Shown here piece by piece: positions 1 to 64,000 of a DNA stretch of 64,000 bases. The stretch's first letter is position 1. Each line of letters opens with the position of its first letter. The notes under the pieces were generated by a model. It was not told the origin of the DNA, did no database searches, and saw only the letters and a list, made by a program, of their open reading frames with translations. Both the position numbers and the translations under genes were made by a program. Source of the stretch: Pseudomonas tumuqii (GTDB taxonomy: Bacteria > Pseudomonadota > Gammaproteobacteria > Pseudomonadales > Pseudomonadaceae); contig NZ_JAAOJA010000001.1 in NCBI RefSeq assembly GCF_013184545.1, forward strand, positions 558,001-622,000. The letters are read 5' to 3'.

Positions 1-600
<600 letters not shown>

Positions 601-678
601 GTTGGTGCCGAGCGCAGCGATGCCCAACAACCAGCCCGCCAGGGCTGGTCTGCTCCAGTTCCAAAGGAAATGTGTTTC

Positions 679-1314
679 ATGCTGACCATTGCGCTGTCCA
701 AAGGCCGCATCCTCGACGACACCCTGCCGCTGCTCGCCGCGGCAGGCATCGTGCCGACCGAGAATCCGGATAAAAGCCGCAAGCTGATCATCCCCACCAC
801 CCAGGCGGATGTGCGCCTGCTGATCGTGCGCGCCACCGACGTGCCGACCTATGTCGAACATGGTGCGGCGGATCTCGGCGTGGCCGGCAAGGACGTGTTG
901 CTCGAATACGGCGGCCAGGGTCTCTATGAGCCGCTGGATCTGCGCATCGCGCTGTGCAAGCTGATGACCGCCGGTGCCGTTGGCGCGCCCGAGCCGAAAG
1001 GCCGGCTGCGCGTGGCCACCAAGTTCGTCAACGTGGCCAAGCGTTACTACGCCGAGCAGGGCCGTCAGGTCGATATCATCAAGCTGTACGGCTCGATGGA
1101 GTTGGCACCGCTGGTGGGGCTGGCCGACAAGATCATCGACGTGGTCGATACCGGCAACACCCTGCGCGCCAATGGCCTGGAAGCCCAGGAGCTGATCGCC
1201 CACATCAGTTCGCGGCTGATCGTCAACAAGGCTTCGATGAAGATGCAGCACGCGCGCATCCAGGAGCTGATCGATACCCTGCGCGAAGCGGTCGAGGCAC
1301 GACACCCCAGCTGA
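679..1314 (+). CDS. hisG: ATP phosphoribosyltransferase, short form
   Basis: HisG condenses ATP with PRPP, the first and feedback-controlled step of histidine synthesis. The product is 211 residues, the short HisG(S) form that lacks the C-terminal regulatory domain and normally works with HisZ; no hisZ is seen in this window. The phosphoribosyl-binding stretch [13 protein letters not shown] is present near residues 153-165. I chose the ATG at 679 over the in-frame ATG at 670, because the AGGA at 664-667 is about 11 bases from the first and almost touches the second. hisD and hisC follow on the same strand, but each has its own gap. Confidence 0.95.
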
Positions 1315-1437
1315 CCCTCTCAGCGCGACATTGCGTCGCGCCCGCCTATCCGTGTCATAGCCAGAATTCTCAGGTGCCCGCGCGGAGTGGCTGGTACTCT
1401 ACGGGCGCTTGAGCATTTGCCAATCATGAGGCCCGCT

Positions 1438-2748
1438 ATGACCGCTCCCATCGCCATCCGCCGACTCGACGCCGCCGACCAGGACTTTGCCCAGCACCTG
1501 GATCATCTGCTCAGCTGGGAAAGTGTCTCGGACGATGCGGTCAACCATCGTGTGCTGGAGATCATCAAGGCCGTGCGCGAGCGCGGTGATGCCGCATTGG
1601 TCGAATTCACCCAGCGTTTCGATGGCCTCGAGGTCGCCAGCATGGCCGACCTGATCCTGCCGCGCGAGCGTCTGGAACTGGCCCTGACCCGCATCACCCC
1701 GGCGCAGCGCCAGGCTCTGATCGTGGCCGCCGAGCGCGTGCGCAGCTACCACGAGAAGCAGGTACAGGATTCCTGGACCTACACCGAGGCCGACGGCACC
1801 GTGCTTGGCCAGAAAGTCACGCCGCTGGACCGCGCCGGCCTCTATGTGCCGGGCGGCAAGGCCTCCTACCCGTCCTCGGTGCTGATGAACGCCATTCCGG
1901 CCAAGGTCGCTGGTGTGCCTGAAGTGGTGATGGTGGTGCCGACCCCGCGCGGCGAGATCAACGAGCTGGTGCTGGCGGCAGCCTGCATCGCCGGGGTCGA
2001 CCGGGTGTTCACCATCGGCGGCGCCCAGGCCGTGGCGGCGCTGGCCTACGGCACCGAGAGCGTGCCGCCGGTGGACAAGATCGTCGGCCCCGGCAACATC
2101 TACGTGGCCACCGCCAAGCGCCACGTGTTCGGCAAGGTCGGCATCGACATGATTGCCGGACCGTCGGAAATTCTGGTGGTCTGTGACGGTCAGACCGATC
2201 CGGACTGGATCGCCATGGACCTGTTCTCCCAGGCCGAGCACGACGAGGATGCACAGTCGATTCTGGTCAGCCCGGATGCGGCTTTCCTCGACCGTGTGGC
2301 CGAGAGCATCGCCAGGCTGTTGCCGAGCATGGAGCGCGCCGAGATCATCCGCGCCTCCCTCGAGGCCCGTGGCGCCTTGATTCAGGTGCTCGACATGGCC
2401 CAGGCCATCGAGGTGGCCAACCGCATCGCCCCGGAACACCTGGAGTTGTCCGTCGCCGATCCCGAGCAGTATCTGCCGCAGATTCGCCATGCCGGCGCGA
2501 TCTTCATGGGCCGCTACACCGCCGAGGCGCTGGGCGACTACTGTGCAGGTCCCAACCACGTGTTGCCGACCTCCGGCACCGCGCGCTATTCCTCGCCGCT
2601 GGGCGTCTACGACTTCCAGAAACGCTCGTCGATCATCCATTGCTCGGCCGCCGGCGCTTCCGATCTGGGCAGGACCGCTTCGGTGCTGGCCCGCGGCGAA
2701 TCGCTGACCGCCCACGCGCGCAGCGCCGAATACCGGATCAAGAACTGA
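1438..2748 (+). CDS. hisD: Histidinol dehydrogenase
   Basis: HisD carries out the last two steps of histidine synthesis, oxidising L-histidinol to L-histidine with two NAD+ and a bound zinc ion. The 436-residue length fits the family. Visible motifs are [17 protein letters not shown] with the Gln and His zinc ligands, APEHLEL with the catalytic Glu-His pair, and [13 protein letters not shown] with the zinc-ligand Asp. An in-frame start at 1387 exists, but the ATG at 1438 begins a protein starting [11 protein letters not shown], which resembles other pseudomonad HisD N-termini. The 120-bp gap from hisG suggests some separate expression. Confidence 0.95.
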
Positions 2749-2749
2749 A

Positions 2750-2812
2750 TGTAGGGTGCGCGGGGCTGCCTAGGCCGTGCGCACCTTGAATCGGTGCGCT
2801 AGGCGCATCCAA
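2750..2812. repeat. GTGCGC/GCGCAC interspersed palindromic repeat
   Basis: The hisD-hisC gap contains GTAGGGTGCGC, then a GTGCGCACC arm, then GGTGCGCTAGGCGCATCC. The pieces can pair with one another and look like one of the short extragenic palindromes scattered through Pseudomonas genomes. It is noncoding and may affect transcript stability between the two his genes. Confidence 0.55.
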
Positions 2813-2835
2813 CGAATTCGAGGAGAGAAGGGCAG

Positions 2836-3888
2836 ATGAGCAAATTCTGGAGCCCCTTCGTCAAAGACCTGGTGCCCTATGTGCCCGGTGAACAGCCGAA
2901 ACTGGCCAAGCTGGTCAAACTCAACACCAACGAAAACCCCTACGGTCCATCGCCCAAGGCGATTGCGGCGATGCAGGCCGAACTGAACGACAACCTGCGC
3001 CTGTACCCGGACCCGAATGGCGAGCGCCTGAAGCAGGCGGTGGCCGACTACTACGGCGTGCGGCTCGATCAGGTGTTCGTCGGCAACGGTTCCGACGAGG
3101 TCTTGGCGCACGCCTTCCACGGCTTGTTCCAGCATGACAAACCCTTGCTGTTTCCGGATATCAGCTACAGCTTCTACCCGGTCTACTGCGGCCTCTACGG
3201 CATCAGCGCCGAGGTGATCGCGCTGGACGAGCAGTTCCGGATCCGTGTCGAGGACTACGCCCGGCCCAACGGCGGCATCGTCTTCCCCAATCCCAATGCG
3301 CCTACCGGCTGCCTGCTGGCGCTGGAGGCCATCGAGCACGTGCTCAAGGCCAATCCCGACAGCGTGGTGCTGGTCGACGAGGCCTATATCGATTTCGGCG
3401 GCGCAACGGCGATCAGCCTGGTCGACCAGTATCCGAACCTGCTGGTGACCCAGACCCTGTCCAAGTCGCGTTCGCTGGCGGGCCTGCGCGTCGGTCTGGC
3501 GGTGGGCCACCCGGACCTGATCGAGGCGCTGGAGCGGATCAAGAACAGCTTCAACTCCTATCCGCTGGATCGCATGGCGATTGCCGGCGCCGCGGCCGCT
3601 TTCGCTGATCGCGAATATTTCGAGCGTACCTGTCAGCAGGTCATCGAGAGTCGTGAACTCACCGTGGCTGGCCTGCAGGCGCTGGGGTTCGAGGTACTGC
3701 CCTCGGCTGCCAACTTCGTCTTCGCCCGTCACCCGCACAAGGATGCGGCGACCCTGGCGGCCGGCTTGCGTGAACAGGGCGTGATCGTGCGCCACTTCAC
3801 ACAGGCGCGGATCGCCCAGTTCCTGCGTATCAGCATCGGCGCGCCGGAGCAGAACCAGGCGCTGCTGGATGCCTTGAGCAGTCTGTAA
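2836..3888 (+). CDS. hisC: Histidinol-phosphate aminotransferase
   Basis: HisC is a PLP-dependent class I/II aminotransferase that makes histidinol phosphate from imidazole-acetol phosphate and glutamate. The 350-residue product has the substrate loop [12 protein letters not shown] near residues 34-45. It also has the NPNAPTG motif and the PLP lysine in [12 protein letters not shown] (Lys about 210). A strong GAGGAGAGAAGG ribosome site precedes the ATG. Pseudomonads often carry two hisC paralogs; this copy sits in the his cluster. A terminator follows directly. Confidence 0.95.
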
Positions 3889-3906
3889 GCGCCAGGACAT
3901 AAAAAT

Positions 3907-3931
3907 GCCGGAGCAGTGCTCCGGCTTTTTT
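3907..3931 (+). terminator. Rho-independent terminator after hisC
   Basis: An 8-bp perfect stem (GCCGGAGC/GCTCCGGC) with a 3-base loop is followed by six T. It lies 18 bp past the hisC stop. The convergent DUF4198 gene ends at 3948, and A-runs on the other side suggest the hairpin could work both ways. Confidence 0.9.
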
Positions 3932-3947
3932 ATGCCCGCGATGCAGG

Positions 3948-4664
3948 TTATTCGCGGTGGGCTTCGCCGAGAAAGGTCAGCGAAGTGAACAGGCCGCGGG
4001 TTTCGATATCCGGGTCATTGGCCACCGGCAAGTCGACCTCGGCGGCAATGATGTTCAGCCCTTGGTTGCGCACCATGACGTGGGCGCGGCCGGCAGCGTC
4101 GGTCTTGGCGCTGATGTGGTGCGGCGCACCACGGTAGTCGCCGATCAGCTCGATTCCCTCGGCGGGTTTGCCGTCGACCAGCACGCGCACCGGCAGCAGC
4201 TTACCCACGCCGACTTCGAGCGGGTCGGCCTCCGGCACTATGACCATCTTCAACTGATCGAGCGCCGGCAGGCTGACGCCTTGCTGGTAGATCGCCAGGC
4301 TGTATTTGAAGGTGTGCAAGGATTCGGTCGAGGCGGGCACCTTGCTGCGGCCCTGGTTGATCCACTGCTGGTCCGGGGTCAGCGACCAGGGGCCGTTATC
4401 CAGGGCCACGGCGACCATGGCTGGCGGGCTCAGCGGCTGCAGACGGGCATGGTCGGCCAGGCGCTTGACCGTTACCGGGATCATCTTGCCGCGGCTGTCA
4501 TAGGCCCAGGCGCCGCTGATCTTCTCGGCCTTGAAGGCATTGTCCTCGGCGCCGTGGCCGTAGATGGTTTCGATATTGCCGCGGCGTTGTTCGGTCCACA
4601 GGCCGTGGGCATCGACCTGGCCGATAAACAGGGCGGCGGCGAGTAATGGGAAGACTTTTTTCAT
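3948..4664 (-). CDS. DUF4198 periplasmic protein, probable metal-uptake accessory
   Basis: This 238-residue protein has a clear signal peptide (MKKVFPLLAAALFIGQVDA, then HGLW), so it is exported to the periplasm. The mature part is a beta-rich DUF4198-type protein, a family that often accompanies nickel, cobalt or other metal import genes. A histidine lies at the mature N-terminus, and others occur in GDYRGAPHHIS, where they could bind metal. I chose the ATG at 4664, which has a GAGG site upstream, over an in-frame codon at 4691. It starts 23 bp after the TonB receptor stops, so the two form one operon. The exact metal is not shown by the sequence. Confidence 0.75.
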   Translation of the reverse strand: MKKVFPLLAAALFIGQVDAHGLWTEQRRGNIETIYGHGAEDNAFKAEKISGAWAYDSRGKMIPVTVKRLADHARLQPLSPPAMVAVALDNGPWSLTPDQQWINQGRSKVPASTESLHTFKYSLAIYQQGVSLPALDQLKMVIVPEADPLEVGVGKLLPVRVLVDGKPAEGIELIGDYRGAPHHISAKTDAAGRAHVMVRNQGLNIIAAEVDLPVANDPDIETRGLFTSLTFLGEAHRE

Positions 4665-4687
4665 GGGGGCCTCGGGGCTGTAGGGAA

Positions 4688-6793
4688 TCAAAGGTCGACG
4701 GTCAGGTTGACGCCCAGGTTGCGCGGCTCGCCGGGCATGACCCAGAGATTGCTGTAGGAGCGTTCGTAGTACTTTTCGTCGAGCAGGTTGTTGAGGTTGG
4801 CGCCGACTTTTATCCGCGGGCTGAAGGCGTAATGGGCGAGCAGGTCGACGGTGTGATAGGCCGGCAAGCTGAAATCACTGCCTGCCTGGCCCGAGCGGTC
4901 GCCGACATAGTTGAAGGCCGCGCCTATATCCGAGCCGCGCAGCCAGCCGTCCTGGAACTCGTAGACGCCCAGCAGGCTGCCGCTTTGCCGCGCAACGCCG
5001 AGCAAGCGACTGCCGGCCGGCAGTGCTTGGTCGCCGTCGGTGACCTCTGCATCGATAAAGGCAAAGGCGCCAATCAGCCGCAGGGCGTTGCTCAGTTGGC
5101 CGCTGACCTGCAGGTCGAAGCCCTGGCTGCGCGCTTCCCCGGCCGCGGCCTGAAAACTGGCGTCGACCGGGTCGGCGGTCAGTACGTTTTCCTTGGTCAG
5201 GTGAAAGGCGGCCAGGGTGGCGCTGAGGCGATCGTCCAGCAGGTCGAGCTTGAGGCCCGCCTCATAGCCGATACCTTGTTCCGGGTCGAACGCCCGGTCG
5301 CTGCGATCCAGGCCGTTATTCGGCTTGAATGAGGTGGAGGCATTGGCGAACAGGCCGACGGCCGGCGTCAGTTGATAGAGCAGGCCGGCGCGCTGGGTGA
5401 TCGCATCGTGATTCTGCTGGCTGCGCGCGCCGTTGACCTGGTTGTCGATGGTCTGCTCGAAGCGCTCGATGCGTACGCCGATCAGGCCGCGCAGGCGCTC
5501 GCTGAAGGCAATCTGATCCTGCAGGTTGAGCGCCTGGCTCTGCACCTGTTCGTGGGCGTCGCTGCCGGAGCGGGCGCCATCGGGGCGTGGGCGGCCATAG
5601 AGCGGGTCGTAGATGTCGATAGTGCTGCGCGGACGAACCTCGGTGACCCGCTCGTTCTTGCGGTAGTTCTCGTATTCGGCGCCCAGTAGCAGGCGATGCT
5701 GCATGCCGGCGATGCTCAGGTCGCCGTGCAGTTCGGCCTGGCTGATGCTGTCGTGCCAGTTGGTGTCGCGTTCACGGAAACGTCGCGTCAGGGTGCGCCC
5801 GTCGTTGGCCAGCGACAGCGCCTCGCTGGCGTAGCCAGCGAGGCTGCCTTCCTTGAAATGGCTGGCCAGGCGCAGCCGCCAGTCGTCGTTCAAGGCATGC
5901 TCCAGGCTGGCCTGCAGCAGGTTGTTGTCGTTGCTGATATGGCCGTCGTTCGGTTCGCCGAGAAAGGTGGAGCGTGACACGCTACCCAGCTTGTTCTCGG
6001 GCGCGACTATGCCGCGGTCGAGTACCGAGCGGTGGCGCACCAGTTCGGCTTCCAGTCGTAGCAAGGTATCCGGGCTGAGCTGCCAGCTCAGGCTGGGCGC
6101 GGCGAACACGCGCTGGCTACCGACATGGTCGCGGAAGCTGTGGTTATCCTCCACGGCCAGGTTGAGGCGCGCCAGCAGGTCGCCCTGTTCATCCAGCGGC
6201 GTATTGACGTCCAGTGCGCTGCGGTAGCGATCCCAACTGCCGGCGCTGGTTTGCAGGCGGGCGAAAGTGTCGGCCTGCGGCTTCTTGGTCACGATATTCA
6301 CCGTGCCGCCGGGGTCGCCGCGGCCATAGAGGCTGGCGGCGGGACCCTTGAGCACTTCGATGCGTTCGATATTGGCCGCGTCCGGCGTGCTCGGGTAACC
6401 GCGGTTGGCGCTGAAGCCGTCCTTGTAGAACTCGGACGTGGTGAAGCCGCGCACGCTGTATTCGTAGAGGGTCAGGCCGCCGAAATTGTTTTGCCTGGAC
6501 ACGCCGCCGGCAAAGTCCAGGGCGCGCTCGACGCTGTGGCTGCCGAGGTCGTCCAGTACGGCGCTGGGAATCACGCTGATGGCCTGGGGGATTTCACTGA
6601 GCGCGGTGTCGGTCCGGGTTGCGCTGGCCGAGCGGGTGGCGCGGTAACCCTGTACCGGGCCATCGGCCAGTTCCGGGCTGGCGCTGATGATGCTGTCGCT
6701 CAGCTGTGCGGGGGCGACGGGGCTGGTGGCATGTGCGGTGGGGCAGAGTAGATTGAGCGGCAGGCTGACGAGTAGGGCGAAGGACGGGCGCAA
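4688..6793 (-). CDS. TonB-dependent outer-membrane receptor, siderophore/metallophore type
   Basis: This 701-residue protein has an N-terminal signal peptide ending near AHA and a plug domain with the SEIPQAISVIPSAVLDDLG segment. The plug continues with IERIEVLKGPAASLYGRGDPGG and is followed by a long TonB-receptor barrel. It resembles ferric-siderophore receptors of the FhuA/FpvA class and would import a metal chelate across the outer membrane using TonB energy. The apparent start is TTG at 6793, with a GAGAG ribosome site lying inside an inverted repeat. The last residue is Leu, where many barrel proteins end in Phe. It is cotranscribed with the DUF4198 gene. In the P. aeruginosa order I remember, hisC and algW are adjacent, so the pair looks inserted here. 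Confidence 0.88.
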   Translation of the reverse strand: MRPSFALLVSLPLNLLCPTAHATSPVAPAQLSDSIISASPELADGPVQGYRATRSASATRTDTALSEIPQAISVIPSAVLDDLGSHSVERALDFAGGVSRQNNFGGLTLYEYSVRGFTTSEFYKDGFSANRGYPSTPDAANIERIEVLKGPAASLYGRGDPGGTVNIVTKKPQADTFARLQTSAGSWDRYRSALDVNTPLDEQGDLLARLNLAVEDNHSFRDHVGSQRVFAAPSLSWQLSPDTLLRLEAELVRHRSVLDRGIVAPENKLGSVSRSTFLGEPNDGHISNDNNLLQASLEHALNDDWRLRLASHFKEGSLAGYASEALSLANDGRTLTRRFRERDTNWHDSISQAELHGDLSIAGMQHRLLLGAEYENYRKNERVTEVRPRSTIDIYDPLYGRPRPDGARSGSDAHEQVQSQALNLQDQIAFSERLRGLIGVRIERFEQTIDNQVNGARSQQNHDAITQRAGLLYQLTPAVGLFANASTSFKPNNGLDRSDRAFDPEQGIGYEAGLKLDLLDDRLSATLAAFHLTKENVLTADPVDASFQAAAGEARSQGFDLQVSGQLSNALRLIGAFAFIDAEVTDGDQALPAGSRLLGVARQSGSLLGVYEFQDGWLRGSDIGAAFNYVGDRSGQAGSDFSLPAYHTVDLLAHYAFSPRIKVGANLNNLLDEKYYERSYSNLWVMPGEPRNLGVNLTVDL

Positions 6794-6801
6794 GCGAGGA
6801 T

Positions 6802-6848
6802 CTCTCTTGATAATTTATGTAATAACATAACATTAATTATCAAGAGAG
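6802..6848 (-). promoter_or_regulatory. Inverted-repeat operator and possible SD-sequestering hairpin before the receptor gene
   Basis: Perfect 14-bp arms (CTCTCTTGATAATT and its complement) lie at 6802-6815 and 6835-6848, separated by 19 AT-rich bases. Within the spacer, GTAATAACATAAC at 6819-6831 matches the Zur consensus as I remember it, GTTATANNATAAC, at 10 of 11 fixed positions. The arm next to the gene contains the GAGAG ribosome site for the TTG start at 6793. A minus-strand TTGATA could serve as a -35 element. Zinc-responsive control is therefore likely but inferred. Confidence 0.6.
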
Positions 6849-6875
6849 TTGCTGTCTACCTGTGAGTGGTGGCGA

Positions 6876-8018
6876 TCAGCCTCCGTTCGCGGGCGGGCGC
6901 ACGCCTATTTCGGCGCTCAGTTCCTGCAGTTTGCCGTTACGCATGATCTCGATGCTGATCTTCTCGCCGGGCTTGGCGCGGGCCACCTGGTTCATCGAGC
7001 GGCGGCCATCACCGGCCGCTTCGCCGTCGATATTGAGGATCAGGTCGCCGGGTTGCAGGCCGGCCTTCTGCGCCGGGCCGTCGCGGTAGATGCCGGCGAC
7101 GACGATGCCGGGGCGTCCCTCCAGGCCGAAGGATTCCGCCAGCTCCGGGGTCAGGGGTTGCACTTCGATGCCCAGCCAGCCACGAATCACCTGGCCATGC
7201 TCGATGATCGCCTGCATCACCTCCAGCGCCAGTTTCACCGGGATGGCGAAGCCGATGCCCTGCGAGCCGCCGGACTTGGAGAAGATCGCGGTGTTGATGC
7301 CCATCAGGTTGCCGTGGGCATCGACCAGCGCGCCGCCGGAGTTGCCGGGGTTGATCGCCGCGTCGGTCTGGATGAAGTCTTCGTAGGTGTTGAGACCCAG
7401 CTGGTTGCGCCCGGTGGCGCTGATGATGCCCATGGTTACGGTCTGGCCGACGCCGAAGGGATTGCCGATGGCCAGGGTGACGTCGCCGATCTTGATGTTG
7501 TCCGAGCGACCGAGGGTGATCGCCGGCAGGTCATGCAAATCGATTTTCAGCACCGCGAGGTCGGTTTCCGGATCGCTGCCGATTATCCGGGCTAGGGTTT
7601 CGCGGCCATCGCGCAGGGCCACCACTATCTGGTCGGCTCCAGCGACCACATGGTTGTTGGTCAGCAGGTAGCCTTCCGTGCTCATGATCACCGCCGAGCC
7701 GAGGCTGGATTCCATGCGCCGCTGCTTGGGCAGGTTGTCGCCAAAGAACTTGCGGAACTGCTCGTCCTCAAGCATTGGGAGAGCCGGTTTGTTGACGAAT
7801 TTGGTGGTGTAGAGATTGGCTACCGCCGGCGAGGCGGTGGCCACCGCATCGGCATAGGACACCGGACCTTCCTGCGAGCGGTCATAGCTAGGCGCCTGGC
7901 GCAGTTGCACATCCTGGATGGGCAGGCCAACCCATTGGGGGAAGTACTGAATGATCAGCAGTGCCGATAGCACACCGGCCAGCAGGGGCCAGCCAAGAAA
8001 ACGCAGGGCCTTGAACAT
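6876..8018 (-). CDS. algW: Periplasmic regulatory serine protease AlgW (DegS-like)
   Basis: AlgW is the site-1 protease that cuts the anti-sigma factor MucA when its PDZ domain detects misfolded outer-membrane protein tails, releasing AlgU. The 380-residue product has one N-terminal membrane anchor (about residues 8-26). It has a trypsin-like domain with His123 (TNNHVV), Asp153 (TDLAVL) and Ser227 (GNSGG), and a single PDZ domain from about residue 285. This triad and single PDZ fit DegS/AlgW rather than two-PDZ MucD. It lies upstream of the receptor operon on the same strand, 82 bp away, with the operator hairpin between them. Confidence 0.95.
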   Translation of the reverse strand: MFKALRFLGWPLLAGVLSALLIIQYFPQWVGLPIQDVQLRQAPSYDRSQEGPVSYADAVATASPAVANLYTTKFVNKPALPMLEDEQFRKFFGDNLPKQRRMESSLGSAVIMSTEGYLLTNNHVVAGADQIVVALRDGRETLARIIGSDPETDLAVLKIDLHDLPAITLGRSDNIKIGDVTLAIGNPFGVGQTVTMGIISATGRNQLGLNTYEDFIQTDAAINPGNSGGALVDAHGNLMGINTAIFSKSGGSQGIGFAIPVKLALEVMQAIIEHGQVIRGWLGIEVQPLTPELAESFGLEGRPGIVVAGIYRDGPAQKAGLQPGDLILNIDGEAAGDGRRSMNQVARAKPGEKISIEIMRNGKLQELSAEIGVRPPANGG

Positions 8019-8128
8019 CGATGAAGTCCTGAGGGTTGCGGGGGGCTGATGCGCCCCTTAAGGTGCGCCATTATAGAGGGCCGATCGCCAATAAGGCAGC
8101 GGCCAGCAACAGCAGGTAAGGAATCCAT

Positions 8129-8887
8129 ATGGCTATTGCCTTGACCACCCTGGTGGAAGAAGCGCAGCGCTACTTGAATGCCAGCCGGATCAGTGACTAC
8201 TGCCCGAATGGTTTGCAAATCGAAGGGCGGCCCCAGGTGCGGCGTATCGTCAGCGGAGTAACCGCCAGCCAGGCCCTGGTCGATGCCGCGGTCGAGGCTG
8301 AGGCCGATGTGCTGCTGGTGCACCACGGCTATTTCTGGAAAGGCGAAAATCCGTGCATCACCGGCATGAAGCAGCGCCGCTTGAAAACCCTGCTGAGCAA
8401 CGATATCAGCTTGCTGGCCTATCATCTGCCGCTCGATCTGCACCCGGAGGTCGGTAATAACGTGCAGCTGGCTGCCCAGCTGGATATTACCGTCGAAGGG
8501 CCACTCGACCCGGAAGATCCGCGCACCGTCGGTTTGCTGGGTTCCTTGCGCGAGCCCATGAGCCCGCGTGATTTCGCCCGGCGGGTGCAGGAAGTGCTCG
8601 GTCGTGAGCCCTTGCTGGTTGAAGGCGCCGAAGTGGTTCGCCGGATCGGCTGGTGCACCGGGGGCGGTCAGGGCTATATCGACCAGGCCATCGCCGCCGG
8701 CGTTGACCTCTATCTGACCGGCGAGGCGTCCGAGCAGACCTTTCACAGTGCGCGGGAGAACGGCATCAGCTTTATCGCCGCGGGCCACCATGCCACCGAG
8801 CGTTATGGCGTGCAGGCGCTGGGCGATTACCTGGCGCGCCGGTTCGCCATCGAGCACCTGTTTATCGACTGTCCCAATCCTATCTGA
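8129..8887 (+). CDS. Nif3-like dinuclear metal centre protein
   Basis: This 252-residue protein belongs to the Nif3/YbgI family, which forms toroidal hexamers with a two-metal site. The biochemical role is not settled; some members act as GTP cyclohydrolase-like or metal-handling proteins. The metal-binding motifs LVHHGYFWKG and AAGHHATERYG are both visible, and NGLQIEG near the N-terminus is typical. The ATG at 8129 has a TAAGGA site upstream. It is divergent from algW, with a 110-bp gap, matching the Pseudomonas order algW/Nif3/cysD. Confidence 0.88.
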   Translation: MAIALTTLVEEAQRYLNASRISDYCPNGLQIEGRPQVRRIVSGVTASQALVDAAVEAEADVLLVHHGYFWKGENPCITGMKQRRLKTLLSNDISLLAYHLPLDLHPEVGNNVQLAAQLDITVEGPLDPEDPRTVGLLGSLREPMSPRDFARRVQEVLGREPLLVEGAEVVRRIGWCTGGGQGYIDQAIAAGVDLYLTGEASEQTFHSARENGISFIAAGHHATERYGVQALGDYLARRFAIEHLFIDCPNPI

Positions 8888-8921
8888 TGCCGCATGGCGG
8901 GCCGATTCAGCGGGTATAAAG

Positions 8922-8940
8922 CTAGATCGTTTCGATCTAG
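8922..8940. promoter_or_regulatory. 8-bp palindrome upstream of cysD
   Basis: CTAGATCG and CGATCTAG are separated by TTT in the 143-bp gap between the Nif3 gene and cysD. It could be the end of the upstream transcript, although no good T-run follows, or an operator for the cys operon. A possible -10 (TAGAGT, 8972-8977) lies downstream of it, with only a weak -35. Confidence 0.4.
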
Positions 8941-9030
8941 TTGGCCTCCTGATTAGAAGCGGGCGCTGTGCTAGAGTGCGCCATCGTCCACGGCCCGCCG
9001 GCCCAATTACACTGCAAATCGTGAGTAACC

Positions 9031-9948
9031 ATGCTCGATAAACTGACCCACCTGAAACAGCTGGAGGCGGAAAGTATCCACATCATTCGTGAAGTGGCCG
9101 CCGAATTCGACAACCCGGTAATGCTCTATTCCATCGGTAAAGACTCCGCCGTGATGCTGCACCTGGCACGCAAGGCGTTCTTTCCCGGCAAGCTGCCGTT
9201 CCCGGTGATGCACGTCGACACGCGCTGGAAATTTCAGGAGATGTATTCGTTTCGCGACAAGATGGTCGCCGAAATGGGCCTGGACCTGATCACTCACGTC
9301 AATCCGGACGGCGTGGCGCAGAACATCAACCCGTTCACCCACGGCAGTGCCAAGCACACCGACATCATGAAGACCGAGGGCTTGAAGCAGGCTCTGGATC
9401 AGTACGGCTTCGATGCGGCCTTCGGCGGCGCGCGCCGCGACGAGGAGAAGTCCCGGGCCAAGGAACGGGTCTACTCGTTCCGCGACAACAAGCACCGCTG
9501 GGATCCGAAGAACCAGCGTCCCGAGCTGTGGAACGTCTATAACGGCAAGGTCAAGAAAGGCGAGTCGATTCGCGTGTTCCCGCTGTCCAACTGGACCGAG
9601 CTGGACATCTGGCAGTACATCTACCTGGAAAGCATTCCGATCGTACCGCTGTACTTTGCCGCCGAGCGCGAAGTGATCGAGCGCAACGGCACCCTGGTGA
9701 TGATCGACGACGAGCGCATCCTCGAGCACCTGTCGGACGAAGAAAAAGCCGGGATCCAGAAGAAGATGGTGCGTTTCCGTACCCTCGGCTGCTACCCGCT
9801 GACCGGCGCCGTGGAATCCACCGCCGCCTCCTTGCCGGAAATCATCCAGGAAATGCTCCTGACCCGTACTTCCGAGCGCCAGGGTCGAGTCATCGACCAC
9901 GATGGGGCAGGCTCGATGGAAGAGAAAAAACGCCAGGGGTATTTTTGA
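9031..9948 (+). CDS. cysD: Sulfate adenylyltransferase small subunit
   Basis: CysD forms APS and pyrophosphate from sulfate and ATP, driven by the GTPase CysN, at the entry of assimilatory sulfate reduction. The 305-residue protein has the PP-loop [13 protein letters not shown] near residues 31-43 and the family motif [15 protein letters not shown]. Length and motifs are normal. cysNC begins one base after the cysD stop, so the two are translationally coupled and cotranscribed. Confidence 0.96.
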
Positions 9949-9949
9949 T

Positions 9950-11851
9950 ATGTCGCACCAATCCGATCTGATCAGCGAGGACATCCTCGCCTACCTGGCC
10001 CAGCACGAACGCAAGGAACTGCTGCGCTTCCTCACCTGCGGCAACGTCGACGACGGCAAGAGCACCCTGATCGGGCGCCTGCTGCACGACTCGAAGATGA
10101 TCTACGAAGACCATCTGGAAGCCATCACCCGCGACTCGAAGAAGTCCGGCACCACCGGCGAGGACGTCGATCTGGCGCTGCTGGTCGACGGCCTGCAGGC
10201 CGAGCGCGAGCAGGGCATCACCATCGATGTGGCCTACCGTTATTTCTCTACCGCCAAGCGCAAGTTCATCATCGCCGACACCCCCGGCCATGAGCAGTAC
10301 ACCCGCAACATGGCCACCGGCGCCTCCACCTGCGACCTGGCGATCATCCTGATCGACGCCCGTTATGGCGTGCAGACCCAAACCAAGCGCCACAGCTTCA
10401 TCGCCAGCCTGCTGGGCATCAAGCACATAGTCGTGGCCATCAACAAGATGGACCTGAAGGACTTCGATCAGGGCGTATTCGAGCAGATCAAGGCCGATTA
10501 CCTGAAGTTCGCCGAAGGTATCGCGCTCAAGCCAAGCTCGCTGCACTTCGTGCCGATGTCGGCGCTCAAGGGCGACAACGTGGTCAACCACAGCGAGCGT
10601 TCGCCCTGGTACGACGGCCAGTCGCTGATGGAAATCCTCGAGACCGTGGAAGTCGCCGGTGATCGCAACTTCACCGACCTGCGTTTCCCGGTGCAATACG
10701 TCAACCGTCCCAACCTCAACTTCCGCGGCTTCGCCGGCACCCTGGCCAGCGGCATCGTGCGCAAGGGTGACGAGGTGGTGGTGTTGCCGTCCGGCAAGAG
10801 CAGCAAGGTCAAGTCCATCGTCACCTATGACGGCGAACTGGAGCATGCCGGTCCCGGCCAGGCGATTACCCTGACCCTGGAAGACGAGATCGACGTGTCC
10901 CGCGGCGATATGCTGGTGCACGCCGACAACCGTCCGCAGGTGGTCGACAGCTTCGACGCCATGCTGGTGTGGATGGCCGAAGAGCCGATGCTGCCGGGCA
11001 AGAAATACGACATCAAGCGCGCCACCAGTTATGTGCCGGCCTCGATTGCCAGCATCACCCACCGGGTCGATGTGAACACCCTGGAGCATGGCCCGGCGAG
11101 CAGCTTGCACCTGAACGAGATCGGTCAGGTCCGCGTGGCTCTGGATGCACCGATCGCGCTGGACGGTTATGCGCATAACCGCACCACCGGCTCTTTCATC
11201 ATTATCGATCGCTTGACCAACGGCACCGTGGGCGCCGGCATGATCATCGCCGACCCGGTCGGTGCGCAGCATGCCGATGGCCACCACGGCAAGCTCGCTC
11301 ACGTGTCGACCGAAGAGCGTGCTGCGCGCTTCGGCCAGCAGCCGGCCACCGTGCTGTTCAGCGGCCTGTCCGGCGCCGGCAAGAGCACCCTGGCCTACGC
11401 CGTGGAGCGCAAGCTGTTCGACATGGGCCGCGCGGTCTATGTGCTGGACGGGCAGAACCTGCGCCACGACTTGAACAAGGGCTTGCCGCAGGATCGCGCC
11501 GGGCGTACCGAGAACTGGCGGCGTGCTGCCCATGTGGCACGTCAGTTCAACGAGGCCGGCCTGCTGACCCTGGCGGCCTTCGTTGCGCCGGACGCCGAAG
11601 GCCGCGAGCAGGCCAAGGCGCTGCTCGGTGCCGAGCGCTTGATCACCGTCTACGTGCAGGCTTCTCCGCAGGTTTGTGCCGAGCGTGATCCACAGGGCTT
11701 GTACGCGGCGGCTGGCGACAATATTCCGGGTCTGTCCTTTGCCTATGACGTGCCACTGGATGCTGACCTGGTCATCGACACCCAGAGCCTGTCGCTGGAA
11801 GAGGGCGTCAAGCAGGTGCTGGCATTGTTGCGCGAGCGCGGTGCGATCTAG
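9950..11851 (+). CDS. cysNC: Bifunctional sulfate adenylyltransferase large subunit/APS kinase
   Basis: This 633-residue protein fuses the CysN GTPase with a C-terminal APS kinase (CysC), so one polypeptide takes sulfate through APS to PAPS. The GTPase part shows GNVDDGKS at residues 31-38, then DTPGHEQY and NKMD. The elongation-factor-like middle domain follows. The kinase part starts near residue 460 with Walker A GLSGAGKS (around 470) and [11 protein letters not shown]. The ATG at 9950, one base past the cysD stop, gives the expected [13 protein letters not shown]-terminus. A strong terminator follows at once, closing a two-gene operon. Confidence 0.96.
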
Positions 11852-11868
11852 CGGATCCTGTGCACAAC

Positions 11869-11898
11869 AAAAAGCCCCGCTCTTGAGCGGGGCTTTTT
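11869..11898 (+). terminator. Rho-independent terminator after cysNC
   Basis: A GC-rich stem (AGCCCCGCT/AGCGGGGCT) with a CTTG loop is flanked by an A-run before and five T after, 17 bp past the stop. It looks bidirectional. Confidence 0.92.
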
Positions 11899-11940
11899 GT
11901 TGACTATGTACCCGTTATGCGTTGCATGGAGCAATGCCAT

Positions 11941-11993
11941 GTAGGAGCTAGCTTGCTGGCGATGCTGTTGGGCTCGGATCGCGCTCCTACAGG
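11941..11993. repeat. GTAGGAGC...GCTCCTAC extragenic palindrome
   Basis: GTAGGAGCTAGCTTGCTGGC at one end and GCGCTCCTAC at the other form an imperfect inverted repeat of the common Pseudomonas REP type. It sits in the 227-bp gap between the cysNC terminator and the convergent zapG-like gene. Nothing else was seen in that gap. Confidence 0.7.
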
Positions 11994-12078
11994 AAGCCCC
12001 GCGCGCCTGCAGTATTCGCAACAGCTTGGTACATAGCCCTTTGTGGGCCGGTTTGAGTGTCAGCCGGCCCGAGTGCGC

Positions 12079-12519
12079 TCAGCGTTTGTTCTTCAGGCCA
12101 TAGCTTTCGTCGAGCATGCCCGGTACATCGGCGCTTTTCGGCGCATAGTCCTTGGGCATTTCCTGGGACGCCGGAGGCTTCAGGCGCTCGCGTCGTTCGC
12201 CGCCGTCTTCTGCGTGCAGGCTGGCCAGCAGGCGCTGGCGGGTCAGTTCGTCGAGTGCCAGACGGTTGGCCCCTTCGGACAGGTGTTGCTGCACGTCCTG
12301 ATGGCTCTGGGTGAGCTTCTTCACCAGATTGGCGGTGGTGTTGAAATGGGTTACCACTTCGCTTTGGTAGGCGTCGAAGCGTTCCTGGATCTCGTCCAGC
12401 TGGCGTTGTGTGCGGCCGGGGGCTGCATTGGGCGCAAGGCGAGCAATCAGAAAGCCGATGGCGATGCCGGCTACCAGGGTGATGGCCGGTAGCAACCAGG
12501 CTGTGAGCGTCTGTTCCAC
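12079..12519 (-). CDS. YhcB/ZapG family inner-membrane protein (DUF1043)
   Basis: The 146-residue protein has one N-terminal membrane helix (about residues 8-28, AITLVAGIAIGFLIARL), followed by a cytoplasmic region rich in Glu, Gln, Arg and Leu that is likely coiled coil. This is the layout of the YhcB/ZapG family, linked in E. coli to the divisome and envelope growth. The C-terminal third is hydrophilic and low in complexity. It is divergent from the hydrolase gene, with a 136-bp gap that should hold both promoters. Confidence 0.8.
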   Translation of the reverse strand: MEQTLTAWLLPAITLVAGIAIGFLIARLAPNAAPGRTQRQLDEIQERFDAYQSEVVTHFNTTANLVKKLTQSHQDVQQHLSEGANRLALDELTRQRLLASLHAEDGGERRERLKPPASQEMPKDYAPKSADVPGMLDESYGLKNKR

Positions 12520-12655
12520 GAGTCCTTCCTCTCTAAACGGCTTTGCTTTACGTTAACGGCTGGAACCTGCGCTGTATACCGCAATAGCCGCGATGTGTGC
12601 GGCGCAGGCTGTCAGCTAGACGAGTCGACCCTCTAAGAGGTCACGGAGTTCACCG

Positions 12656-13291
12656 TTGCTCACCCGCGAAACCCCAGTTTTTATCGATGGCCCCTGCGGC
12701 CAGTTGGAAGCCCTGTCTCTCAATGTAGCCGAAGCGAGCGGCGTTGCGCTGATCTGCCATCCCAATCCGGCGCAGGGCGGAACCATGCTCAACAAGGTCG
12801 TCTCGACCCTGCAGCGCAGCGCCCGCGATGCCGGTCTGGCTACCCTGCGTTTCAATTATCGGGGGGTCGGCGCCAGTGCCGGCAGCCATGACATGCACAG
12901 TGGCGAGGTGGATGACGCGGAGGCCGTGGCCCATTGGCTGCGCAGGCAATACCCGCAACTGCCCCTGACCCTGCTGGGTTTCTCCTTTGGCGGCTTTGTC
13001 GCCGCCAGCCTCGGCGGGCGCCTGGAAAGCCAGGGCGTGGAGCCGGCGCATTTATTCATGGTGGCGCCAGCGGTCTCCCGCCTGACTGCCGAGAATCCGC
13101 CGGCGCAGCGCTGTCCGCTGACGCTGATCCAGCCCGAGGCCGATGAGGTGATCGATCCGCAGGCGGTTTATGCCTGGTCCGCCGGTTTGGGGCGTGCCCA
13201 TGAGCTGCTGAAAGTGGCAGAATGCGGCCACTTTTTTCACGGCAAGCTGACCGATCTCAAGGATCTGCTGCTGCCGCGCCTCTCGAACTGA
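12656..13291 (+). CDS. Alpha/beta hydrolase family protein
   Basis: The 211-residue protein has an alpha/beta-hydrolase fold. CHPNPAQGGTM lies near the oxyanion region, FNYRGVGASAG follows, and the nucleophile elbow is GFSFGG. A candidate acid is in PEADEVIDPQ and the final catalytic His is in AECGHFFHGKL. It belongs to the small intracellular hydrolase group annotated only as alpha/beta hydrolase, and the substrate is unknown. The start is TTG at 12656, supported by CGGAG upstream; the first internal ATG would remove the conserved N-terminal strand. trpS begins 22 bp downstream, so they may be cotranscribed. Confidence 0.82.
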   Translation: MLTRETPVFIDGPCGQLEALSLNVAEASGVALICHPNPAQGGTMLNKVVSTLQRSARDAGLATLRFNYRGVGASAGSHDMHSGEVDDAEAVAHWLRRQYPQLPLTLLGFSFGGFVAASLGGRLESQGVEPAHLFMVAPAVSRLTAENPPAQRCPLTLIQPEADEVIDPQAVYAWSAGLGRAHELLKVAECGHFFHGKLTDLKDLLLPRLSN

Positions 13292-13313
13292 TTGCAGCTT
13301 ATAAGCGATAGCC

Positions 13314-14660
13314 ATGACCACTCGTATCCTTACCGGCATCACCACCACCGGCACCCCGCACCTCGGCAACTACGCCGGCGCCATTCGCCCGGCGATAGTC
13401 GCCAGCCGCGCTGCCGACGCGGATTCGTTCTATTTTCTCGCCGACTACCACGCGCTGATCAAATGCGACGAGCCGGCACGCATCCAGCGCTCGCGCCTGG
13501 AAATCGCCGCCACCTGGCTGGCCTGCGGTCTGGACGTGAACAAGGCGACCTTCTATCGCCAGTCGGATATCCCGGAAATCCCCGAGCTGTGCTGGTTGCT
13601 CACCTGTGTCGTCGGCAAGGGCCTGCTCAACCGCGCCCATGCCTACAAGGCCTCGGTGGACAAGAATGTCGAGCAGGGCGAAGACCCCGATGCCGGCATC
13701 ACCATGGGCCTGTTCAGCTACCCGATCCTGATGGCCGCGGACATCCTGATGTTCAACGCGCACAAGGTGCCGGTCGGCCGTGACCAGATCCAGCACGTGG
13801 AAATGGCCCGCGATATCGCCCAGCGCTTCAACCACCTGTTCGGCCAGGGCAAGGAGCTGTTCACCCTGCCGGAGGCGGTGATCGAGGAGGATGTGGCGAC
13901 CCTGCCGGGTCTCGACGGGCGCAAGATGAGCAAAAGTTACGACAACACCATTCCGCTGTTCGGCAGTGCCAGGCAGCTCAAGGATGCCATCGCCCGCATC
14001 GTCACCGATTCCCGGCTGCCCGGCGAGGCGAAGGATCCGGACAGTTCCCATCTGTTCACCCTGTATCAGGCCTTCGCCGCACCGACGCAGCAGGCGGATT
14101 TCCGCGCCGCGCTGGAAGGAGGGCTGGCCTGGGGCGAAGCCAAGCAGCAATTGTTCCAGCTGCTCGAGGCCGAGTTGGGCGAGGCGCGTGAGCGTTATCA
14201 CGCCTTGATCGAACGGCCGGCTGATCTCGAGGACATCCTCCTGGCCGGGGCGGCCAAGGCGCGCAAGATCGCCACGCCGTTCCTCGGCGAGCTGCGCGAG
14301 GCGGTCGGCTTGCGTTCGTTCCGCAGCCAGCCCATTGGTGCCGAGAGCGGCAAGAAGAAGGCGAGCAAGAGCGCGCGCTTCGTCAGTTTCCGCGACGAGG
14401 ACGGCAGTTTCCGCTTCCGCCTGCTGGATGCGGCCGGCGAGCAGCTGCTGCTGTCCAGGTCGTTTGCCGACGGCAAGTCGGCCGGGCAGGTGAACAAGCG
14501 CCTGCAGGCGGGCGAGCCGCTGGATCTGCGCGAAGAGGGCGATGGCTTCGGTGTATGGCTGGACGGCGAGTGCGTGGCGCAGAGCCCGAACTTTGCCGAT
14601 GCCACCGCGCGTGAGGCGGCTATCCAGCGTTTGCGCGAGGCGCTGGCGCCGACGGAATAA
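13314..14660 (+). CDS. trpS: Tryptophanyl-tRNA synthetase with C-terminal extension
   Basis: TrpS charges tRNA-Trp. The class I signatures are present: TGTPHLGNY near the N-terminus as the HIGH-type motif, and KMSKS near residues 204-208. The core ends at about residue 340, the usual length of the whole enzyme. About 105 further residues follow a lysine-rich linker (KKKASKS). That tail contains [25 protein letters not shown] and SAGQVNKRL, which look like a DUF1508/YegP-type small domain. Extended TrpS proteins of about 448 residues are normal for Pseudomonas as I remember. A terminator follows at about 14.8 kb. Confidence 0.94.
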
Positions 14661-14671
14661 CCAACGGGCGA

Positions 14672-14723
14672 GTTGAGCGTGGTGATACCCATGCCGTCTG
14701 CTGATGGGGATCGCCGGCTCAAC
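14672..14723. repeat. GTTGAGC...GCTCAAC extragenic palindrome
   Basis: GTTGAGCGTGGTGATACCCAT and ATGGGGATCGCCGGCTCAAC face each other just past trpS, forming an imperfect inverted repeat of a family that is frequent between Pseudomonas genes. Confidence 0.65.
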
Positions 14724-14796
14724 CCATCTCCGAATTTGGTTGCCGCGCACTAGTCGGATTTCCATCCGTCAGCGTTGCTGGCCGATTGCCAAGCCG

Positions 14797-14828
14797 CGGG
14801 GGCGTCGTTAAAGTTACGCCCCCGTTTT
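14797..14828 (+). terminator. Terminator between trpS and zapE
   Basis: A 9-bp GC-rich perfect stem (CGGGGGCGT/ACGCCCCCG) with a 10-base loop is followed by TTTTA. It would end the trpS transcript 20 bp before zapE starts. Confidence 0.8.
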
Positions 14829-14847
14829 ACTTGCCCGGCTAACGAAT

Positions 14848-15942
14848 ATGACTCCCCTTGCGCGCTACCAGGCCGATCTCGAACGGCCCGATTTTTTCCA
14901 TGATGCGGCCCAGGAAACGGCGGTGCGTCATCTGCAGCGCCTGTATGACGATCTGATTGCCGCTGACAAGGGCAGCCCTGGGGTGTTCGGCAAGCTGTTC
15001 GCCAGAAAGCCTCAGGGGCCGGTCAAGGGCCTGTACTTCTGGGGTGGCGTCGGTCGCGGCAAGACTTATCTGGTCGATACGTTCTTCGACTCGCTGCCGT
15101 TCGAGCGCAAGGTGCGCACGCACTTCCACCGTTTCATGAAGCGCGTACACGAGGAGATGAAAACCCTCAAGGGCGAGAAGAACCCCCTGGTGATCATCGG
15201 CAAGCGCTTCGCCGACGAGGCGCGGGTGATCTGCTTCGACGAGTTCTTCGTCTCCGACATCACCGACGCGATGATCCTCGCCACGCTGCTCGAGGAACTG
15301 TTCAAGAACGGTGTAAGCCTGGTGGCGACTTCCAACATAGTGCCGGACGGCCTGTACAAGGACGGCCTGCAGCGTGCGCGCTTCCTGCCGGCCATTGCCC
15401 TGCTGAAAGAACACACCGAAGTCGTCAATGTCGACAGCGGTATCGATTACCGTCTGCGCGCGCTGGAGCAGGCCGAGCTGTTTCACTGGCCGCTGGATGC
15501 GGCGGCCGAAGCGAGCCTGGAGAAGAGCTTCAGGAGCCTGTTGCCCGAGCACTGCGTGGTGCAGGAAAACGAAGCGCTGATGGTCGAGAACCGCAGCCTG
15601 ACTGCGCGCAAGGTCGGCGACGATGTGGCCTGGTTCGATTTCCGCGAATTGTGCGACGGTCCGCGCAGCCAGAACGACTACATCGAGCTGGGCAAGATCT
15701 TCCATGCCGTGCTGCTGGCCAACGTCGAGCAGATGGGCGTGGCCAAGGAAGACATGGCCAGGCGCTTCATCAATCTGGTGGACGAGTTCTACGATCGCAA
15801 CGTCAAGTTGATCATCTCGGCCGAAGTCGAGCTGAAAGACCTCTACAGCGGCGGCCGCCTGAATTTCGAGTTTCAGCGCACCCTGAGCCGGCTGCTCGAG
15901 ATGCAGTCCCATGAATTTCTGTCGCGGCCGCATAAGCCGTAA
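14848..15942 (+). CDS. zapE: Cell division protein ZapE (AFG1-like ATPase)
   Basis: ZapE is a cytoplasmic P-loop ATPase of the AFG1 family that associates with the Z-ring. The 364-residue protein has Walker A GGVGRGKT near residues 65-72 and Walker B ICFDEFFVSD near 130. It also has the family segments VATSNIVPDGLYKDGLQR and LFHWPLD. Length and motifs are normal. It is convergent with the AraC-type regulator, with a 21-bp gap. Confidence 0.92.
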   Translation: MTPLARYQADLERPDFFHDAAQETAVRHLQRLYDDLIAADKGSPGVFGKLFARKPQGPVKGLYFWGGVGRGKTYLVDTFFDSLPFERKVRTHFHRFMKRVHEEMKTLKGEKNPLVIIGKRFADEARVICFDEFFVSDITDAMILATLLEELFKNGVSLVATSNIVPDGLYKDGLQRARFLPAIALLKEHTEVVNVDSGIDYRLRALEQAELFHWPLDAAAEASLEKSFRSLLPEHCVVQENEALMVENRSLTARKVGDDVAWFDFRELCDGPRSQNDYIELGKIFHAVLLANVEQMGVAKEDMARRFINLVDEFYDRNVKLIISAEVELKDLYSGGRLNFEFQRTLSRLLEMQSHEFLSRPHKP

Positions 15943-15963
15943 ACGACGGTTTGCGCGGCGTGC

Positions 15964-16968
15964 TTACACCCGAGCGTCCTTGTGCTGGAAGCGTCGGCGA
16001 TACAGGTTGGGTGACAGCTCCGTGTGCTGGCGGAACAGGCGGGCGAAGAAGCTGGCGTCGTCGTAACCGACTTCGTAACTGATGGTCTTGATGCTCTTGC
16101 GCGTGGCACTGAGCAGGCTTTTCGCCGTTTCGATGCGCAGCCGTTGCAGGTAGTGCAGGGGTTTGTCGCCGGTGGCGGCCTGGAAGCGGCGCATGAAGTT
16201 GCGGATGCTCATGCCGTGTTCGCGGGCCACGTCCTCGAAGCGGAATTTGTCGGCGAAGTGCTCTTCCAGCCACTGCTGGATCTGCAGGATGGTCAGATCG
16301 TGGTGCAGCTTCTGTCCGCCAAAGCCGATGCGCCCCGGGGTATAGCTGCGCTGCACTTCATAGAGGATGTCGCGGGCCACGCCCTGGGCCACGCTGGCAC
16401 CGCAATAACGCTCGATCAGGTAAATATACAGGTCGCAGGCCGAAGTGGTGCCGCCGGCGCAGTACAGGTTGTCGGCATCCGACAGGTGTTTCTCCTGATT
16501 GAGCAGCACCTTGGGGAAGCGCTCGGTAAATTCGTTGAAAAAGCGCCAGTAGGTGGTCGCCTCCTTGCCGTCGAGCAGGCCGGCCTGGGCCATCCAGAAC
16601 ACCCCGGTGGCTTCGCCGCAGATCGCGCTGCCGTTGGCGTGGCTGTGTTTCAGCCAGCTGAGCACCTGGGGATGGCGCTGGCGGAGGGCGTCGAAGTCGT
16701 CCCAGAAGGCCGGCAGGATAATCACGTCGGTGGCGTCGAGGCCGCCGTCGACCGGGATCATGACGTTGCTGAAGCTGCGCACCGGCTGGCCGTCCGGGCT
16801 GACCAGGCGAATCTCGAAGGTTTCGGTCAGGCCGAGCCCCTGCTGTTTGCCGTAGCGCAGGCTGGCCATGTGGAAGAAGTCCTTGGCCTGCATCAGGGTC
16901 GAGGCAAATACGCCTTCGGTGGCGAGAATACTGACGCGGCGCAAGGGCGATGACTGTTGGGTGAGCAT
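15964..16968 (-). CDS. AraC-family regulator with DJ-1/PfpI-like (GATase1) domain
   Basis: The 334-residue protein has an N-terminal DJ-1/PfpI-type domain, with ICGEATGVFWMAQAGLLDG and CAGGTTSACDLYIYLIE, and a C-terminal AraC helix-turn-helix pair (MSIRNFMRRFQAATG, then GYDDASFFARLFRQHT). Such GATase1-AraC regulators control catabolic operons of the GbdR/ArgR/CdhR type. It is divergent from the acyl-CoA dehydrogenase gene, with about 140 bp between them, so it may regulate that gene. The ATG at 16968 was preferred over TTG at 16986, which has no ribosome site. The ligand is unknown. Confidence 0.85.
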   Translation of the reverse strand: MLTQQSSPLRRVSILATEGVFASTLMQAKDFFHMASLRYGKQQGLGLTETFEIRLVSPDGQPVRSFSNVMIPVDGGLDATDVIILPAFWDDFDALRQRHPQVLSWLKHSHANGSAICGEATGVFWMAQAGLLDGKEATTYWRFFNEFTERFPKVLLNQEKHLSDADNLYCAGGTTSACDLYIYLIERYCGASVAQGVARDILYEVQRSYTPGRIGFGGQKLHHDLTILQIQQWLEEHFADKFRFEDVAREHGMSIRNFMRRFQAATGDKPLHYLQRLRIETAKSLLSATRKSIKTISYEVGYDDASFFARLFRQHTELSPNLYRRRFQHKDARV

Positions 16969-17107
16969 AGTGAGTGTTCTTATCAAGGCTAAGTGGTCAT
17001 TGACTGGCTGGATCGTCTTATTTATTGGCGCTTGTGTCCAGTGCGACCAAGCGTTTGCTTGGTTAAAGTCGAGGTCTCTCTAATCCGCTTCGCCGCAAGG
17101 TGCCGTC

Positions 17108-18244
17108 ATGATCCCCAGAACCCTGTTCAGCTCCGACCATGAGCTCTTCCGCGACAGCGTGCGCAAGTTTCTCGAGCAGGAGGCCGTGCCCTTTCATGCG
17201 CAGTGGGAAAAGGATGGGCATATCGATCGCCAGCTGTGGAACAAGGCGGGCGAGGCGGGCATGCTCTGCTCGCATATCCCGGAAGAGTACGGCGGCATGG
17301 CTGCCGACTTTCTCTACAGTACGGTGGTGATCGAGGAGGTCGGTCGTCTGGGGCTGACCGGGATCGGTTTCTCCCTGCATTCGGACATAGTCGCGCCTTA
17401 TATCCTGCATTACGGCTCCGAGGCGCTGAAGCACAAGTACCTGCCCAGACTGGTGTCCGGCGAGATGGTCACGGCCATCGCCATGACCGAGCCAGGCGCG
17501 GGCTCCGACCTGCAGGGGGTGAAAACCACGGCGGTGCTGGATGGCGACGACTATGTGATCAACGGCTCCAAAACCTTCATCACCAATGGCTACCTGGCCG
17601 ATCTGGTCATCGTGGTGGCCAAGACCGATCCGCAAGCCGGGGCCAAGGGCACCAGTCTGTTTCTGGTCGAAGCCAATACGCCGGGCTTTGCCAAGGGCAA
17701 GCGCCTGGAAAAGGTCGGTATGAAGGCCCAGGACACCTCGGAACTGTTCTTCCAGGATGTGCGCGTGCCCAGGGAGAACCTGCTGGGTCAGGCCGGTATG
17801 GGCTTCGCCTACCTGATGCAGGAACTGCCCCAGGAGCGCCTGACCGTCGGTATCGGCGCGCTGGCCTCGGCCGAGGCGGCGTTGCAGTGGACCCTGGACT
17901 ACACCCGCGAGCGCAAGGCGTTCGGCAAGGCCATTGCGGATTTCCAGAACACCCGCTTCAAACTGGCGGAAATGGCCACGGAAATTCAGATCGGTCGGGT
18001 CTTTCTCGATCGCTGCCTCGAATTGCACCTGCAGGGCAAGCTGGATGTGCCGACCGCCGCGATGCTCAAGTATTGGGGCACCGACCTGCAGTGCAAGGTG
18101 CTCGACGAGTGCGTGCAGTTGCATGGCGGCTACGGCTACATGTGGGAATACCCGGTGGCCCGCGCCTGGGCCGATGCCCGGGTGCAGCGCATCTACGCCG
18201 GGACCAACGAGATCATGAAGGAAATCATCGCGCGTTCGCTGTGA
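17108..18244 (+). CDS. Acyl-CoA dehydrogenase, LCAD/IVD-type active site
   Basis: This 378-residue FAD flavoenzyme would introduce a 2,3 double bond in an acyl-CoA. The ACAD signatures AMTEPGAGSDLQG (about 125-137) and LHGGYGYMWEYPVARAWAD are present. At the position of the MCAD-type catalytic Glu the sequence is IYAGTNEI, with Ala. The LCAD/isovaleryl-CoA-type base is present instead, in LPQERL (Glu about 243). The substrate is therefore more likely a long or branched acyl-CoA. The gene stands alone, divergent from the AraC-type regulator, with a repeat and terminator behind it. Confidence 0.9.
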   Translation: MIPRTLFSSDHELFRDSVRKFLEQEAVPFHAQWEKDGHIDRQLWNKAGEAGMLCSHIPEEYGGMAADFLYSTVVIEEVGRLGLTGIGFSLHSDIVAPYILHYGSEALKHKYLPRLVSGEMVTAIAMTEPGAGSDLQGVKTTAVLDGDDYVINGSKTFITNGYLADLVIVVAKTDPQAGAKGTSLFLVEANTPGFAKGKRLEKVGMKAQDTSELFFQDVRVPRENLLGQAGMGFAYLMQELPQERLTVGIGALASAEAALQWTLDYTRERKAFGKAIADFQNTRFKLAEMATEIQIGRVFLDRCLELHLQGKLDVPTAAMLKYWGTDLQCKVLDECVQLHGGYGYMWEYPVARAWADARVQRIYAGTNEIMKEIIARSL

Positions 18245-18341
18245 GCCTGTAGATCCTGTGTTTATGCGTCAGTCGCGCAAGACGTAGGAACGGCGGGGGC
18301 GCCTAGCCCATGGCCGCGATAGGCCATGCCTGCAAAAGAGC

Positions 18342-18368
18342 ATCGCGGGCATGGCTCGCTCCTACGAA
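18342..18368. repeat. 27-bp extragenic repeat, copy A
   Basis: This copy differs at one of 27 positions from the sequence at 62925-62951. It ends in GCTCCTACGAA, as many Pseudomonas REP elements do. The larger surrounding block, about 18280-18368, has GTAGGAAC near its left end and further GGCCATG pieces. Confidence 0.7.
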
Positions 18369-18371
18369 GCC

Positions 18372-18399
18372 CCGGCATCTGGTGTTGCCGGGCCTTTTC
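18372..18399. terminator. Shared terminator between convergent acyl-CoA dehydrogenase and aldo-keto reductase genes
   Basis: CCCGGCA pairs with TGCCGGG across an 8-base loop, and the plus-strand side is followed by CCTTTT. It lies between two convergent genes. Confidence 0.65.
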
Positions 18400-18401
18400 G
18401 T

Positions 18402-19439
18402 TCAGGGCGCCGGGTTGGGTTGCGCCTGGTGAATCGCCTCGATGCCGGCCAGGACTTCATCGCCGAGCAACAATTCGCTGCTCGTCAGGTCAGCCTCCAG
18501 CTGTTCCAGCGAGGTGGCGCCGATGATATTGCTGGTGACGAAGGGTTGGGCGGTGACGAAGGCCAGGGCCATCTGCGCCGGATCCAGGCCGTGTTCGCGG
18601 GCCAGGGCGACATAGCGCGAGCAGGCCGCCTCGGATTGCGGGTTGGTGTAGCGGGTAAAGCGGCTGAACAGGCTGATCCGTGCGTTGGCCGGGCGGGCGC
18701 CGCCTTCGTACTTTCCGGAAAGCATGCCGAAGGCTAGTGGCGAGTATGCCAGCAGGCCGCACTGTTCACGCATGGCGACTTCCGCCAGGCCGACCTCGAA
18801 GCTGCGGTTGAGCAGGTTGTAGGGGTTCTGGATCGACGCCACGCGCGGCCAGCCGCGACTCTCGGCCAGTTGGAGGAATTTCATGGTGCCCCAGGGCGTT
18901 TCGTTGGACAGGCCGATGTGGCGGATCTTGCCGGCCTTGACCTGCTCGTCGAGCACTGCCAGGGTCTCCTCCAATGCGGTGAACTCGCTCTCCTGATGGC
19001 GATAGCCGAGTTGGCCGAAAAAGTTGGTCGGGCGCTCCGGCCAGTGCAGCTGATAGAGATCGATCCAGTCGGTCTGCAGGCGTTTCAGGCTGGCGTCCAG
19101 TGCCGTGATCAGATGTTCCCGGTTGAATTTCAGGCTGCCGCCGCGGATGTAGTCGATACCGTTGCCGGGGCCGGCGATCTTGCTCGCCAGTACCCAGTCG
19201 GCGCGATCACCTTTGCGTGTGAAGTACTCGCCGATGATCTGCTCGGTTTTGCTGTAGGTCTCGGCGCGCGGCGGCACCGGGTACATTTCGGCGGTGTCGA
19301 TGAAATTGACGCCATAAGCTTTGCTGCGCTCGATCTGGGCAAAGGCCTGGTTGGCGCTGTTCTGTTCGCCCCAGGTCATGCTGCCGAGGCAGAGGGCGCT
19401 GACGCGCAGATCCGTGCGGCCTAACTGGCGATATTCCAT
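18402..19439 (-). CDS. Aldo-keto reductase, Tas type
   Basis: The 345-residue NADP(H)-dependent aldo-keto reductase closely resembles E. coli Tas in length and motifs: LGSMTWGEQN, the catalytic-region FIDTAEMYPVPPR, LYQLHWPERPTNFFGQLGY and SLLNRSFEVGLAE-like LLNRSFEVGLAE. The tetrad Tyr is in AEMYP, and Asp, Lys and His follow in the usual spacing. Its physiological substrate is unknown. The ATG at 19439 follows AAAAGGAG; the longer frame from 19511 has no ribosome site. It is divergent from rplM, with a 248-bp gap that holds the rplM promoter. Confidence 0.9.
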   Translation of the reverse strand: MEYRQLGRTDLRVSALCLGSMTWGEQNSANQAFAQIERSKAYGVNFIDTAEMYPVPPRAETYSKTEQIIGEYFTRKGDRADWVLASKIAGPGNGIDYIRGGSLKFNREHLITALDASLKRLQTDWIDLYQLHWPERPTNFFGQLGYRHQESEFTALEETLAVLDEQVKAGKIRHIGLSNETPWGTMKFLQLAESRGWPRVASIQNPYNLLNRSFEVGLAEVAMREQCGLLAYSPLAFGMLSGKYEGGARPANARISLFSRFTRYTNPQSEAACSRYVALAREHGLDPAQMALAFVTAQPFVTSNIIGATSLEQLEADLTSSELLLGDEVLAGIEAIHQAQPNPAP

Positions 19440-19616
19440 TTGCTGCTCCTTTTCGCAAATCAACCATACAAGCAGGTTGAATTTATTTTCGCAATCGGCA
19501 TAATTGCGCACCTCTTTCTGCAGTGGAAGTGATGCGCCGCCTGCCGAAGAATCTTGCCGTATTACGGACGCGCTGACCCGAGCCCCCGATAGCGCCTGTT
19601 TTCGGCTGCCTTTGAC

Positions 19617-19645
19617 TTGTCAAAGTAAGCACTATTCAGTAAGAT
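19617..19645 (+). promoter_or_regulatory. Promoter for rplM-rpsI
   Basis: TTGTCA (19617-19622) and TAAGAT (19640-19645) are separated by 17 bp, which fits a sigma70 promoter. Transcription would begin near 19652 and leave a short leader before rplM. No clear ribosomal-protein binding hairpin was identified in that leader by eye. Confidence 0.6.
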
Positions 19646-19687
19646 CCGCCGTCTTATTTATCAGGGCGGCCCCTGAGGCTATAAAGA

Positions 19688-20116
19688 ATGAAAACTTTTA
19701 CTGCTAAACCGGAAACAGTAAAGCGCGACTGGTTCGTCGTCGACGCTGCGGGTCAGACACTGGGTCGTCTGGCTACCGAAATCGCCAGCCGTCTGCGTGG
19801 CAAGCACAAACCTGAATACACTCCGCACGTAGATACCGGCGATTACATCGTCGTGATCAACGCTGAGCAGGTCCGTGTGACTGGTGCCAAGACCACCGAC
19901 AAGATGTACTACTCTCACTCCGGTTTTCCGGGCGGCATCAAGTCGATCAGCTTTGAAAAACTGATCGCCAAGGCGCCAGAACGTGTGATCGAGACCGCGG
20001 TCAAAGGCATGCTGCCGAAGAACCCGCTGGGTCGCGACATGTACCGTAAGCTGAAAGTGTACGCGGGCGCTGCTCACCCTCACACTGCTCAGCAGCCCCA
20101 AGAACTGAAGATTTAA
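19688..20116 (+). CDS. rplM: 50S ribosomal protein L13
   Basis: L13 is an early-assembly protein of the large ribosomal subunit. The 142-residue protein has the expected segments: [39 protein letters not shown], and [19 protein letters not shown] near the C-terminus. rpsI begins 14 bp later in the same transcript, the usual bacterial pairing. Confidence 0.98.
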
Positions 20117-20130
20117 CGGAATAGTTCATT

Positions 20131-20523
20131 ATGTCGGCGACTCAAAATTACGGCACTGGCCGTCGCAAGACTGCAACCGCTCGCGTTTTCATGCGTGCCG
20201 GTACTGGCAAGATCTCCATCAACAACCGTACTCTCGACGGCTTCTTCGGTCGCGAAACTGCCCGCATGGTAGTTCGTCAGCCGCTGGAACTGGTTGAGAT
20301 GACCGAGAAGTTCGATATCTACGTCACCGTTATCGGTGGCGGCGTGAGTGGCCAGGCTGGCGCAATCCGCCACGGCATCACTCGTGCACTGATGGACTAC
20401 GACGAATCGCTGCGTCCTGCTCTGCGCAAGGCTGGCTTCGTGACTCGTGATGCTCGTGAAGTTGAGCGTAAGAAGGTTGGTCTGCGTAAAGCGCGTAAGC
20501 GTCCGCAGTATTCCAAGCGTTAA
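20131..20523 (+). CDS. rpsI: 30S ribosomal protein S9
   Basis: S9 lies in the head of the 30S subunit, with its C-terminal tail reaching the P-site tRNA. The 130-residue protein shows [33 protein letters not shown] and the basic tail [11 protein letters not shown] ending in Lys-Arg, as required for tRNA contact. It is the second gene of the rplM-rpsI operon and is followed by a terminator. Confidence 0.98.
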
Positions 20524-20543
20524 TTCGCTTCTTGCGTTCAAAA

Positions 20544-20579
20544 GCGCCCGGTTTCCTTTTGGAACTGGGCGTTTTTTTT
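20544..20579 (+). terminator. Terminator after rpsI
   Basis: CGCCCGGTTTCC pairs with GGAACTGGGCG, with one bulge or mismatch, around TTTT. Eight T follow the stem. Confidence 0.9.
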
Positions 20580-20655
20580 GGCTGACTGGTTACTCTGCGA
20601 CATCATGCCGCAGCCGTGCGCGCCGCGCCCTGCAAGGGGTTGAGCTGTTTCCTGT

Positions 20656-20669
20656 AAGGTAATTACCTT
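20656..20669. promoter_or_regulatory. Perfect 14-bp palindrome upstream of petABC
   Basis: AAGGTAATTACCTT lies about 108 bp before petA, in the 197-bp gap after the rpsI terminator. It has the size of a dimeric regulator site. No matching regulator could be named from the sequence. Confidence 0.45.
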
Positions 20670-20776
20670 GTCATAAAAGGGGCTTTTCTTTACCATTTGG
20701 CGGATTTTTTGCGCGACTCGATTTTTACCTAGTAGAGGCCTGACAACAGGCCACAAAGCTGATGGGAGACGACTGA

Positions 20777-21370
20777 ATGAGCAATGACGGCGTGAATGCA
20801 GGCCGGCGTCGCTTCTTGGTGGCGGCCACCTCTGTGGTGGGTGCTGCTGGAGCGGTGGGTGCCGCGGTCCCGTTCGTGGGGTCATGGTTCCCGAGCGCTA
20901 AGGCGAAAGCTGCCGGTGCACCTGTGAAGGTGAACGTTGGCAAGATCGAGCCTGGCCAGCAAATGGTTGCCGAGTGGCGGGGGCAACCGGTGTTTATCGT
21001 GCGCCGTACCGAGGAAATTCTCAGCAACCTGATAAAGCTCGAGCCGAAACTGGCCGATATCGAATCTCAGGCATCTGAACAGCCGAGCTATGTCGATCCG
21101 AAAACCCGTTCGATCAAGCCGGAGCTGTTGCTGCTGGTCGGGTTGTGCACGCACCTGGGTTGCGCACCGTCCTTCCGTCCGGAAGTGGCGCCTGCCGATC
21201 TCGGTGGCGAGTGGGTCGGGGGGTATTTCTGCCCTTGCCACGGTTCCCGCTATGACCTCGCTGGCCGGGTCTACAAAGCGCAGCCTGCGCCCTTGAACCT
21301 GCCGGTGCCACCGCACACGTACGAGTCGGATGATGTGATCATCATCGGTGTGGATCAGGAGCAAGCATGA
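20777..21370 (+). CDS. petA: Ubiquinol-cytochrome c reductase Rieske iron-sulfur subunit
   Basis: This subunit of the cytochrome bc1 complex passes electrons from ubiquinol to cytochrome c1. The 197-residue protein has a twin-arginine signal/anchor (RRRFLVAATSVVGAAGAVG). It also has the two Rieske cluster boxes CTHLGC and CPCHGS, with the two Cys and two His ligands. The stop codon overlaps the petB start (ATGA), so translation is coupled with petB and petC. Confidence 0.97.
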   Translation: MSNDGVNAGRRRFLVAATSVVGAAGAVGAAVPFVGSWFPSAKAKAAGAPVKVNVGKIEPGQQMVAEWRGQPVFIVRRTEEILSNLIKLEPKLADIESQASEQPSYVDPKTRSIKPELLLLVGLCTHLGCAPSFRPEVAPADLGGEWVGGYFCPCHGSRYDLAGRVYKAQPAPLNLPVPPHTYESDDVIIIGVDQEQA

Positions 21371-22581
21371 TGAGCAAGTTCATGGAATGGGTGGATGCGC
21401 GCTTCCCGGCGACCAAGATGTGGGAAGACCATCTGAGCAAGTATTACGCACCGAAGAACTTCAACTTCTTCTACTTTTTCGGCTCCCTGGCGTTGCTGGT
21501 TCTGGTCAACCAGATCGTTACCGGGGTCTGGCTGACCATGAGCTACAACCCGTCGGCCGAAGAGGCGTTCGCCTCGGTCGAGTACATCATGCGCGACGTC
21601 GAGTATGGCTGGATCCTGCGCTACCTGCACTCCACCGGTGCTTCGGCGTTTTTCGTGGTGGTCTACCTGCACATGTTCCGCGGGCTGCTCTACGGCTCCT
21701 ACCAGAAGCCGCGCGAGCTGGTGTGGATCTTCGGCATGCTGATCTACCTGATGCTGATGGCTGAAGCCTTCATGGGCTATTTGCTGCCATGGGGACAGAT
21801 GTCCTACTGGGGCGCCCAGGTGATCATCTCGCTGTTCGGTGCCATTCCGGTGATCGGTGCCGATCTGACGCAGTGGATTCGTGGCGACTACCTGATTTCC
21901 GGGATCACCCTGAACCGCTTCTTCGCCCTGCATGTGGTTGCACTGCCGATCGTGATTCTCGGTCTGGTTGTCCTGCACATCCTGGCGCTGCATGAAGTCG
22001 GCTCGAACAACCCTGACGGCGTCGAGATCAAGAAGAAGAAGGATGCGAACGGCATTCCGCTGGATGGTATTCCTTTCCATCCGTACTACACCGTGAAAGA
22101 CATTGTCGGAGTAGTGGTGTTCCTGTTCATCTTCTGCTTCGTGGTGTTCTTCTTCCCGGAAATGGGCGGTTACTTCCTCGAGAAACCCAACTTCGAAGTC
22201 GCCAACCCGTTCAAGACTCCTGCGCATATCGCGCCGGTGTGGTACTTCACCCCGTTCTACGCGATCTTGCGGGCGATTCCGGACAAGCTCATGGGCGTCA
22301 TCGCCATGGGGGCGGCCATCGCTATCCTGTTCGTGCTGCCCTGGCTGGACCGCAGTCCGGTCAAGTCGATGCGCTACAAGGGCTGGCTGAGCAAGATATG
22401 GCTGCTGGTATTCTGCGTGTCCTTCGTCATCCTGGGTGTGCTGGGTGTGCTGGCGCCGACACCGGGTCGCACGCTGTTGGCGCAGGTATGTACCTTCCTG
22501 TACTTCGCGTATTTCATCCTGATGCCGTTCTACACCAGGATGGAAAAAACCAAACCGGTTCCGGAAAGGGTGACTGGCTGA
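21367..22581 (+). CDS. petB: Cytochrome b of the bc1 complex
   Basis: The 404-residue membrane protein carries the two b hemes and the quinol oxidation and quinone reduction sites. Many hydrophobic helices are visible. The heme-ligand histidines lie in LRYLHSTGASAFF with VYLHMFRGLLYGSY, and in LHVVALPIVILGLVVLHI. The Qo-site motif reads PVWY, where many bc1 complexes have PEWY. Two adjacent in-frame ATGs (21367 and 21370) are both possible starts. Its TGA overlaps the petC ATG by one base. Confidence 0.97.
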   Translation: MMSKFMEWVDARFPATKMWEDHLSKYYAPKNFNFFYFFGSLALLVLVNQIVTGVWLTMSYNPSAEEAFASVEYIMRDVEYGWILRYLHSTGASAFFVVVYLHMFRGLLYGSYQKPRELVWIFGMLIYLMLMAEAFMGYLLPWGQMSYWGAQVIISLFGAIPVIGADLTQWIRGDYLISGITLNRFFALHVVALPIVILGLVVLHILALHEVGSNNPDGVEIKKKKDANGIPLDGIPFHPYYTVKDIVGVVVFLFIFCFVVFFFPEMGGYFLEKPNFEVANPFKTPAHIAPVWYFTPFYAILRAIPDKLMGVIAMGAAIAILFVLPWLDRSPVKSMRYKGWLSKIWLLVFCVSFVILGVLGVLAPTPGRTLLAQVCTFLYFAYFILMPFYTRMEKTKPVPERVTG

Positions 22582-23363
22582 TGAAAAAGTATTTTGCAGC
22601 ACTGATTATCGCGCTTCTGCCGGGCCTGACGTTTGCCGCAGCTGCTCTTGAGTATCCGTTGGACAAGGTCGAGATTGATCTGACCGACAAGGCCGGTATG
22701 CAGGATGGCGCGCGCACGTTCGCCAACTATTGCATGGGTTGCCATAGCGCCCAGTTCCAGCGCTATGAGCGGGTGGCCAACGACCTGGGGATTCCGCATG
22801 AAATAATGCTGGATAACCTGGTGTTCAACGATGCCAAGATCGGCGAGCACATGAAGATCGGCATGAAGCCCGAGGACGCCAAGGTCTGGTTCGGGGCAGC
22901 GCCTCCGGACCTGACGCTGGTCGCTCGTGTGCGTGGCACCGACTGGCTGTATACCTACCTGCGTACGTTCTACGATGATCCGAGCCGTCCGCTGGGCGCC
23001 AACAACAAGGTGTTCCCGAACGTCGGTATGCCGAACGTGCTGGTCGCCCTGCAAGGGCGTCAGTACATCGGTTGCAAGCAGGTTCAGGTGCTCGAGGAGG
23101 GCAAGAAGCAGTTCGACCCGCTGACCGGTACGCCAATTACGCATGAGGCCTGCGATCAGTTGGCCATCGAGCCGAAAAGCGGTGCCCTGAGCGAAGAGGA
23201 GTTCGACACCAAGATCAAGAATCTGGTGACCTTCCTGGCTTATTCGGCCAATCCGGTGAAGCTGGAAAGTCAGCGTGTCGGCGCCTACGTGCTGCTGTAT
23301 CTGGCCTTCTTCTTCGTCTTCGCCTACCTGCTCAAGCGTGAGTACTGGAAGGACGTGCATTAA
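22581..23363 (+). CDS. petC: Cytochrome c1 of the bc1 complex
   Basis: The 260-residue protein has an N-terminal signal peptide (MKKYFAALIIALLPGLTFAA) and one c-type heme site, CMGCH near residues 51-55. The candidate Met ligand lies in VGMPNVL. A C-terminal membrane anchor (VGAYVLLYLAFFFVFAYLL) is followed by a basic end. It receives electrons from the Rieske protein and passes them to soluble cytochromes. A longer in-frame reading from 22239 lies inside petB and is not real. Confidence 0.96.
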   Translation: MKKYFAALIIALLPGLTFAAAALEYPLDKVEIDLTDKAGMQDGARTFANYCMGCHSAQFQRYERVANDLGIPHEIMLDNLVFNDAKIGEHMKIGMKPEDAKVWFGAAPPDLTLVARVRGTDWLYTYLRTFYDDPSRPLGANNKVFPNVGMPNVLVALQGRQYIGCKQVQVLEEGKKQFDPLTGTPITHEACDQLAIEPKSGALSEEEFDTKIKNLVTFLAYSANPVKLESQRVGAYVLLYLAFFFVFAYLLKREYWKDVH

Positions 23364-23386
23364 TCGTTTGTCGCTGCAATGTTGTC

Positions 23387-23416
23387 CTGCGCGCCCCTTT
23401 GGGCGCGCAGTCTTTT
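23387..23416 (+). terminator. Terminator after petC
   Basis: CTGCGCGCCC and GGGCGCGCAG form a perfect 10-bp stem with a 4-base loop, followed by TCTTTT. It separates petABC from sspAB. Confidence 0.85.
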
Positions 23417-23452
23417 CTGCTCCAATAACCTAAATAAGCGAGGAGGACCGCC

Positions 23453-24070
23453 ATGGGCGTGACCAACCGGTTAGCCTGCTACTCCGACCCCGCCGACCAC
23501 TATTCCCACCGTGTACGCATCGTGCTCGCCGAGAAGGGTGTCAGCGCCGAGATCATCACTGTCGAAAAGGGCCGTTATCCGGCAAGGCTGCTGGAGGTTA
23601 ACCCCTATGCCAGCTTGCCGACCCTGGTCGACCGTGATTTGGCGTTGTACGAGTCGACTGTGGTGATGGAATATCTGGATGAGCGTTATCCGCATCCGCC
23701 ATTGTTGCCGGTTTATCCGGTGGCGCGGGCCAATAGCCGCCTGCTGATTCATCGTATTCAGCGCGATTGGTGTGCTCAGGTCGATCTGATCCTGGACTCG
23801 CGCAGCAAGGAGCCGGCTCGCGTGCAGGCGCGCAAAGAACTGCGCGAGAGCCTCACCGGTGTTTCGCCGCTGTTCGCCGACAAGCCGTACTTTCTCAGCG
23901 ACGAGTTGAGTCTGGTGGATTGTTGCTTGCTGCCGCTGCTCTGGCGCCTGCCGGTGCTGGACATCGAGTTGGCCAAGCCGGCCAAGCCGTTGCTCGATTA
24001 CATGGATCGTCAGTTTGCTCGTGAGGCCTTTCAGGTCAGTCTTTCCCCCGTTGAGCGCGATATGCGCTGA
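23453..24070 (+). CDS. sspA: Stringent starvation protein A
   Basis: SspA is a GST-fold protein without GST activity that binds RNA polymerase and changes transcription in stationary phase and virulence. The 205-residue protein begins with the thioredoxin-like domain ([19 protein letters not shown]) and contains [20 protein letters not shown] and [17 protein letters not shown]. The proline- and tyrosine-containing surface loop resembles the SspA-specific patch. sspB follows 16 bp later in the same operon. Confidence 0.95.
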
Positions 24071-24086
24071 AGCTGAGGAGGCTTTG

Positions 24087-24503
24087 ATGAACTCCAGTCG
24101 TCCTTACCTGGTTCGTGCGCTTTACGAGTGGATCGTCGACAACGACTGTACTCCGCATTTGTTGGTCAATGCCGAGTTTGCCGGTGTGCAAGTGCCGCCA
24201 GGCTTCGCCAGTGATGGACAGATCGTGCTTAACGTCTCGCCCAGTGCGGTGCGTCATCTGCACATGGATAACGATGCGGTGAGCTTCGAGGGCCGCTTCG
24301 GCGGAACGCCATACAGCCTGTATGTCCCGACTGCGGCCATACTGGCAATTTATGCGCGGGAGAATGGCCAGGGCATGGTCTTCGATCTGGAGCCGCCGGT
24401 GCCGGATGATGATGAAGACAGCGACGGTCCCGATGATCAGGGGCCGCCAGATGGCGAGCCGCCGCGTCCCAGTGGGCGGCCCAGTCTGAAGGTGGTCAAG
24501 TGA
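24087..24503 (+). CDS. sspB: ClpXP adaptor SspB
   Basis: SspB delivers ssrA-tagged proteins to ClpXP. The 138-residue protein has the conserved N-terminal peptide-binding domain (RPYLVRALYEWIVDNDCTPHLLV), an acidic flexible linker (DDDEDSDGPDDQG) and a C-terminal ClpX-binding tail ending PSLKVVK. The ATG at 24087 follows GAGGAG; an upstream in-frame start at 24015 lies inside sspA. Confidence 0.95.
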   Translation: MNSSRPYLVRALYEWIVDNDCTPHLLVNAEFAGVQVPPGFASDGQIVLNVSPSAVRHLHMDNDAVSFEGRFGGTPYSLYVPTAAILAIYARENGQGMVFDLEPPVPDDDEDSDGPDDQGPPDGEPPRPSGRPSLKVVK

Positions 24504-24540
24504 TGCCCAGCCTCAGGCTGCAAGCCATAAGCTTCAAGTA

Positions 24541-24575
24541 AAAAAAACAGGGCGCCATGGGCGCCCTGTTTTTTT
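24541..24575. terminator. Bidirectional terminator between sspB and dolP-like gene
   Basis: CAGGGCGCC and GGCGCCCTG are separated by ATG, with seven A before and seven T after. Outer arms CTCAGGCTGC (24513) and GCAGCCTGAG (24591) can extend the structure. It serves both convergent genes. Confidence 0.93.
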
Positions 24576-24606
24576 ACTTGAGTTTTGCTCGCAGCCTGAG
24601 CTGCCT

Positions 24607-25760
<1,154 letters not shown>

Positions 25761-26135
25761 TCAGGTGTCAAAGGCGTTTTGAATCCAGTTCAGCCGGGGA
25801 GTCGAGTTGCCTTCGGCGTTTATGGCAATCACGTCGAACCGGCAGGGGTGTTTGGCCCAGCGCGATTCCTGCTGCAGAAAATGCATGGCGGCTCTCGTGA
25901 GCTTTTCGCGCTTGCGCGCGTCGACGCTCTCCACGGCGCCGCCCCAGGCGGAATGTCGGCGGTAGCGGACTTCGACGAATACTACTGTATCGACGTCGAG
26001 CATGACCAGATCAAGCTCGCCGCGGCGGCAGCTCCAGTTCTGCGCCAGGAGCTTCAGACCGTGTTGCTGCAGATGCAGGCGGGCCAGCTCCTCGGCCGTC
26101 TTGCCGCTGGTTTGCGTGCTGCTGTGGTCGATCAA
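25761..26135 (-). CDS. yraN: YraN family endonuclease-like protein
   Basis: The 124-residue protein is a UPF0102/YraN member with a restriction-endonuclease-like fold. It shows GKTAEELARLHLQQHG, NWSCRRGELDLVMLD and VFVEVRYRR, which give the Glu...Asp...Glu-x-Lys/Arg-type site; the physiological role is uncertain. The likely start is the TTG at 26135, which overlaps the lpoA stop (TTGA). Longer in-frame readings extend into lpoA and lose family similarity. It lies between lpoA and the SIS gene in one operon. Confidence 0.85.
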   Translation of the reverse strand: MIDHSSTQTSGKTAEELARLHLQQHGLKLLAQNWSCRRGELDLVMLDVDTVVFVEVRYRRHSAWGGAVESVDARKREKLTRAAMHFLQQESRWAKHPCRFDVIAINAEGNSTPRLNWIQNAFDT

Positions 26136-27943
26136 TTGAGGCTGTCTGGCAGGCGCTCGACGCGACCGTCGCGGAACTCGGCCCAGGGCAGTTGGCGCTC
26201 GATGCGCTGTGCCGGGTTGAGGCTGAGGCTTCCGGACAGGCCGTCGATGCGGGTCTCCGGTAGGGCCTTGAGCTGGCTCAGGCGCGCTGCCAGCAGGTAG
26301 GCGTCGGCGCCCATGGCATAGAGCCGGCCAAGGCTGCCGCCGGCTTGCGGCCACTGGTTTTCGACCTGCAGGCGTACCGGGTCGTTGACGTTCAGCAGCC
26401 AGGGTGTCTCACAAAAGCGGATGCCGTTCAGGTCTTGGTACTGCGCATCGCTGTGGTTGCCGGTAAACAGGTGCGAAGTGGCGTAGACCGGCACGTCGCC
26501 AGCGTACTGGAAGGCCAGGGTCGGTTTGATCTGTTGGGCTTGCTGCGGGGTGGCCGCCAGGAAGATGAAGTCGATGTCCTGGCGCCGAGCCGGCTGTGCG
26601 GCCACCGCAACGCCCAGGGTGTTCTTCAGGCGCTTGGTGCGTGCTTCGCTTTCGCGCAATTGGAACAGTTCGGCGATCTGCCGGGCCAGTTCAACCGGTT
26701 GGTCGACATGTTCGGCGGCAATCAGGGTGCCGCCCTGGGCTTGCCAGCTCTGGCGGAAGGCATCGAGTACCCGGTCGCCCCAGTCACCGCGGGGCACCAG
26801 GGCGGCTGCCCGGCGCATGCCGTCGGCCCAGGCCCGGCGTGCTGCTTCGCGCGCTTCGTCTTCGGCGGCGAGGCCGAACTGGAACAGCTGCGCCGGGCCC
26901 TCCTGGCCTGGGTCGCTGTAGTTCAGGGCCAGGGTGGTGATGGGTAATTGCTCGCGATTGCCGAGTTGCTTGACCAGTGGTTTTTCCAGTGGGCCGATAA
27001 CCAGTTGTACGCCGGCAGCCTGGGCCTGTCGGTAGAACTCATCCAGCGAACTCAGGCGTGAGCTGTCATAGAACTGGATGTTGGGAGGGTTCTGTCCGGC
27101 CTGCTGGGCCTGATAGTGGGCCGAGAGGAAACCGTCGCGCAAGGCACGCGCTACGGCTGCAAGCGGGCCTTCTTGGGGTAGCAGTAGGGCGATTTCCTGC
27201 ATGGGTTGGCTGGACAGTTCTTGCAGTTTGCTCAGCGCTGGCGGCAATTGCAGGGCGGCCGGATGCTGGGGGTGTTGTGCCAGCCAGTCATCGATGGCTG
27301 TTTGCTGCTGTTGCAGGGTGCCAGGGGTCTTGGCCGCCAGAGCCAGGCTCAGCCAGCCAGCCAGGTCGGTGGCGTCGCTGCTTTGCAGTTGTTCGCTGGG
27401 CAGGCTGGAGACCAGGTCCCAGATGCTGTCGTGGTTGCGTTTGGCTGCTGCGCCGCTGAGCAGTGGCGCGATGTAAACGCGTTCGCGAGCGGCTGCAAGG
27501 ATCTGTTCATCGGCTTGCAGGGCGCTGGCGCGCGCCAGTTGGGTGCGCACTTGTTGCTCGATCGGCAGCTCTGCCAAGCGCTCCAGGCTCGGATGGCTGA
27601 GCGCTTTCAGGGCGGCTTTGGGTTTTTCGCGCGCCAGTGCCAGTTCGGCGGCCAGGGTGCTGGCGTAGATCTGCTGGGCAGGCTTCAGGCTGTTGAGTTG
27701 CACCTGCTCGAGGATGCTGTCGGCGCGCGCGATACTTTTCTGTTGGTAAGCCAGGTCTGCGGCCGCCAGACGCAGCAGGGCGGCCTGTTCGGGCTTGCTC
27801 TCGGCGGCCTGCTGCAGCAGTTGCTCGATGCTGGCCTGAGGGGTGCGCGGCAGCTCTCCCAGGGTGGATGAGGGCTGGCTGGCGCAGGCGCTAAGCAGCG
27901 CTGCAAAGCAGAGGGCGAGAAGTGGGCGCAGGCAGGCGATCAT
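26132..27943 (-). CDS. lpoA: Penicillin-binding protein activator LpoA (YraM)
   Basis: LpoA is an outer-membrane lipoprotein that reaches through the periplasm to stimulate the class A PBP1a. The 603-residue protein has a lipobox (ALLSAC, Cys about 20) and an alpha-helical TPR-like N-terminal half rich in Ala, Gln and Leu. A C-terminal periplasmic-binding-protein-like domain (QEIALLLPQEGPLAAVARAL onward) follows. It starts the minus-strand operon and is divergent from rsmI. Confidence 0.92.
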   Translation of the reverse strand: MIACLRPLLALCFAALLSACASQPSSTLGELPRTPQASIEQLLQQAAESKPEQAALLRLAAADLAYQQKSIARADSILEQVQLNSLKPAQQIYASTLAAELALAREKPKAALKALSHPSLERLAELPIEQQVRTQLARASALQADEQILAAARERVYIAPLLSGAAAKRNHDSIWDLVSSLPSEQLQSSDATDLAGWLSLALAAKTPGTLQQQQTAIDDWLAQHPQHPAALQLPPALSKLQELSSQPMQEIALLLPQEGPLAAVARALRDGFLSAHYQAQQAGQNPPNIQFYDSSRLSSLDEFYRQAQAAGVQLVIGPLEKPLVKQLGNREQLPITTLALNYSDPGQEGPAQLFQFGLAAEDEAREAARRAWADGMRRAAALVPRGDWGDRVLDAFRQSWQAQGGTLIAAEHVDQPVELARQIAELFQLRESEARTKRLKNTLGVAVAAQPARRQDIDFIFLAATPQQAQQIKPTLAFQYAGDVPVYATSHLFTGNHSDAQYQDLNGIRFCETPWLLNVNDPVRLQVENQWPQAGGSLGRLYAMGADAYLLAARLSQLKALPETRIDGLSGSLSLNPAQRIERQLPWAEFRDGRVERLPDSLN

Positions 27944-28028
27944 GTAAGCGTTCCTGATACTTGATCAAATGAACGGCGAATTGTACCCAAGGCCTGGCCC
28001 TGGCGCGATGTCGATGGCGTGAAACGGG

Positions 28029-28034
28029 CTACAA
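28029..28034 (+). promoter_or_regulatory. Probable -10 element for rsmI
   Basis: TACAAT in GGGCTACAATGCGC is a near-consensus -10, about 33 bp before the GTG start. The -35 region is weak. Its position excludes the earlier in-frame codon at 28019 as the translation start. Confidence 0.55.
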
Positions 28035-28066
28035 TGCGCGCTTTTGCGATTGAAGAGGCTGGTGCT

Positions 28067-28939
28067 GTGACCACTCCCGGTGCATCGAACTCCACTCCTG
28101 GCACCCTTTATGTGGTCGCCACGCCAATTGGCAACCTGGACGACATCAGTGCGCGGGCGCTCAAGGTGCTCGGCGATGTGGCCTTGATTGCCGCCGAGGA
28201 CACCCGTCACTCTGTGCGCCTGATGCAGCATTTCGGGATTGCCACGCCGCTGGCCGCCTGTCACGAACACAATGAGCGCGATCAGGGTGGGCGCTTTCTC
28301 GCGCGGCTGCTGGCAGGCGAGGACGTGGCGTTGATTTCCGATGCCGGTACGCCGTTGATTTCCGATCCGGGCTATCACCTGGTACGCCAGGCGCGTGCTG
28401 CCGGCGTCGCGGTGGTGCCGGTGCCGGGAGCCTGTGCGTTGATTGCGGCACTGTCGGCTGCGGGCTTGCCCTCCGACCGGTTTATTTTCGAGGGTTTTCT
28501 GCCGGCCAAGAGCGCCGGCCGTCGCGCGCGCCTGGAGCAGGTAAAGGAAGAGCCGCGCACGCTGATCTTCTATGAGGCGCCGCACCGCATTCTCGAGTGC
28601 CTGGAAGACATGCAGGCGGTGTTCGGTGATGAGCGCCCGGCACTGCTCGCGCGGGAAATCACCAAGACCTTCGAGACGCTCAAGGGCCTGCCATTGGCCG
28701 AGTTGCGCGCCTGGGTGGCGGCTGACAGCAATCAGCAGCGCGGCGAGTGCGTGGTTCTGGTCGCGGGCTGGCAGGCGCCGGAGGACGAGGCGGCGGTGAG
28801 TGCCGAGGCGCTACGTGTGCTCGAGCTGTTGCTCAAGGAAATGCCACTCAAGCGGGCGGCAGCGTTGGCAGCGGAAATCACTGGGGTGCGCAAGAACTTG
28901 CTCTATCAGGCGGCGCTGGAACGGCAGAAAGATGCTTGA
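28067..28939 (+). CDS. rsmI: 16S rRNA 2'-O-ribose C1402 methyltransferase
   Basis: RsmI uses SAM to methylate the ribose of C1402 in the decoding centre of 16S rRNA. The tetrapyrrole-methylase fold is seen in [37 protein letters not shown] and [20 protein letters not shown] chose the GTG at 28067, with GAAGAGG 8 bases upstream, giving 290 residues; the frame itself is open from 28019. rnpB follows within 45 bp. Confidence 0.93.
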
Positions 28940-28942
28940 GCC

Positions 28943-28971
28943 TTGTTCTATCGGGCGCGTGTCGGTAACCT
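28943..28971 (+). promoter_or_regulatory. Possible rnpB promoter
   Basis: TTGTTC (28943-28948) and TAACCT (28966-28971) are 17 bp apart and would place the first base near the 5' end of the RNase P RNA. The -10 match is modest. Confidence 0.4.
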
Positions 28972-28980
28972 TGGCGGCGG

Positions 28981-29337
28981 AGAGTCGATCGGACAGTCGC
29001 TGCCGTGTTTCGTTCTGCGAAATGCGGGGGAGGAAAGTCCGGGCTCCATAGGGCGGAGTGCCAGGTAACGCCTGGGAGGCGTGAGCCTACGGAAAGTGCC
29101 ACAGAAAATAACCGCCTAAGCGCTTCGGTGCCGGTAAGGGTGAAAAGGTGCGGTAAGAGCGCACCGCGCGGCTGGTAACAGTCCGTGGCTAGGCAAACCC
29201 CACTCGGAGCAAGACCAAATAGGGTTCCATTGGCGTGGCCCGCGCTGGAACCGGGTAGGTTGCTAAAGGCGTGCAGTGATGTACGTCGTAGAGGAATGAC
29301 TGTCCTCGACAGAACCCGGCTTACAGATCGACTCTCC
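28981..29337 (+). ncRNA. rnpB: RNase P catalytic RNA, class A
   Basis: The RNA processes the 5' ends of pre-tRNAs. The P1 helix closes the molecule: AGAGTCGATC at 28981 pairs with GATCGACTCT ending near 29335. Conserved blocks are GAGGAAAGTCCGGGCTCC, ACAGAAAATAACCGCC, GGTAAGGGTGAAAAGGTGCG and the 3' AGAACCCGGCTTACAG, all in the usual class A order. The length of about 356 nt is normal. Short open frames that cross the gene are not coding. Confidence 0.97.
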
Positions 29338-29543
29338 ACCTTTCCTTTCTATCCGCGACACGCTTACTCCTCGCTTTTCTAAGACCGAAAAAATCTTACT
29401 CTTAACAAATCACTTTAAGTTAGAAGTGCAGCTTGCTGTACGCGCTCAATTTGCCTTGCGAAACTCCGTGCAATGCTCTGCTCTTACTCCGCTTAAGTTT
29501 GCTAAATCGCCGTTCTGTAAGGGTTTTTCCCTCCAGGCGCGCC
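29338..29543. other. AT-rich intergenic stretch between rnpB and the mra promoter
   Basis: The 206 bp after rnpB are less GC-rich than their surroundings and have no convincing reading frame. A small GGG/CCC hairpin around TTTT (about 29519-29533) may help end the rnpB transcript. No other feature was identified. Confidence 0.4.
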
Positions 29544-29573
29544 TTGACGGTGGGGTGTGGGCGTTCCTATAGT
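29544..29573 (+). promoter_or_regulatory. Pmra-type promoter of the dcw cluster
   Basis: TTGACG (29544-29549) and TATAGT (29568-29573), 18 bp apart, make one of the best sigma70-type promoters in the window. Transcription would begin near 29580, just inside the GTGG repeat array, so a repressor bound there would block it. Confidence 0.8.
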
Positions 29574-29581
29574 GTGCACAG

Positions 29582-29616
29582 GTGGTAAGAAGTGGCATGA
29601 AGTGGGGTTTTTTGGG
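29582..29616 (+). promoter_or_regulatory. Four 10-bp-phased GTGG repeats, probable MraZ operator
   Basis: GTGGT (29582), GTGGC (29592), GTGGG (29602) and TTGGG (29612) recur exactly every 10 bp between the promoter and mraZ. MraZ is known to bind direct repeats of a TGGGN type spaced by 5 nt and to repress its own cluster. The array sits just after the -10, which fits repression. Confidence 0.75.
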
Positions 29617-29648
29617 CATGGATAGCTAATTTAAGGGGAAGCGCAGCT

Positions 29649-30104
29649 GTGTTTCGTGGAGCCAACGCCATCAGTCTCGACGCCAAAGGGCGACTCGCGA
29701 TGCCAAGTCGGTATCGGGACGAGCTCGTGTCGCGTTGTGCGGGCCAGCTTATCGTGACCATCGATGCCATCGACCCCTGTCTATGTGTCTACCCGCTGGC
29801 TGAGTGGGAACTGATCGAGAACAAGCTGCGCGAATTGGCCTCCTTTCGTGAGGAAAATCGCCGTTTACAGCGCTTGCTGATCGGTAATGCCGTTGACCTC
29901 GAGCTGGATGCGAGCGGCCGCTTTCTGGTGCCGCCGCGTCTGCGCGAGTACGCCAAGCTGGATAAGCGCGCGATGTTGGTCGGCCAACTGAATAAATTTC
30001 AACTGTGGGATGAAGATGCCTGGAATGCGGTCGCCGATGCCGATTTGGCGGCCATCAAGCAACCGGGTGCTTTGTCCGACGAACTACGTGACTTGATCCT
30101 GTGA
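29649..30104 (+). CDS. mraZ: Transcriptional regulator MraZ
   Basis: MraZ forms ring-shaped oligomers with AbrB-like folds and represses the dcw promoter. The 151-residue protein has two copies of the family half-motif, [17 protein letters not shown] near residues 11-27 and [17 protein letters not shown] near 85-101. Both carry the DxxGR signature that contacts DNA. The start is GTG at 29649 with AAGGGGAAG upstream. It is the first gene of the cluster and overlaps rsmH by 4 bp. Confidence 0.96.
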
Positions 30105-31044
30105 CTATGACCAGCAGCTTTCGCCATATTACTGTGCTACTCGACGAGGCTGTCGACGGGTTGGCCGTGCGTGCGGATGGCTGCTACCTGGATGGCACCT
30201 TCGGCCGTGGCGGGCATAGCCGGTTGATCCTCGAAAGGCTCGGGCCGGACGGGCATTTGCTGGGGTTTGACAAGGACCCCTTGGCGATTGCCACGGGGAA
30301 TGAGCTAGCGGCCGAAGACGGCCGCTTTGTCGTTGTGCAGCGCAGTTTTGCGGAACTTGGCGAAGAGGTTGCTGTCCGCGGGCTGGCTGGCAAGGTCAGT
30401 GGGATTCTGCTGGACCTGGGCGTTTCCTCGCCGCAGCTGGACGATGCCGAGCGCGGTTTCAGCTTCCTCAATGACGGCCCGCTGGACATGCGCATGGACC
30501 CTACTCGAGGCGTCAGTGCGGCGCAGTGGATCGCCAGCGCCAGCGAAGAGGAAATCGCCCGGGTGTTCAAGGAGTATGGCGAAGAGCGTTTCGCCAAGCG
30601 CATGGCCCGTGCCGTGGTGTTGCGCCGCGCCGAGCAGCCCTTTGAGCGCACCGCCGACCTGGCCCAGGTGCTGACGGTGGCCAATCCTGCCTGGGAAAAG
30701 GGCAAGAATCCGGCGACCCGCGCATTCCAGGGGTTGCGCATCTACATCAATAACGAGCTCGGTGATCTGCAGCGTGGCCTCGATGCCGCGCTGGAAACGC
30801 TTGAAGTGGGCGGCCGCCTGGTGGTGATCAGCTTTCATTCCCTCGAGGACCGCATCGTCAAGCAGTTCATGCGCAAGCATGCCAAGGGCGAGCGGGACGC
30901 ATACCCGCGCGACCTGCCGATCATCCCCAAGGCCTTCGAGCCCCGTTTGAAGCTGATCGGCAAGCCGCAGTACGCCTCCGACGCCGAGCTGAAGGCCAAT
31001 CCGCGCTCGCGTAGCGCGGTCATGCGGGTGGCGGAGAAAATGCG

Positions 31045-31048
<4 letters not shown>
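30101..31048 (+). CDS. rsmH: 16S rRNA m4C1402 methyltransferase
   Basis: RsmH adds the N4-methyl group to C1402 of 16S rRNA, the same nucleotide whose ribose is modified by RsmI encoded just upstream. The 315-residue reading includes the SAM motif [44 protein letters not shown] and [12 protein letters not shown]. The GTG at 30101 overlaps the mraZ stop; an ATG at 30107 is an equal candidate start. It overlaps ftsL by 4 bp. Confidence 0.96.
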
Positions 31049-33067
<2,019 letters not shown>

Positions 33068-33068
<1 letters not shown>

Positions 33069-34531
33069 TGCCCATGCCTCTGAATCAATTGTTGCCTGAA
33101 GCCGCCAGTGCGGTGCTGATCCGTGAATTGACCCTGGATAGTCGCAAGGTGCGCCCCGGTGATCTGTTCCTTGCCGTGCCGGGTAGCCAGCAGGACGGCC
33201 GCGTGCACATTGCCGACGCGATCGCCCGCGGCGCCGCGGCAGTGGCCTATGAGGCCGAGGGTGCGCCAACGATGACGGCCAGCAGCGCCGAGCTGGTGGC
33301 GATCAAGGGTTTGGCCAGTCAGCTGTCGGCCATCGCCGGGCGCTTTTACGGCGAACCGAGTCGACGGATGCATCTGGTCGGCATTACCGGCACCAACGGC
33401 AAGACCAGCGTCAGCCAGTTGTTGGCCCAGGCGCTGGATCTGCTGGGTGAGCGCTGCGGCATCGTCGGTACCCTGGGCAACGGTTTTTACAATGCACTGG
33501 CCCTCGGTCGGCACACCACGCCGGATCCGATCGGCGTGCAAGCCACCCTGGCCGACCTGAAGAATGCCGGCGCCCGTGCGGTGGCCATGGAAGTTTCCTC
33601 CCACGGCTTGCACCAGGGCCGGGTGACCGCGCTGGCGTTCGACGTGGCGGTATTCACCAACCTGTCGCGCGATCATCTGGACTATCACGGTTCGATGGAC
33701 GCCTATGGCGAGGCCAAGGCGGCCTTGTTCGCCTGGCCGGGTTTGCGCTGCCGGGTGCTCAATCTGGACGACCAATTCGGTCGTGAACTGGCCCGTGCCG
33801 AGCATGACTCGCGCCTGATCAGCTACAGCCTGGAAGACCCCACGGCTTATCTGTACTGCCGAGACGCCCAGTTCGACGAGCAGGGTGTACGGGTCAAGCT
33901 GGTCACGCCGCGCGGCGAAGGCAATGTGCGCAGTGCTCTGCTGGGACGCTTCAACCTGAGCAACCTGCTGGCCGTGGTCGGCGCGTTGCTGGGCATGGAT
34001 TATCCACTCGACGAAATCCTCAAGGTGCTCCCGCAATTGCAGGGCCCGGTGGGGCGCATGCAGCGCCTGGGCGGCGCCCGGCAGCCACTGGTGGTGGTCG
34101 ATTACGCGCACACCCCGGATGCCCTGGAAAAGGTGCTCGAAGCCCTGCGCCCGCATGTCAAAGGTCGTCTGCTGTGCCTGTTCGGCTGCGGCGGTGACCG
34201 TGATCGCGGCAAGCGGCCGTTGATGGCGGCCGTGGTCGAGCGTCTCGCCGATGGCGTGCTGGTCACCGACGACAATCCGCGTGGCGAGACGCCCGAGCAT
34301 ATCTTCAGCGATATCCGCGCAGGTTTTGCCACGCCTGAGCGCGTGCAGTTCGTCCATGGCCGCGGCCAGGCCATCGCCCAGTTGATCGCCGCCGCCAGTG
34401 CCGACGACGTGCTGGTGCTGGCCGGCAAGGGCCATGAGGACTATCAGGAAATCAACGGCGTGCGCCAGCCATTCTCCGATCTGGTCGAAGCTGGCAAAGC
34501 CCTGGCGGCATGGGAGGTGACGCATGCTTAA
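33068..34531 (+). CDS. murE: UDP-MurNAc-L-Ala-D-Glu:meso-diaminopimelate ligase
   Basis: MurE adds the third residue of the stem peptide. The 487-residue ATP-dependent ligase has GTNGKTS at residues 108-114, EVSSHGLHQGR and the substrate-specificity motif DNPR at about 402-405. That motif marks meso-diaminopimelate rather than lysine, as expected for a Gram-negative. It starts on the ftsI stop (TGATG) and overlaps murF by 8 bp. Confidence 0.96.
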
Positions 34532-35918
34532 AGCCCTGCGCTTGAGCGAAATCAGCGCGCCGTTGCATGCGCGTTTGATCGGTGAAGATTGCGCCTTCGA
34601 TGCAGTCAGCACCGACAGCCGGGCGATTCAACCGGGTCAGCTGTTCATCGCCCTGACCGGGCCGAACTTCGACGGCCACGCTTACCTGGCCGATGTCGCC
34701 GCCAAAGGGGCGGTGGCCGCGCTGGTCGAGCGGGAAGTGGCGGGCGTCGCCTTGCCCCAGTTGCTGGTGGCCGATACGCGCCTGGCGCTTGGCCGGCTGG
34801 GCGCCTTGAACCGTCAGGCCTATGGTGGCCCGCTGGTTGCGGTCACCGGTTCCAGCGGCAAGACCACGGTCAAGGAAATGCTCGCCAGCATTTTGCGCAC
34901 GGCGTTCGTCGAGCAGGGCAATTCCGTGCTGGCCACCCGCGGCAATCTGAACAATGAACTGGGTGTGCCGCTGACCCTGCTGGAACTGGCATCGCAGCAC
35001 AAGGCGGCGGTGATCGAGCTGGGCGCCTCGCGCGTCGGCGAAATCGCCTACACCGTAAGCCTGGCGCAGCCCCATGTGGCCATCATCACCAACGCCGGCA
35101 CCGCGCATGTGGGCGAGTTCGGCGGGCCGGAAAAAATCGTCGAGGCCAAGGGCGAGATCCTCGCAGGGCTCGGCGCGGGCGGGGTTGCCGTGCTCAATCG
35201 TGACGATCCGGCCTTTGCGCGTTGGCAAAAGCGCGCAGGCGACCAGCGAATCCTCAGTTTCGCCTTGCACAATCCGGCGGCCGACTTCCATGCCAGCGAC
35301 CTGGACCGCGATGCGCGCGGTTGCTCGGCGTTCACCCTGCACTGTGCCGATGGCCTGGCACGCATCCAGCTCAACCTGCTCGGCGAGCACAACGTTGCCA
35401 ATGCCCTGGCGGCATCCGCGGCGGCGCGGGCCCTGAGCGTGCCGTTGGTCGATATCAAGAACGGGCTGGAAAACCTGCAACCAGTCAAAGGCCGCGCCGT
35501 AGCGCAGTTGGCGAGCAATGGTGTGCGGGTTATCGATGACAGCTACAACGCCAACCCCGCGTCGATGTGCGCGGCGGTTGATATACTCGCCGGCTTCTCC
35601 GGTCGCACCGTTCTGGTGCTCGGGGACATGGGCGAGCTAGGAGCCTGGGCTGAGCGAGCTCACCGCGAGGTGGGCAGCTATGCCGTTGGCAAGGTTGCCG
35701 CGCTCTATGCGGTTGGCCCGCTGATGGCTCATGCGGTTGCAGCGTTCGGTGCAGATGGCCGGCATTTTGCCGATCAAGCCAGCCTGATCGAAGCGCTCCG
35801 CGGCGAACATGGCGACACCACCATTCTAATCAAAGGTTCACGTAGCGCCGCGATGGATAAAGTCGTGGCGGCGCTTTGTGGCACATCCGGCGAGAATCAC
35901 CCAATGGAGAGTCACTAA
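34524..35918 (+). CDS. murF: UDP-MurNAc-tripeptide:D-Ala-D-Ala ligase
   Basis: MurF adds D-Ala-D-Ala to complete the pentapeptide precursor. The 464-residue Mur ligase has the three-domain layout, the P-loop GSSGKTTVK near residues 110-118, the central ITNAGTAHVGEFGG and the C-terminal DDSYNANPASM. It sits between murE and mraY with no gap to mraY. Confidence 0.96.
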   Translation: MLKALRLSEISAPLHARLIGEDCAFDAVSTDSRAIQPGQLFIALTGPNFDGHAYLADVAAKGAVAALVEREVAGVALPQLLVADTRLALGRLGALNRQAYGGPLVAVTGSSGKTTVKEMLASILRTAFVEQGNSVLATRGNLNNELGVPLTLLELASQHKAAVIELGASRVGEIAYTVSLAQPHVAIITNAGTAHVGEFGGPEKIVEAKGEILAGLGAGGVAVLNRDDPAFARWQKRAGDQRILSFALHNPAADFHASDLDRDARGCSAFTLHCADGLARIQLNLLGEHNVANALAASAAARALSVPLVDIKNGLENLQPVKGRAVAQLASNGVRVIDDSYNANPASMCAAVDILAGFSGRTVLVLGDMGELGAWAERAHREVGSYAVGKVAALYAVGPLMAHAVAAFGADGRHFADQASLIEALRGEHGDTTILIKGSRSAAMDKVVAALCGTSGENHPMESH

Positions 35919-37001
35919 ATGCTGCTGCTGCTGGCGGAGTACCTGCAACAGTTCAACAAGGGCTTCGCGGTCTTTCAGTACCTGACCCTGCGCGGGATTC
36001 TCGGGGTGTTGACCGCGCTGGCGCTGTCGTTGTGGCTGGGGCCGTGGATGATCCGCACCCTGCAGATCCGCCAGATTGGCCAGTCGGTGCGCAATGACGG
36101 GCCGCAGTCGCACCTGTCGAAGAAGGGCACGCCGACCATGGGCGGCGCGCTGATTCTCTCCGCCATCGCGATCAGCACCCTGCTCTGGGCCGACCTGAGC
36201 AACCGCTATGTGTGGGTGGTGCTGGCGGTGACCCTGCTGTTCGGCGCGATCGGCTGGGTCGACGATTACCGCAAGGTGATCGAGAAGAACTCGCGCGGCC
36301 TGCCGAGTCGCTGGAAGTATTTCTGGCAATCGGTGTTCGGTCTGGCGGCGGCCTCGTTCCTTTATATGACCGCGCAGACCCCGGCGGAAACCACCCTGAT
36401 CCTGCCGCTGCTGAAAGACGTCAGCATTCAGCTGGGCTTCGGCTTCGTGGTGCTGACCTACTTCGTCATCGTCGGCTCGAGCAATGCGGTGAACCTCACC
36501 GATGGCCTGGACGGCCTGGCGATTCTGCCCACCGTGATGGTCGGCGGCGCGCTGGGGATCTTCTGCTACCTGTCGGGCAACGTGAAGTTCGCCGAATACC
36601 TGTTCATCCCCTATCTGCCGGGCGCGGGCGAGTTGATTGTGTTCTGCGCCGCCCTGGTCGGCGCCGGTCTGGGTTTCCTCTGGTTCAACACCTACCCGGC
36701 ACAGGTGTTCATGGGCGATGTCGGTGCGCTGGCGCTGGGCGCGGCACTCGGCACCATCGCCGTGATCGTCCGTCAGGAAGTGGTGCTGTTCATCATGGGC
36801 GGGGTGTTCGTCATGGAGACCCTGTCGGTGATCATCCAGGTCGCTTCGTTCAAATTGACCGGCAAGCGGGTGTTCCGCATGGCGCCGATTCATCACCACT
36901 TCGAACTGAAAGGCTGGCCCGAGCCGCGCGTCATCGTCCGTTTCTGGATCATCACCGTGATTCTGGTGTTGATCGGCCTTGCCACCTTGAAATTGCGTTG
37001 A
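35919..37001 (+). CDS. mraY: Phospho-MurNAc-pentapeptide translocase
   Basis: MraY attaches the nucleotide precursor to undecaprenyl phosphate to make lipid I in the inner membrane. The 360-residue protein has about ten membrane helices and the conserved sites [22 protein letters not shown] and [11 protein letters not shown]. The HHH segment in [13 protein letters not shown] is also present. Length and motifs are normal. Confidence 0.97.
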
Positions 37002-37008
37002 GGACACC

Positions 37009-38355
37009 ATGAGCCTGATCGCTTCCGACCAATTCCGCATCGTTGTCGGCCTCGGCAAGAGCGGCATGTCCCTGGTGCGTTTTCTCGCCCGCCAGGGCCT
37101 GCCCTTTGCCGTGGTCGATACCCGTGCCAATCCGCCGGAGCTGGCCACCTTGCGTGAACAGTTCCCGCAGGTGGAAGTGCGTTGTGGCGAGCTGGATGTG
37201 GACTTCCTCTGCCGTGCCAGCGAGTTGCTGGTCAGTCCGGGCCTGGCTATCGCGACCCCGGCGCTGCAGGCAGCGGCCAAGCGCGGCGTCAAGCTCTCCG
37301 GCGACATCGACCTGTTTGCCCGTTACGCCAAGGCGCCGATCGTCGCCATCACCGGTTCCAACGCCAAGAGCACGGTGACCACCCTGGTCGGCGAAATGGC
37401 GGCGGCGGCCGGCAAGAAGGTCGCGGTCGGCGGCAACCTGGGGACTCCGGCGCTGGATCTGCTCAGCGAGGAGGTCGAGCTGTATGTCCTGGAACTGTCC
37501 AGCTTCCAGTTGGAAACCACCGATCAGCTCAACGCCGAAGTGGCGACCTGCCTGAACATCAGCGAAGACCATATGGATCGCTACGCCTCGCTGGCGGCTT
37601 ATCACCTGGCCAAGCACCGGATCTTCCGTGGCGCCCGTCAGGTGGTGGTGAACCGCGACGATGCGCTGTCACGGCCGCTGGTGGCGGACGATCTGCCGTG
37701 CTGGTCGTTCGGCCTGGGCAAGCCGGACTTCAAGCGTTTCGGTCTGCTCGAGGAGAATGGCGAGAAGTACCTGGCTTACCAGTTCGACGCGCTGCTGCCG
37801 GTGCGTGAGCTGAAAATCCGTGGTGCGCATAACCAGTCCAACGCCCTGGCGGCGCTGGCTCTGGGCCATGCGGCCGGCCTGCCGATGGCGCCGATGCTGG
37901 AGACCCTGAAGCGCTTCGCCGGTCTGCCGCACCGTTGCCAGTGGGTGGGTGAGCGTAACGGCGTGGCTTACTACGACGACTCCAAGGCCACCAACGTCGG
38001 CGCCGCCCTGGCGGCCATCGAAGGTCTGGGCGCGGATATCGCCGGCAAGCTGGTGTTGCTCGCCGGTGGCGACGGCAAGGGTGCCGATTTCTCCGCCTTG
38101 GCCAAACCGGTCGCGCAATTCTGCCGCGCCGTGCTGTTGCTCGGTCGTGATGCCGAGCGTCTGGCCGCTGCGCTCGGTGAGGGCGTGCCGCTGATCCGCG
38201 TGGCGACTCTCGAGGAAGCCGTGCAGCGTTCCGCCGAACTGGCCCAGGCGGGCGATGCCGTGCTGCTCTCGCCGGCCTGCGCCAGCCTGGACATGTTCAA
38301 GAATTTCGAAGAACGCGGACGCCTGTTCGCCCAAGCCGTAGAGGCGCTCGCCTGA
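37009..38355 (+). CDS. murD: UDP-MurNAc-L-alanine:D-glutamate ligase
   Basis: MurD adds D-glutamate as the second residue of the stem peptide. The 448-residue enzyme has the N-terminal UMP-binding segment VVGLGKSGMSLVRFL and P-loop ITGSNAKSTV. It also has the downstream motif NISEDHMDRY and a C-terminal DDSKATNVGA. The P-loop has Ala where E. coli has Gly; pseudomonad MurD proteins share this as I recall. It overlaps ftsW by 1 bp. Confidence 0.96.
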   Translation: MSLIASDQFRIVVGLGKSGMSLVRFLARQGLPFAVVDTRANPPELATLREQFPQVEVRCGELDVDFLCRASELLVSPGLAIATPALQAAAKRGVKLSGDIDLFARYAKAPIVAITGSNAKSTVTTLVGEMAAAAGKKVAVGGNLGTPALDLLSEEVELYVLELSSFQLETTDQLNAEVATCLNISEDHMDRYASLAAYHLAKHRIFRGARQVVVNRDDALSRPLVADDLPCWSFGLGKPDFKRFGLLEENGEKYLAYQFDALLPVRELKIRGAHNQSNALAALALGHAAGLPMAPMLETLKRFAGLPHRCQWVGERNGVAYYDDSKATNVGAALAAIEGLGADIAGKLVLLAGGDGKGADFSALAKPVAQFCRAVLLLGRDAERLAAALGEGVPLIRVATLEEAVQRSAELAQAGDAVLLSPACASLDMFKNFEERGRLFAQAVEALA

Positions 38356-39581
38356 TGCTCGCCTTCCTGCGCCCATACCCGTCCCCGCTGTTCAGCCGCC
38401 GTGGCCTGGACCTGGACTTCCCGCTGCTGGCCGGTTGCCTGGCCCTGCTCGGCCTGGGGCTGGTGATGATCGCGTCCGCCTCGACCGAGGTGGCCGCGGT
38501 GAATGTGGGCAGCCCGCTTTACTACATGCTCCGCCACCTGGTCTACCTGGTGATCGGCCTCGGCGCCGCCGCCGTGGTGCTGTTGATTCCGCTGGAAACC
38601 TGGCAACGCCTCAGCGGGATGGCGCTGTTGGCTGCCTTCGCCTTGCTGGTGCTGGTGCTGGTGCCGGGTATTGGCCGTGAAGTGAACGGTTCGATGCGCT
38701 GGATCGGCTTCGGTGCATTCAACGTGCAGCCGTCGGAAATCGCCAAACTGTTCGTGGTGATCTATCTGGCCGGCTATCTGGTGCGTCGCCAGGCCGAAGT
38801 TCGCGAAAGCTGGGCCGGCTTCTTCAAGCCCTTCGTGGTGCTGCTGCCGATGGCCGGCTTGCTGCTGCTGGAGCCTGACTTCGGCGCCACCGTGGTGATG
38901 ATGGGCGCCGCCGCGGCCATGCTGTTCCTCGGCGGCGTCGGCCTGCTGCGCTTCGGCTTGCTGGTCGCCCTGGCCGTTGGCGCGTTGTTCGTCCTGGTGC
39001 AAACCCAGGAATACCGCCTGCAACGCCTGATCACCTTCACCGACCCCTGGGCCGATCAGTACGGTTCCGGCTACCAGTTGACCCAGGCGTTGATCGCCTT
39101 CGGTCGCGGCGAGTGGTTCGGCGTCGGCCTGGGCAACAGCATTCAGAAGCAGTTCTATCTGCCGGAAGCGCACACCGACTTCGTGTTTGCCGTGCTCGCC
39201 GAAGAGCTGGGCATGCTGGGCGCCCTGGTTACCGTCGGCCTGTTCGCCTTCGTCTGTGTGCGTGCCCTGTACATCGGCCTGTGGGCGGAGAAGGCCAAGC
39301 AGTTCTTCGCCGCCTATGTCGCCTACGGCCTGGCCTTCCTGTGGATCGGCCAGTTCCTGATCAATATCGGGGTGAATATCGGCCTGCTGCCGACCAAAGG
39401 CCTGACCTTGCCGTTCCTCAGCTACGGCGGCAGTTCCCTGGTGATCTGCTGCGTCAGCCTGGCGCTGCTGCTGCGCATCGAGTGGGAGCGGCGCACCCAG
39501 TTGGGCAGCGAGGACGTCGATTTTCAGGAGTCGGATTTTTTCGATGGGAAGCGCGCACAGGAGCCTGCCAATGCCCGGTAA
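38355..39581 (+). CDS. ftsW: Peptidoglycan glycosyltransferase FtsW
   Basis: FtsW is the SEDS-family septal glycosyltransferase that works with FtsI. The 408-residue protein has about ten membrane helices. Key sites are QPSEIAKLFVVIYLAGYLVR, the loop region LPEAHTDFVFAVLAEELG with the catalytic Asp region, and LPFLSYGGSSL near the end. Start and stop overlap murD and murG, consistent with a coupled operon. Confidence 0.96.
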   Translation: MLAFLRPYPSPLFSRRGLDLDFPLLAGCLALLGLGLVMIASASTEVAAVNVGSPLYYMLRHLVYLVIGLGAAAVVLLIPLETWQRLSGMALLAAFALLVLVLVPGIGREVNGSMRWIGFGAFNVQPSEIAKLFVVIYLAGYLVRRQAEVRESWAGFFKPFVVLLPMAGLLLLEPDFGATVVMMGAAAAMLFLGGVGLLRFGLLVALAVGALFVLVQTQEYRLQRLITFTDPWADQYGSGYQLTQALIAFGRGEWFGVGLGNSIQKQFYLPEAHTDFVFAVLAEELGMLGALVTVGLFAFVCVRALYIGLWAEKAKQFFAAYVAYGLAFLWIGQFLINIGVNIGLLPTKGLTLPFLSYGGSSLVICCVSLALLLRIEWERRTQLGSEDVDFQESDFFDGKRAQEPANAR

Positions 39582-40633
39582 TGTGCTGATCATGGCCGGC
39601 GGTACCGGCGGGCACGTGTTCCCGGCGCTGGCCTGTGCCCGCGAGTTCCAGGCACGCGGCTACCGCGTGCATTGGCTGGGCACTCCGCGCGGCATCGAGA
39701 ACGAACTGGTCCCGGCCGCCGGCCTGCCGTTGCACCTGATCAACGTCAGCGGTCTGCGCGGCAAGGGCAAGCTGTCGCTGCTCAAGGCGCCGTTCCAGTT
39801 GATCAAGGCACTGTTTCAGGCGCGTAAAGTGGTGCGCGAACTGCAGCCGGTGTGCGTGCTCGGCATGGGTGGCTTCGTCACCGGCCCCGGCGGCCTGGCG
39901 GCCCGCCTGGGCGGTGCGCCGTTGATCATCCACGAGCAGAACGCCGTGGCCGGCACCGCCAATCGAAGCCTGGTGCCGTTCGCCAGCCGCGTTTGCGAAG
40001 CTTTCCCGAATACCTTCGGCGCTTCGGCCAAGCGCCGCACCACCGGCAACCCGGTACGCGAGGAGCTGTTCCTGGAAACCCCGCGCGATTCGCTGCGCGA
40101 TCGCCGGCCGCGTCTGCTGATCCTCGGCGGCAGCCTGGGTGCCGAGCCGCTGAACAAGCTGCTGCCGGCAGCGCTGGCGTTAGTGCCAGACGAGTTGCGC
40201 CCGCACGTGTTCCACCAGGCCGGCAAGCAACACGATGGCATTACTGGCGAACGTTACCGCGCTGCCGGCGTCGAAGCGCAGGTCGCGCCCTTTATCAAGG
40301 ATATGGCCCGCGCTTACGCCTGGGCCGATCTGGTGGTGTGCCGCGCCGGTGCCTTGACCGTCAGCGAGCTGGCTGCCGCCGGTCTGCCGTCGCTGCTGGT
40401 GCCGCTGCCGCACGCCATCGACGATCACCAGACGCGTAACGCCGAGTACCTGGCCAAGGAGGGCGCTGCCGTCCTTCTGCCGCAACGCTCCACAGACGCC
40501 GCCACGCTGGCCGCTCAGCTGTCCGAGGTTTTGATGCACCCTGAACGATTGCAAGAAATGGCGCGCACCGCGCGGCGTCTGGCCAAGCCCGATGCAACCC
40601 GCAGCGTTGTCGATATTTGTCTGGAGGTGGCCC

Positions 40634-40641
<8 letters not shown>
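39571..40641 (+). CDS. murG: UDP-GlcNAc:lipid I N-acetylglucosaminyltransferase
   Basis: MurG makes lipid II by adding GlcNAc to lipid I on the inner face of the membrane. The 356-residue GT-B enzyme shows the N-terminal [12 protein letters not shown] loop, [22 protein letters not shown] and the donor-site [22 protein letters not shown] (cited as two parts, [10 protein letters not shown] and [10 protein letters not shown]). The ATG at 39571 with CAGGAG upstream was preferred over 39544, which lies deeper in ftsW. Confidence 0.96.
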
Positions 40642-43041
<2,400 letters not shown>

Positions 43042-43044
43042 GCC

Positions 43045-43902
43045 ATGATCGCCACTCTTCGTCACCAGCCAGGCTCTGCACCTGCACCGTTGCGCGGCAA
43101 GCCTGCGCAACGCGGTGCCAGCCGCCTGGTGACCAGGGAGCCGATCAGCCTGCGCCTGCCCAAGCCGAACCTCGGTCTGCTCAAGCGCATCACCTGGCCG
43201 CTGTTGCTGCTGGTGCTGGGCTTCGCCGCCTATGAGTTGGCACAACGCCTGCTGCCCTACGCAGACCGGCCGATCGCCAAGATCAGCGTCGAGGGCGATC
43301 TCAGCTACGTCAGCCAGCAGGCGGTCCAGCAGCGTATCGAGCCGTTCGTCAAGGCGAGTTTCTTCAGTGTCGACCTGCCGGGGATGCGCCGCGAACTGGA
43401 GTCGATGCCCTGGATCGCCAGTGCACAGGTGCGCCGGGTGTGGCCGGACCAGGTGCTGGTGCACCTCGAGGAGCATCTGCCGATTGCCCGTTGGGGTGAT
43501 GAGGCGCTGTTGAACAACCAGGGCAAGGCCTTCGCGCCCAAGGAACAGGCGAATTATCAGCATCTGCCGCAGCTGTACGGCCCCAAGCGGGCGCAGCAGC
43601 AAGTGATGCAGCAGTACCAGATGCTCAGCCAGATGTTGCGTCCATTGGGTTTTTCCGTGGCGCGCCTGGAGTTGCGTGAGCGCGGCAGCTGGTTCCTCTC
43701 CACCGGTCAGGGTATCGAGCTGCTGTTGGGCCGCGACCATCTGGTGGAAAAGATGCGTCGTTTCATCGCCATCTACGACAAGGCGCTGAAAGAGCAACAA
43801 ACGAATATCGCGCGGATCGATCTGCGTTACGCCAACGGCCTGGCCGTGGCGTGGCGTGAGCCGATTGCGCCCACGGCGGCTGATACCGCTGTCGTGCAGT
43901 GA
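43045..43902 (+). CDS. ftsQ: Cell division protein FtsQ
   Basis: FtsQ is the bitopic divisome protein that connects FtsL/FtsB to other division proteins. The 285-residue protein has a basic cytoplasmic tail of about 45 residues and one membrane helix ([18 protein letters not shown]). A periplasmic POTRA domain ([18 protein letters not shown]...) and the beta domain follow. It lies between ddlB and ftsA in the standard order. Confidence 0.95.
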
Positions 43903-43922
43903 ATCAGGAGAAGGCGAGACCC

Positions 43923-45170
43923 ATGGTAAACGTGCAGAGTGGCAAGATGATCGTTGGCCTCGATATAGGCACCTCCAAGGTGGTGGCGCTGGTCGGTGAA
44001 GTGACGGCTGATGGCCAGCTGGAAATCGTCGGTATCGGCACCCATCCGTCGCGTGGCCTGAAAAAAGGCGTGGTGGTGAATATCGAGTCGACCGTGCAGT
44101 CGATCCAGCGCGCCATCGAGGAAGCCCAGCTGATGGCTGGCTGCCGCATTCATTCGGCCTTCGTCGGCGTAGCCGGCAACCATATCCGCAGCCTCAACAG
44201 CCACGGCATCGTCGCCATCCGCGATCGCGAAGTCAGCCCGGCCGACCTCGAGCGCGTCCTGGATGCGGCCCAGGCCGTGGCGATTCCGGCGGATCAGCGG
44301 GTGCTGCACACCCTGCCGCAGGACTACGTGATCGATAACCAGGAAGGCGTGCGCGAACCGCTGGGCATGTCCGGCGTGCGCCTGGAAGCCAAGGTGCATG
44401 TGGTGACCTGCGCGGTGAATGCGGCGCAGAACGTCGAGAAGTGCGTGCGCCGCTGCGGCCTGGAAGTCGACGACATCATTCTCGAGCAGCTGGCTTCGGC
44501 CTATGCGGTGTTGACCGACGACGAGAAAGAGCTGGGCGTGTGCCTGGTCGACATCGGCGGCGGTACCACCGACATCTGCATCTTCACCGAAGGCGCGATT
44601 CGCCACACCGCGGTGATTCCGATCGCCGGCGATCAGGTCACCAACGACATCGCCATGGCGCTGCGCACACCGACCCAGTACGCCGAAGAAATCAAGATTC
44701 GTTATGCCTGTGCCCTGGCCAAGCTGGCCGGTGCCGGCGAGACCATCAAGGTGCCGAGCGTCGGCGATCGGCCGCCGCGCGATCTGTCGCGCCAGTCCCT
44801 GGCCGAAGTGGTCGAGCCGCGCTACGACGAGCTGTTCACCCTGATCCAGGCCGAGCTGCGCCGCAGCGGCTACGAAGACCTGATCCCGGCGGGCATCGTG
44901 CTCACCGGCGGCACCTCAAAGATGGAAGGCGCGGTCGAGCTGGCCGAGGAAATCTTCCACATGCCGGTTCGCCTGGGCATGCCGCAAGGCGTCAGGGGCC
45001 TGGCCGACGTGGTGCGCAACCCGATTTATTCCACCAGCGTGGGCCTGTTGCTGTATGGCCTGCAGAAACAGGCCGATGGCATCTCAATGTCCGCCATCGG
45101 CAGCTACAGCGATGAAGCCAGGACACCGGTATTCGAGCGCTTGAAGCGCTGGGTACAAAGCAATTTCTGA
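43923..45170 (+). CDS. ftsA: Cell division protein FtsA
   Basis: FtsA is an actin-like ATPase that anchors FtsZ to the membrane. The 415-residue protein has MIVGLDIGTSKVVALVGE, VDIGGGTTDICIF and LTGGTSKMEGAVELAEE as phosphate and adenosine sites. It ends in the amphipathic membrane helix FERLKRWVQSNF. The ATG at 43923 gives the usual short N-terminus; the longer frame from 43899 overlaps ftsQ. Confidence 0.96.
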   Translation: MVNVQSGKMIVGLDIGTSKVVALVGEVTADGQLEIVGIGTHPSRGLKKGVVVNIESTVQSIQRAIEEAQLMAGCRIHSAFVGVAGNHIRSLNSHGIVAIRDREVSPADLERVLDAAQAVAIPADQRVLHTLPQDYVIDNQEGVREPLGMSGVRLEAKVHVVTCAVNAAQNVEKCVRRCGLEVDDIILEQLASAYAVLTDDEKELGVCLVDIGGGTTDICIFTEGAIRHTAVIPIAGDQVTNDIAMALRTPTQYAEEIKIRYACALAKLAGAGETIKVPSVGDRPPRDLSRQSLAEVVEPRYDELFTLIQAELRRSGYEDLIPAGIVLTGGTSKMEGAVELAEEIFHMPVRLGMPQGVRGLADVVRNPIYSTSVGLLLYGLQKQADGISMSAIGSYSDEARTPVFERLKRWVQSNF

Positions 45171-45225
45171 TTTAACAACCGCTTATGCAGTAGGCGTTAC
45201 AACTAGAAAGCAAAGGAGAGGGAAA

Positions 45226-46416
45226 ATGTTCGAGCTCGTAGACAACATCCCGCAAAGTGCGGTCATCAAGGTAATTGGCGTGGGCGGCGGCGGCGGCAAC
45301 GCAGTCAACCACATGTCGAAGAACAACATCGAAGGCGTCGAGTTCATCTGCGCCAATACCGATGCACAGGCACTGAAGAACATCGGTGCGCGCACCATCC
45401 TGCAGCTGGGCACTGGCGTGACCAAAGGTCTGGGCGCGGGCGCCAACCCTGAAATCGGCCGGCAGGCGGCCATGGAAGACCGCGAGCGCATCGCCGAAGT
45501 GTTGCAAGGTTGCGACATGGTCTTCATCACCACCGGTATGGGTGGCGGTACCGGCACTGGCGCTGCGCCGGTGATCGCCCAGGTGGCGAAGGAAATGGGC
45601 ATTCTCACCGTCGCTGTGGTGACTCGTCCGTTCCCGTTCGAAGGGCGCAAGCGCATGCTGATCGCCGAAGAGGGCATTCGCGCCCTGGCGGAAAGCGTTG
45701 ACTCGCTGATCACCATCCCCAACGAAAAACTGCTGACCATCCTCGGTAAAGACGCCAGCCTGCTGTCGGCGTTCGCCAAGGCGGATGACGTGCTGGCCGG
45801 TGCCGTGCGCGGTATCTCCGACATCATCAAGCGTCCGGGCATGATCAACGTCGACTTCGCCGACGTGAAAACCGTGATGAGCGAAATGGGCATGGCGATG
45901 ATGGGCACTGGCTGCGCCAGCGGTCCGAACCGTGCGCGTGAAGCCACCGAGGCGGCAATCCGCAATCCGCTGCTGGAAGACGTCAACCTGCAGGGCGCGC
46001 GTGGCATCCTGGTGAATATCACCGCCGGTCCCGACCTGTCCCTGGGCGAGTACTCCGACGTGGGTAACATCATCGAGCAGTTCGCGTCCGAGCACGCCAC
46101 CGTCAAGGTGGGCACCGTGATCGATCCGGACATGCGCGACGAGCTGCACGTCACCGTGGTGGCCACTGGTCTGGGCGCGAAAATCGAGAAGCCGGTCAAG
46201 GTGATCGACAATACCGTGCAGGTCACGACCAGCAGCGCTTCGTCGGCGGCAACGCCAGCTTCGCGCGGCGAGCAAAGCGTCAACTACAAGGATTACGAAC
46301 GCCCAACCGTTCAGCGTCAAAGCCACGGCGGCGCTGCTGCCGCGGCCAAGCTGAATCCGCAGGATGACCTGGATTATCTGGACATCCCGGCCTTCCTGCG
46401 TCGTCAGGCCGATTGA
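45226..46416 (+). CDS. ftsZ: Cell division protein FtsZ
   Basis: FtsZ is the tubulin-like GTPase that forms the Z-ring. The 396-residue protein has VIGVGGGGGNAVNHM, the tubulin signature GGGTGTG at about residues 106-112 and the T7 loop NVDFADVKTVM. A variable linker follows, and the conserved C-terminal peptide DYLDIPAFLRRQAD binds FtsA and ZipA. AAAGGAGAGGG precedes the ATG. The 55-bp gap after ftsA and the strong ribosome site fit the high FtsZ level relative to FtsA. Confidence 0.98.
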   Translation: MFELVDNIPQSAVIKVIGVGGGGGNAVNHMSKNNIEGVEFICANTDAQALKNIGARTILQLGTGVTKGLGAGANPEIGRQAAMEDRERIAEVLQGCDMVFITTGMGGGTGTGAAPVIAQVAKEMGILTVAVVTRPFPFEGRKRMLIAEEGIRALAESVDSLITIPNEKLLTILGKDASLLSAFAKADDVLAGAVRGISDIIKRPGMINVDFADVKTVMSEMGMAMMGTGCASGPNRAREATEAAIRNPLLEDVNLQGARGILVNITAGPDLSLGEYSDVGNIIEQFASEHATVKVGTVIDPDMRDELHVTVVATGLGAKIEKPVKVIDNTVQVTTSSASSAATPASRGEQSVNYKDYERPTVQRQSHGGAAAAAKLNPQDDLDYLDIPAFLRRQAD

Positions 46417-46467
46417 TGGAATGTATCAGGAGTATTGGGGTGATTGGTGTTCAGCAAAGGCCGGTTC

Positions 46468-46476
46468 TGCTATCAT
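46468..46476 (+). promoter_or_regulatory. Extended -10 promoter candidate for lpxC
   Basis: TGCTATCAT is an extended -10 (TGn plus TATCAT) in the 112-bp ftsZ-lpxC gap. The -35 is weak (TGTTCA at 46448-46453, 17 bp away). It would give lpxC expression separate from the upstream cluster. Confidence 0.5.
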
Positions 46477-46492
46477 CGCCGGCCATTGTTGA

Positions 46493-47440
<948 letters not shown>

Positions 47441-47466
47441 GCAAAAACTCTCTTTCCTTTGTTTTT

Positions 47467-47495
47467 GAAGCCACCTTCGGGTGGCTTCTTTTTTT
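47467..47495. terminator. Terminator after lpxC
   Basis: GAAGCCACC and GGTGGCTTC close on a UUCG-type tetraloop, followed by seven T. It may also serve the convergent dciA transcript. Confidence 0.95.
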
Positions 47496-47541
47496 CTGTG
47501 GAGCAGTCCTGAATCGGATCTTGATCCGGCTTGGCGGGGCG

Positions 47542-47997
47542 CTATTCGCGGGGCTGGCCGTGCTTGGCCAGTCGTTCCAGGGCGGCGCGCAGCTTGGGGT
47601 CGGTTATGCCGTCGGCAGTGGCCTGGATGTTCTCGGCAGCGCTGCTGGATAGGCTGATTGTGCGACCGGGTGCACGCCTTTCGGCAGTTGGCGGTTGCAC
47701 CTTGAACAGGATCTTGGTTAAGGTCGCGAACTCTTCGAGTGTCTGCAACTGCCTGAGCAGGCGCCGTTGTTGATAACGCAAGCGGGTGGCCCAGTGGCCA
47801 TCGGTGACTATAAGAAGTAGGCAACCCTCGCGCCAGGACGCTACATGACAGTGTTCGCGGGCCGCGGGTTGCAGCTGGCTTTCCAGTAAGTGCTGCAGGC
47901 GATCGATGCGTTGCGCCTGGTTGAACAGCGCTTTCAAGGGCTTCGCTTCGCGCATTAGCGCGGCGGGTGCTTTAGCCGGCAAAGGACGAAACGCCAT
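47542..47997 (-). CDS. dciA: DciA-like helicase-loading protein (DUF721)
   Basis: DciA loads the replicative helicase DnaB in bacteria that lack DnaC-type loaders; it was first studied in Pseudomonas. The 151-residue protein has the DUF721 KH-like N-terminal region (AQRIDRLQHLLESQLQ, VASWREGCLLLIVTDGHWATRLRYQ), then a flexible basic tail. The ATG at 47997 gives the common MAFRPLPAKAP start; a frame from 48084 is longer but less likely. It is divergent from the M23 peptidase gene. Confidence 0.85.
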   Translation of the reverse strand: MAFRPLPAKAPAALMREAKPLKALFNQAQRIDRLQHLLESQLQPAAREHCHVASWREGCLLLIVTDGHWATRLRYQQRRLLRQLQTLEEFATLTKILFKVQPPTAERRAPGRTISLSSSAAENIQATADGITDPKLRAALERLAKHGQPRE

Positions 47998-48078
47998 GGC
48001 AGGACGCCTGAGATTGTGGAGTCGCCATGGTAGCAGAATCTCTGCTGCCGACTTGGGCTCCACCGCAAAGGGGAAGCC

Positions 48079-49005
48079 ATGCACATTATTCTACTCAATC
48101 GGAGTCACGGCGCCGCACGTTCTCTGAGCCTGGATTTACGTTGGCTGCTGGTGGCGCTGCTCATGCTGATAGCGGCGGCGCTTGGCAGTGGCGTCGCGGT
48201 AGGGGCGTGGGTCGTGCCGCAAGTGGAAAACGTGCCAGGCAGTGCGCAGTTGACCGAGGCACTGAATCAGCAGCGTGCAGAAGTGGGCGCGGTGCGGGTC
48301 GATGCACAGCGTCAACTGGATGCATTCGCCGCCCATGTTGCCGAGTTGCAGGCCCGCTTGACCCGCCTGGATGCACTGGGCGAACGCCTGACCGAGCTGG
48401 CCGATCTGGATGCCAGTGAATTCGATTTTTCCTTGAGCGTGGGTCAGGGCGGTCCCGAAGAGCTGTTCGGTGGCTCGGCCTATGCCCCGCCATCATTCAT
48501 CAGCACCCTCGATGACCTGGCCCTGCGCCTGGACAGTCGCGAGCAGCAACTCGAGGTGCTGGAGCAACTGCTCGCCGACCGCCAGCTCAATGAGGCCGAA
48601 TACCTCGCCGGGCGTCCGGTCTTGCAAGGCTATATCTCCTCACCATTCGGCCGGCGTACCGACCCCCTGAACGGGCGGTTGAGCGTGCATAAGGGCGTGG
48701 ACTTCGCCGCCAAGGCCGGCAGCAATGTGGTCGCGGTGGCCGCCGGCGTGGTGACCGCCTCAAGCCGACGTTCCGGTTATGGCAATACCGTGGAAATCAG
48801 CCATGCCGATGGCTACGTCACCCTGTACGCGCACAACCAGAGCAATCTGGTGCAGGTTGGCGATCTGGTGCAGCGCGGTCAGGTTATCGCCAAGGTTGGC
48901 AGCACCGGCCGCTCTACCGGTTCCCATGTGCATTTCGAAGTCAGTCAAAATGGCCGGGTGGTCAATCCCACCAGCTATATCGCTCGAGTCAGCGACGTCG
49001 AATAG
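48079..49005 (+). CDS. M23-family peptidase, membrane-anchored
   Basis: The 308-residue protein has an N-terminal membrane helix (about residues 19-46), a periplasmic coiled-coil region (LTEALNQQRAEVGAVRVD...) and a C-terminal LytM/M23 domain. The zinc motifs HKGVDFAA and HVHFEVS are intact, so it is probably an active endopeptidase rather than a degenerate EnvC/NlpD-type activator. It would cut peptidoglycan cross-links or act on septal wall. secA follows after a 319-bp gap. Confidence 0.88.
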   Translation: MHIILLNRSHGAARSLSLDLRWLLVALLMLIAAALGSGVAVGAWVVPQVENVPGSAQLTEALNQQRAEVGAVRVDAQRQLDAFAAHVAELQARLTRLDALGERLTELADLDASEFDFSLSVGQGGPEELFGGSAYAPPSFISTLDDLALRLDSREQQLEVLEQLLADRQLNEAEYLAGRPVLQGYISSPFGRRTDPLNGRLSVHKGVDFAAKAGSNVVAVAAGVVTASSRRSGYGNTVEISHADGYVTLYAHNQSNLVQVGDLVQRGQVIAKVGSTGRSTGSHVHFEVSQNGRVVNPTSYIARVSDVE

Positions 49006-49324
49006 CCGGCCGTTGCACAATCACTGCGGGCTTCGCGCCCTCTGCGATTGCAGCCGAAAAACGCTCAGGTACAACTCGTACACGGCGCTTCTGATTCGCT
49101 TGGCTGACCCGGCGGACCAGCCTTCGGTTGTTGCTCGCTTCGCTGCGTTTTGGTTGACTTCGCCTTGCCTGGCCGTCGCTCGCTACATTTTTAAACGGCC
49201 TGATAACGCCGCTTTATTCATCGCCGTTTCCGGGTAGAATGCCCCCTTCGCACGCAGCCATGAAGGCTGCATGGGCGACTCATGGGGCCGCCCTCCATCC
49301 ATACGCGTGGAAGACCCTGCCGAT
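49006..49324 (+). promoter_or_regulatory. Leader and promoter region of secA
   Basis: This 319-bp gap has no convincing gene. A -10 candidate TAGAAT lies at 49235-49240, with a poor -35. Unlike E. coli, no SecM-like arrest peptide with a signal sequence was seen before secA. The region from 49060 to 49200 has GC-rich tandem-like pieces (CTTCGC, GCTCGC) but no clear stem. Confidence 0.45.
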
Positions 49325-52060
<2,736 letters not shown>

Positions 52061-52123
52061 CCTCGGGCTGACGCAACAAAGCAGAAAGGGTACGGGCTTT
52101 GGTTATGCCTGAGTCCGCCCGAC

Positions 52124-52158
52124 AACGCCGCGAACGGCCTGGCCGCTCGCGGCGTTTT
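52124..52158 (+). terminator. Terminator after secA
   Basis: AACGCCGCGA and TCGCGGCGTT form a perfect 10-bp outer stem around a GGCC-rich internal loop, followed by TTTAC. It ends transcription before argJ. Confidence 0.75.
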
Positions 52159-52218
52159 ACCATCGAATTCGCTCGTGCCCCGCGGCGCGACACTTAAATC
52201 CCTCAAGGAGCACACCCT

Positions 52219-53436
52219 ATGGCTGTTGGTCTTGGCCCGCTGTCTACCCTGCACCCGGTCCCAGGTTTCGAACTGGGCATCGCTTCGGCTGGCATCAAGC
52301 GCCCCGGGCGCAAGGATGTAGTAGTCATGCGTTGCGCCGAAGGCTCCAGTGTGGCCGGGGTGTTCACCCTCAATGCCTTCTGCGCCGCGCCGGTGATCCT
52401 GGCCAAGAAGCGCGTGACCGGCCGTGTGCGCTACCTGCTGACCAATACCGGCAATGCCAACGCCGGCACCGGCGAACCCGGCCTGCAGAATGCCGTGCGC
52501 ACCTGCGCCAGCCTGGCGCAACTGGCCGGTGTCGATGAGAGTACGGTGCTGCCGTTCTCGACCGGTGTGATCGGCGAGCCCTTGCCAGTGGAGAAGATCG
52601 AGGCTGCCTTGCAGGCGGCCCTGGATGACCTGGCCGCGGATCATTGGGCCGAAGCGGCCACCGGCATCATGACCACCGACACCCTGCCCAAGGGCGCCAG
52701 CCGCCAGTTCGTGCATGACGGCGTGACCGTCACCGTCACCGGCATCAGCAAGGGGGCCGGGATGATCAGACCGAACATGGCGACCATGCTCGGTTACATC
52801 GCGACCGACGCCAAGGTCAGCCAGGGGGTATTGCAGGATTTGCTGCGTGACGCGGCGAACAAGTCGTTCAACCGCATCACCATCGACGGCGACACCTCGA
52901 CCAACGATTGCTGCATGCTGATCGCCACTGGCCAGGCCGCCCTGCCGGAGATCACCCAGGCCAGCGGCGCATTGTTTGCCGCGCTCAAGCAGGCGGTGTT
53001 CGAGGTGTGCATGGAGGTGGCCCAGGCCATCGTGCGTGACGGCGAAGGCGCGACCAAGTTCGTCACCGTGCAGGTCAACGGCGGGGCGACTTACCAGGAG
53101 TGCCTGGACGTCGGTTATGCCGTGGCCCACTCGCCGCTGATCAAGACCGCGCTGTTCGCCTCCGATCCGAACTGGGGACGCATCCTCGCCGCCGTGGGTT
53201 ATGCCGGTGTCGCGCAACTGGATGTCAGCCTGATCGACGTGTTCCTCGGTGACGTGTGCATTGCCAGCCGTGGTTGCCGTGCGGCCAGCTACACCGAAGA
53301 GAAGGGTGCGGCGGTGATGGCCAAAGAGGAAATCACCATCCGCATCGAACTGGGGCGTGGTACTTGCAGCGAGACGATCTGGACCACCGATCTGTCCCAT
53401 GAGTATGTGAAGATCAACGCCGAATACCGCACCTGA
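52219..53436 (+). CDS. argJ: Glutamate N-acetyltransferase/ornithine acetyltransferase
   Basis: ArgJ moves the acetyl group from N-acetylornithine to glutamate, recycling it in arginine synthesis; some members also use acetyl-CoA. The 405-residue precursor self-cleaves before the nucleophile Thr189 in [13 protein letters not shown], giving alpha and beta chains. KGAGMI precedes that site, and DGDTSTND and FVTVQV follow. AAGGAG precedes the ATG. Length and motifs are normal. Confidence 0.96.
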
Positions 53437-53468
53437 GGGCAGCCCGCAACTGTTAGGGCGTACCGGGT

Positions 53469-53504
53469 ATTCCCGTTGTTCATGGGGGCATGAACAACGG
53501 GAAT
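53469..53504 (+). terminator. Long hairpin after argJ
   Basis: A perfect 16-bp inverted repeat (ATTCCCGTTGTTCATG and its complement) closes on GGGG, 33 bp past the argJ stop. Only a short TT run follows, so it may be a terminator or a 3' stabiliser of the argJ mRNA. Confidence 0.6.
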
Positions 53505-53575
53505 TTGCTATTGGGCGGCGCGGCGTCTTAATGTCGAGCGACCCTTCAGCAACCGCATCACGCACGGAGTGCCCC

Positions 53576-54208
53576 ATGTCCCTGGTTCTGCTTATCGGCA
53601 ACAAAACCTACTCGTCCTGGTCACTGCGCGCCGCCCTGGCCATGGAGCTGGCCGAGGCGTCGTATAGCGAAGTGCTGATCCCGCTCGATCGTCCGGATAC
53701 CCGCGCGCGCATCCTCGAACACTCGCCGACCGGCAAGGTGCCGTTGTTGCAGACCGAGGAGGGGCCGGTGTGGGATTCCCTGGCGATTGGCGAATACCTC
53801 GCCGAAAGCTTTCCCGAGGCCTATCTGTGGCCACGCGGCGAATACGCCCGCGCGGTGGCACGCAGTGTCTGCGCCGAGATGCACAGCGGTTTTGCCGCGC
53901 TGCGCACGCATCTGCCGATGGACCTCAAGCGCGACCAGGCACTGGACCAGATGCCGGCTGATGCCGAGGCCGATATCCGCCGCATCTGTGCGCTCTGGGC
54001 CGAGTGTCGCAGCAAGTTCGGCGAGGGTGGCCCCTTCCTGTTTGGTCACGCCAGCTTGGCGGATGCCTTCTTCGCCCCTGTCGCGGCCCGGCTGCGCAGT
54101 TATCGGGTGGCGTTGCCCGAGGTGGCGGCGGCTTATGTGGCTACGGTCTATCAATGGCCGGCATTTCAGCGCTGGTATCAGGCGGCTCAGGAGGAACAAC
54201 TGGGGTGA
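53576..54208 (+). CDS. Glutathione S-transferase-like protein
   Basis: The 210-residue protein starts with a thioredoxin-fold GST domain (LLIGNKTYSSWSLRAAL, GKVPLLQTEEGPVWDSLAI with the glutathione-site residues) and an all-helical C-terminal domain. It resembles the maleylacetoacetate-isomerase-like or YfcF-type GSTs, and its substrate is unknown. The ATG at 53576 follows CGGAG; the earlier codon at 53531 is unlikely. The Nudix fusion gene starts on its stop codon (GTGA). Confidence 0.82.
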   Translation: MSLVLLIGNKTYSSWSLRAALAMELAEASYSEVLIPLDRPDTRARILEHSPTGKVPLLQTEEGPVWDSLAIGEYLAESFPEAYLWPRGEYARAVARSVCAEMHSGFAALRTHLPMDLKRDQALDQMPADAEADIRRICALWAECRSKFGEGGPFLFGHASLADAFFAPVAARLRSYRVALPEVAAAYVATVYQWPAFQRWYQAAQEEQLG

Positions 54209-55164
54209 AACGCATTCATGTAGCCGCCGCGGTCATCCGCGGGGCGGATGGCCGCATCCTGATTGCCAGGCGCGCGGACGACCAGCACCAGGGCGGCCTG
54301 TGGGAGTTCCCGGGCGGCAAGGTGGAGCCTGGTGAGGCGGTGCAGACGGCCCTGGCGCGCGAGCTGGAGGAGGAGTTGGGCATTCGTCCGAGTGTCGCCC
54401 GGCCATTGATTCAGGTGCACCACGATTACCCGGACAAGCAGGTGTTGCTGGATGTCTGGGAGGTGTCGGCCTTCGTCGGCGAGCCGCATGGCGCCGAAGG
54501 CCAGCCGCTGGCCTGGGTCAGTGCGCGGCAGTTGCCCGAGTATCAGTTTCCAGCGGCCAATCAGCCGATCGTGGCTGCCGCCCGTTTGCCCGACCGCTAC
54601 CTGATCACGCCAGAGGGGCCGACTGCGCAGGCGTTGGTGCAGGGGGTGCGTGCGGCCTTGGCGGACGGTATTCGGCTGATTCAACTGCGGGCGCCGGGTA
54701 TGTTCGATGCCCAGTACCGTGACCTGGCGCTGGATATCCAGGGACTCTGCGCGGGCAAGGCACAGCTGATGCTCAAGGGGCCGCTGGAGTGGCTGGGGGA
54801 TTTCCCGGCTGCGGGCTGGCACCTGACTGCCGAGCAACTCGGCCGCTATGCCGAGCAGGGCCGACCCTTTGCCCGGAACCGCTGGTTGGCGGCCTCCTGT
54901 CATTCGGCGCACGAGCTGGCGCTGGCCGCGCAGATGGGCGTGGATTTCGTCACCCTGTCGCCGCTGCAAGCCACCCAGACCCATCCCGATGCAACGGCGC
55001 TGGGTTGGGACCTGGCGGGCCAATTGCTGCGCAGTTTCAATCAGCCGGCCTACCTGCTTGGTGGGGTCGGCCAGCAGCACCTGGAGCAAGCTTGGCGAGC
55101 GGGTGCCCAGGGCGTCGCCGGGATTCGCGCGTTCTGGCCAGAGCGGGCGGATCGAACGCACTGA
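54205..55164 (+). CDS. Nudix hydrolase fused to a ThiE-like domain
   Basis: The 319-residue protein has an N-terminal MutT-type Nudix domain with GGKVEPGEAVQTALARELEEELGI (split here as GGKVEPGE and RELEEELGI), which should hydrolyse oxidised nucleotides such as 8-oxo-dGTP. From about residue 130 to the end is a thiamine-phosphate-synthase-like TIM barrel (IRLIQLRAPG, MGVDFVTLSPLQATQTHP, PAYLLGGVG). The same fusion exists in P. aeruginosa beside the GST gene as I recall. The ThiE part may be non-catalytic. The GTG at 54205 overlaps the upstream stop. Confidence 0.87.
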   Translation: MKRIHVAAAVIRGADGRILIARRADDQHQGGLWEFPGGKVEPGEAVQTALARELEEELGIRPSVARPLIQVHHDYPDKQVLLDVWEVSAFVGEPHGAEGQPLAWVSARQLPEYQFPAANQPIVAAARLPDRYLITPEGPTAQALVQGVRAALADGIRLIQLRAPGMFDAQYRDLALDIQGLCAGKAQLMLKGPLEWLGDFPAAGWHLTAEQLGRYAEQGRPFARNRWLAASCHSAHELALAAQMGVDFVTLSPLQATQTHPDATALGWDLAGQLLRSFNQPAYLLGGVGQQHLEQAWRAGAQGVAGIRAFWPERADRTH

Positions 55165-55192
55165 CGGGCTGACAGGCGCTGAAAAAAAACGC

Positions 55193-55945
55193 TCAGTCTG
55201 GCGTTGTGCCTGTATCTGCTCGAGTTGTGAGGCTGAGGGCCGACGCGAGGCTCGGCCGGTACAGCAGCAGGCGGTAGCAGCCCAGGCAGATCAGCCAGTC
55301 GAACAGCGCGGTCCACAGGTTGTGCGAGAAGAAGTGTGCGCCCTGCAGCATGCGTCCGACCGAGAAAGTGATGCCCAGGGCGAGCGCTATGGCGAGCGCT
55401 GATCTGGCCATGCGCGAGTGGCGGTCGCGCAGCACGAAGAACAGCGCAAACAGCGAGAAACCCGTGCCAGCGTGACCGCCGGGCCAGCAGCGCCCAGGCT
55501 GCTCGGTCGCTGTGCGGGTGCTGAGCAATGGCGTGTAAGTTTCCTCGCCACCGAACTCGCTGAGGCTCCAGGGGCAATGCACGCCGGTCAGATTCTTCAG
55601 CGGCTTCACATAGCTGGTCGACAGCCCCATCGCCAATACCAGGTAGCCCAGCGGTCGGCGCCATGCCCGCCAGCGGCCTAGCAACAGGCTCAGCACGAAA
55701 CCGGCAATGGCCAGCACGCCGATGACGATCACCGCCTGCTTGGCACGATCATGCAGGAAGTCTTCGAGAAACCAGCTATGTCGACCAATAAAGCCGGCCT
55801 GCGGGTCGTAGGCCCAGTGGGCGATGGCGAAGTCCAGCGCGGTCGGGTCAGCCAGCAACAACAGCAGCATCAGGGCGAGGGGCAGGCCAAAGCCCAAGTG
55901 GAAGTTGAACGGCATCGATGTGGCTGGGTGGCGTTCAAAGTGCAT
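55193..55945 (-). CDS. PAP2-family membrane phosphatase, variant motifs
   Basis: The 250-residue protein has several membrane helices and belongs to the PAP2/type 2 phosphatidic-acid phosphatase superfamily. The three motif regions are recognisable but altered: KNLTGVHCPW, CWPGGHAGTGF with PGGH for PSGH, and GRMLQGAHFFSHNLW with His where the third motif usually has Asp. It probably removes a phosphate from a lipid or lipid A-like substrate in the envelope. The ATG at 55945 overlaps the end of the LTA-synthase-like gene by 11 bp, so the two are an operon. Confidence 0.82.
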   Translation of the reverse strand: MHFERHPATSMPFNFHLGFGLPLALMLLLLLADPTALDFAIAHWAYDPQAGFIGRHSWFLEDFLHDRAKQAVIVIGVLAIAGFVLSLLLGRWRAWRRPLGYLVLAMGLSTSYVKPLKNLTGVHCPWSLSEFGGEETYTPLLSTRTATEQPGRCWPGGHAGTGFSLFALFFVLRDRHSRMARSALAIALALGITFSVGRMLQGAHFFSHNLWTALFDWLICLGCYRLLLYRPSLASALSLTTRADTGTTPD

Positions 55946-57941
55946 GGGCGGGATCCTCGGCTTGTGGCTGCACTTGCGCCGGAGCGGCGGCGAGTCGTTC
56001 GCTGTCAGTCGCACCTGGCTGCTGCCAGTCGAGCAAATGGTGGCTGAAGTCGTAGCTGGCCCCCTGGTAGTAGGTGATGTTGCGCTTGACCAGCGGATCG
56101 CTGGCCGTGGCCCTCGATTCGTGGCTGGCGCCTAGGGCGTCATCGTGACGACGCATGCTCTTGCGTGGGCTGAGAATCGCCAGATCATGCCCGTCGAACA
56201 GGCCCAGGTGTTGGTAATTGCCAATCAGGGCGCGGCCTGGTGCGGCATCGGCGCGCAGTACATTGCGGCCAAAGAAGGTCGAGGTGTAGTCGACATTGAG
56301 CAGGCCCAGCAAGGTCGGAGCCAGGTCGATCTGGCTAGCCAGTCCGGCATGTTCGCCTGGCTCGATAAAACCCGGTGCGTAGATGAACAGCGGGATATGG
56401 TAGTTGGCTAGCGGCAGGTCTTCGGTACCGGCGCTGCCAGCGGTGTGGTCGGCGACGAAGACGAACAGGGTGTTGGCAAACCAGGGTTTTTGCCGCGCCT
56501 GCTCAAGGAACTGGCCGATGGCATGGTCGGTGTACTTGACCGCGCCTTCGCGGCCATCGCCCGATGGGATATCGATACGTCCGCTCGGGTAAGTGTAGGG
56601 CCGGTGGTTGGAGGTGGTCATCAGCTGCAGATAGAACGGCTTGCCGGCGGCATGGTCGGCGTCGGCCAGTTTCAAGGTTTGGCTGTAGAGGTCTTCATCG
56701 GACATGCCCCAGGCATTCTTGAAGTGGATGTCCTGCTCGGCAACGCTGCTCTGATCGACCACGCGGTAGCCGTTGCCGCTGAAAAACGCGTTCATGTTGT
56801 CGAAATAACCGCGTCCGCCATAAACGAAAGCGCTGTCATAACCGAGTGCCTGGAACTGTTGGCCGAGGCTGGCGAAGCCGCTCTCGCGGCCAATCCGTTT
56901 GACGATGGAGCGCCCTGGCGTCGGTGGAATTGACAGGCTGATGGCTTCCAGGCCGCGGTCGGTACGGGTTCCGCTGGCATAGAACTGGCTGAAAAACAGG
57001 CTCTGCTGCCGCAGGCTATCGAGGTTCGGGGTGAGATCGCGCGAGTCGCCGAAGCTGCCCAGGTACTTGGCGCTGAGGCTCTCAATGGTCACCAGCACCA
57101 CATTGCGGCGCTGCACCTGGCCGGGGTTGTCGATCACCCGGCGAATATCCAGAGGGTCGCTGCCGATAAAGCGTGCATTGGGCTCGCCAAGCTCGGCGCG
57201 CAACTGCTTGCCGATTTCGTTCTGCTCGAGGGCGGCATAGAACTGCGGGTAATCCAGCTCATTGTTGCGAAAGGCGGCAAAAAATTGGTAAGGCCCGTTG
57301 CTTGCCAGTTCGCGCTGGTAAGCATTGCCATCTGAGCCGCGGGGGAAGTCCTGGTCGAGCAGCAGGCTGCTGACGCAGGCCGTCAGGACAAACCCGGCCG
57401 CCACCCATGTGCTATCCCGCCAGCTCAACAGCGGTGCGTTCAGGGCGGCGCTCGTGGCCTTGCGCAAGAGCACGGCAGCAACCACCGCAATGACGGCAAG
57501 AGCCGCCAGCAGCGGGTAGATCGGATAAGACTCGAGGATGTTGTTGATTACCTCGTCGGAGTACACCAGGTAGTCCACGGCGATAAAGTTGAAGCGCACG
57601 CCGAACTCGTCCCAGAACAGCCATTCCGCCACTGCGGTAAACAGCATGGCAAACAGGCTGACGGCTACTACGGCATGGAGCATGCCGCGGTGCCAGCGCT
57701 GCTGCCAGATGCGCCGGGGGCAAAGCAGCAGGTAAAAGGCCAGCGGCAGTGCTGCGTAACACACAAAGCCCAGGTCATAGCCCAGGCCGGTGGCGTATAA
57801 CCGGGCGAGTTGGCTCAGGCCGAGAGCCGCATCGCCTAGGTGACCGAGCAGCAAGGCACTGCGGGTCAGGGTAAAAAGCGTCAGCCAGGCCATTAGAATC
57901 AGGGCAAGGTAACGCAGTTGAGCAAACTTCAAGGCTGGCAT
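55935..57941 (-). CDS. LTA synthase/sulfatase-family membrane phosphotransferase
   Basis: The 668-residue protein has five membrane helices in the first ~220 residues and a large periplasmic alkaline-phosphatase-fold domain. Its core motifs are NVVLVTIESLSAKYLG (metal site), SGTRTDRGLEA with the nucleophile Thr (about 327), TTSNHRPY and FVADHTAG. This is the LtaS/EptA superfamily, which transfers phospho-headgroups from lipids. Pseudomonas makes no lipoteichoic acid, so the acceptor is probably LPS or a periplasmic glucan. The start at 57941 has a weak CAGGAT site. It is divergent from colR. Confidence 0.85.
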   Translation of the reverse strand: MPALKFAQLRYLALILMAWLTLFTLTRSALLLGHLGDAALGLSQLARLYATGLGYDLGFVCYAALPLAFYLLLCPRRIWQQRWHRGMLHAVVAVSLFAMLFTAVAEWLFWDEFGVRFNFIAVDYLVYSDEVINNILESYPIYPLLAALAVIAVVAAVLLRKATSAALNAPLLSWRDSTWVAAGFVLTACVSSLLLDQDFPRGSDGNAYQRELASNGPYQFFAAFRNNELDYPQFYAALEQNEIGKQLRAELGEPNARFIGSDPLDIRRVIDNPGQVQRRNVVLVTIESLSAKYLGSFGDSRDLTPNLDSLRQQSLFFSQFYASGTRTDRGLEAISLSIPPTPGRSIVKRIGRESGFASLGQQFQALGYDSAFVYGGRGYFDNMNAFFSGNGYRVVDQSSVAEQDIHFKNAWGMSDEDLYSQTLKLADADHAAGKPFYLQLMTTSNHRPYTYPSGRIDIPSGDGREGAVKYTDHAIGQFLEQARQKPWFANTLFVFVADHTAGSAGTEDLPLANYHIPLFIYAPGFIEPGEHAGLASQIDLAPTLLGLLNVDYTSTFFGRNVLRADAAPGRALIGNYQHLGLFDGHDLAILSPRKSMRRHDDALGASHESRATASDPLVKRNITYYQGASYDFSHHLLDWQQPGATDSERLAAAPAQVQPQAEDPAHAL

Positions 57942-58011
57942 CGTATGATCCTGCAGCGGAAAGATGCTGTGCACTCTGCTCATCTGGATGTGAGGCGAAT
58001 GTAGAAACTGC

Positions 58012-58027
58012 GTGAAAAAAACGTCAA
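58012..58027 (-). promoter_or_regulatory. Candidate ColR box before the LTA-synthase-like gene
   Basis: The minus strand reads TTGACGTTTTTTTCAC, oriented toward the LTA-synthase-like gene 70 bp away and 33 bp upstream of colR on the other strand. It differs at one of 16 positions from the motif at 60030-60045. It fits the pyrimidine-rich, TTTTTCAC-ending ColR consensus described in P. putida, as I remember it. Confidence 0.65.
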
Positions 58028-58059
58028 CTCGTTTCGACGCGCTCGAGGATTGAACGGAC

Positions 58060-58743
58060 ATGCGCATTCTTGTGGTGGAAGACAACCGGGATATTCTGGC
58101 CAATATTCTCGATTACCTGACCCTGAAGGGTTACAGCGTCGACTGCGCGCAGGATGGCCTGAGTGGGCTGCACCTGGCGGCCTCCGAGCATTACGACCTG
58201 ATCGTGCTGGATATCATGCTGCCGGGCATCGACGGCTATCAGTTGTGCAAGCGCCTGCGCGAGGATGCCCGGCGCGATACGCCAATCATCATGTTGACCG
58301 CGCGCGATGCCCTCGACGACCGCTTGAAGGGCTTGAATGCCGGGGCCGACGATTACCTGCTCAAGCCGTTCGCCCTGTCCGAACTGGTGGCGCGCATCGA
58401 AGCCATCCTGCGCCGCAGCCAGGGCAGTCGCACGCGCCAACTGCAAGTCGGCGAGCTGCTCTATGACCTCGATACCCTGCAGGTCAGTCGCGCCGGCCAG
58501 CCGCTGAAGCTCAACCCCCTGGGCTTGAAACTGCTCGCGGTGTTGATGCAGCGCAGTCCGGCAGTGGTACGCCGCGAGGCCCTCGAGGAGGCGCTGTGGG
58601 GCGACGATTGTCCGGACAGCGACAGCCTGCGCAGCCATGTCCATCAACTGCGCCAGGTGCTCGACAAGCCCTTTGCCACACCGCTGCTGCACACTGTTCA
58701 CGGTATTGGTTATCGCCTGGCGGAGTCCGCCGATGGTGTCTAA
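58060..58743 (+). CDS. colR: Response regulator ColR
   Basis: The 227-residue OmpR-family regulator has a receiver domain with acidic pocket (ED 7-8), phosphoacceptor Asp51 and Lys in LLKPFALSEL. A winged-helix DNA-binding domain (VVRREALEEALWGD, SDSLRSHVHQLRQ) follows. It overlaps colS by 11 bp. Neighbours (methyltransferase, InaA, DgkA, PAP2 and LTA-synthase-like genes) match the ColR locus of pseudomonads, where it controls envelope-protection genes in response to excess metals. Confidence 0.88.
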   Translation: MRILVVEDNRDILANILDYLTLKGYSVDCAQDGLSGLHLAASEHYDLIVLDIMLPGIDGYQLCKRLREDARRDTPIIMLTARDALDDRLKGLNAGADDYLLKPFALSELVARIEAILRRSQGSRTRQLQVGELLYDLDTLQVSRAGQPLKLNPLGLKLLAVLMQRSPAVVRREALEEALWGDDCPDSDSLRSHVHQLRQVLDKPFATPLLHTVHGIGYRLAESADGV

Positions 58744-60001
58744 ACAGCCGTTGCTGAGGCGCATCGTGATCGCCTTCGTGCTGATGACCCTGGTGGTCAG
58801 CGGGGTGTTCTCGTTGAGCATCGTGGCGATCGTGCACTTCGTCGAAGAACACCTGGTGTCCCAGGAGCTCGATCGTGAACTGAGCAGCGTTATCGCTGAA
58901 GATCTGCGCCGCGGCGAGCGGCCCCGATTGGACTCCAGTACGCGTTTTTTTGCTTCACATCTGCCCGAATATCAGGCGCCCCAGCAGTTCGCTGAAGTCG
59001 CCGACGGATTTTCCGAGGTGGTCGAGGGCGACCAGGCTTTTTATTTGTTCAAGCGCAGCGACAACGCCCAGTCCTTCATGCTGGTGCAGGAGCAGCATGA
59101 GTTCGAAGCGCGCGAGCAGGTGCTGTTCAATGTGGTGCTGGCCGGTTTTCTGCTCAGCGTACTGGCGGCCTGGGGCCTCGGCTGGTGGGTGGCGCGACGG
59201 GTGATGGCGCCGGTGATCCGTCTGGCCAATCAGGTGCGCCATCGCGATCAGTTGCACGCCCTGGCGCCGGCTCTGGCCCCGGAGTATCCGGACGATGAGG
59301 TCGGTCATCTGGCAGCGGCCTTCGACAGTACCCTCGGCCAGTTGCGCCATTCCCTGGAGCGCGAGCGGCTGTTCACCAGCGACGTCAGCCATGAACTGCG
59401 GACGCCCTTGATGATTATCGCCAGCTCCTGCGAGTTGCTCGCGGAGGCGCCCAATCTGGATGCGCGCCAGCGTGAACAGGTACAGCGCATCGGCCGCGCG
59501 ACCGAGGAAATGCGTGACCTGGTGCAGACCTTTCTGATCCTCGCGCGGGCCAACCAGCAGGAGTCGAGCCAGGGTGGCAGTGCAACCCTGGTCGCGGTCG
59601 CGGATGAACAAAGCAAGCGCTGGGCGCCATTGATGCGCGAGAAAGGTCTGCAGTTCCAATTGATCGAGCAGGGCAAGGACGAGGCCCAGTACAACCTGAC
59701 GTTCCTGCGCACGGTGATCTCCAATCTGTTGCGCAATGCCTTGCACTACACCGAGCAGGGCACGGTGCGGCTGATCCTGGAAAACGGCAGCTTTCGCGTG
59801 GAAGACAGCGGCGTCGGTATCCCCCAGGATCAGCAAGAGCAGATGTTCCAGCCCTTCGTGCGCGGCGCCCAGGCGCGTGGTGAAGGCTTGGGGCTGGGCT
59901 TGTCTCTGGTCAAACGGATCTGCATGCACCAGGGCTGGACGGTGCAGGTGCATGATCTACCGCCGCAGGGCAGTGTGTTCGAGGTCAGTCTGCACCGCTG
60001 A
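58733..60001 (+). CDS. colS: Sensor histidine kinase ColS
   Basis: The 422-residue kinase has two membrane helices (about 10-33 and 131-152) around a ~100-residue periplasmic sensor domain. A HAMP-like segment, the DHp domain with SHELRTPL (His220), and the HATPase domain (NLLRNAL, VEDSGVGIPQ, GEGLGLGLSLV) follow. The periplasmic part includes EARE at residues 125-128, an ExxE motif of the type that senses Zn and Fe in P. putida ColS. Other acidic residues lie in FVEEHL and FSEVVEGD. It is coupled to colR. Confidence 0.88.
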   Translation: MVSKQPLLRRIVIAFVLMTLVVSGVFSLSIVAIVHFVEEHLVSQELDRELSSVIAEDLRRGERPRLDSSTRFFASHLPEYQAPQQFAEVADGFSEVVEGDQAFYLFKRSDNAQSFMLVQEQHEFEAREQVLFNVVLAGFLLSVLAAWGLGWWVARRVMAPVIRLANQVRHRDQLHALAPALAPEYPDDEVGHLAAAFDSTLGQLRHSLERERLFTSDVSHELRTPLMIIASSCELLAEAPNLDARQREQVQRIGRATEEMRDLVQTFLILARANQQESSQGGSATLVAVADEQSKRWAPLMREKGLQFQLIEQGKDEAQYNLTFLRTVISNLLRNALHYTEQGTVRLILENGSFRVEDSGVGIPQDQQEQMFQPFVRGAQARGEGLGLGLSLVKRICMHQGWTVQVHDLPPQGSVFEVSLHR

Positions 60002-60029
60002 TGGCGTCGCCGCCTGGCGTGCTGCGTAC

Positions 60030-60045
60030 TTCACGTTTTTTTCAC
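60030..60045 (+). promoter_or_regulatory. Candidate ColR box before the methyltransferase gene
   Basis: TTCACGTTTTTTTCAC in the 117-bp gap after colS is oriented toward the methyltransferase-inaA-dgkA operon. Its partner is at 58012-58027. Confidence 0.65.
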
Positions 60046-60118
60046 ATCCTTTTGACGGGGGCTTGATGCTCCGCTGGTTAATTTGGCAGCCATGGATTCC
60101 TCACGGGAGCAGGTTGTC

Positions 60119-60808
60119 ATGTCTAGCGCCAAACCGATCGAATTGGACTTCTCGCACAAATACGACCGCGAGCACGCCCGTCAGTATCTGCAAAAGCATC
60201 AGGATGGCCTGGCGCGCCGGTTGTCCCACTGGCGCGACGAACAATTGGCCCGGTATGCCTTGAAGTTGGCGGGCGAGCCTGATCTGCTGCTCGACCTGCC
60301 GTGCGGTGCCGGGCGCTTCTGGCCGCTGCTGGCCGAGCAGCCGAACCGGGTGATCCTCGCGGCCGACAATTCGGCGGACATGCTGGCGATTGCCATGGCC
60401 GGGCAACCGGCAGAGGTGGTGGCCAGGGTAAAACCCTTTCAGACCTCGGCCTTCGCCATCGAGCTAGGCGATAACGCGGTCGACAGTATTTTCTGCATGC
60501 GCCTGCTGCATCACATCGCCGACCCCGAGCATCGCCTGGCCATGTTGCGCGAGTTGCACCGGGTGACCCGCGATACCCTGATCGTCTCGCTGTGGGTCGA
60601 CGGCAACTACAAGGCCTGGAAACGTCGAAGTCTGGAAGCGCGGCGTGCCGCCGAGGGGCGGGCAGGCGACAATCAGAACCGTTTCGTCATCGCCAGGTCG
60701 ACCATTGAGGCGGAGTTCAAACAGGTCGGTTTCGACATCCTCGGCCATCAGGATTTCCTCCCTGGCTACGCCATGTGGCGGGTCTACGTACTGCGCAAGG
60801 GCAACTGA
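60119..60808 (+). CDS. SAM-dependent methyltransferase of the ColRS locus
   Basis: The 229-residue protein is a class I methyltransferase. Motif I is LLLDLPCGAGRFWPLL near residues 56-71, the acidic adenosine site is AADNSADML, and motif II-III-like stretches are in VDSIFCMRLLHHI. The substrate is not known; its operon partners act on the envelope, so a lipid or LPS substrate is possible. The start at 60119 follows GGGAGCAGG. inaA begins 1 bp after its stop. Confidence 0.85.
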   Translation: MSSAKPIELDFSHKYDREHARQYLQKHQDGLARRLSHWRDEQLARYALKLAGEPDLLLDLPCGAGRFWPLLAEQPNRVILAADNSADMLAIAMAGQPAEVVARVKPFQTSAFAIELGDNAVDSIFCMRLLHHIADPEHRLAMLRELHRVTRDTLIVSLWVDGNYKAWKRRSLEARRAAEGRAGDNQNRFVIARSTIEAEFKQVGFDILGHQDFLPGYAMWRVYVLRKGN

Positions 60809-60809
60809 G

Positions 60810-61517
60810 ATGAGTAGCCTGATTGCGTTGGCGCCGACCGAGCAGGTGCCCAGCACCTTCGAGCGTTGGTGGCAGACCCGGGGTGAGTGGGTCGAGGCGC
60901 CCAATCAGCGCCGTGGTGGCGAGAGCGGTGTGCAGCGCCTGCATAACCAAGGCGGGCGCTGGTTGTACCTCAAGCGCCAGACCGGGCACTTGCATCGTTC
61001 CTGGATGTACCCCTTGGGCAGGCCCACGGTATTGCGTGAGTTGCAGGCGTTGCAGGCACTGGAACGGCTCGGCATCCGCGTGCCGAAGGTGGTGTATGGC
61101 GCGGCGCGCAAACAGGCCGGCCAGTGGCGTGCGCTGTTGGTGACCGAAGCCCTGGAGGGCTTCATCAGCCTGGATCAGTGGTACGCCGGCCAAGCGCCGC
61201 AGTGCTTCGACAGCCAACTCAATCGCTGCATGTTGCAGCAACTGGCCGCGACGCTCAGTCGTTTGCACCGGGCCGGCTGGCAGCATGGCTGCTTGTATCC
61301 CAAGCACATCTTTATCAAGGCTCACGCCGCAGGAGAGGGCGTTGGGGTCGAAGTGGCGTTGCTCGATCTGGAGAAAAGCCGGCGCCGGCTGTTCGCTCGC
61401 GCGGCTTCGCGGCGTGACATGGGGCAGCTGTTTCGCCACCGTGGCGGCATGCCGCTGGCAGACTGGCAAATCTTGCTCGAGGCCTACCAGCGCCCGGCTG
61501 CTCCTCGTGAAGCCTGA
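60810..61517 (+). CDS. inaA: InaA/WaaP-family lipopolysaccharide kinase
   Basis: The 235-residue protein has a protein-kinase-like fold of the InaA/Kdo-WaaP group. LYLKRQ is the phosphate-site lysine region, GWQHGCLYPKHIFIK is the catalytic loop and LLDLEKSR the metal-binding Asp. Such kinases phosphorylate LPS core sugars. It is in an operon with the upstream methyltransferase and the downstream dgkA. Activity on LPS is inferred from the family. Confidence 0.85.
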   Translation: MSSLIALAPTEQVPSTFERWWQTRGEWVEAPNQRRGGESGVQRLHNQGGRWLYLKRQTGHLHRSWMYPLGRPTVLRELQALQALERLGIRVPKVVYGAARKQAGQWRALLVTEALEGFISLDQWYAGQAPQCFDSQLNRCMLQQLAATLSRLHRAGWQHGCLYPKHIFIKAHAAGEGVGVEVALLDLEKSRRRLFARAASRRDMGQLFRHRGGMPLADWQILLEAYQRPAAPREA

Positions 61518-61530
61518 AGCCGCTGTCACA

Positions 61531-61902
61531 GTGCTCGATGGCAGCACGCTGAAGGGCCAATCCGGCTGGCGGCGCATTGTGCATGCCTTCGGTTATTCCC
61601 GCGCGGGGCTGCTGGCCGCATTCCGGGGCGAGGCAGCCTTCCGCCAGTTGTTGCTGCTCAATGCCGTACTGTTGCCTCTGGCGTTCTATCTGGATATTGG
61701 CAAGGCCGAGCGTGCGCTGCTGATCGGCGTATGCCTGCTGGCGCTGATCGTCGAACTGCTCAACTCTGCGATCGAGGCCACGGTGGACCGCATCTCTCTG
61801 GAGCTGCACCCGCTGTCGAAACAGGCCAAGGATCTGGGCAGCGCCGCGCAATTGGTCACCATGTGCCTGATCGCCGTAGTCTGGGCGGTGATACTGCTGT
61901 AA
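61531..61902 (+). CDS. dgkA: Diacylglycerol kinase
   Basis: DgkA is a small trimeric inner-membrane enzyme that phosphorylates diacylglycerol, recycling it to phosphatidic acid. The 123-residue protein shows the amphipathic N-terminal helix, GEAAFRQLLLLN, and the catalytic-site ELLNSAIEATVDRIS and KQAKDLGSAAQLV with the conserved Glu, Asn and Lys. GTG at 61531 gives the usual length; GTG at 61507, overlapping inaA, is an alternative start that adds 8 residues. Confidence 0.88.
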   Translation: MLDGSTLKGQSGWRRIVHAFGYSRAGLLAAFRGEAAFRQLLLLNAVLLPLAFYLDIGKAERALLIGVCLLALIVELLNSAIEATVDRISLELHPLSKQAKDLGSAAQLVTMCLIAVVWAVILL

Positions 61903-61983
61903 CCAGCTCGGCCTTTGACGCCAGGTGAGCGGCTGCGGCCTAATGGGCGCTGGTTACCTTCATCGATGCCCGCCGAGCTGCTC

Positions 61984-62877
61984 ATGTCCGTGTCTGCCCG
62001 TTCCCCTTCCAACATGCGTCCCAGCACCCTGCATCTGCCCCAGGGCGACTGGCCGACGGTGCTCGACTGCCTGTGTGCGCATTTTCCGGCGATCGGCCGC
62101 GAGGTATGGCTGCAGCGCATGGCGCGTGGGCGGGTGCTGGATGCCGAGGGCGCGCCGATCGGCCCGGCGCATGCGTATCGGGTCGGCCTGCGCGTGCATT
62201 ACTTTCGCGAGGTGGTGGCGGAGACGCCGATTCCCTTCGTCGAGAGCGTGCTGTATGTCGACGAGCATCTGCTGGTGGCCGACAAGCCGCATTTCCTGCC
62301 GGTGATGCCGGCCGGCGAGTATGTCGAGCAGACGCTGCAGGCGCGCCTGGCCAAGCGCCTGGGCAATGCCGACCTGGTGCCGCTGCACCGCATCGACCGG
62401 CATACCGCCGGGCTGGTGCTGTTTTCCTGCAACCGCCAGAGTCGTGGGCTGTATCAGGCGCTGTTCCGTGAGCGGCAGATGGACAAGCGCTACGAGGCGC
62501 TGGCACCGGCCCTGTCGGGCCTGGATTTTCCCCTGCGCCGGGCCACGCGGCTGGGCGCCGGCGAGCCGTTTTTCCGCATGCAGGAAGTCGCCGGCATGGC
62601 CAATACCGAGACCCGCATCGAAGTGGCGCAGCGGCTGGGTGAGCACTGGCTCTACGGGCTCTATCCGGTGACGGGGAAAAAGCACCAGCTACGGGTGCAC
62701 ATGGCTGCCCTGGGCGCACCCATCCTCAACGATCCCTTCTACCCCGAGATCAGCGAAGGCCCCGACGCCCCTGACGACTACAGCCGGCCGCTCAAGCTAC
62801 TGGCCCAGGGCCTGGCCTTCATCGATCCGCTGAGTGGCGAAGCGCGCCGCTTCGAGAGCCGGCTGAGCCTGACCTGA
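61984..62877 (+). CDS. RluA-family pseudouridine synthase
   Basis: The 297-residue protein has the RluA-type catalytic motif LHRIDRHTAGLVLFS with the catalytic Asp, DKPHFLPVMPAG before it and GKKHQLRVHMAALGAPI near the C-terminus. It would convert uridines in rRNA or tRNA; the exact site is not predictable from sequence. Several starts are possible (61966, 61984, 62014), and ATG 61984 was chosen. It may be transcribed on its own after dgkA. Confidence 0.85.
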   Translation: MSVSARSPSNMRPSTLHLPQGDWPTVLDCLCAHFPAIGREVWLQRMARGRVLDAEGAPIGPAHAYRVGLRVHYFREVVAETPIPFVESVLYVDEHLLVADKPHFLPVMPAGEYVEQTLQARLAKRLGNADLVPLHRIDRHTAGLVLFSCNRQSRGLYQALFRERQMDKRYEALAPALSGLDFPLRRATRLGAGEPFFRMQEVAGMANTETRIEVAQRLGEHWLYGLYPVTGKKHQLRVHMAALGAPILNDPFYPEISEGPDAPDDYSRPLKLLAQGLAFIDPLSGEARRFESRLSLT

Positions 62878-62924
62878 TCCCGTCGATCCCAAGTGCCTGC
62901 ATTGCTTTTTTGCGGGCATGGCCA

Positions 62925-62951
62925 ATCGCGGGCATGGCCCGCTCCTACGAA
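62925..62951. repeat. 27-bp extragenic repeat, copy B
   Basis: It differs at one of 27 positions from the repeat at 18342-18368. A GCGGGCATGG piece occurs twice in a row (62912 and 62929). It lies in the 93-bp gap between two convergent genes. Confidence 0.7.
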
Positions 62952-62970
62952 CCCCTGAGAACCGCTCGGG

Positions 62971-63552
62971 TTACGCCTGTGGTTTCGGCGCCGCCTGCCA
63001 GAGTACTTCAGCGCTGCGCTGGCGCTTGGCGATCAAGCGGGCGGCGACGAACAGCAGGTCGGAGAGGCGGTTGACATAGGCCAGGCCGACGCCGCGTAAC
63101 GGTTCCTCGGCGTTCAGGTGCTGACAGCGGCGTTCGGCGCTGCGCGCCAGGCTGCGGCAGACGTGGGCCTGGGCAACCAGGCGAGTGCCGCCCGGCAGGA
63201 TGAAGTTCTCCAGCGGACCGAGCTCCTCGTTCCAGCGGTCTATGGCCGCTTCCAGGCGTTCGACTTCGGCTTGTTGCAGGGCCTGGTACGCGGGCATGGC
63301 CAGTTCGCCGCCGAGGTCGAACAGGCGGTGCTGGCAGGGCGCGAGCACCTCGATGAACTCGCTCAGCCCTGGCCACAGGGCCGCCTGTTCGGCCAGTTCG
63401 GCCAGCAGCAGGCCGAGCTGGCTGTTGAGCGTGTCCACCTCGCCCATGGCCTCCACCCGTGGGTGATTCTTGGCCACCCGGCGGCCGTCGGCCAGCCCGG
63501 TTTCGCCGGCATCGCCGGTACGTGTGTAAATCTTCGACAGTCGATAACCCAT
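62971..63552 (-). CDS. Cob(I)alamin adenosyltransferase, PduO type
   Basis: The 193-residue protein matches PduO-type ATP:corrinoid adenosyltransferases, which make adenosylcobalamin. Visible are YTRTGDAGETGLADGRRV with the ATP-site residues, VEAMGEVDTLNSQLG and the C-terminal RSAERRCQHL with conserved Arg and Glu. The ATG at 63552 is preferred over a TTG at 63558 that overlaps the upstream stop. It is probably transcribed with the histidine kinase gene before it. Confidence 0.92.
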   Translation of the reverse strand: MGYRLSKIYTRTGDAGETGLADGRRVAKNHPRVEAMGEVDTLNSQLGLLLAELAEQAALWPGLSEFIEVLAPCQHRLFDLGGELAMPAYQALQQAEVERLEAAIDRWNEELGPLENFILPGGTRLVAQAHVCRSLARSAERRCQHLNAEEPLRGVGLAYVNRLSDLLFVAARLIAKRQRSAEVLWQAAPKPQA

Positions 63553-63554
63553 GT

Positions 63555-64000
63555 TCAATGACCTGTGTGGGTGATGGCTGCAGCCAGGGGCAGGCGCAGG
63601 GTGAAGCAGGTGCCCTGGCCTTCCTTGGACTGCACTTCCATCTGCCCTTTGTGGTTGTTGGTGATGATGAAGTAGGAGACCGACAGGCCAAGCCCGGTAC
63701 CTTGGCCGACTTCCTTGGTGGTGAAGAACGGCTCGAAGATGCGTTTGCGCACCAATTCAGGCATGCCAATGCCGTTATCTTCCACCTGAATCTCCGCCCA
63801 GGGCGGCGCCAGCCGGGTGCGCAAGATGATCTGTCCGGGCGTGCTGTTGTCTTCGCGCTGATGAATCGCCTGGGCGGCGTTTTTCAGCAGGTTGAGCAGC
63901 ACCTGTTCCAGTTCGTTGGCGGTGCCGGGCACCGGGCCGAGCTTCGGGTCGAACTCGCGGCGGATGAGCAGGCTCTTGAAGTCGAAGCTTTCGGTCAGGT
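63555..64000 (-). CDS. Sensor histidine kinase, C-terminal part
   Basis: The frame is open to the window edge, so the N-terminus lies beyond it. The visible 148 residues are the ATPase domain, with N-box [13 protein letters not shown]1 [10 protein letters not shown]-box IFEPFFTTK and G2 [12 protein letters not shown]. The spacing is typical of NtrB-like or PAS-containing kinases. The sensor type and partner cannot be told from this part. Confidence 0.9.

Follow-up and report, generated by a model that had tools for sequence, protein, structure and literature searches.

Two probable ColR operators on either side of colRS in Pseudomonas tumuqii and the longer phased element to which they appear to belong

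The colRS locus of Pseudomonas tumuqii lies in the 64-kb stretch of DNA analyzed here (the window) and carries two nearly identical 16-bp boxes, one on each side of the regulator genes (Table 1). In all likelihood, each box forms the promoter-distal portion of a ColR operator, and the two operators, one on either side of colRS, would activate transcription outward, as judged from the sequence of the boxes, their position and their conservation in relatives. Matching switches would thus very probably let ColRS turn on the adjoining membrane-remodelling genes. Such an operator pair is already known in P. putida, so that the core of this claim is known; beyond the known operators, the analysis describes the operator more fully and adds a promoter rule that can be tested.

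Table 1. Features of the colRS locus, in window coordinates.
Feature	Coordinates	Strand	Basis or detail
PAP2 phosphatase	55193..56014	(-)	PF01569
LTA-synthase-like membrane enzyme, Sulfatase-fold	55935..57941	(-)	PF00884
Predicted -10 CAGAGT, LTA-synthase-like/PAP2 promoter	57973..57978	(-)	array position 50-55
Downstream pair, box-1 array	57990..58005	(-)	relatives' alignment
Box-1 array position 34, CTCAC	57994-57990	(-)	
Box-1 array position 23, TCTAC	58005-58001	(-)	degenerate, 3 of 5 letters
Box 1, ColR-type 16-mer TTGACGTTTTTTTCAC	58012..58027	(-)	pattern scan, YYNASNNYTTTTTSAC fit
Box 1 half-site 12, TTCAC	58016-58012	(-)	
Box 1 half-site 1, TTGAC	58027-58023	(-)	
colR, OmpR-family response regulator	58060..58743	(+)	D at residue 51
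colS, sensor histidine kinase	58733..60001	(+)	
Box 2, ColR-type 16-mer TTCACGTTTTTTTCAC	60030..60045	(+)	pattern scan, YYNASNNYTTTTTSAC fit
Box 2 half-site 1	60030-60034	(+)	
Box 2 half-site 12	60041-60045	(+)	
Downstream pair, box-2 array	60052..60067	(+)	TTGAC 60052-60056, TTGAT 60063-60067
Predicted -10 TAATTT, methyltransferase-inaA-dgkA promoter	60079..60084	(+)	array position 50-55
SAM-dependent methyltransferase, PP0903-type by position	60119..60808	(+)	
inaA-like Kdo/WaaP-family LPS kinase	60810..61517	(+)	PF06293
dgkA, diacylglycerol kinase, one of two genome copies	61507..61902	(+)	PF01219

Results

Both partners of the two-component system are present in the genome from which the window was taken, ColR with D51 and ColS with a TM2-proximal ExxE motif. 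ColS has a single close match in this genome, the next best reaching 31% identity. Its sequence contains three ExxE motifs, one of which is located at residues 125-128; the sensing motif of P. putida ColS is placed at residues 126-129 (PMC4074579). Pfam domains bear out the gene assignments of the initial annotation, according to which each box faces an operon of its own. The LTA-synthase-like enzyme has 3lxq (VP1736) as its best solved relative, and its NCBIfam matches are far below the cut-offs. The same holds for the PAP2 phosphatase, for which lipid A phosphatases are the closest NCBIfam models. We preferred the ATG at 57941 as start of the LTA-synthase-like gene because the alternative at 57983 lies upstream of the predicted -10 hexamer, while the PAP2 gene may start at an inner ATG near 55945. 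Pairs of colRS-type loci with a common assembly prefix (L037/L042, L041/L057 and L043/L068) were also noticed, and certain genomes thus seem to carry colRS twice, each locus with its own neighbours.

The two 16-mers TTGACGTTTTTTTCAC and TTCACGTTTTTTTCAC were confirmed on opposite strands and differ at one base. With up to three mismatches allowed, the pattern TTSACGTTTTTTTCAC matches the window nowhere else; shuffled windows contained 0.16 matches on average, and the pair occurred in none of 100 dinucleotide shuffles. A scan of the whole genome (5,507,209 bases, up to two mismatches) gave three matches, two of which are exact and correspond to box 1 and box 2. The reversed pattern gave two matches genome-wide at the same tolerance, so that it is the exact pair alone that is exceptional. 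The remaining match, at C1:677316, is inside an inverted-repeat stretch and was dropped. Both 16-mers fit exactly the published ColR consensus YYNASNNYTTTTTSAC, which was drawn from seven DNase I footprints (PMC2689224), and in both of them TTSAC occurs at positions 1 and 12, that is, as direct repeats about one helical turn apart. For the OmpR/PhoB subfamily, direct repeats with 4-5 nt between them are described as typical (PMC2689224). The boxes are found in the promoter regions of the counterparts of ColR targets, namely the PAP2-containing and the PP0903-type operons, with a predicted -10 hexamer in place. With their fit to the consensus and positions kept in many relatives, their initial reading as ColR-type sites stands.

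The consensus alone performed poorly as a search pattern. It has ten exact places in the genome, the two window boxes and eight elsewhere, and a consensus match alone is therefore unspecific. With one mismatch allowed, 132 matches were obtained compared to 137 for the reversed control, which is no enrichment. The initial annotation had named many random sites in a genome scan as a finding that would speak against it. On these counts such a scan does go against the 16-mer consensus taken alone, and we rejected it as evidence either way. Six of the eight other exact places are CTGAG-type sequences resembling a dispersed element; two loci, L007 and L009, were inspected as sequence. Exact copies of its core, SYGAGMGTTTTTTCAC, number 40 in the genome compared to none for the reversed control (for example at 1501-1516 of L013, L017, L023, L026 and L029), and in several of 12 copies inspected the core has GCAGTAG before and CAACCTCT after it. 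The element resembles the ColR box in its 3' half and confounds searches with the consensus.

For a comparison across relatives we used the best 80 of 149 ColS-neighbour loci together with the window, 81 loci in total. Counting boxes with at most two mismatches, 58 of these loci have one next to colR and 68 have one next to colS. Restriction to boxes with at most one mismatch and removal of rows at least 80% identical left 31 colR-side and 32 colS-side rows, window included. In the aligned rows, TTSAC-like half-sites occupy positions 1, 12, 23 and 34, and a -10 hexamer follows at position 50. Half-sites with at least four of five letters are present at position 23 in 24/31 and at position 34 in 22/31 rows on the colR side, and in 29/32 and 22/32 rows, respectively, on the colS side; in 2000 mononucleotide shuffles, none of the 60 offsets exceeded a count of 9. 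A full set of four good half-sites is seen in 19/31 and 21/32 rows, and the hexamer at position 50 reads [TC]AnnnT in 24/31 colR-side and TAnnnT in 25/32 colS-side rows. The same geometry is common to both promoters although the downstream genes differ. An extra half-site further upstream, at position -10 of the array, was not found in these deduplicated rows (1/31 and 4/32). In P. aeruginosa PA7 (L109), both box places have three mismatches. In these relatives, a longer phased element extends from the 16-mer towards the promoter, with the 16-mer as its upstream end, and an account of the operators by the 16-mers is incomplete.

A profile of this longer element, R1, was built from 53 rows and contains no window sequence. 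Eight of the 61 deduplicated non-window rows had been left out by eye (L103, L105 and L106 on the colR side; L050, L078, L079, L090 and L092 on the colS side); their downstream repeats are absent or shifted in register, and R1 therefore leans to the longer form. Searched against the 5.5-Mb window genome, with 150 of 1124 candidates scored, R1 gave exactly two hits at E<=10 (1.5e-12 and 1.7e-6), which are box 1 and box 2. The longer profile is thus specific in this genome; R1 searches score 137-150 first-look candidates per genome and may miss weak sites. A simpler pattern of three half-sites with up to three mismatches matched three times in the genome, always at the two colRS-flanking boxes. 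Its reversed control likewise gave three matches, and the pattern has the advantage at the 0- and 2-mismatch ranks only.

We further compared the presence of each box with that of the neighbouring genes. Box 1 (at most two mismatches) was present in 52 of the 54 loci with a divergent LTA/PAP2 gene, whereas 6 of the 25 loci without such a gene carried it (Fisher p 3e-11, uncorrected for ancestry; 79 of the 81 loci, two at contig ends being skipped). A box serving colR itself would be expected to stay with colR irrespective of the divergent gene, and these proportions differ from that pattern. Box 1 thus tracks the divergent LTA/PAP2 genes rather than colR. The link of box 2 with the methyltransferase/inaA/dgkA genes is weaker (59/65 loci with and 8/13 without these genes; p 0.016, uncorrected for ancestry; three of the 81 loci skipped), the exceptions being eight loci with box 2 and without the usual genes and six with the usual genes and without box 2.

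The gene dgkA offers a second promoter type. In the genus sample, a box with at most two mismatches stands before 35 of the 40 dgkA copies that are stand-alone. In 27 deduplicated promoters of this kind, half-sites 1 and 12 are good in all, half-site 23 in five and half-site 34 in none, and TAnnnT is found at position 28 in 26 of them, 22 bp closer than the -10 at position 50. The last half-site consequently ends 11 bp before the -10 hexamer in the colRS-flanking and the stand-alone dgkA promoters alike. Upstream of the stand-alone dgkA of the window genome (C22), no box was found, the best candidate within 600 bp having four mismatches; the other copy is in the operon behind box 2. One relative, G008, resembles the window genome in that an operon copy is present and the stand-alone copy has no box. 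Another genome, G004, has two dgkA copies and has kept the box. The box before stand-alone dgkA is also missing in G012, where no ColR match was obtained at E<=1e-80, and in G003 and G014, both unexplained. In the window genome, ColR-type control of dgkA would accordingly lie on the colRS-linked copy and be off the stand-alone copy, as far as sequence can tell.

A general rule that dgkA is always under ColR was rejected, given that a near box (at most one mismatch) was found at 12 of 49 stand-alone copies in the family sample. Five of 55 dgkA contexts in that sample are in a methyltransferase/inaA operon and one adjoins colS, classes that were assigned by tblastn with window proteins only. At six loci, dgkA lies downstream of colS with no methyltransferase/inaA detected in between, and the box in front of it has no mismatch in L049, one in L269, two in L045 and three to four in L052, L054 and L082.

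Of the 40 genomes in the genus sample, which includes that of the window, 39 match ColR at E<=1e-80, and R1 hits at E<=1 occur in 39; G012 has neither. At so lax a threshold, chance alone should give about one hit per genome, so that 39 of 40 with a hit means little and it is the colR-proximal hits that count. By hand count among the places listed, which reach E ~0.43, a hit lies within 3 kb of colR in at least 35 of the 39 ColR genomes and on both sides in at least 19. The genomes without a listed hit at this distance are G003, G006, G013 and G028.

Away from colR, we inspected 20 R1 hits in other genomes (E 2.8e-8 to 2.9e-4), a set that omits at least two stronger G004 hits from the list (contigs C34 and C50). 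A histidine-phosphatase gene is located downstream of 15 of these hits, followed by a PAP2 gene in eight and an ArnT-like gene, our label for a PMT-family hit, in four. The remaining hits precede a DUF347 gene, a small gene with a GreA/GreB-type gene (two hits), a methyltransferase gene and EptA. Gene names derive from a Pfam scan of ten proteins at seven loci and, for the rest, from tblastn to those; the two histidine phosphatases scanned reached 23.2 and 21.2 bits, the cut-off being 21.7. Half-site 12 is good (at least four of five letters) in 20/20, half-sites 23 and 34 in 18/20 each and half-site 1 in 7/20, and therefore the element outside colRS often has three good half-sites, not four. 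The hexamer [TC]AnnnT at position 50 occurs in 19/20, a feature for which R1 itself selects. One locus of G014 (L213, about 1688-1853) has two divergent R1 hits ~76 bp apart, one of them facing an EptA-type phosphoethanolamine transferase gene. At L203 and L209 (about 150-1165), the small gene encodes, in L209, a 118-aa protein with no Pfam match that looks lipoprotein-like by eye, and the following gene with a GreA/GreB C-terminal domain is an unexpected partner for an envelope regulon.

Discussion

OmpR/PhoB-type regulators act at promoters with tandem direct repeats spaced by about one helical turn, the last repeat lying just upstream of the -10 hexamer. The arrays described here share this spacing and this placement of the last repeat, and differ in their TTSAC half-site and in the T-tract of the distal pair. 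We propose that excess metal would be sensed by ColS, leading to phosphorylation of ColR at D51, and that phosphorylated ColR would bind the TTSAC half-sites 11 bp apart (1, 12, 23 and 34), the last of which ends 11 bp before the -10 hexamer. Activation would then proceed outward, to the LTA-synthase-like/PAP2 genes on the left and the methyltransferase-inaA-dgkA genes on the right. A transferase of the LtaS/OpgB type would release diacylglycerol, which DgkA could rephosphorylate, and PAP2, InaA and the methyltransferase may adjust lipid or LPS groups. From what is known of these families, pairing a diacylglycerol-releasing transferase with a diacylglycerol kinase would make biochemical sense. 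Of this scheme, we infer binding in P. tumuqii, the number of occupied half-sites, the promoter class and the enzyme substrates.

The closest precedent is found in P. putida, where Kivistik et al. (2009) located ColR binding by DNase I footprinting in seven promoter regions, PP0900/colR and PP0903 among them, and found PP0900 and PP0903 to be activated by ColR (PMC2689224). Both genes are induced by zinc according to Ainsaar et al. (2014) (PMC4074579). The two systems are alike in the regulator, in the two operator places beside colRS, in the 16-bp consensus and in the kind of targets, PAP2 on one side and methyltransferase-inaA on the other (PMC2689224). They differ in that the window has an LTA-synthase-like gene between colR and PAP2, whereas PAP2 (PP0900) adjoins colR in P. 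putida, and in the third gene of the right-hand operon, which is dgkA in the window and the hypothetical PP0905 in P. putida; the dgkA controlled by ColR there is PP1636, unlike the colRS-linked copy of the window (PMC2689224). In Xanthomonas, the orthologous pair RaxRH is likewise located beside a divergent gene for a PAP2-type lipid A phosphatase, lpxE, but the partners are eptA and arnT, and the text available to us describes no operator in this neighbourhood (PMC8306577). Compared to these descriptions, ColR operators look longer and more regular in our alignments. Searches of the open-access literature yielded no paper describing a longer array for ColR or ColR control of a histidine phosphatase, which is a weak negative.

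That the 16-mers are due to chance, or belong to a dispersed repeat ending in TTTTTTCAC, is hardly credible. The dispersed element does share its 3' half with the ColR boxes, and most of the other exact consensus matches are of its type. However, its 5' half is absent from both boxes, the shuffles never produced the pair, both places are kept in relatives, and a profile made without window sequence picks both boxes from the genome. A different question is whether box 1 also, or mainly, regulates colRS; the initial annotation had held an effect on colRS possible, given a distance of 33 bp to colR. The proximity holds, the exact figure being 32 bp before the colR ATG at 58060. In many relatives the distance is down to 18-22 bp, box 1 is inside any plausible colR leader or promoter, and it occurs without a detected divergent target in six loci (L079, L093, L097, L103, L105 and L106). 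On the other hand, the half-sites of box 1 and the -10 hexamer point away from colR, and in L031 and L032, whose ColR is 96-97% identical, the LTA/PAP2 pair and the box are missing together. In the accessible P. putida reports, a fragment in the colR direction gave no clear response to ColR (PMC2689224) and the colR promoter was insensitive to zinc and iron (PMC4074579). An effect on colRS is thus unsupported, and we consider it improbable.

It is also conceivable, albeit rather unlikely, that each promoter contains only the canonical ColR box of two half-sites and that promoter sequence or weak contacts account for the motifs at positions 23 and 34. The TTGAC at position 23 resembles a -35 element, and the third half-site of window box 1 is poor. 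Kivistik et al. described two direct repeats and a footprint of 24-26 bp at PP0903 and oprQ, of which the former speaks against a 38-bp array, and an in-phase third half-site (at least four of five letters) is not general in P. putida, being present in three of their seven sites (PP0900, PP0903 and PP2561) (PMC2689224). Yet position 34 (CTCAC/TTGAT) is conserved too, and the distance of 11 bp from the last half-site to the -10 hexamer is the same here and in the two-half-site dgkA promoters. A -35 element at 23-28 would moreover leave a spacer of 21 bp to the -10 at position 50, which is too long for usual sigma-70 promoters. At PP3766, the ColR footprint reaches 46 bp (PMC2689224).

Starting from the favoured reading of two outward-activating operators, we tentatively put forward a modular ColR promoter grammar, a joint reading that is possible and that we hold with reserve. 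Half-sites of the TTSAC type with 11-bp spacing would run upstream from a fixed point 11 bp before the -10 hexamer. Stand-alone dgkA would have two of them (-10 at 28), whereas the operons flanking colRS and a wider set of targets would have three to four (-10 at 50), the wider set consisting mostly of a histidine-phosphatase gene followed by a PAP2 or ArnT-like gene. The number and quality of half-sites, and not the 16-mer, would set specificity and strength. Finally, the colRS-linked dgkA would be the copy under ColR-type control in the window genome and, among the relatives, at least in G008, the stand-alone copy having lost this control. We give this joint reading less weight because 13 of the 20 colR-distal hits have a poor first half-site and because of the short PP0903 footprint.

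Overall, the published 16-bp ColR consensus alone fails to predict the regulon in the window genome, where at one mismatch it matches no more often than its control, while R1 elsewhere in the genus mostly points to genes of the lipid A/LPS-modification type. A longer phased profile would serve as a practical predictor of the envelope regulon under metal stress, and a simple promoter rule would follow, with the -10 hexamer at 28 or 50 from the box.
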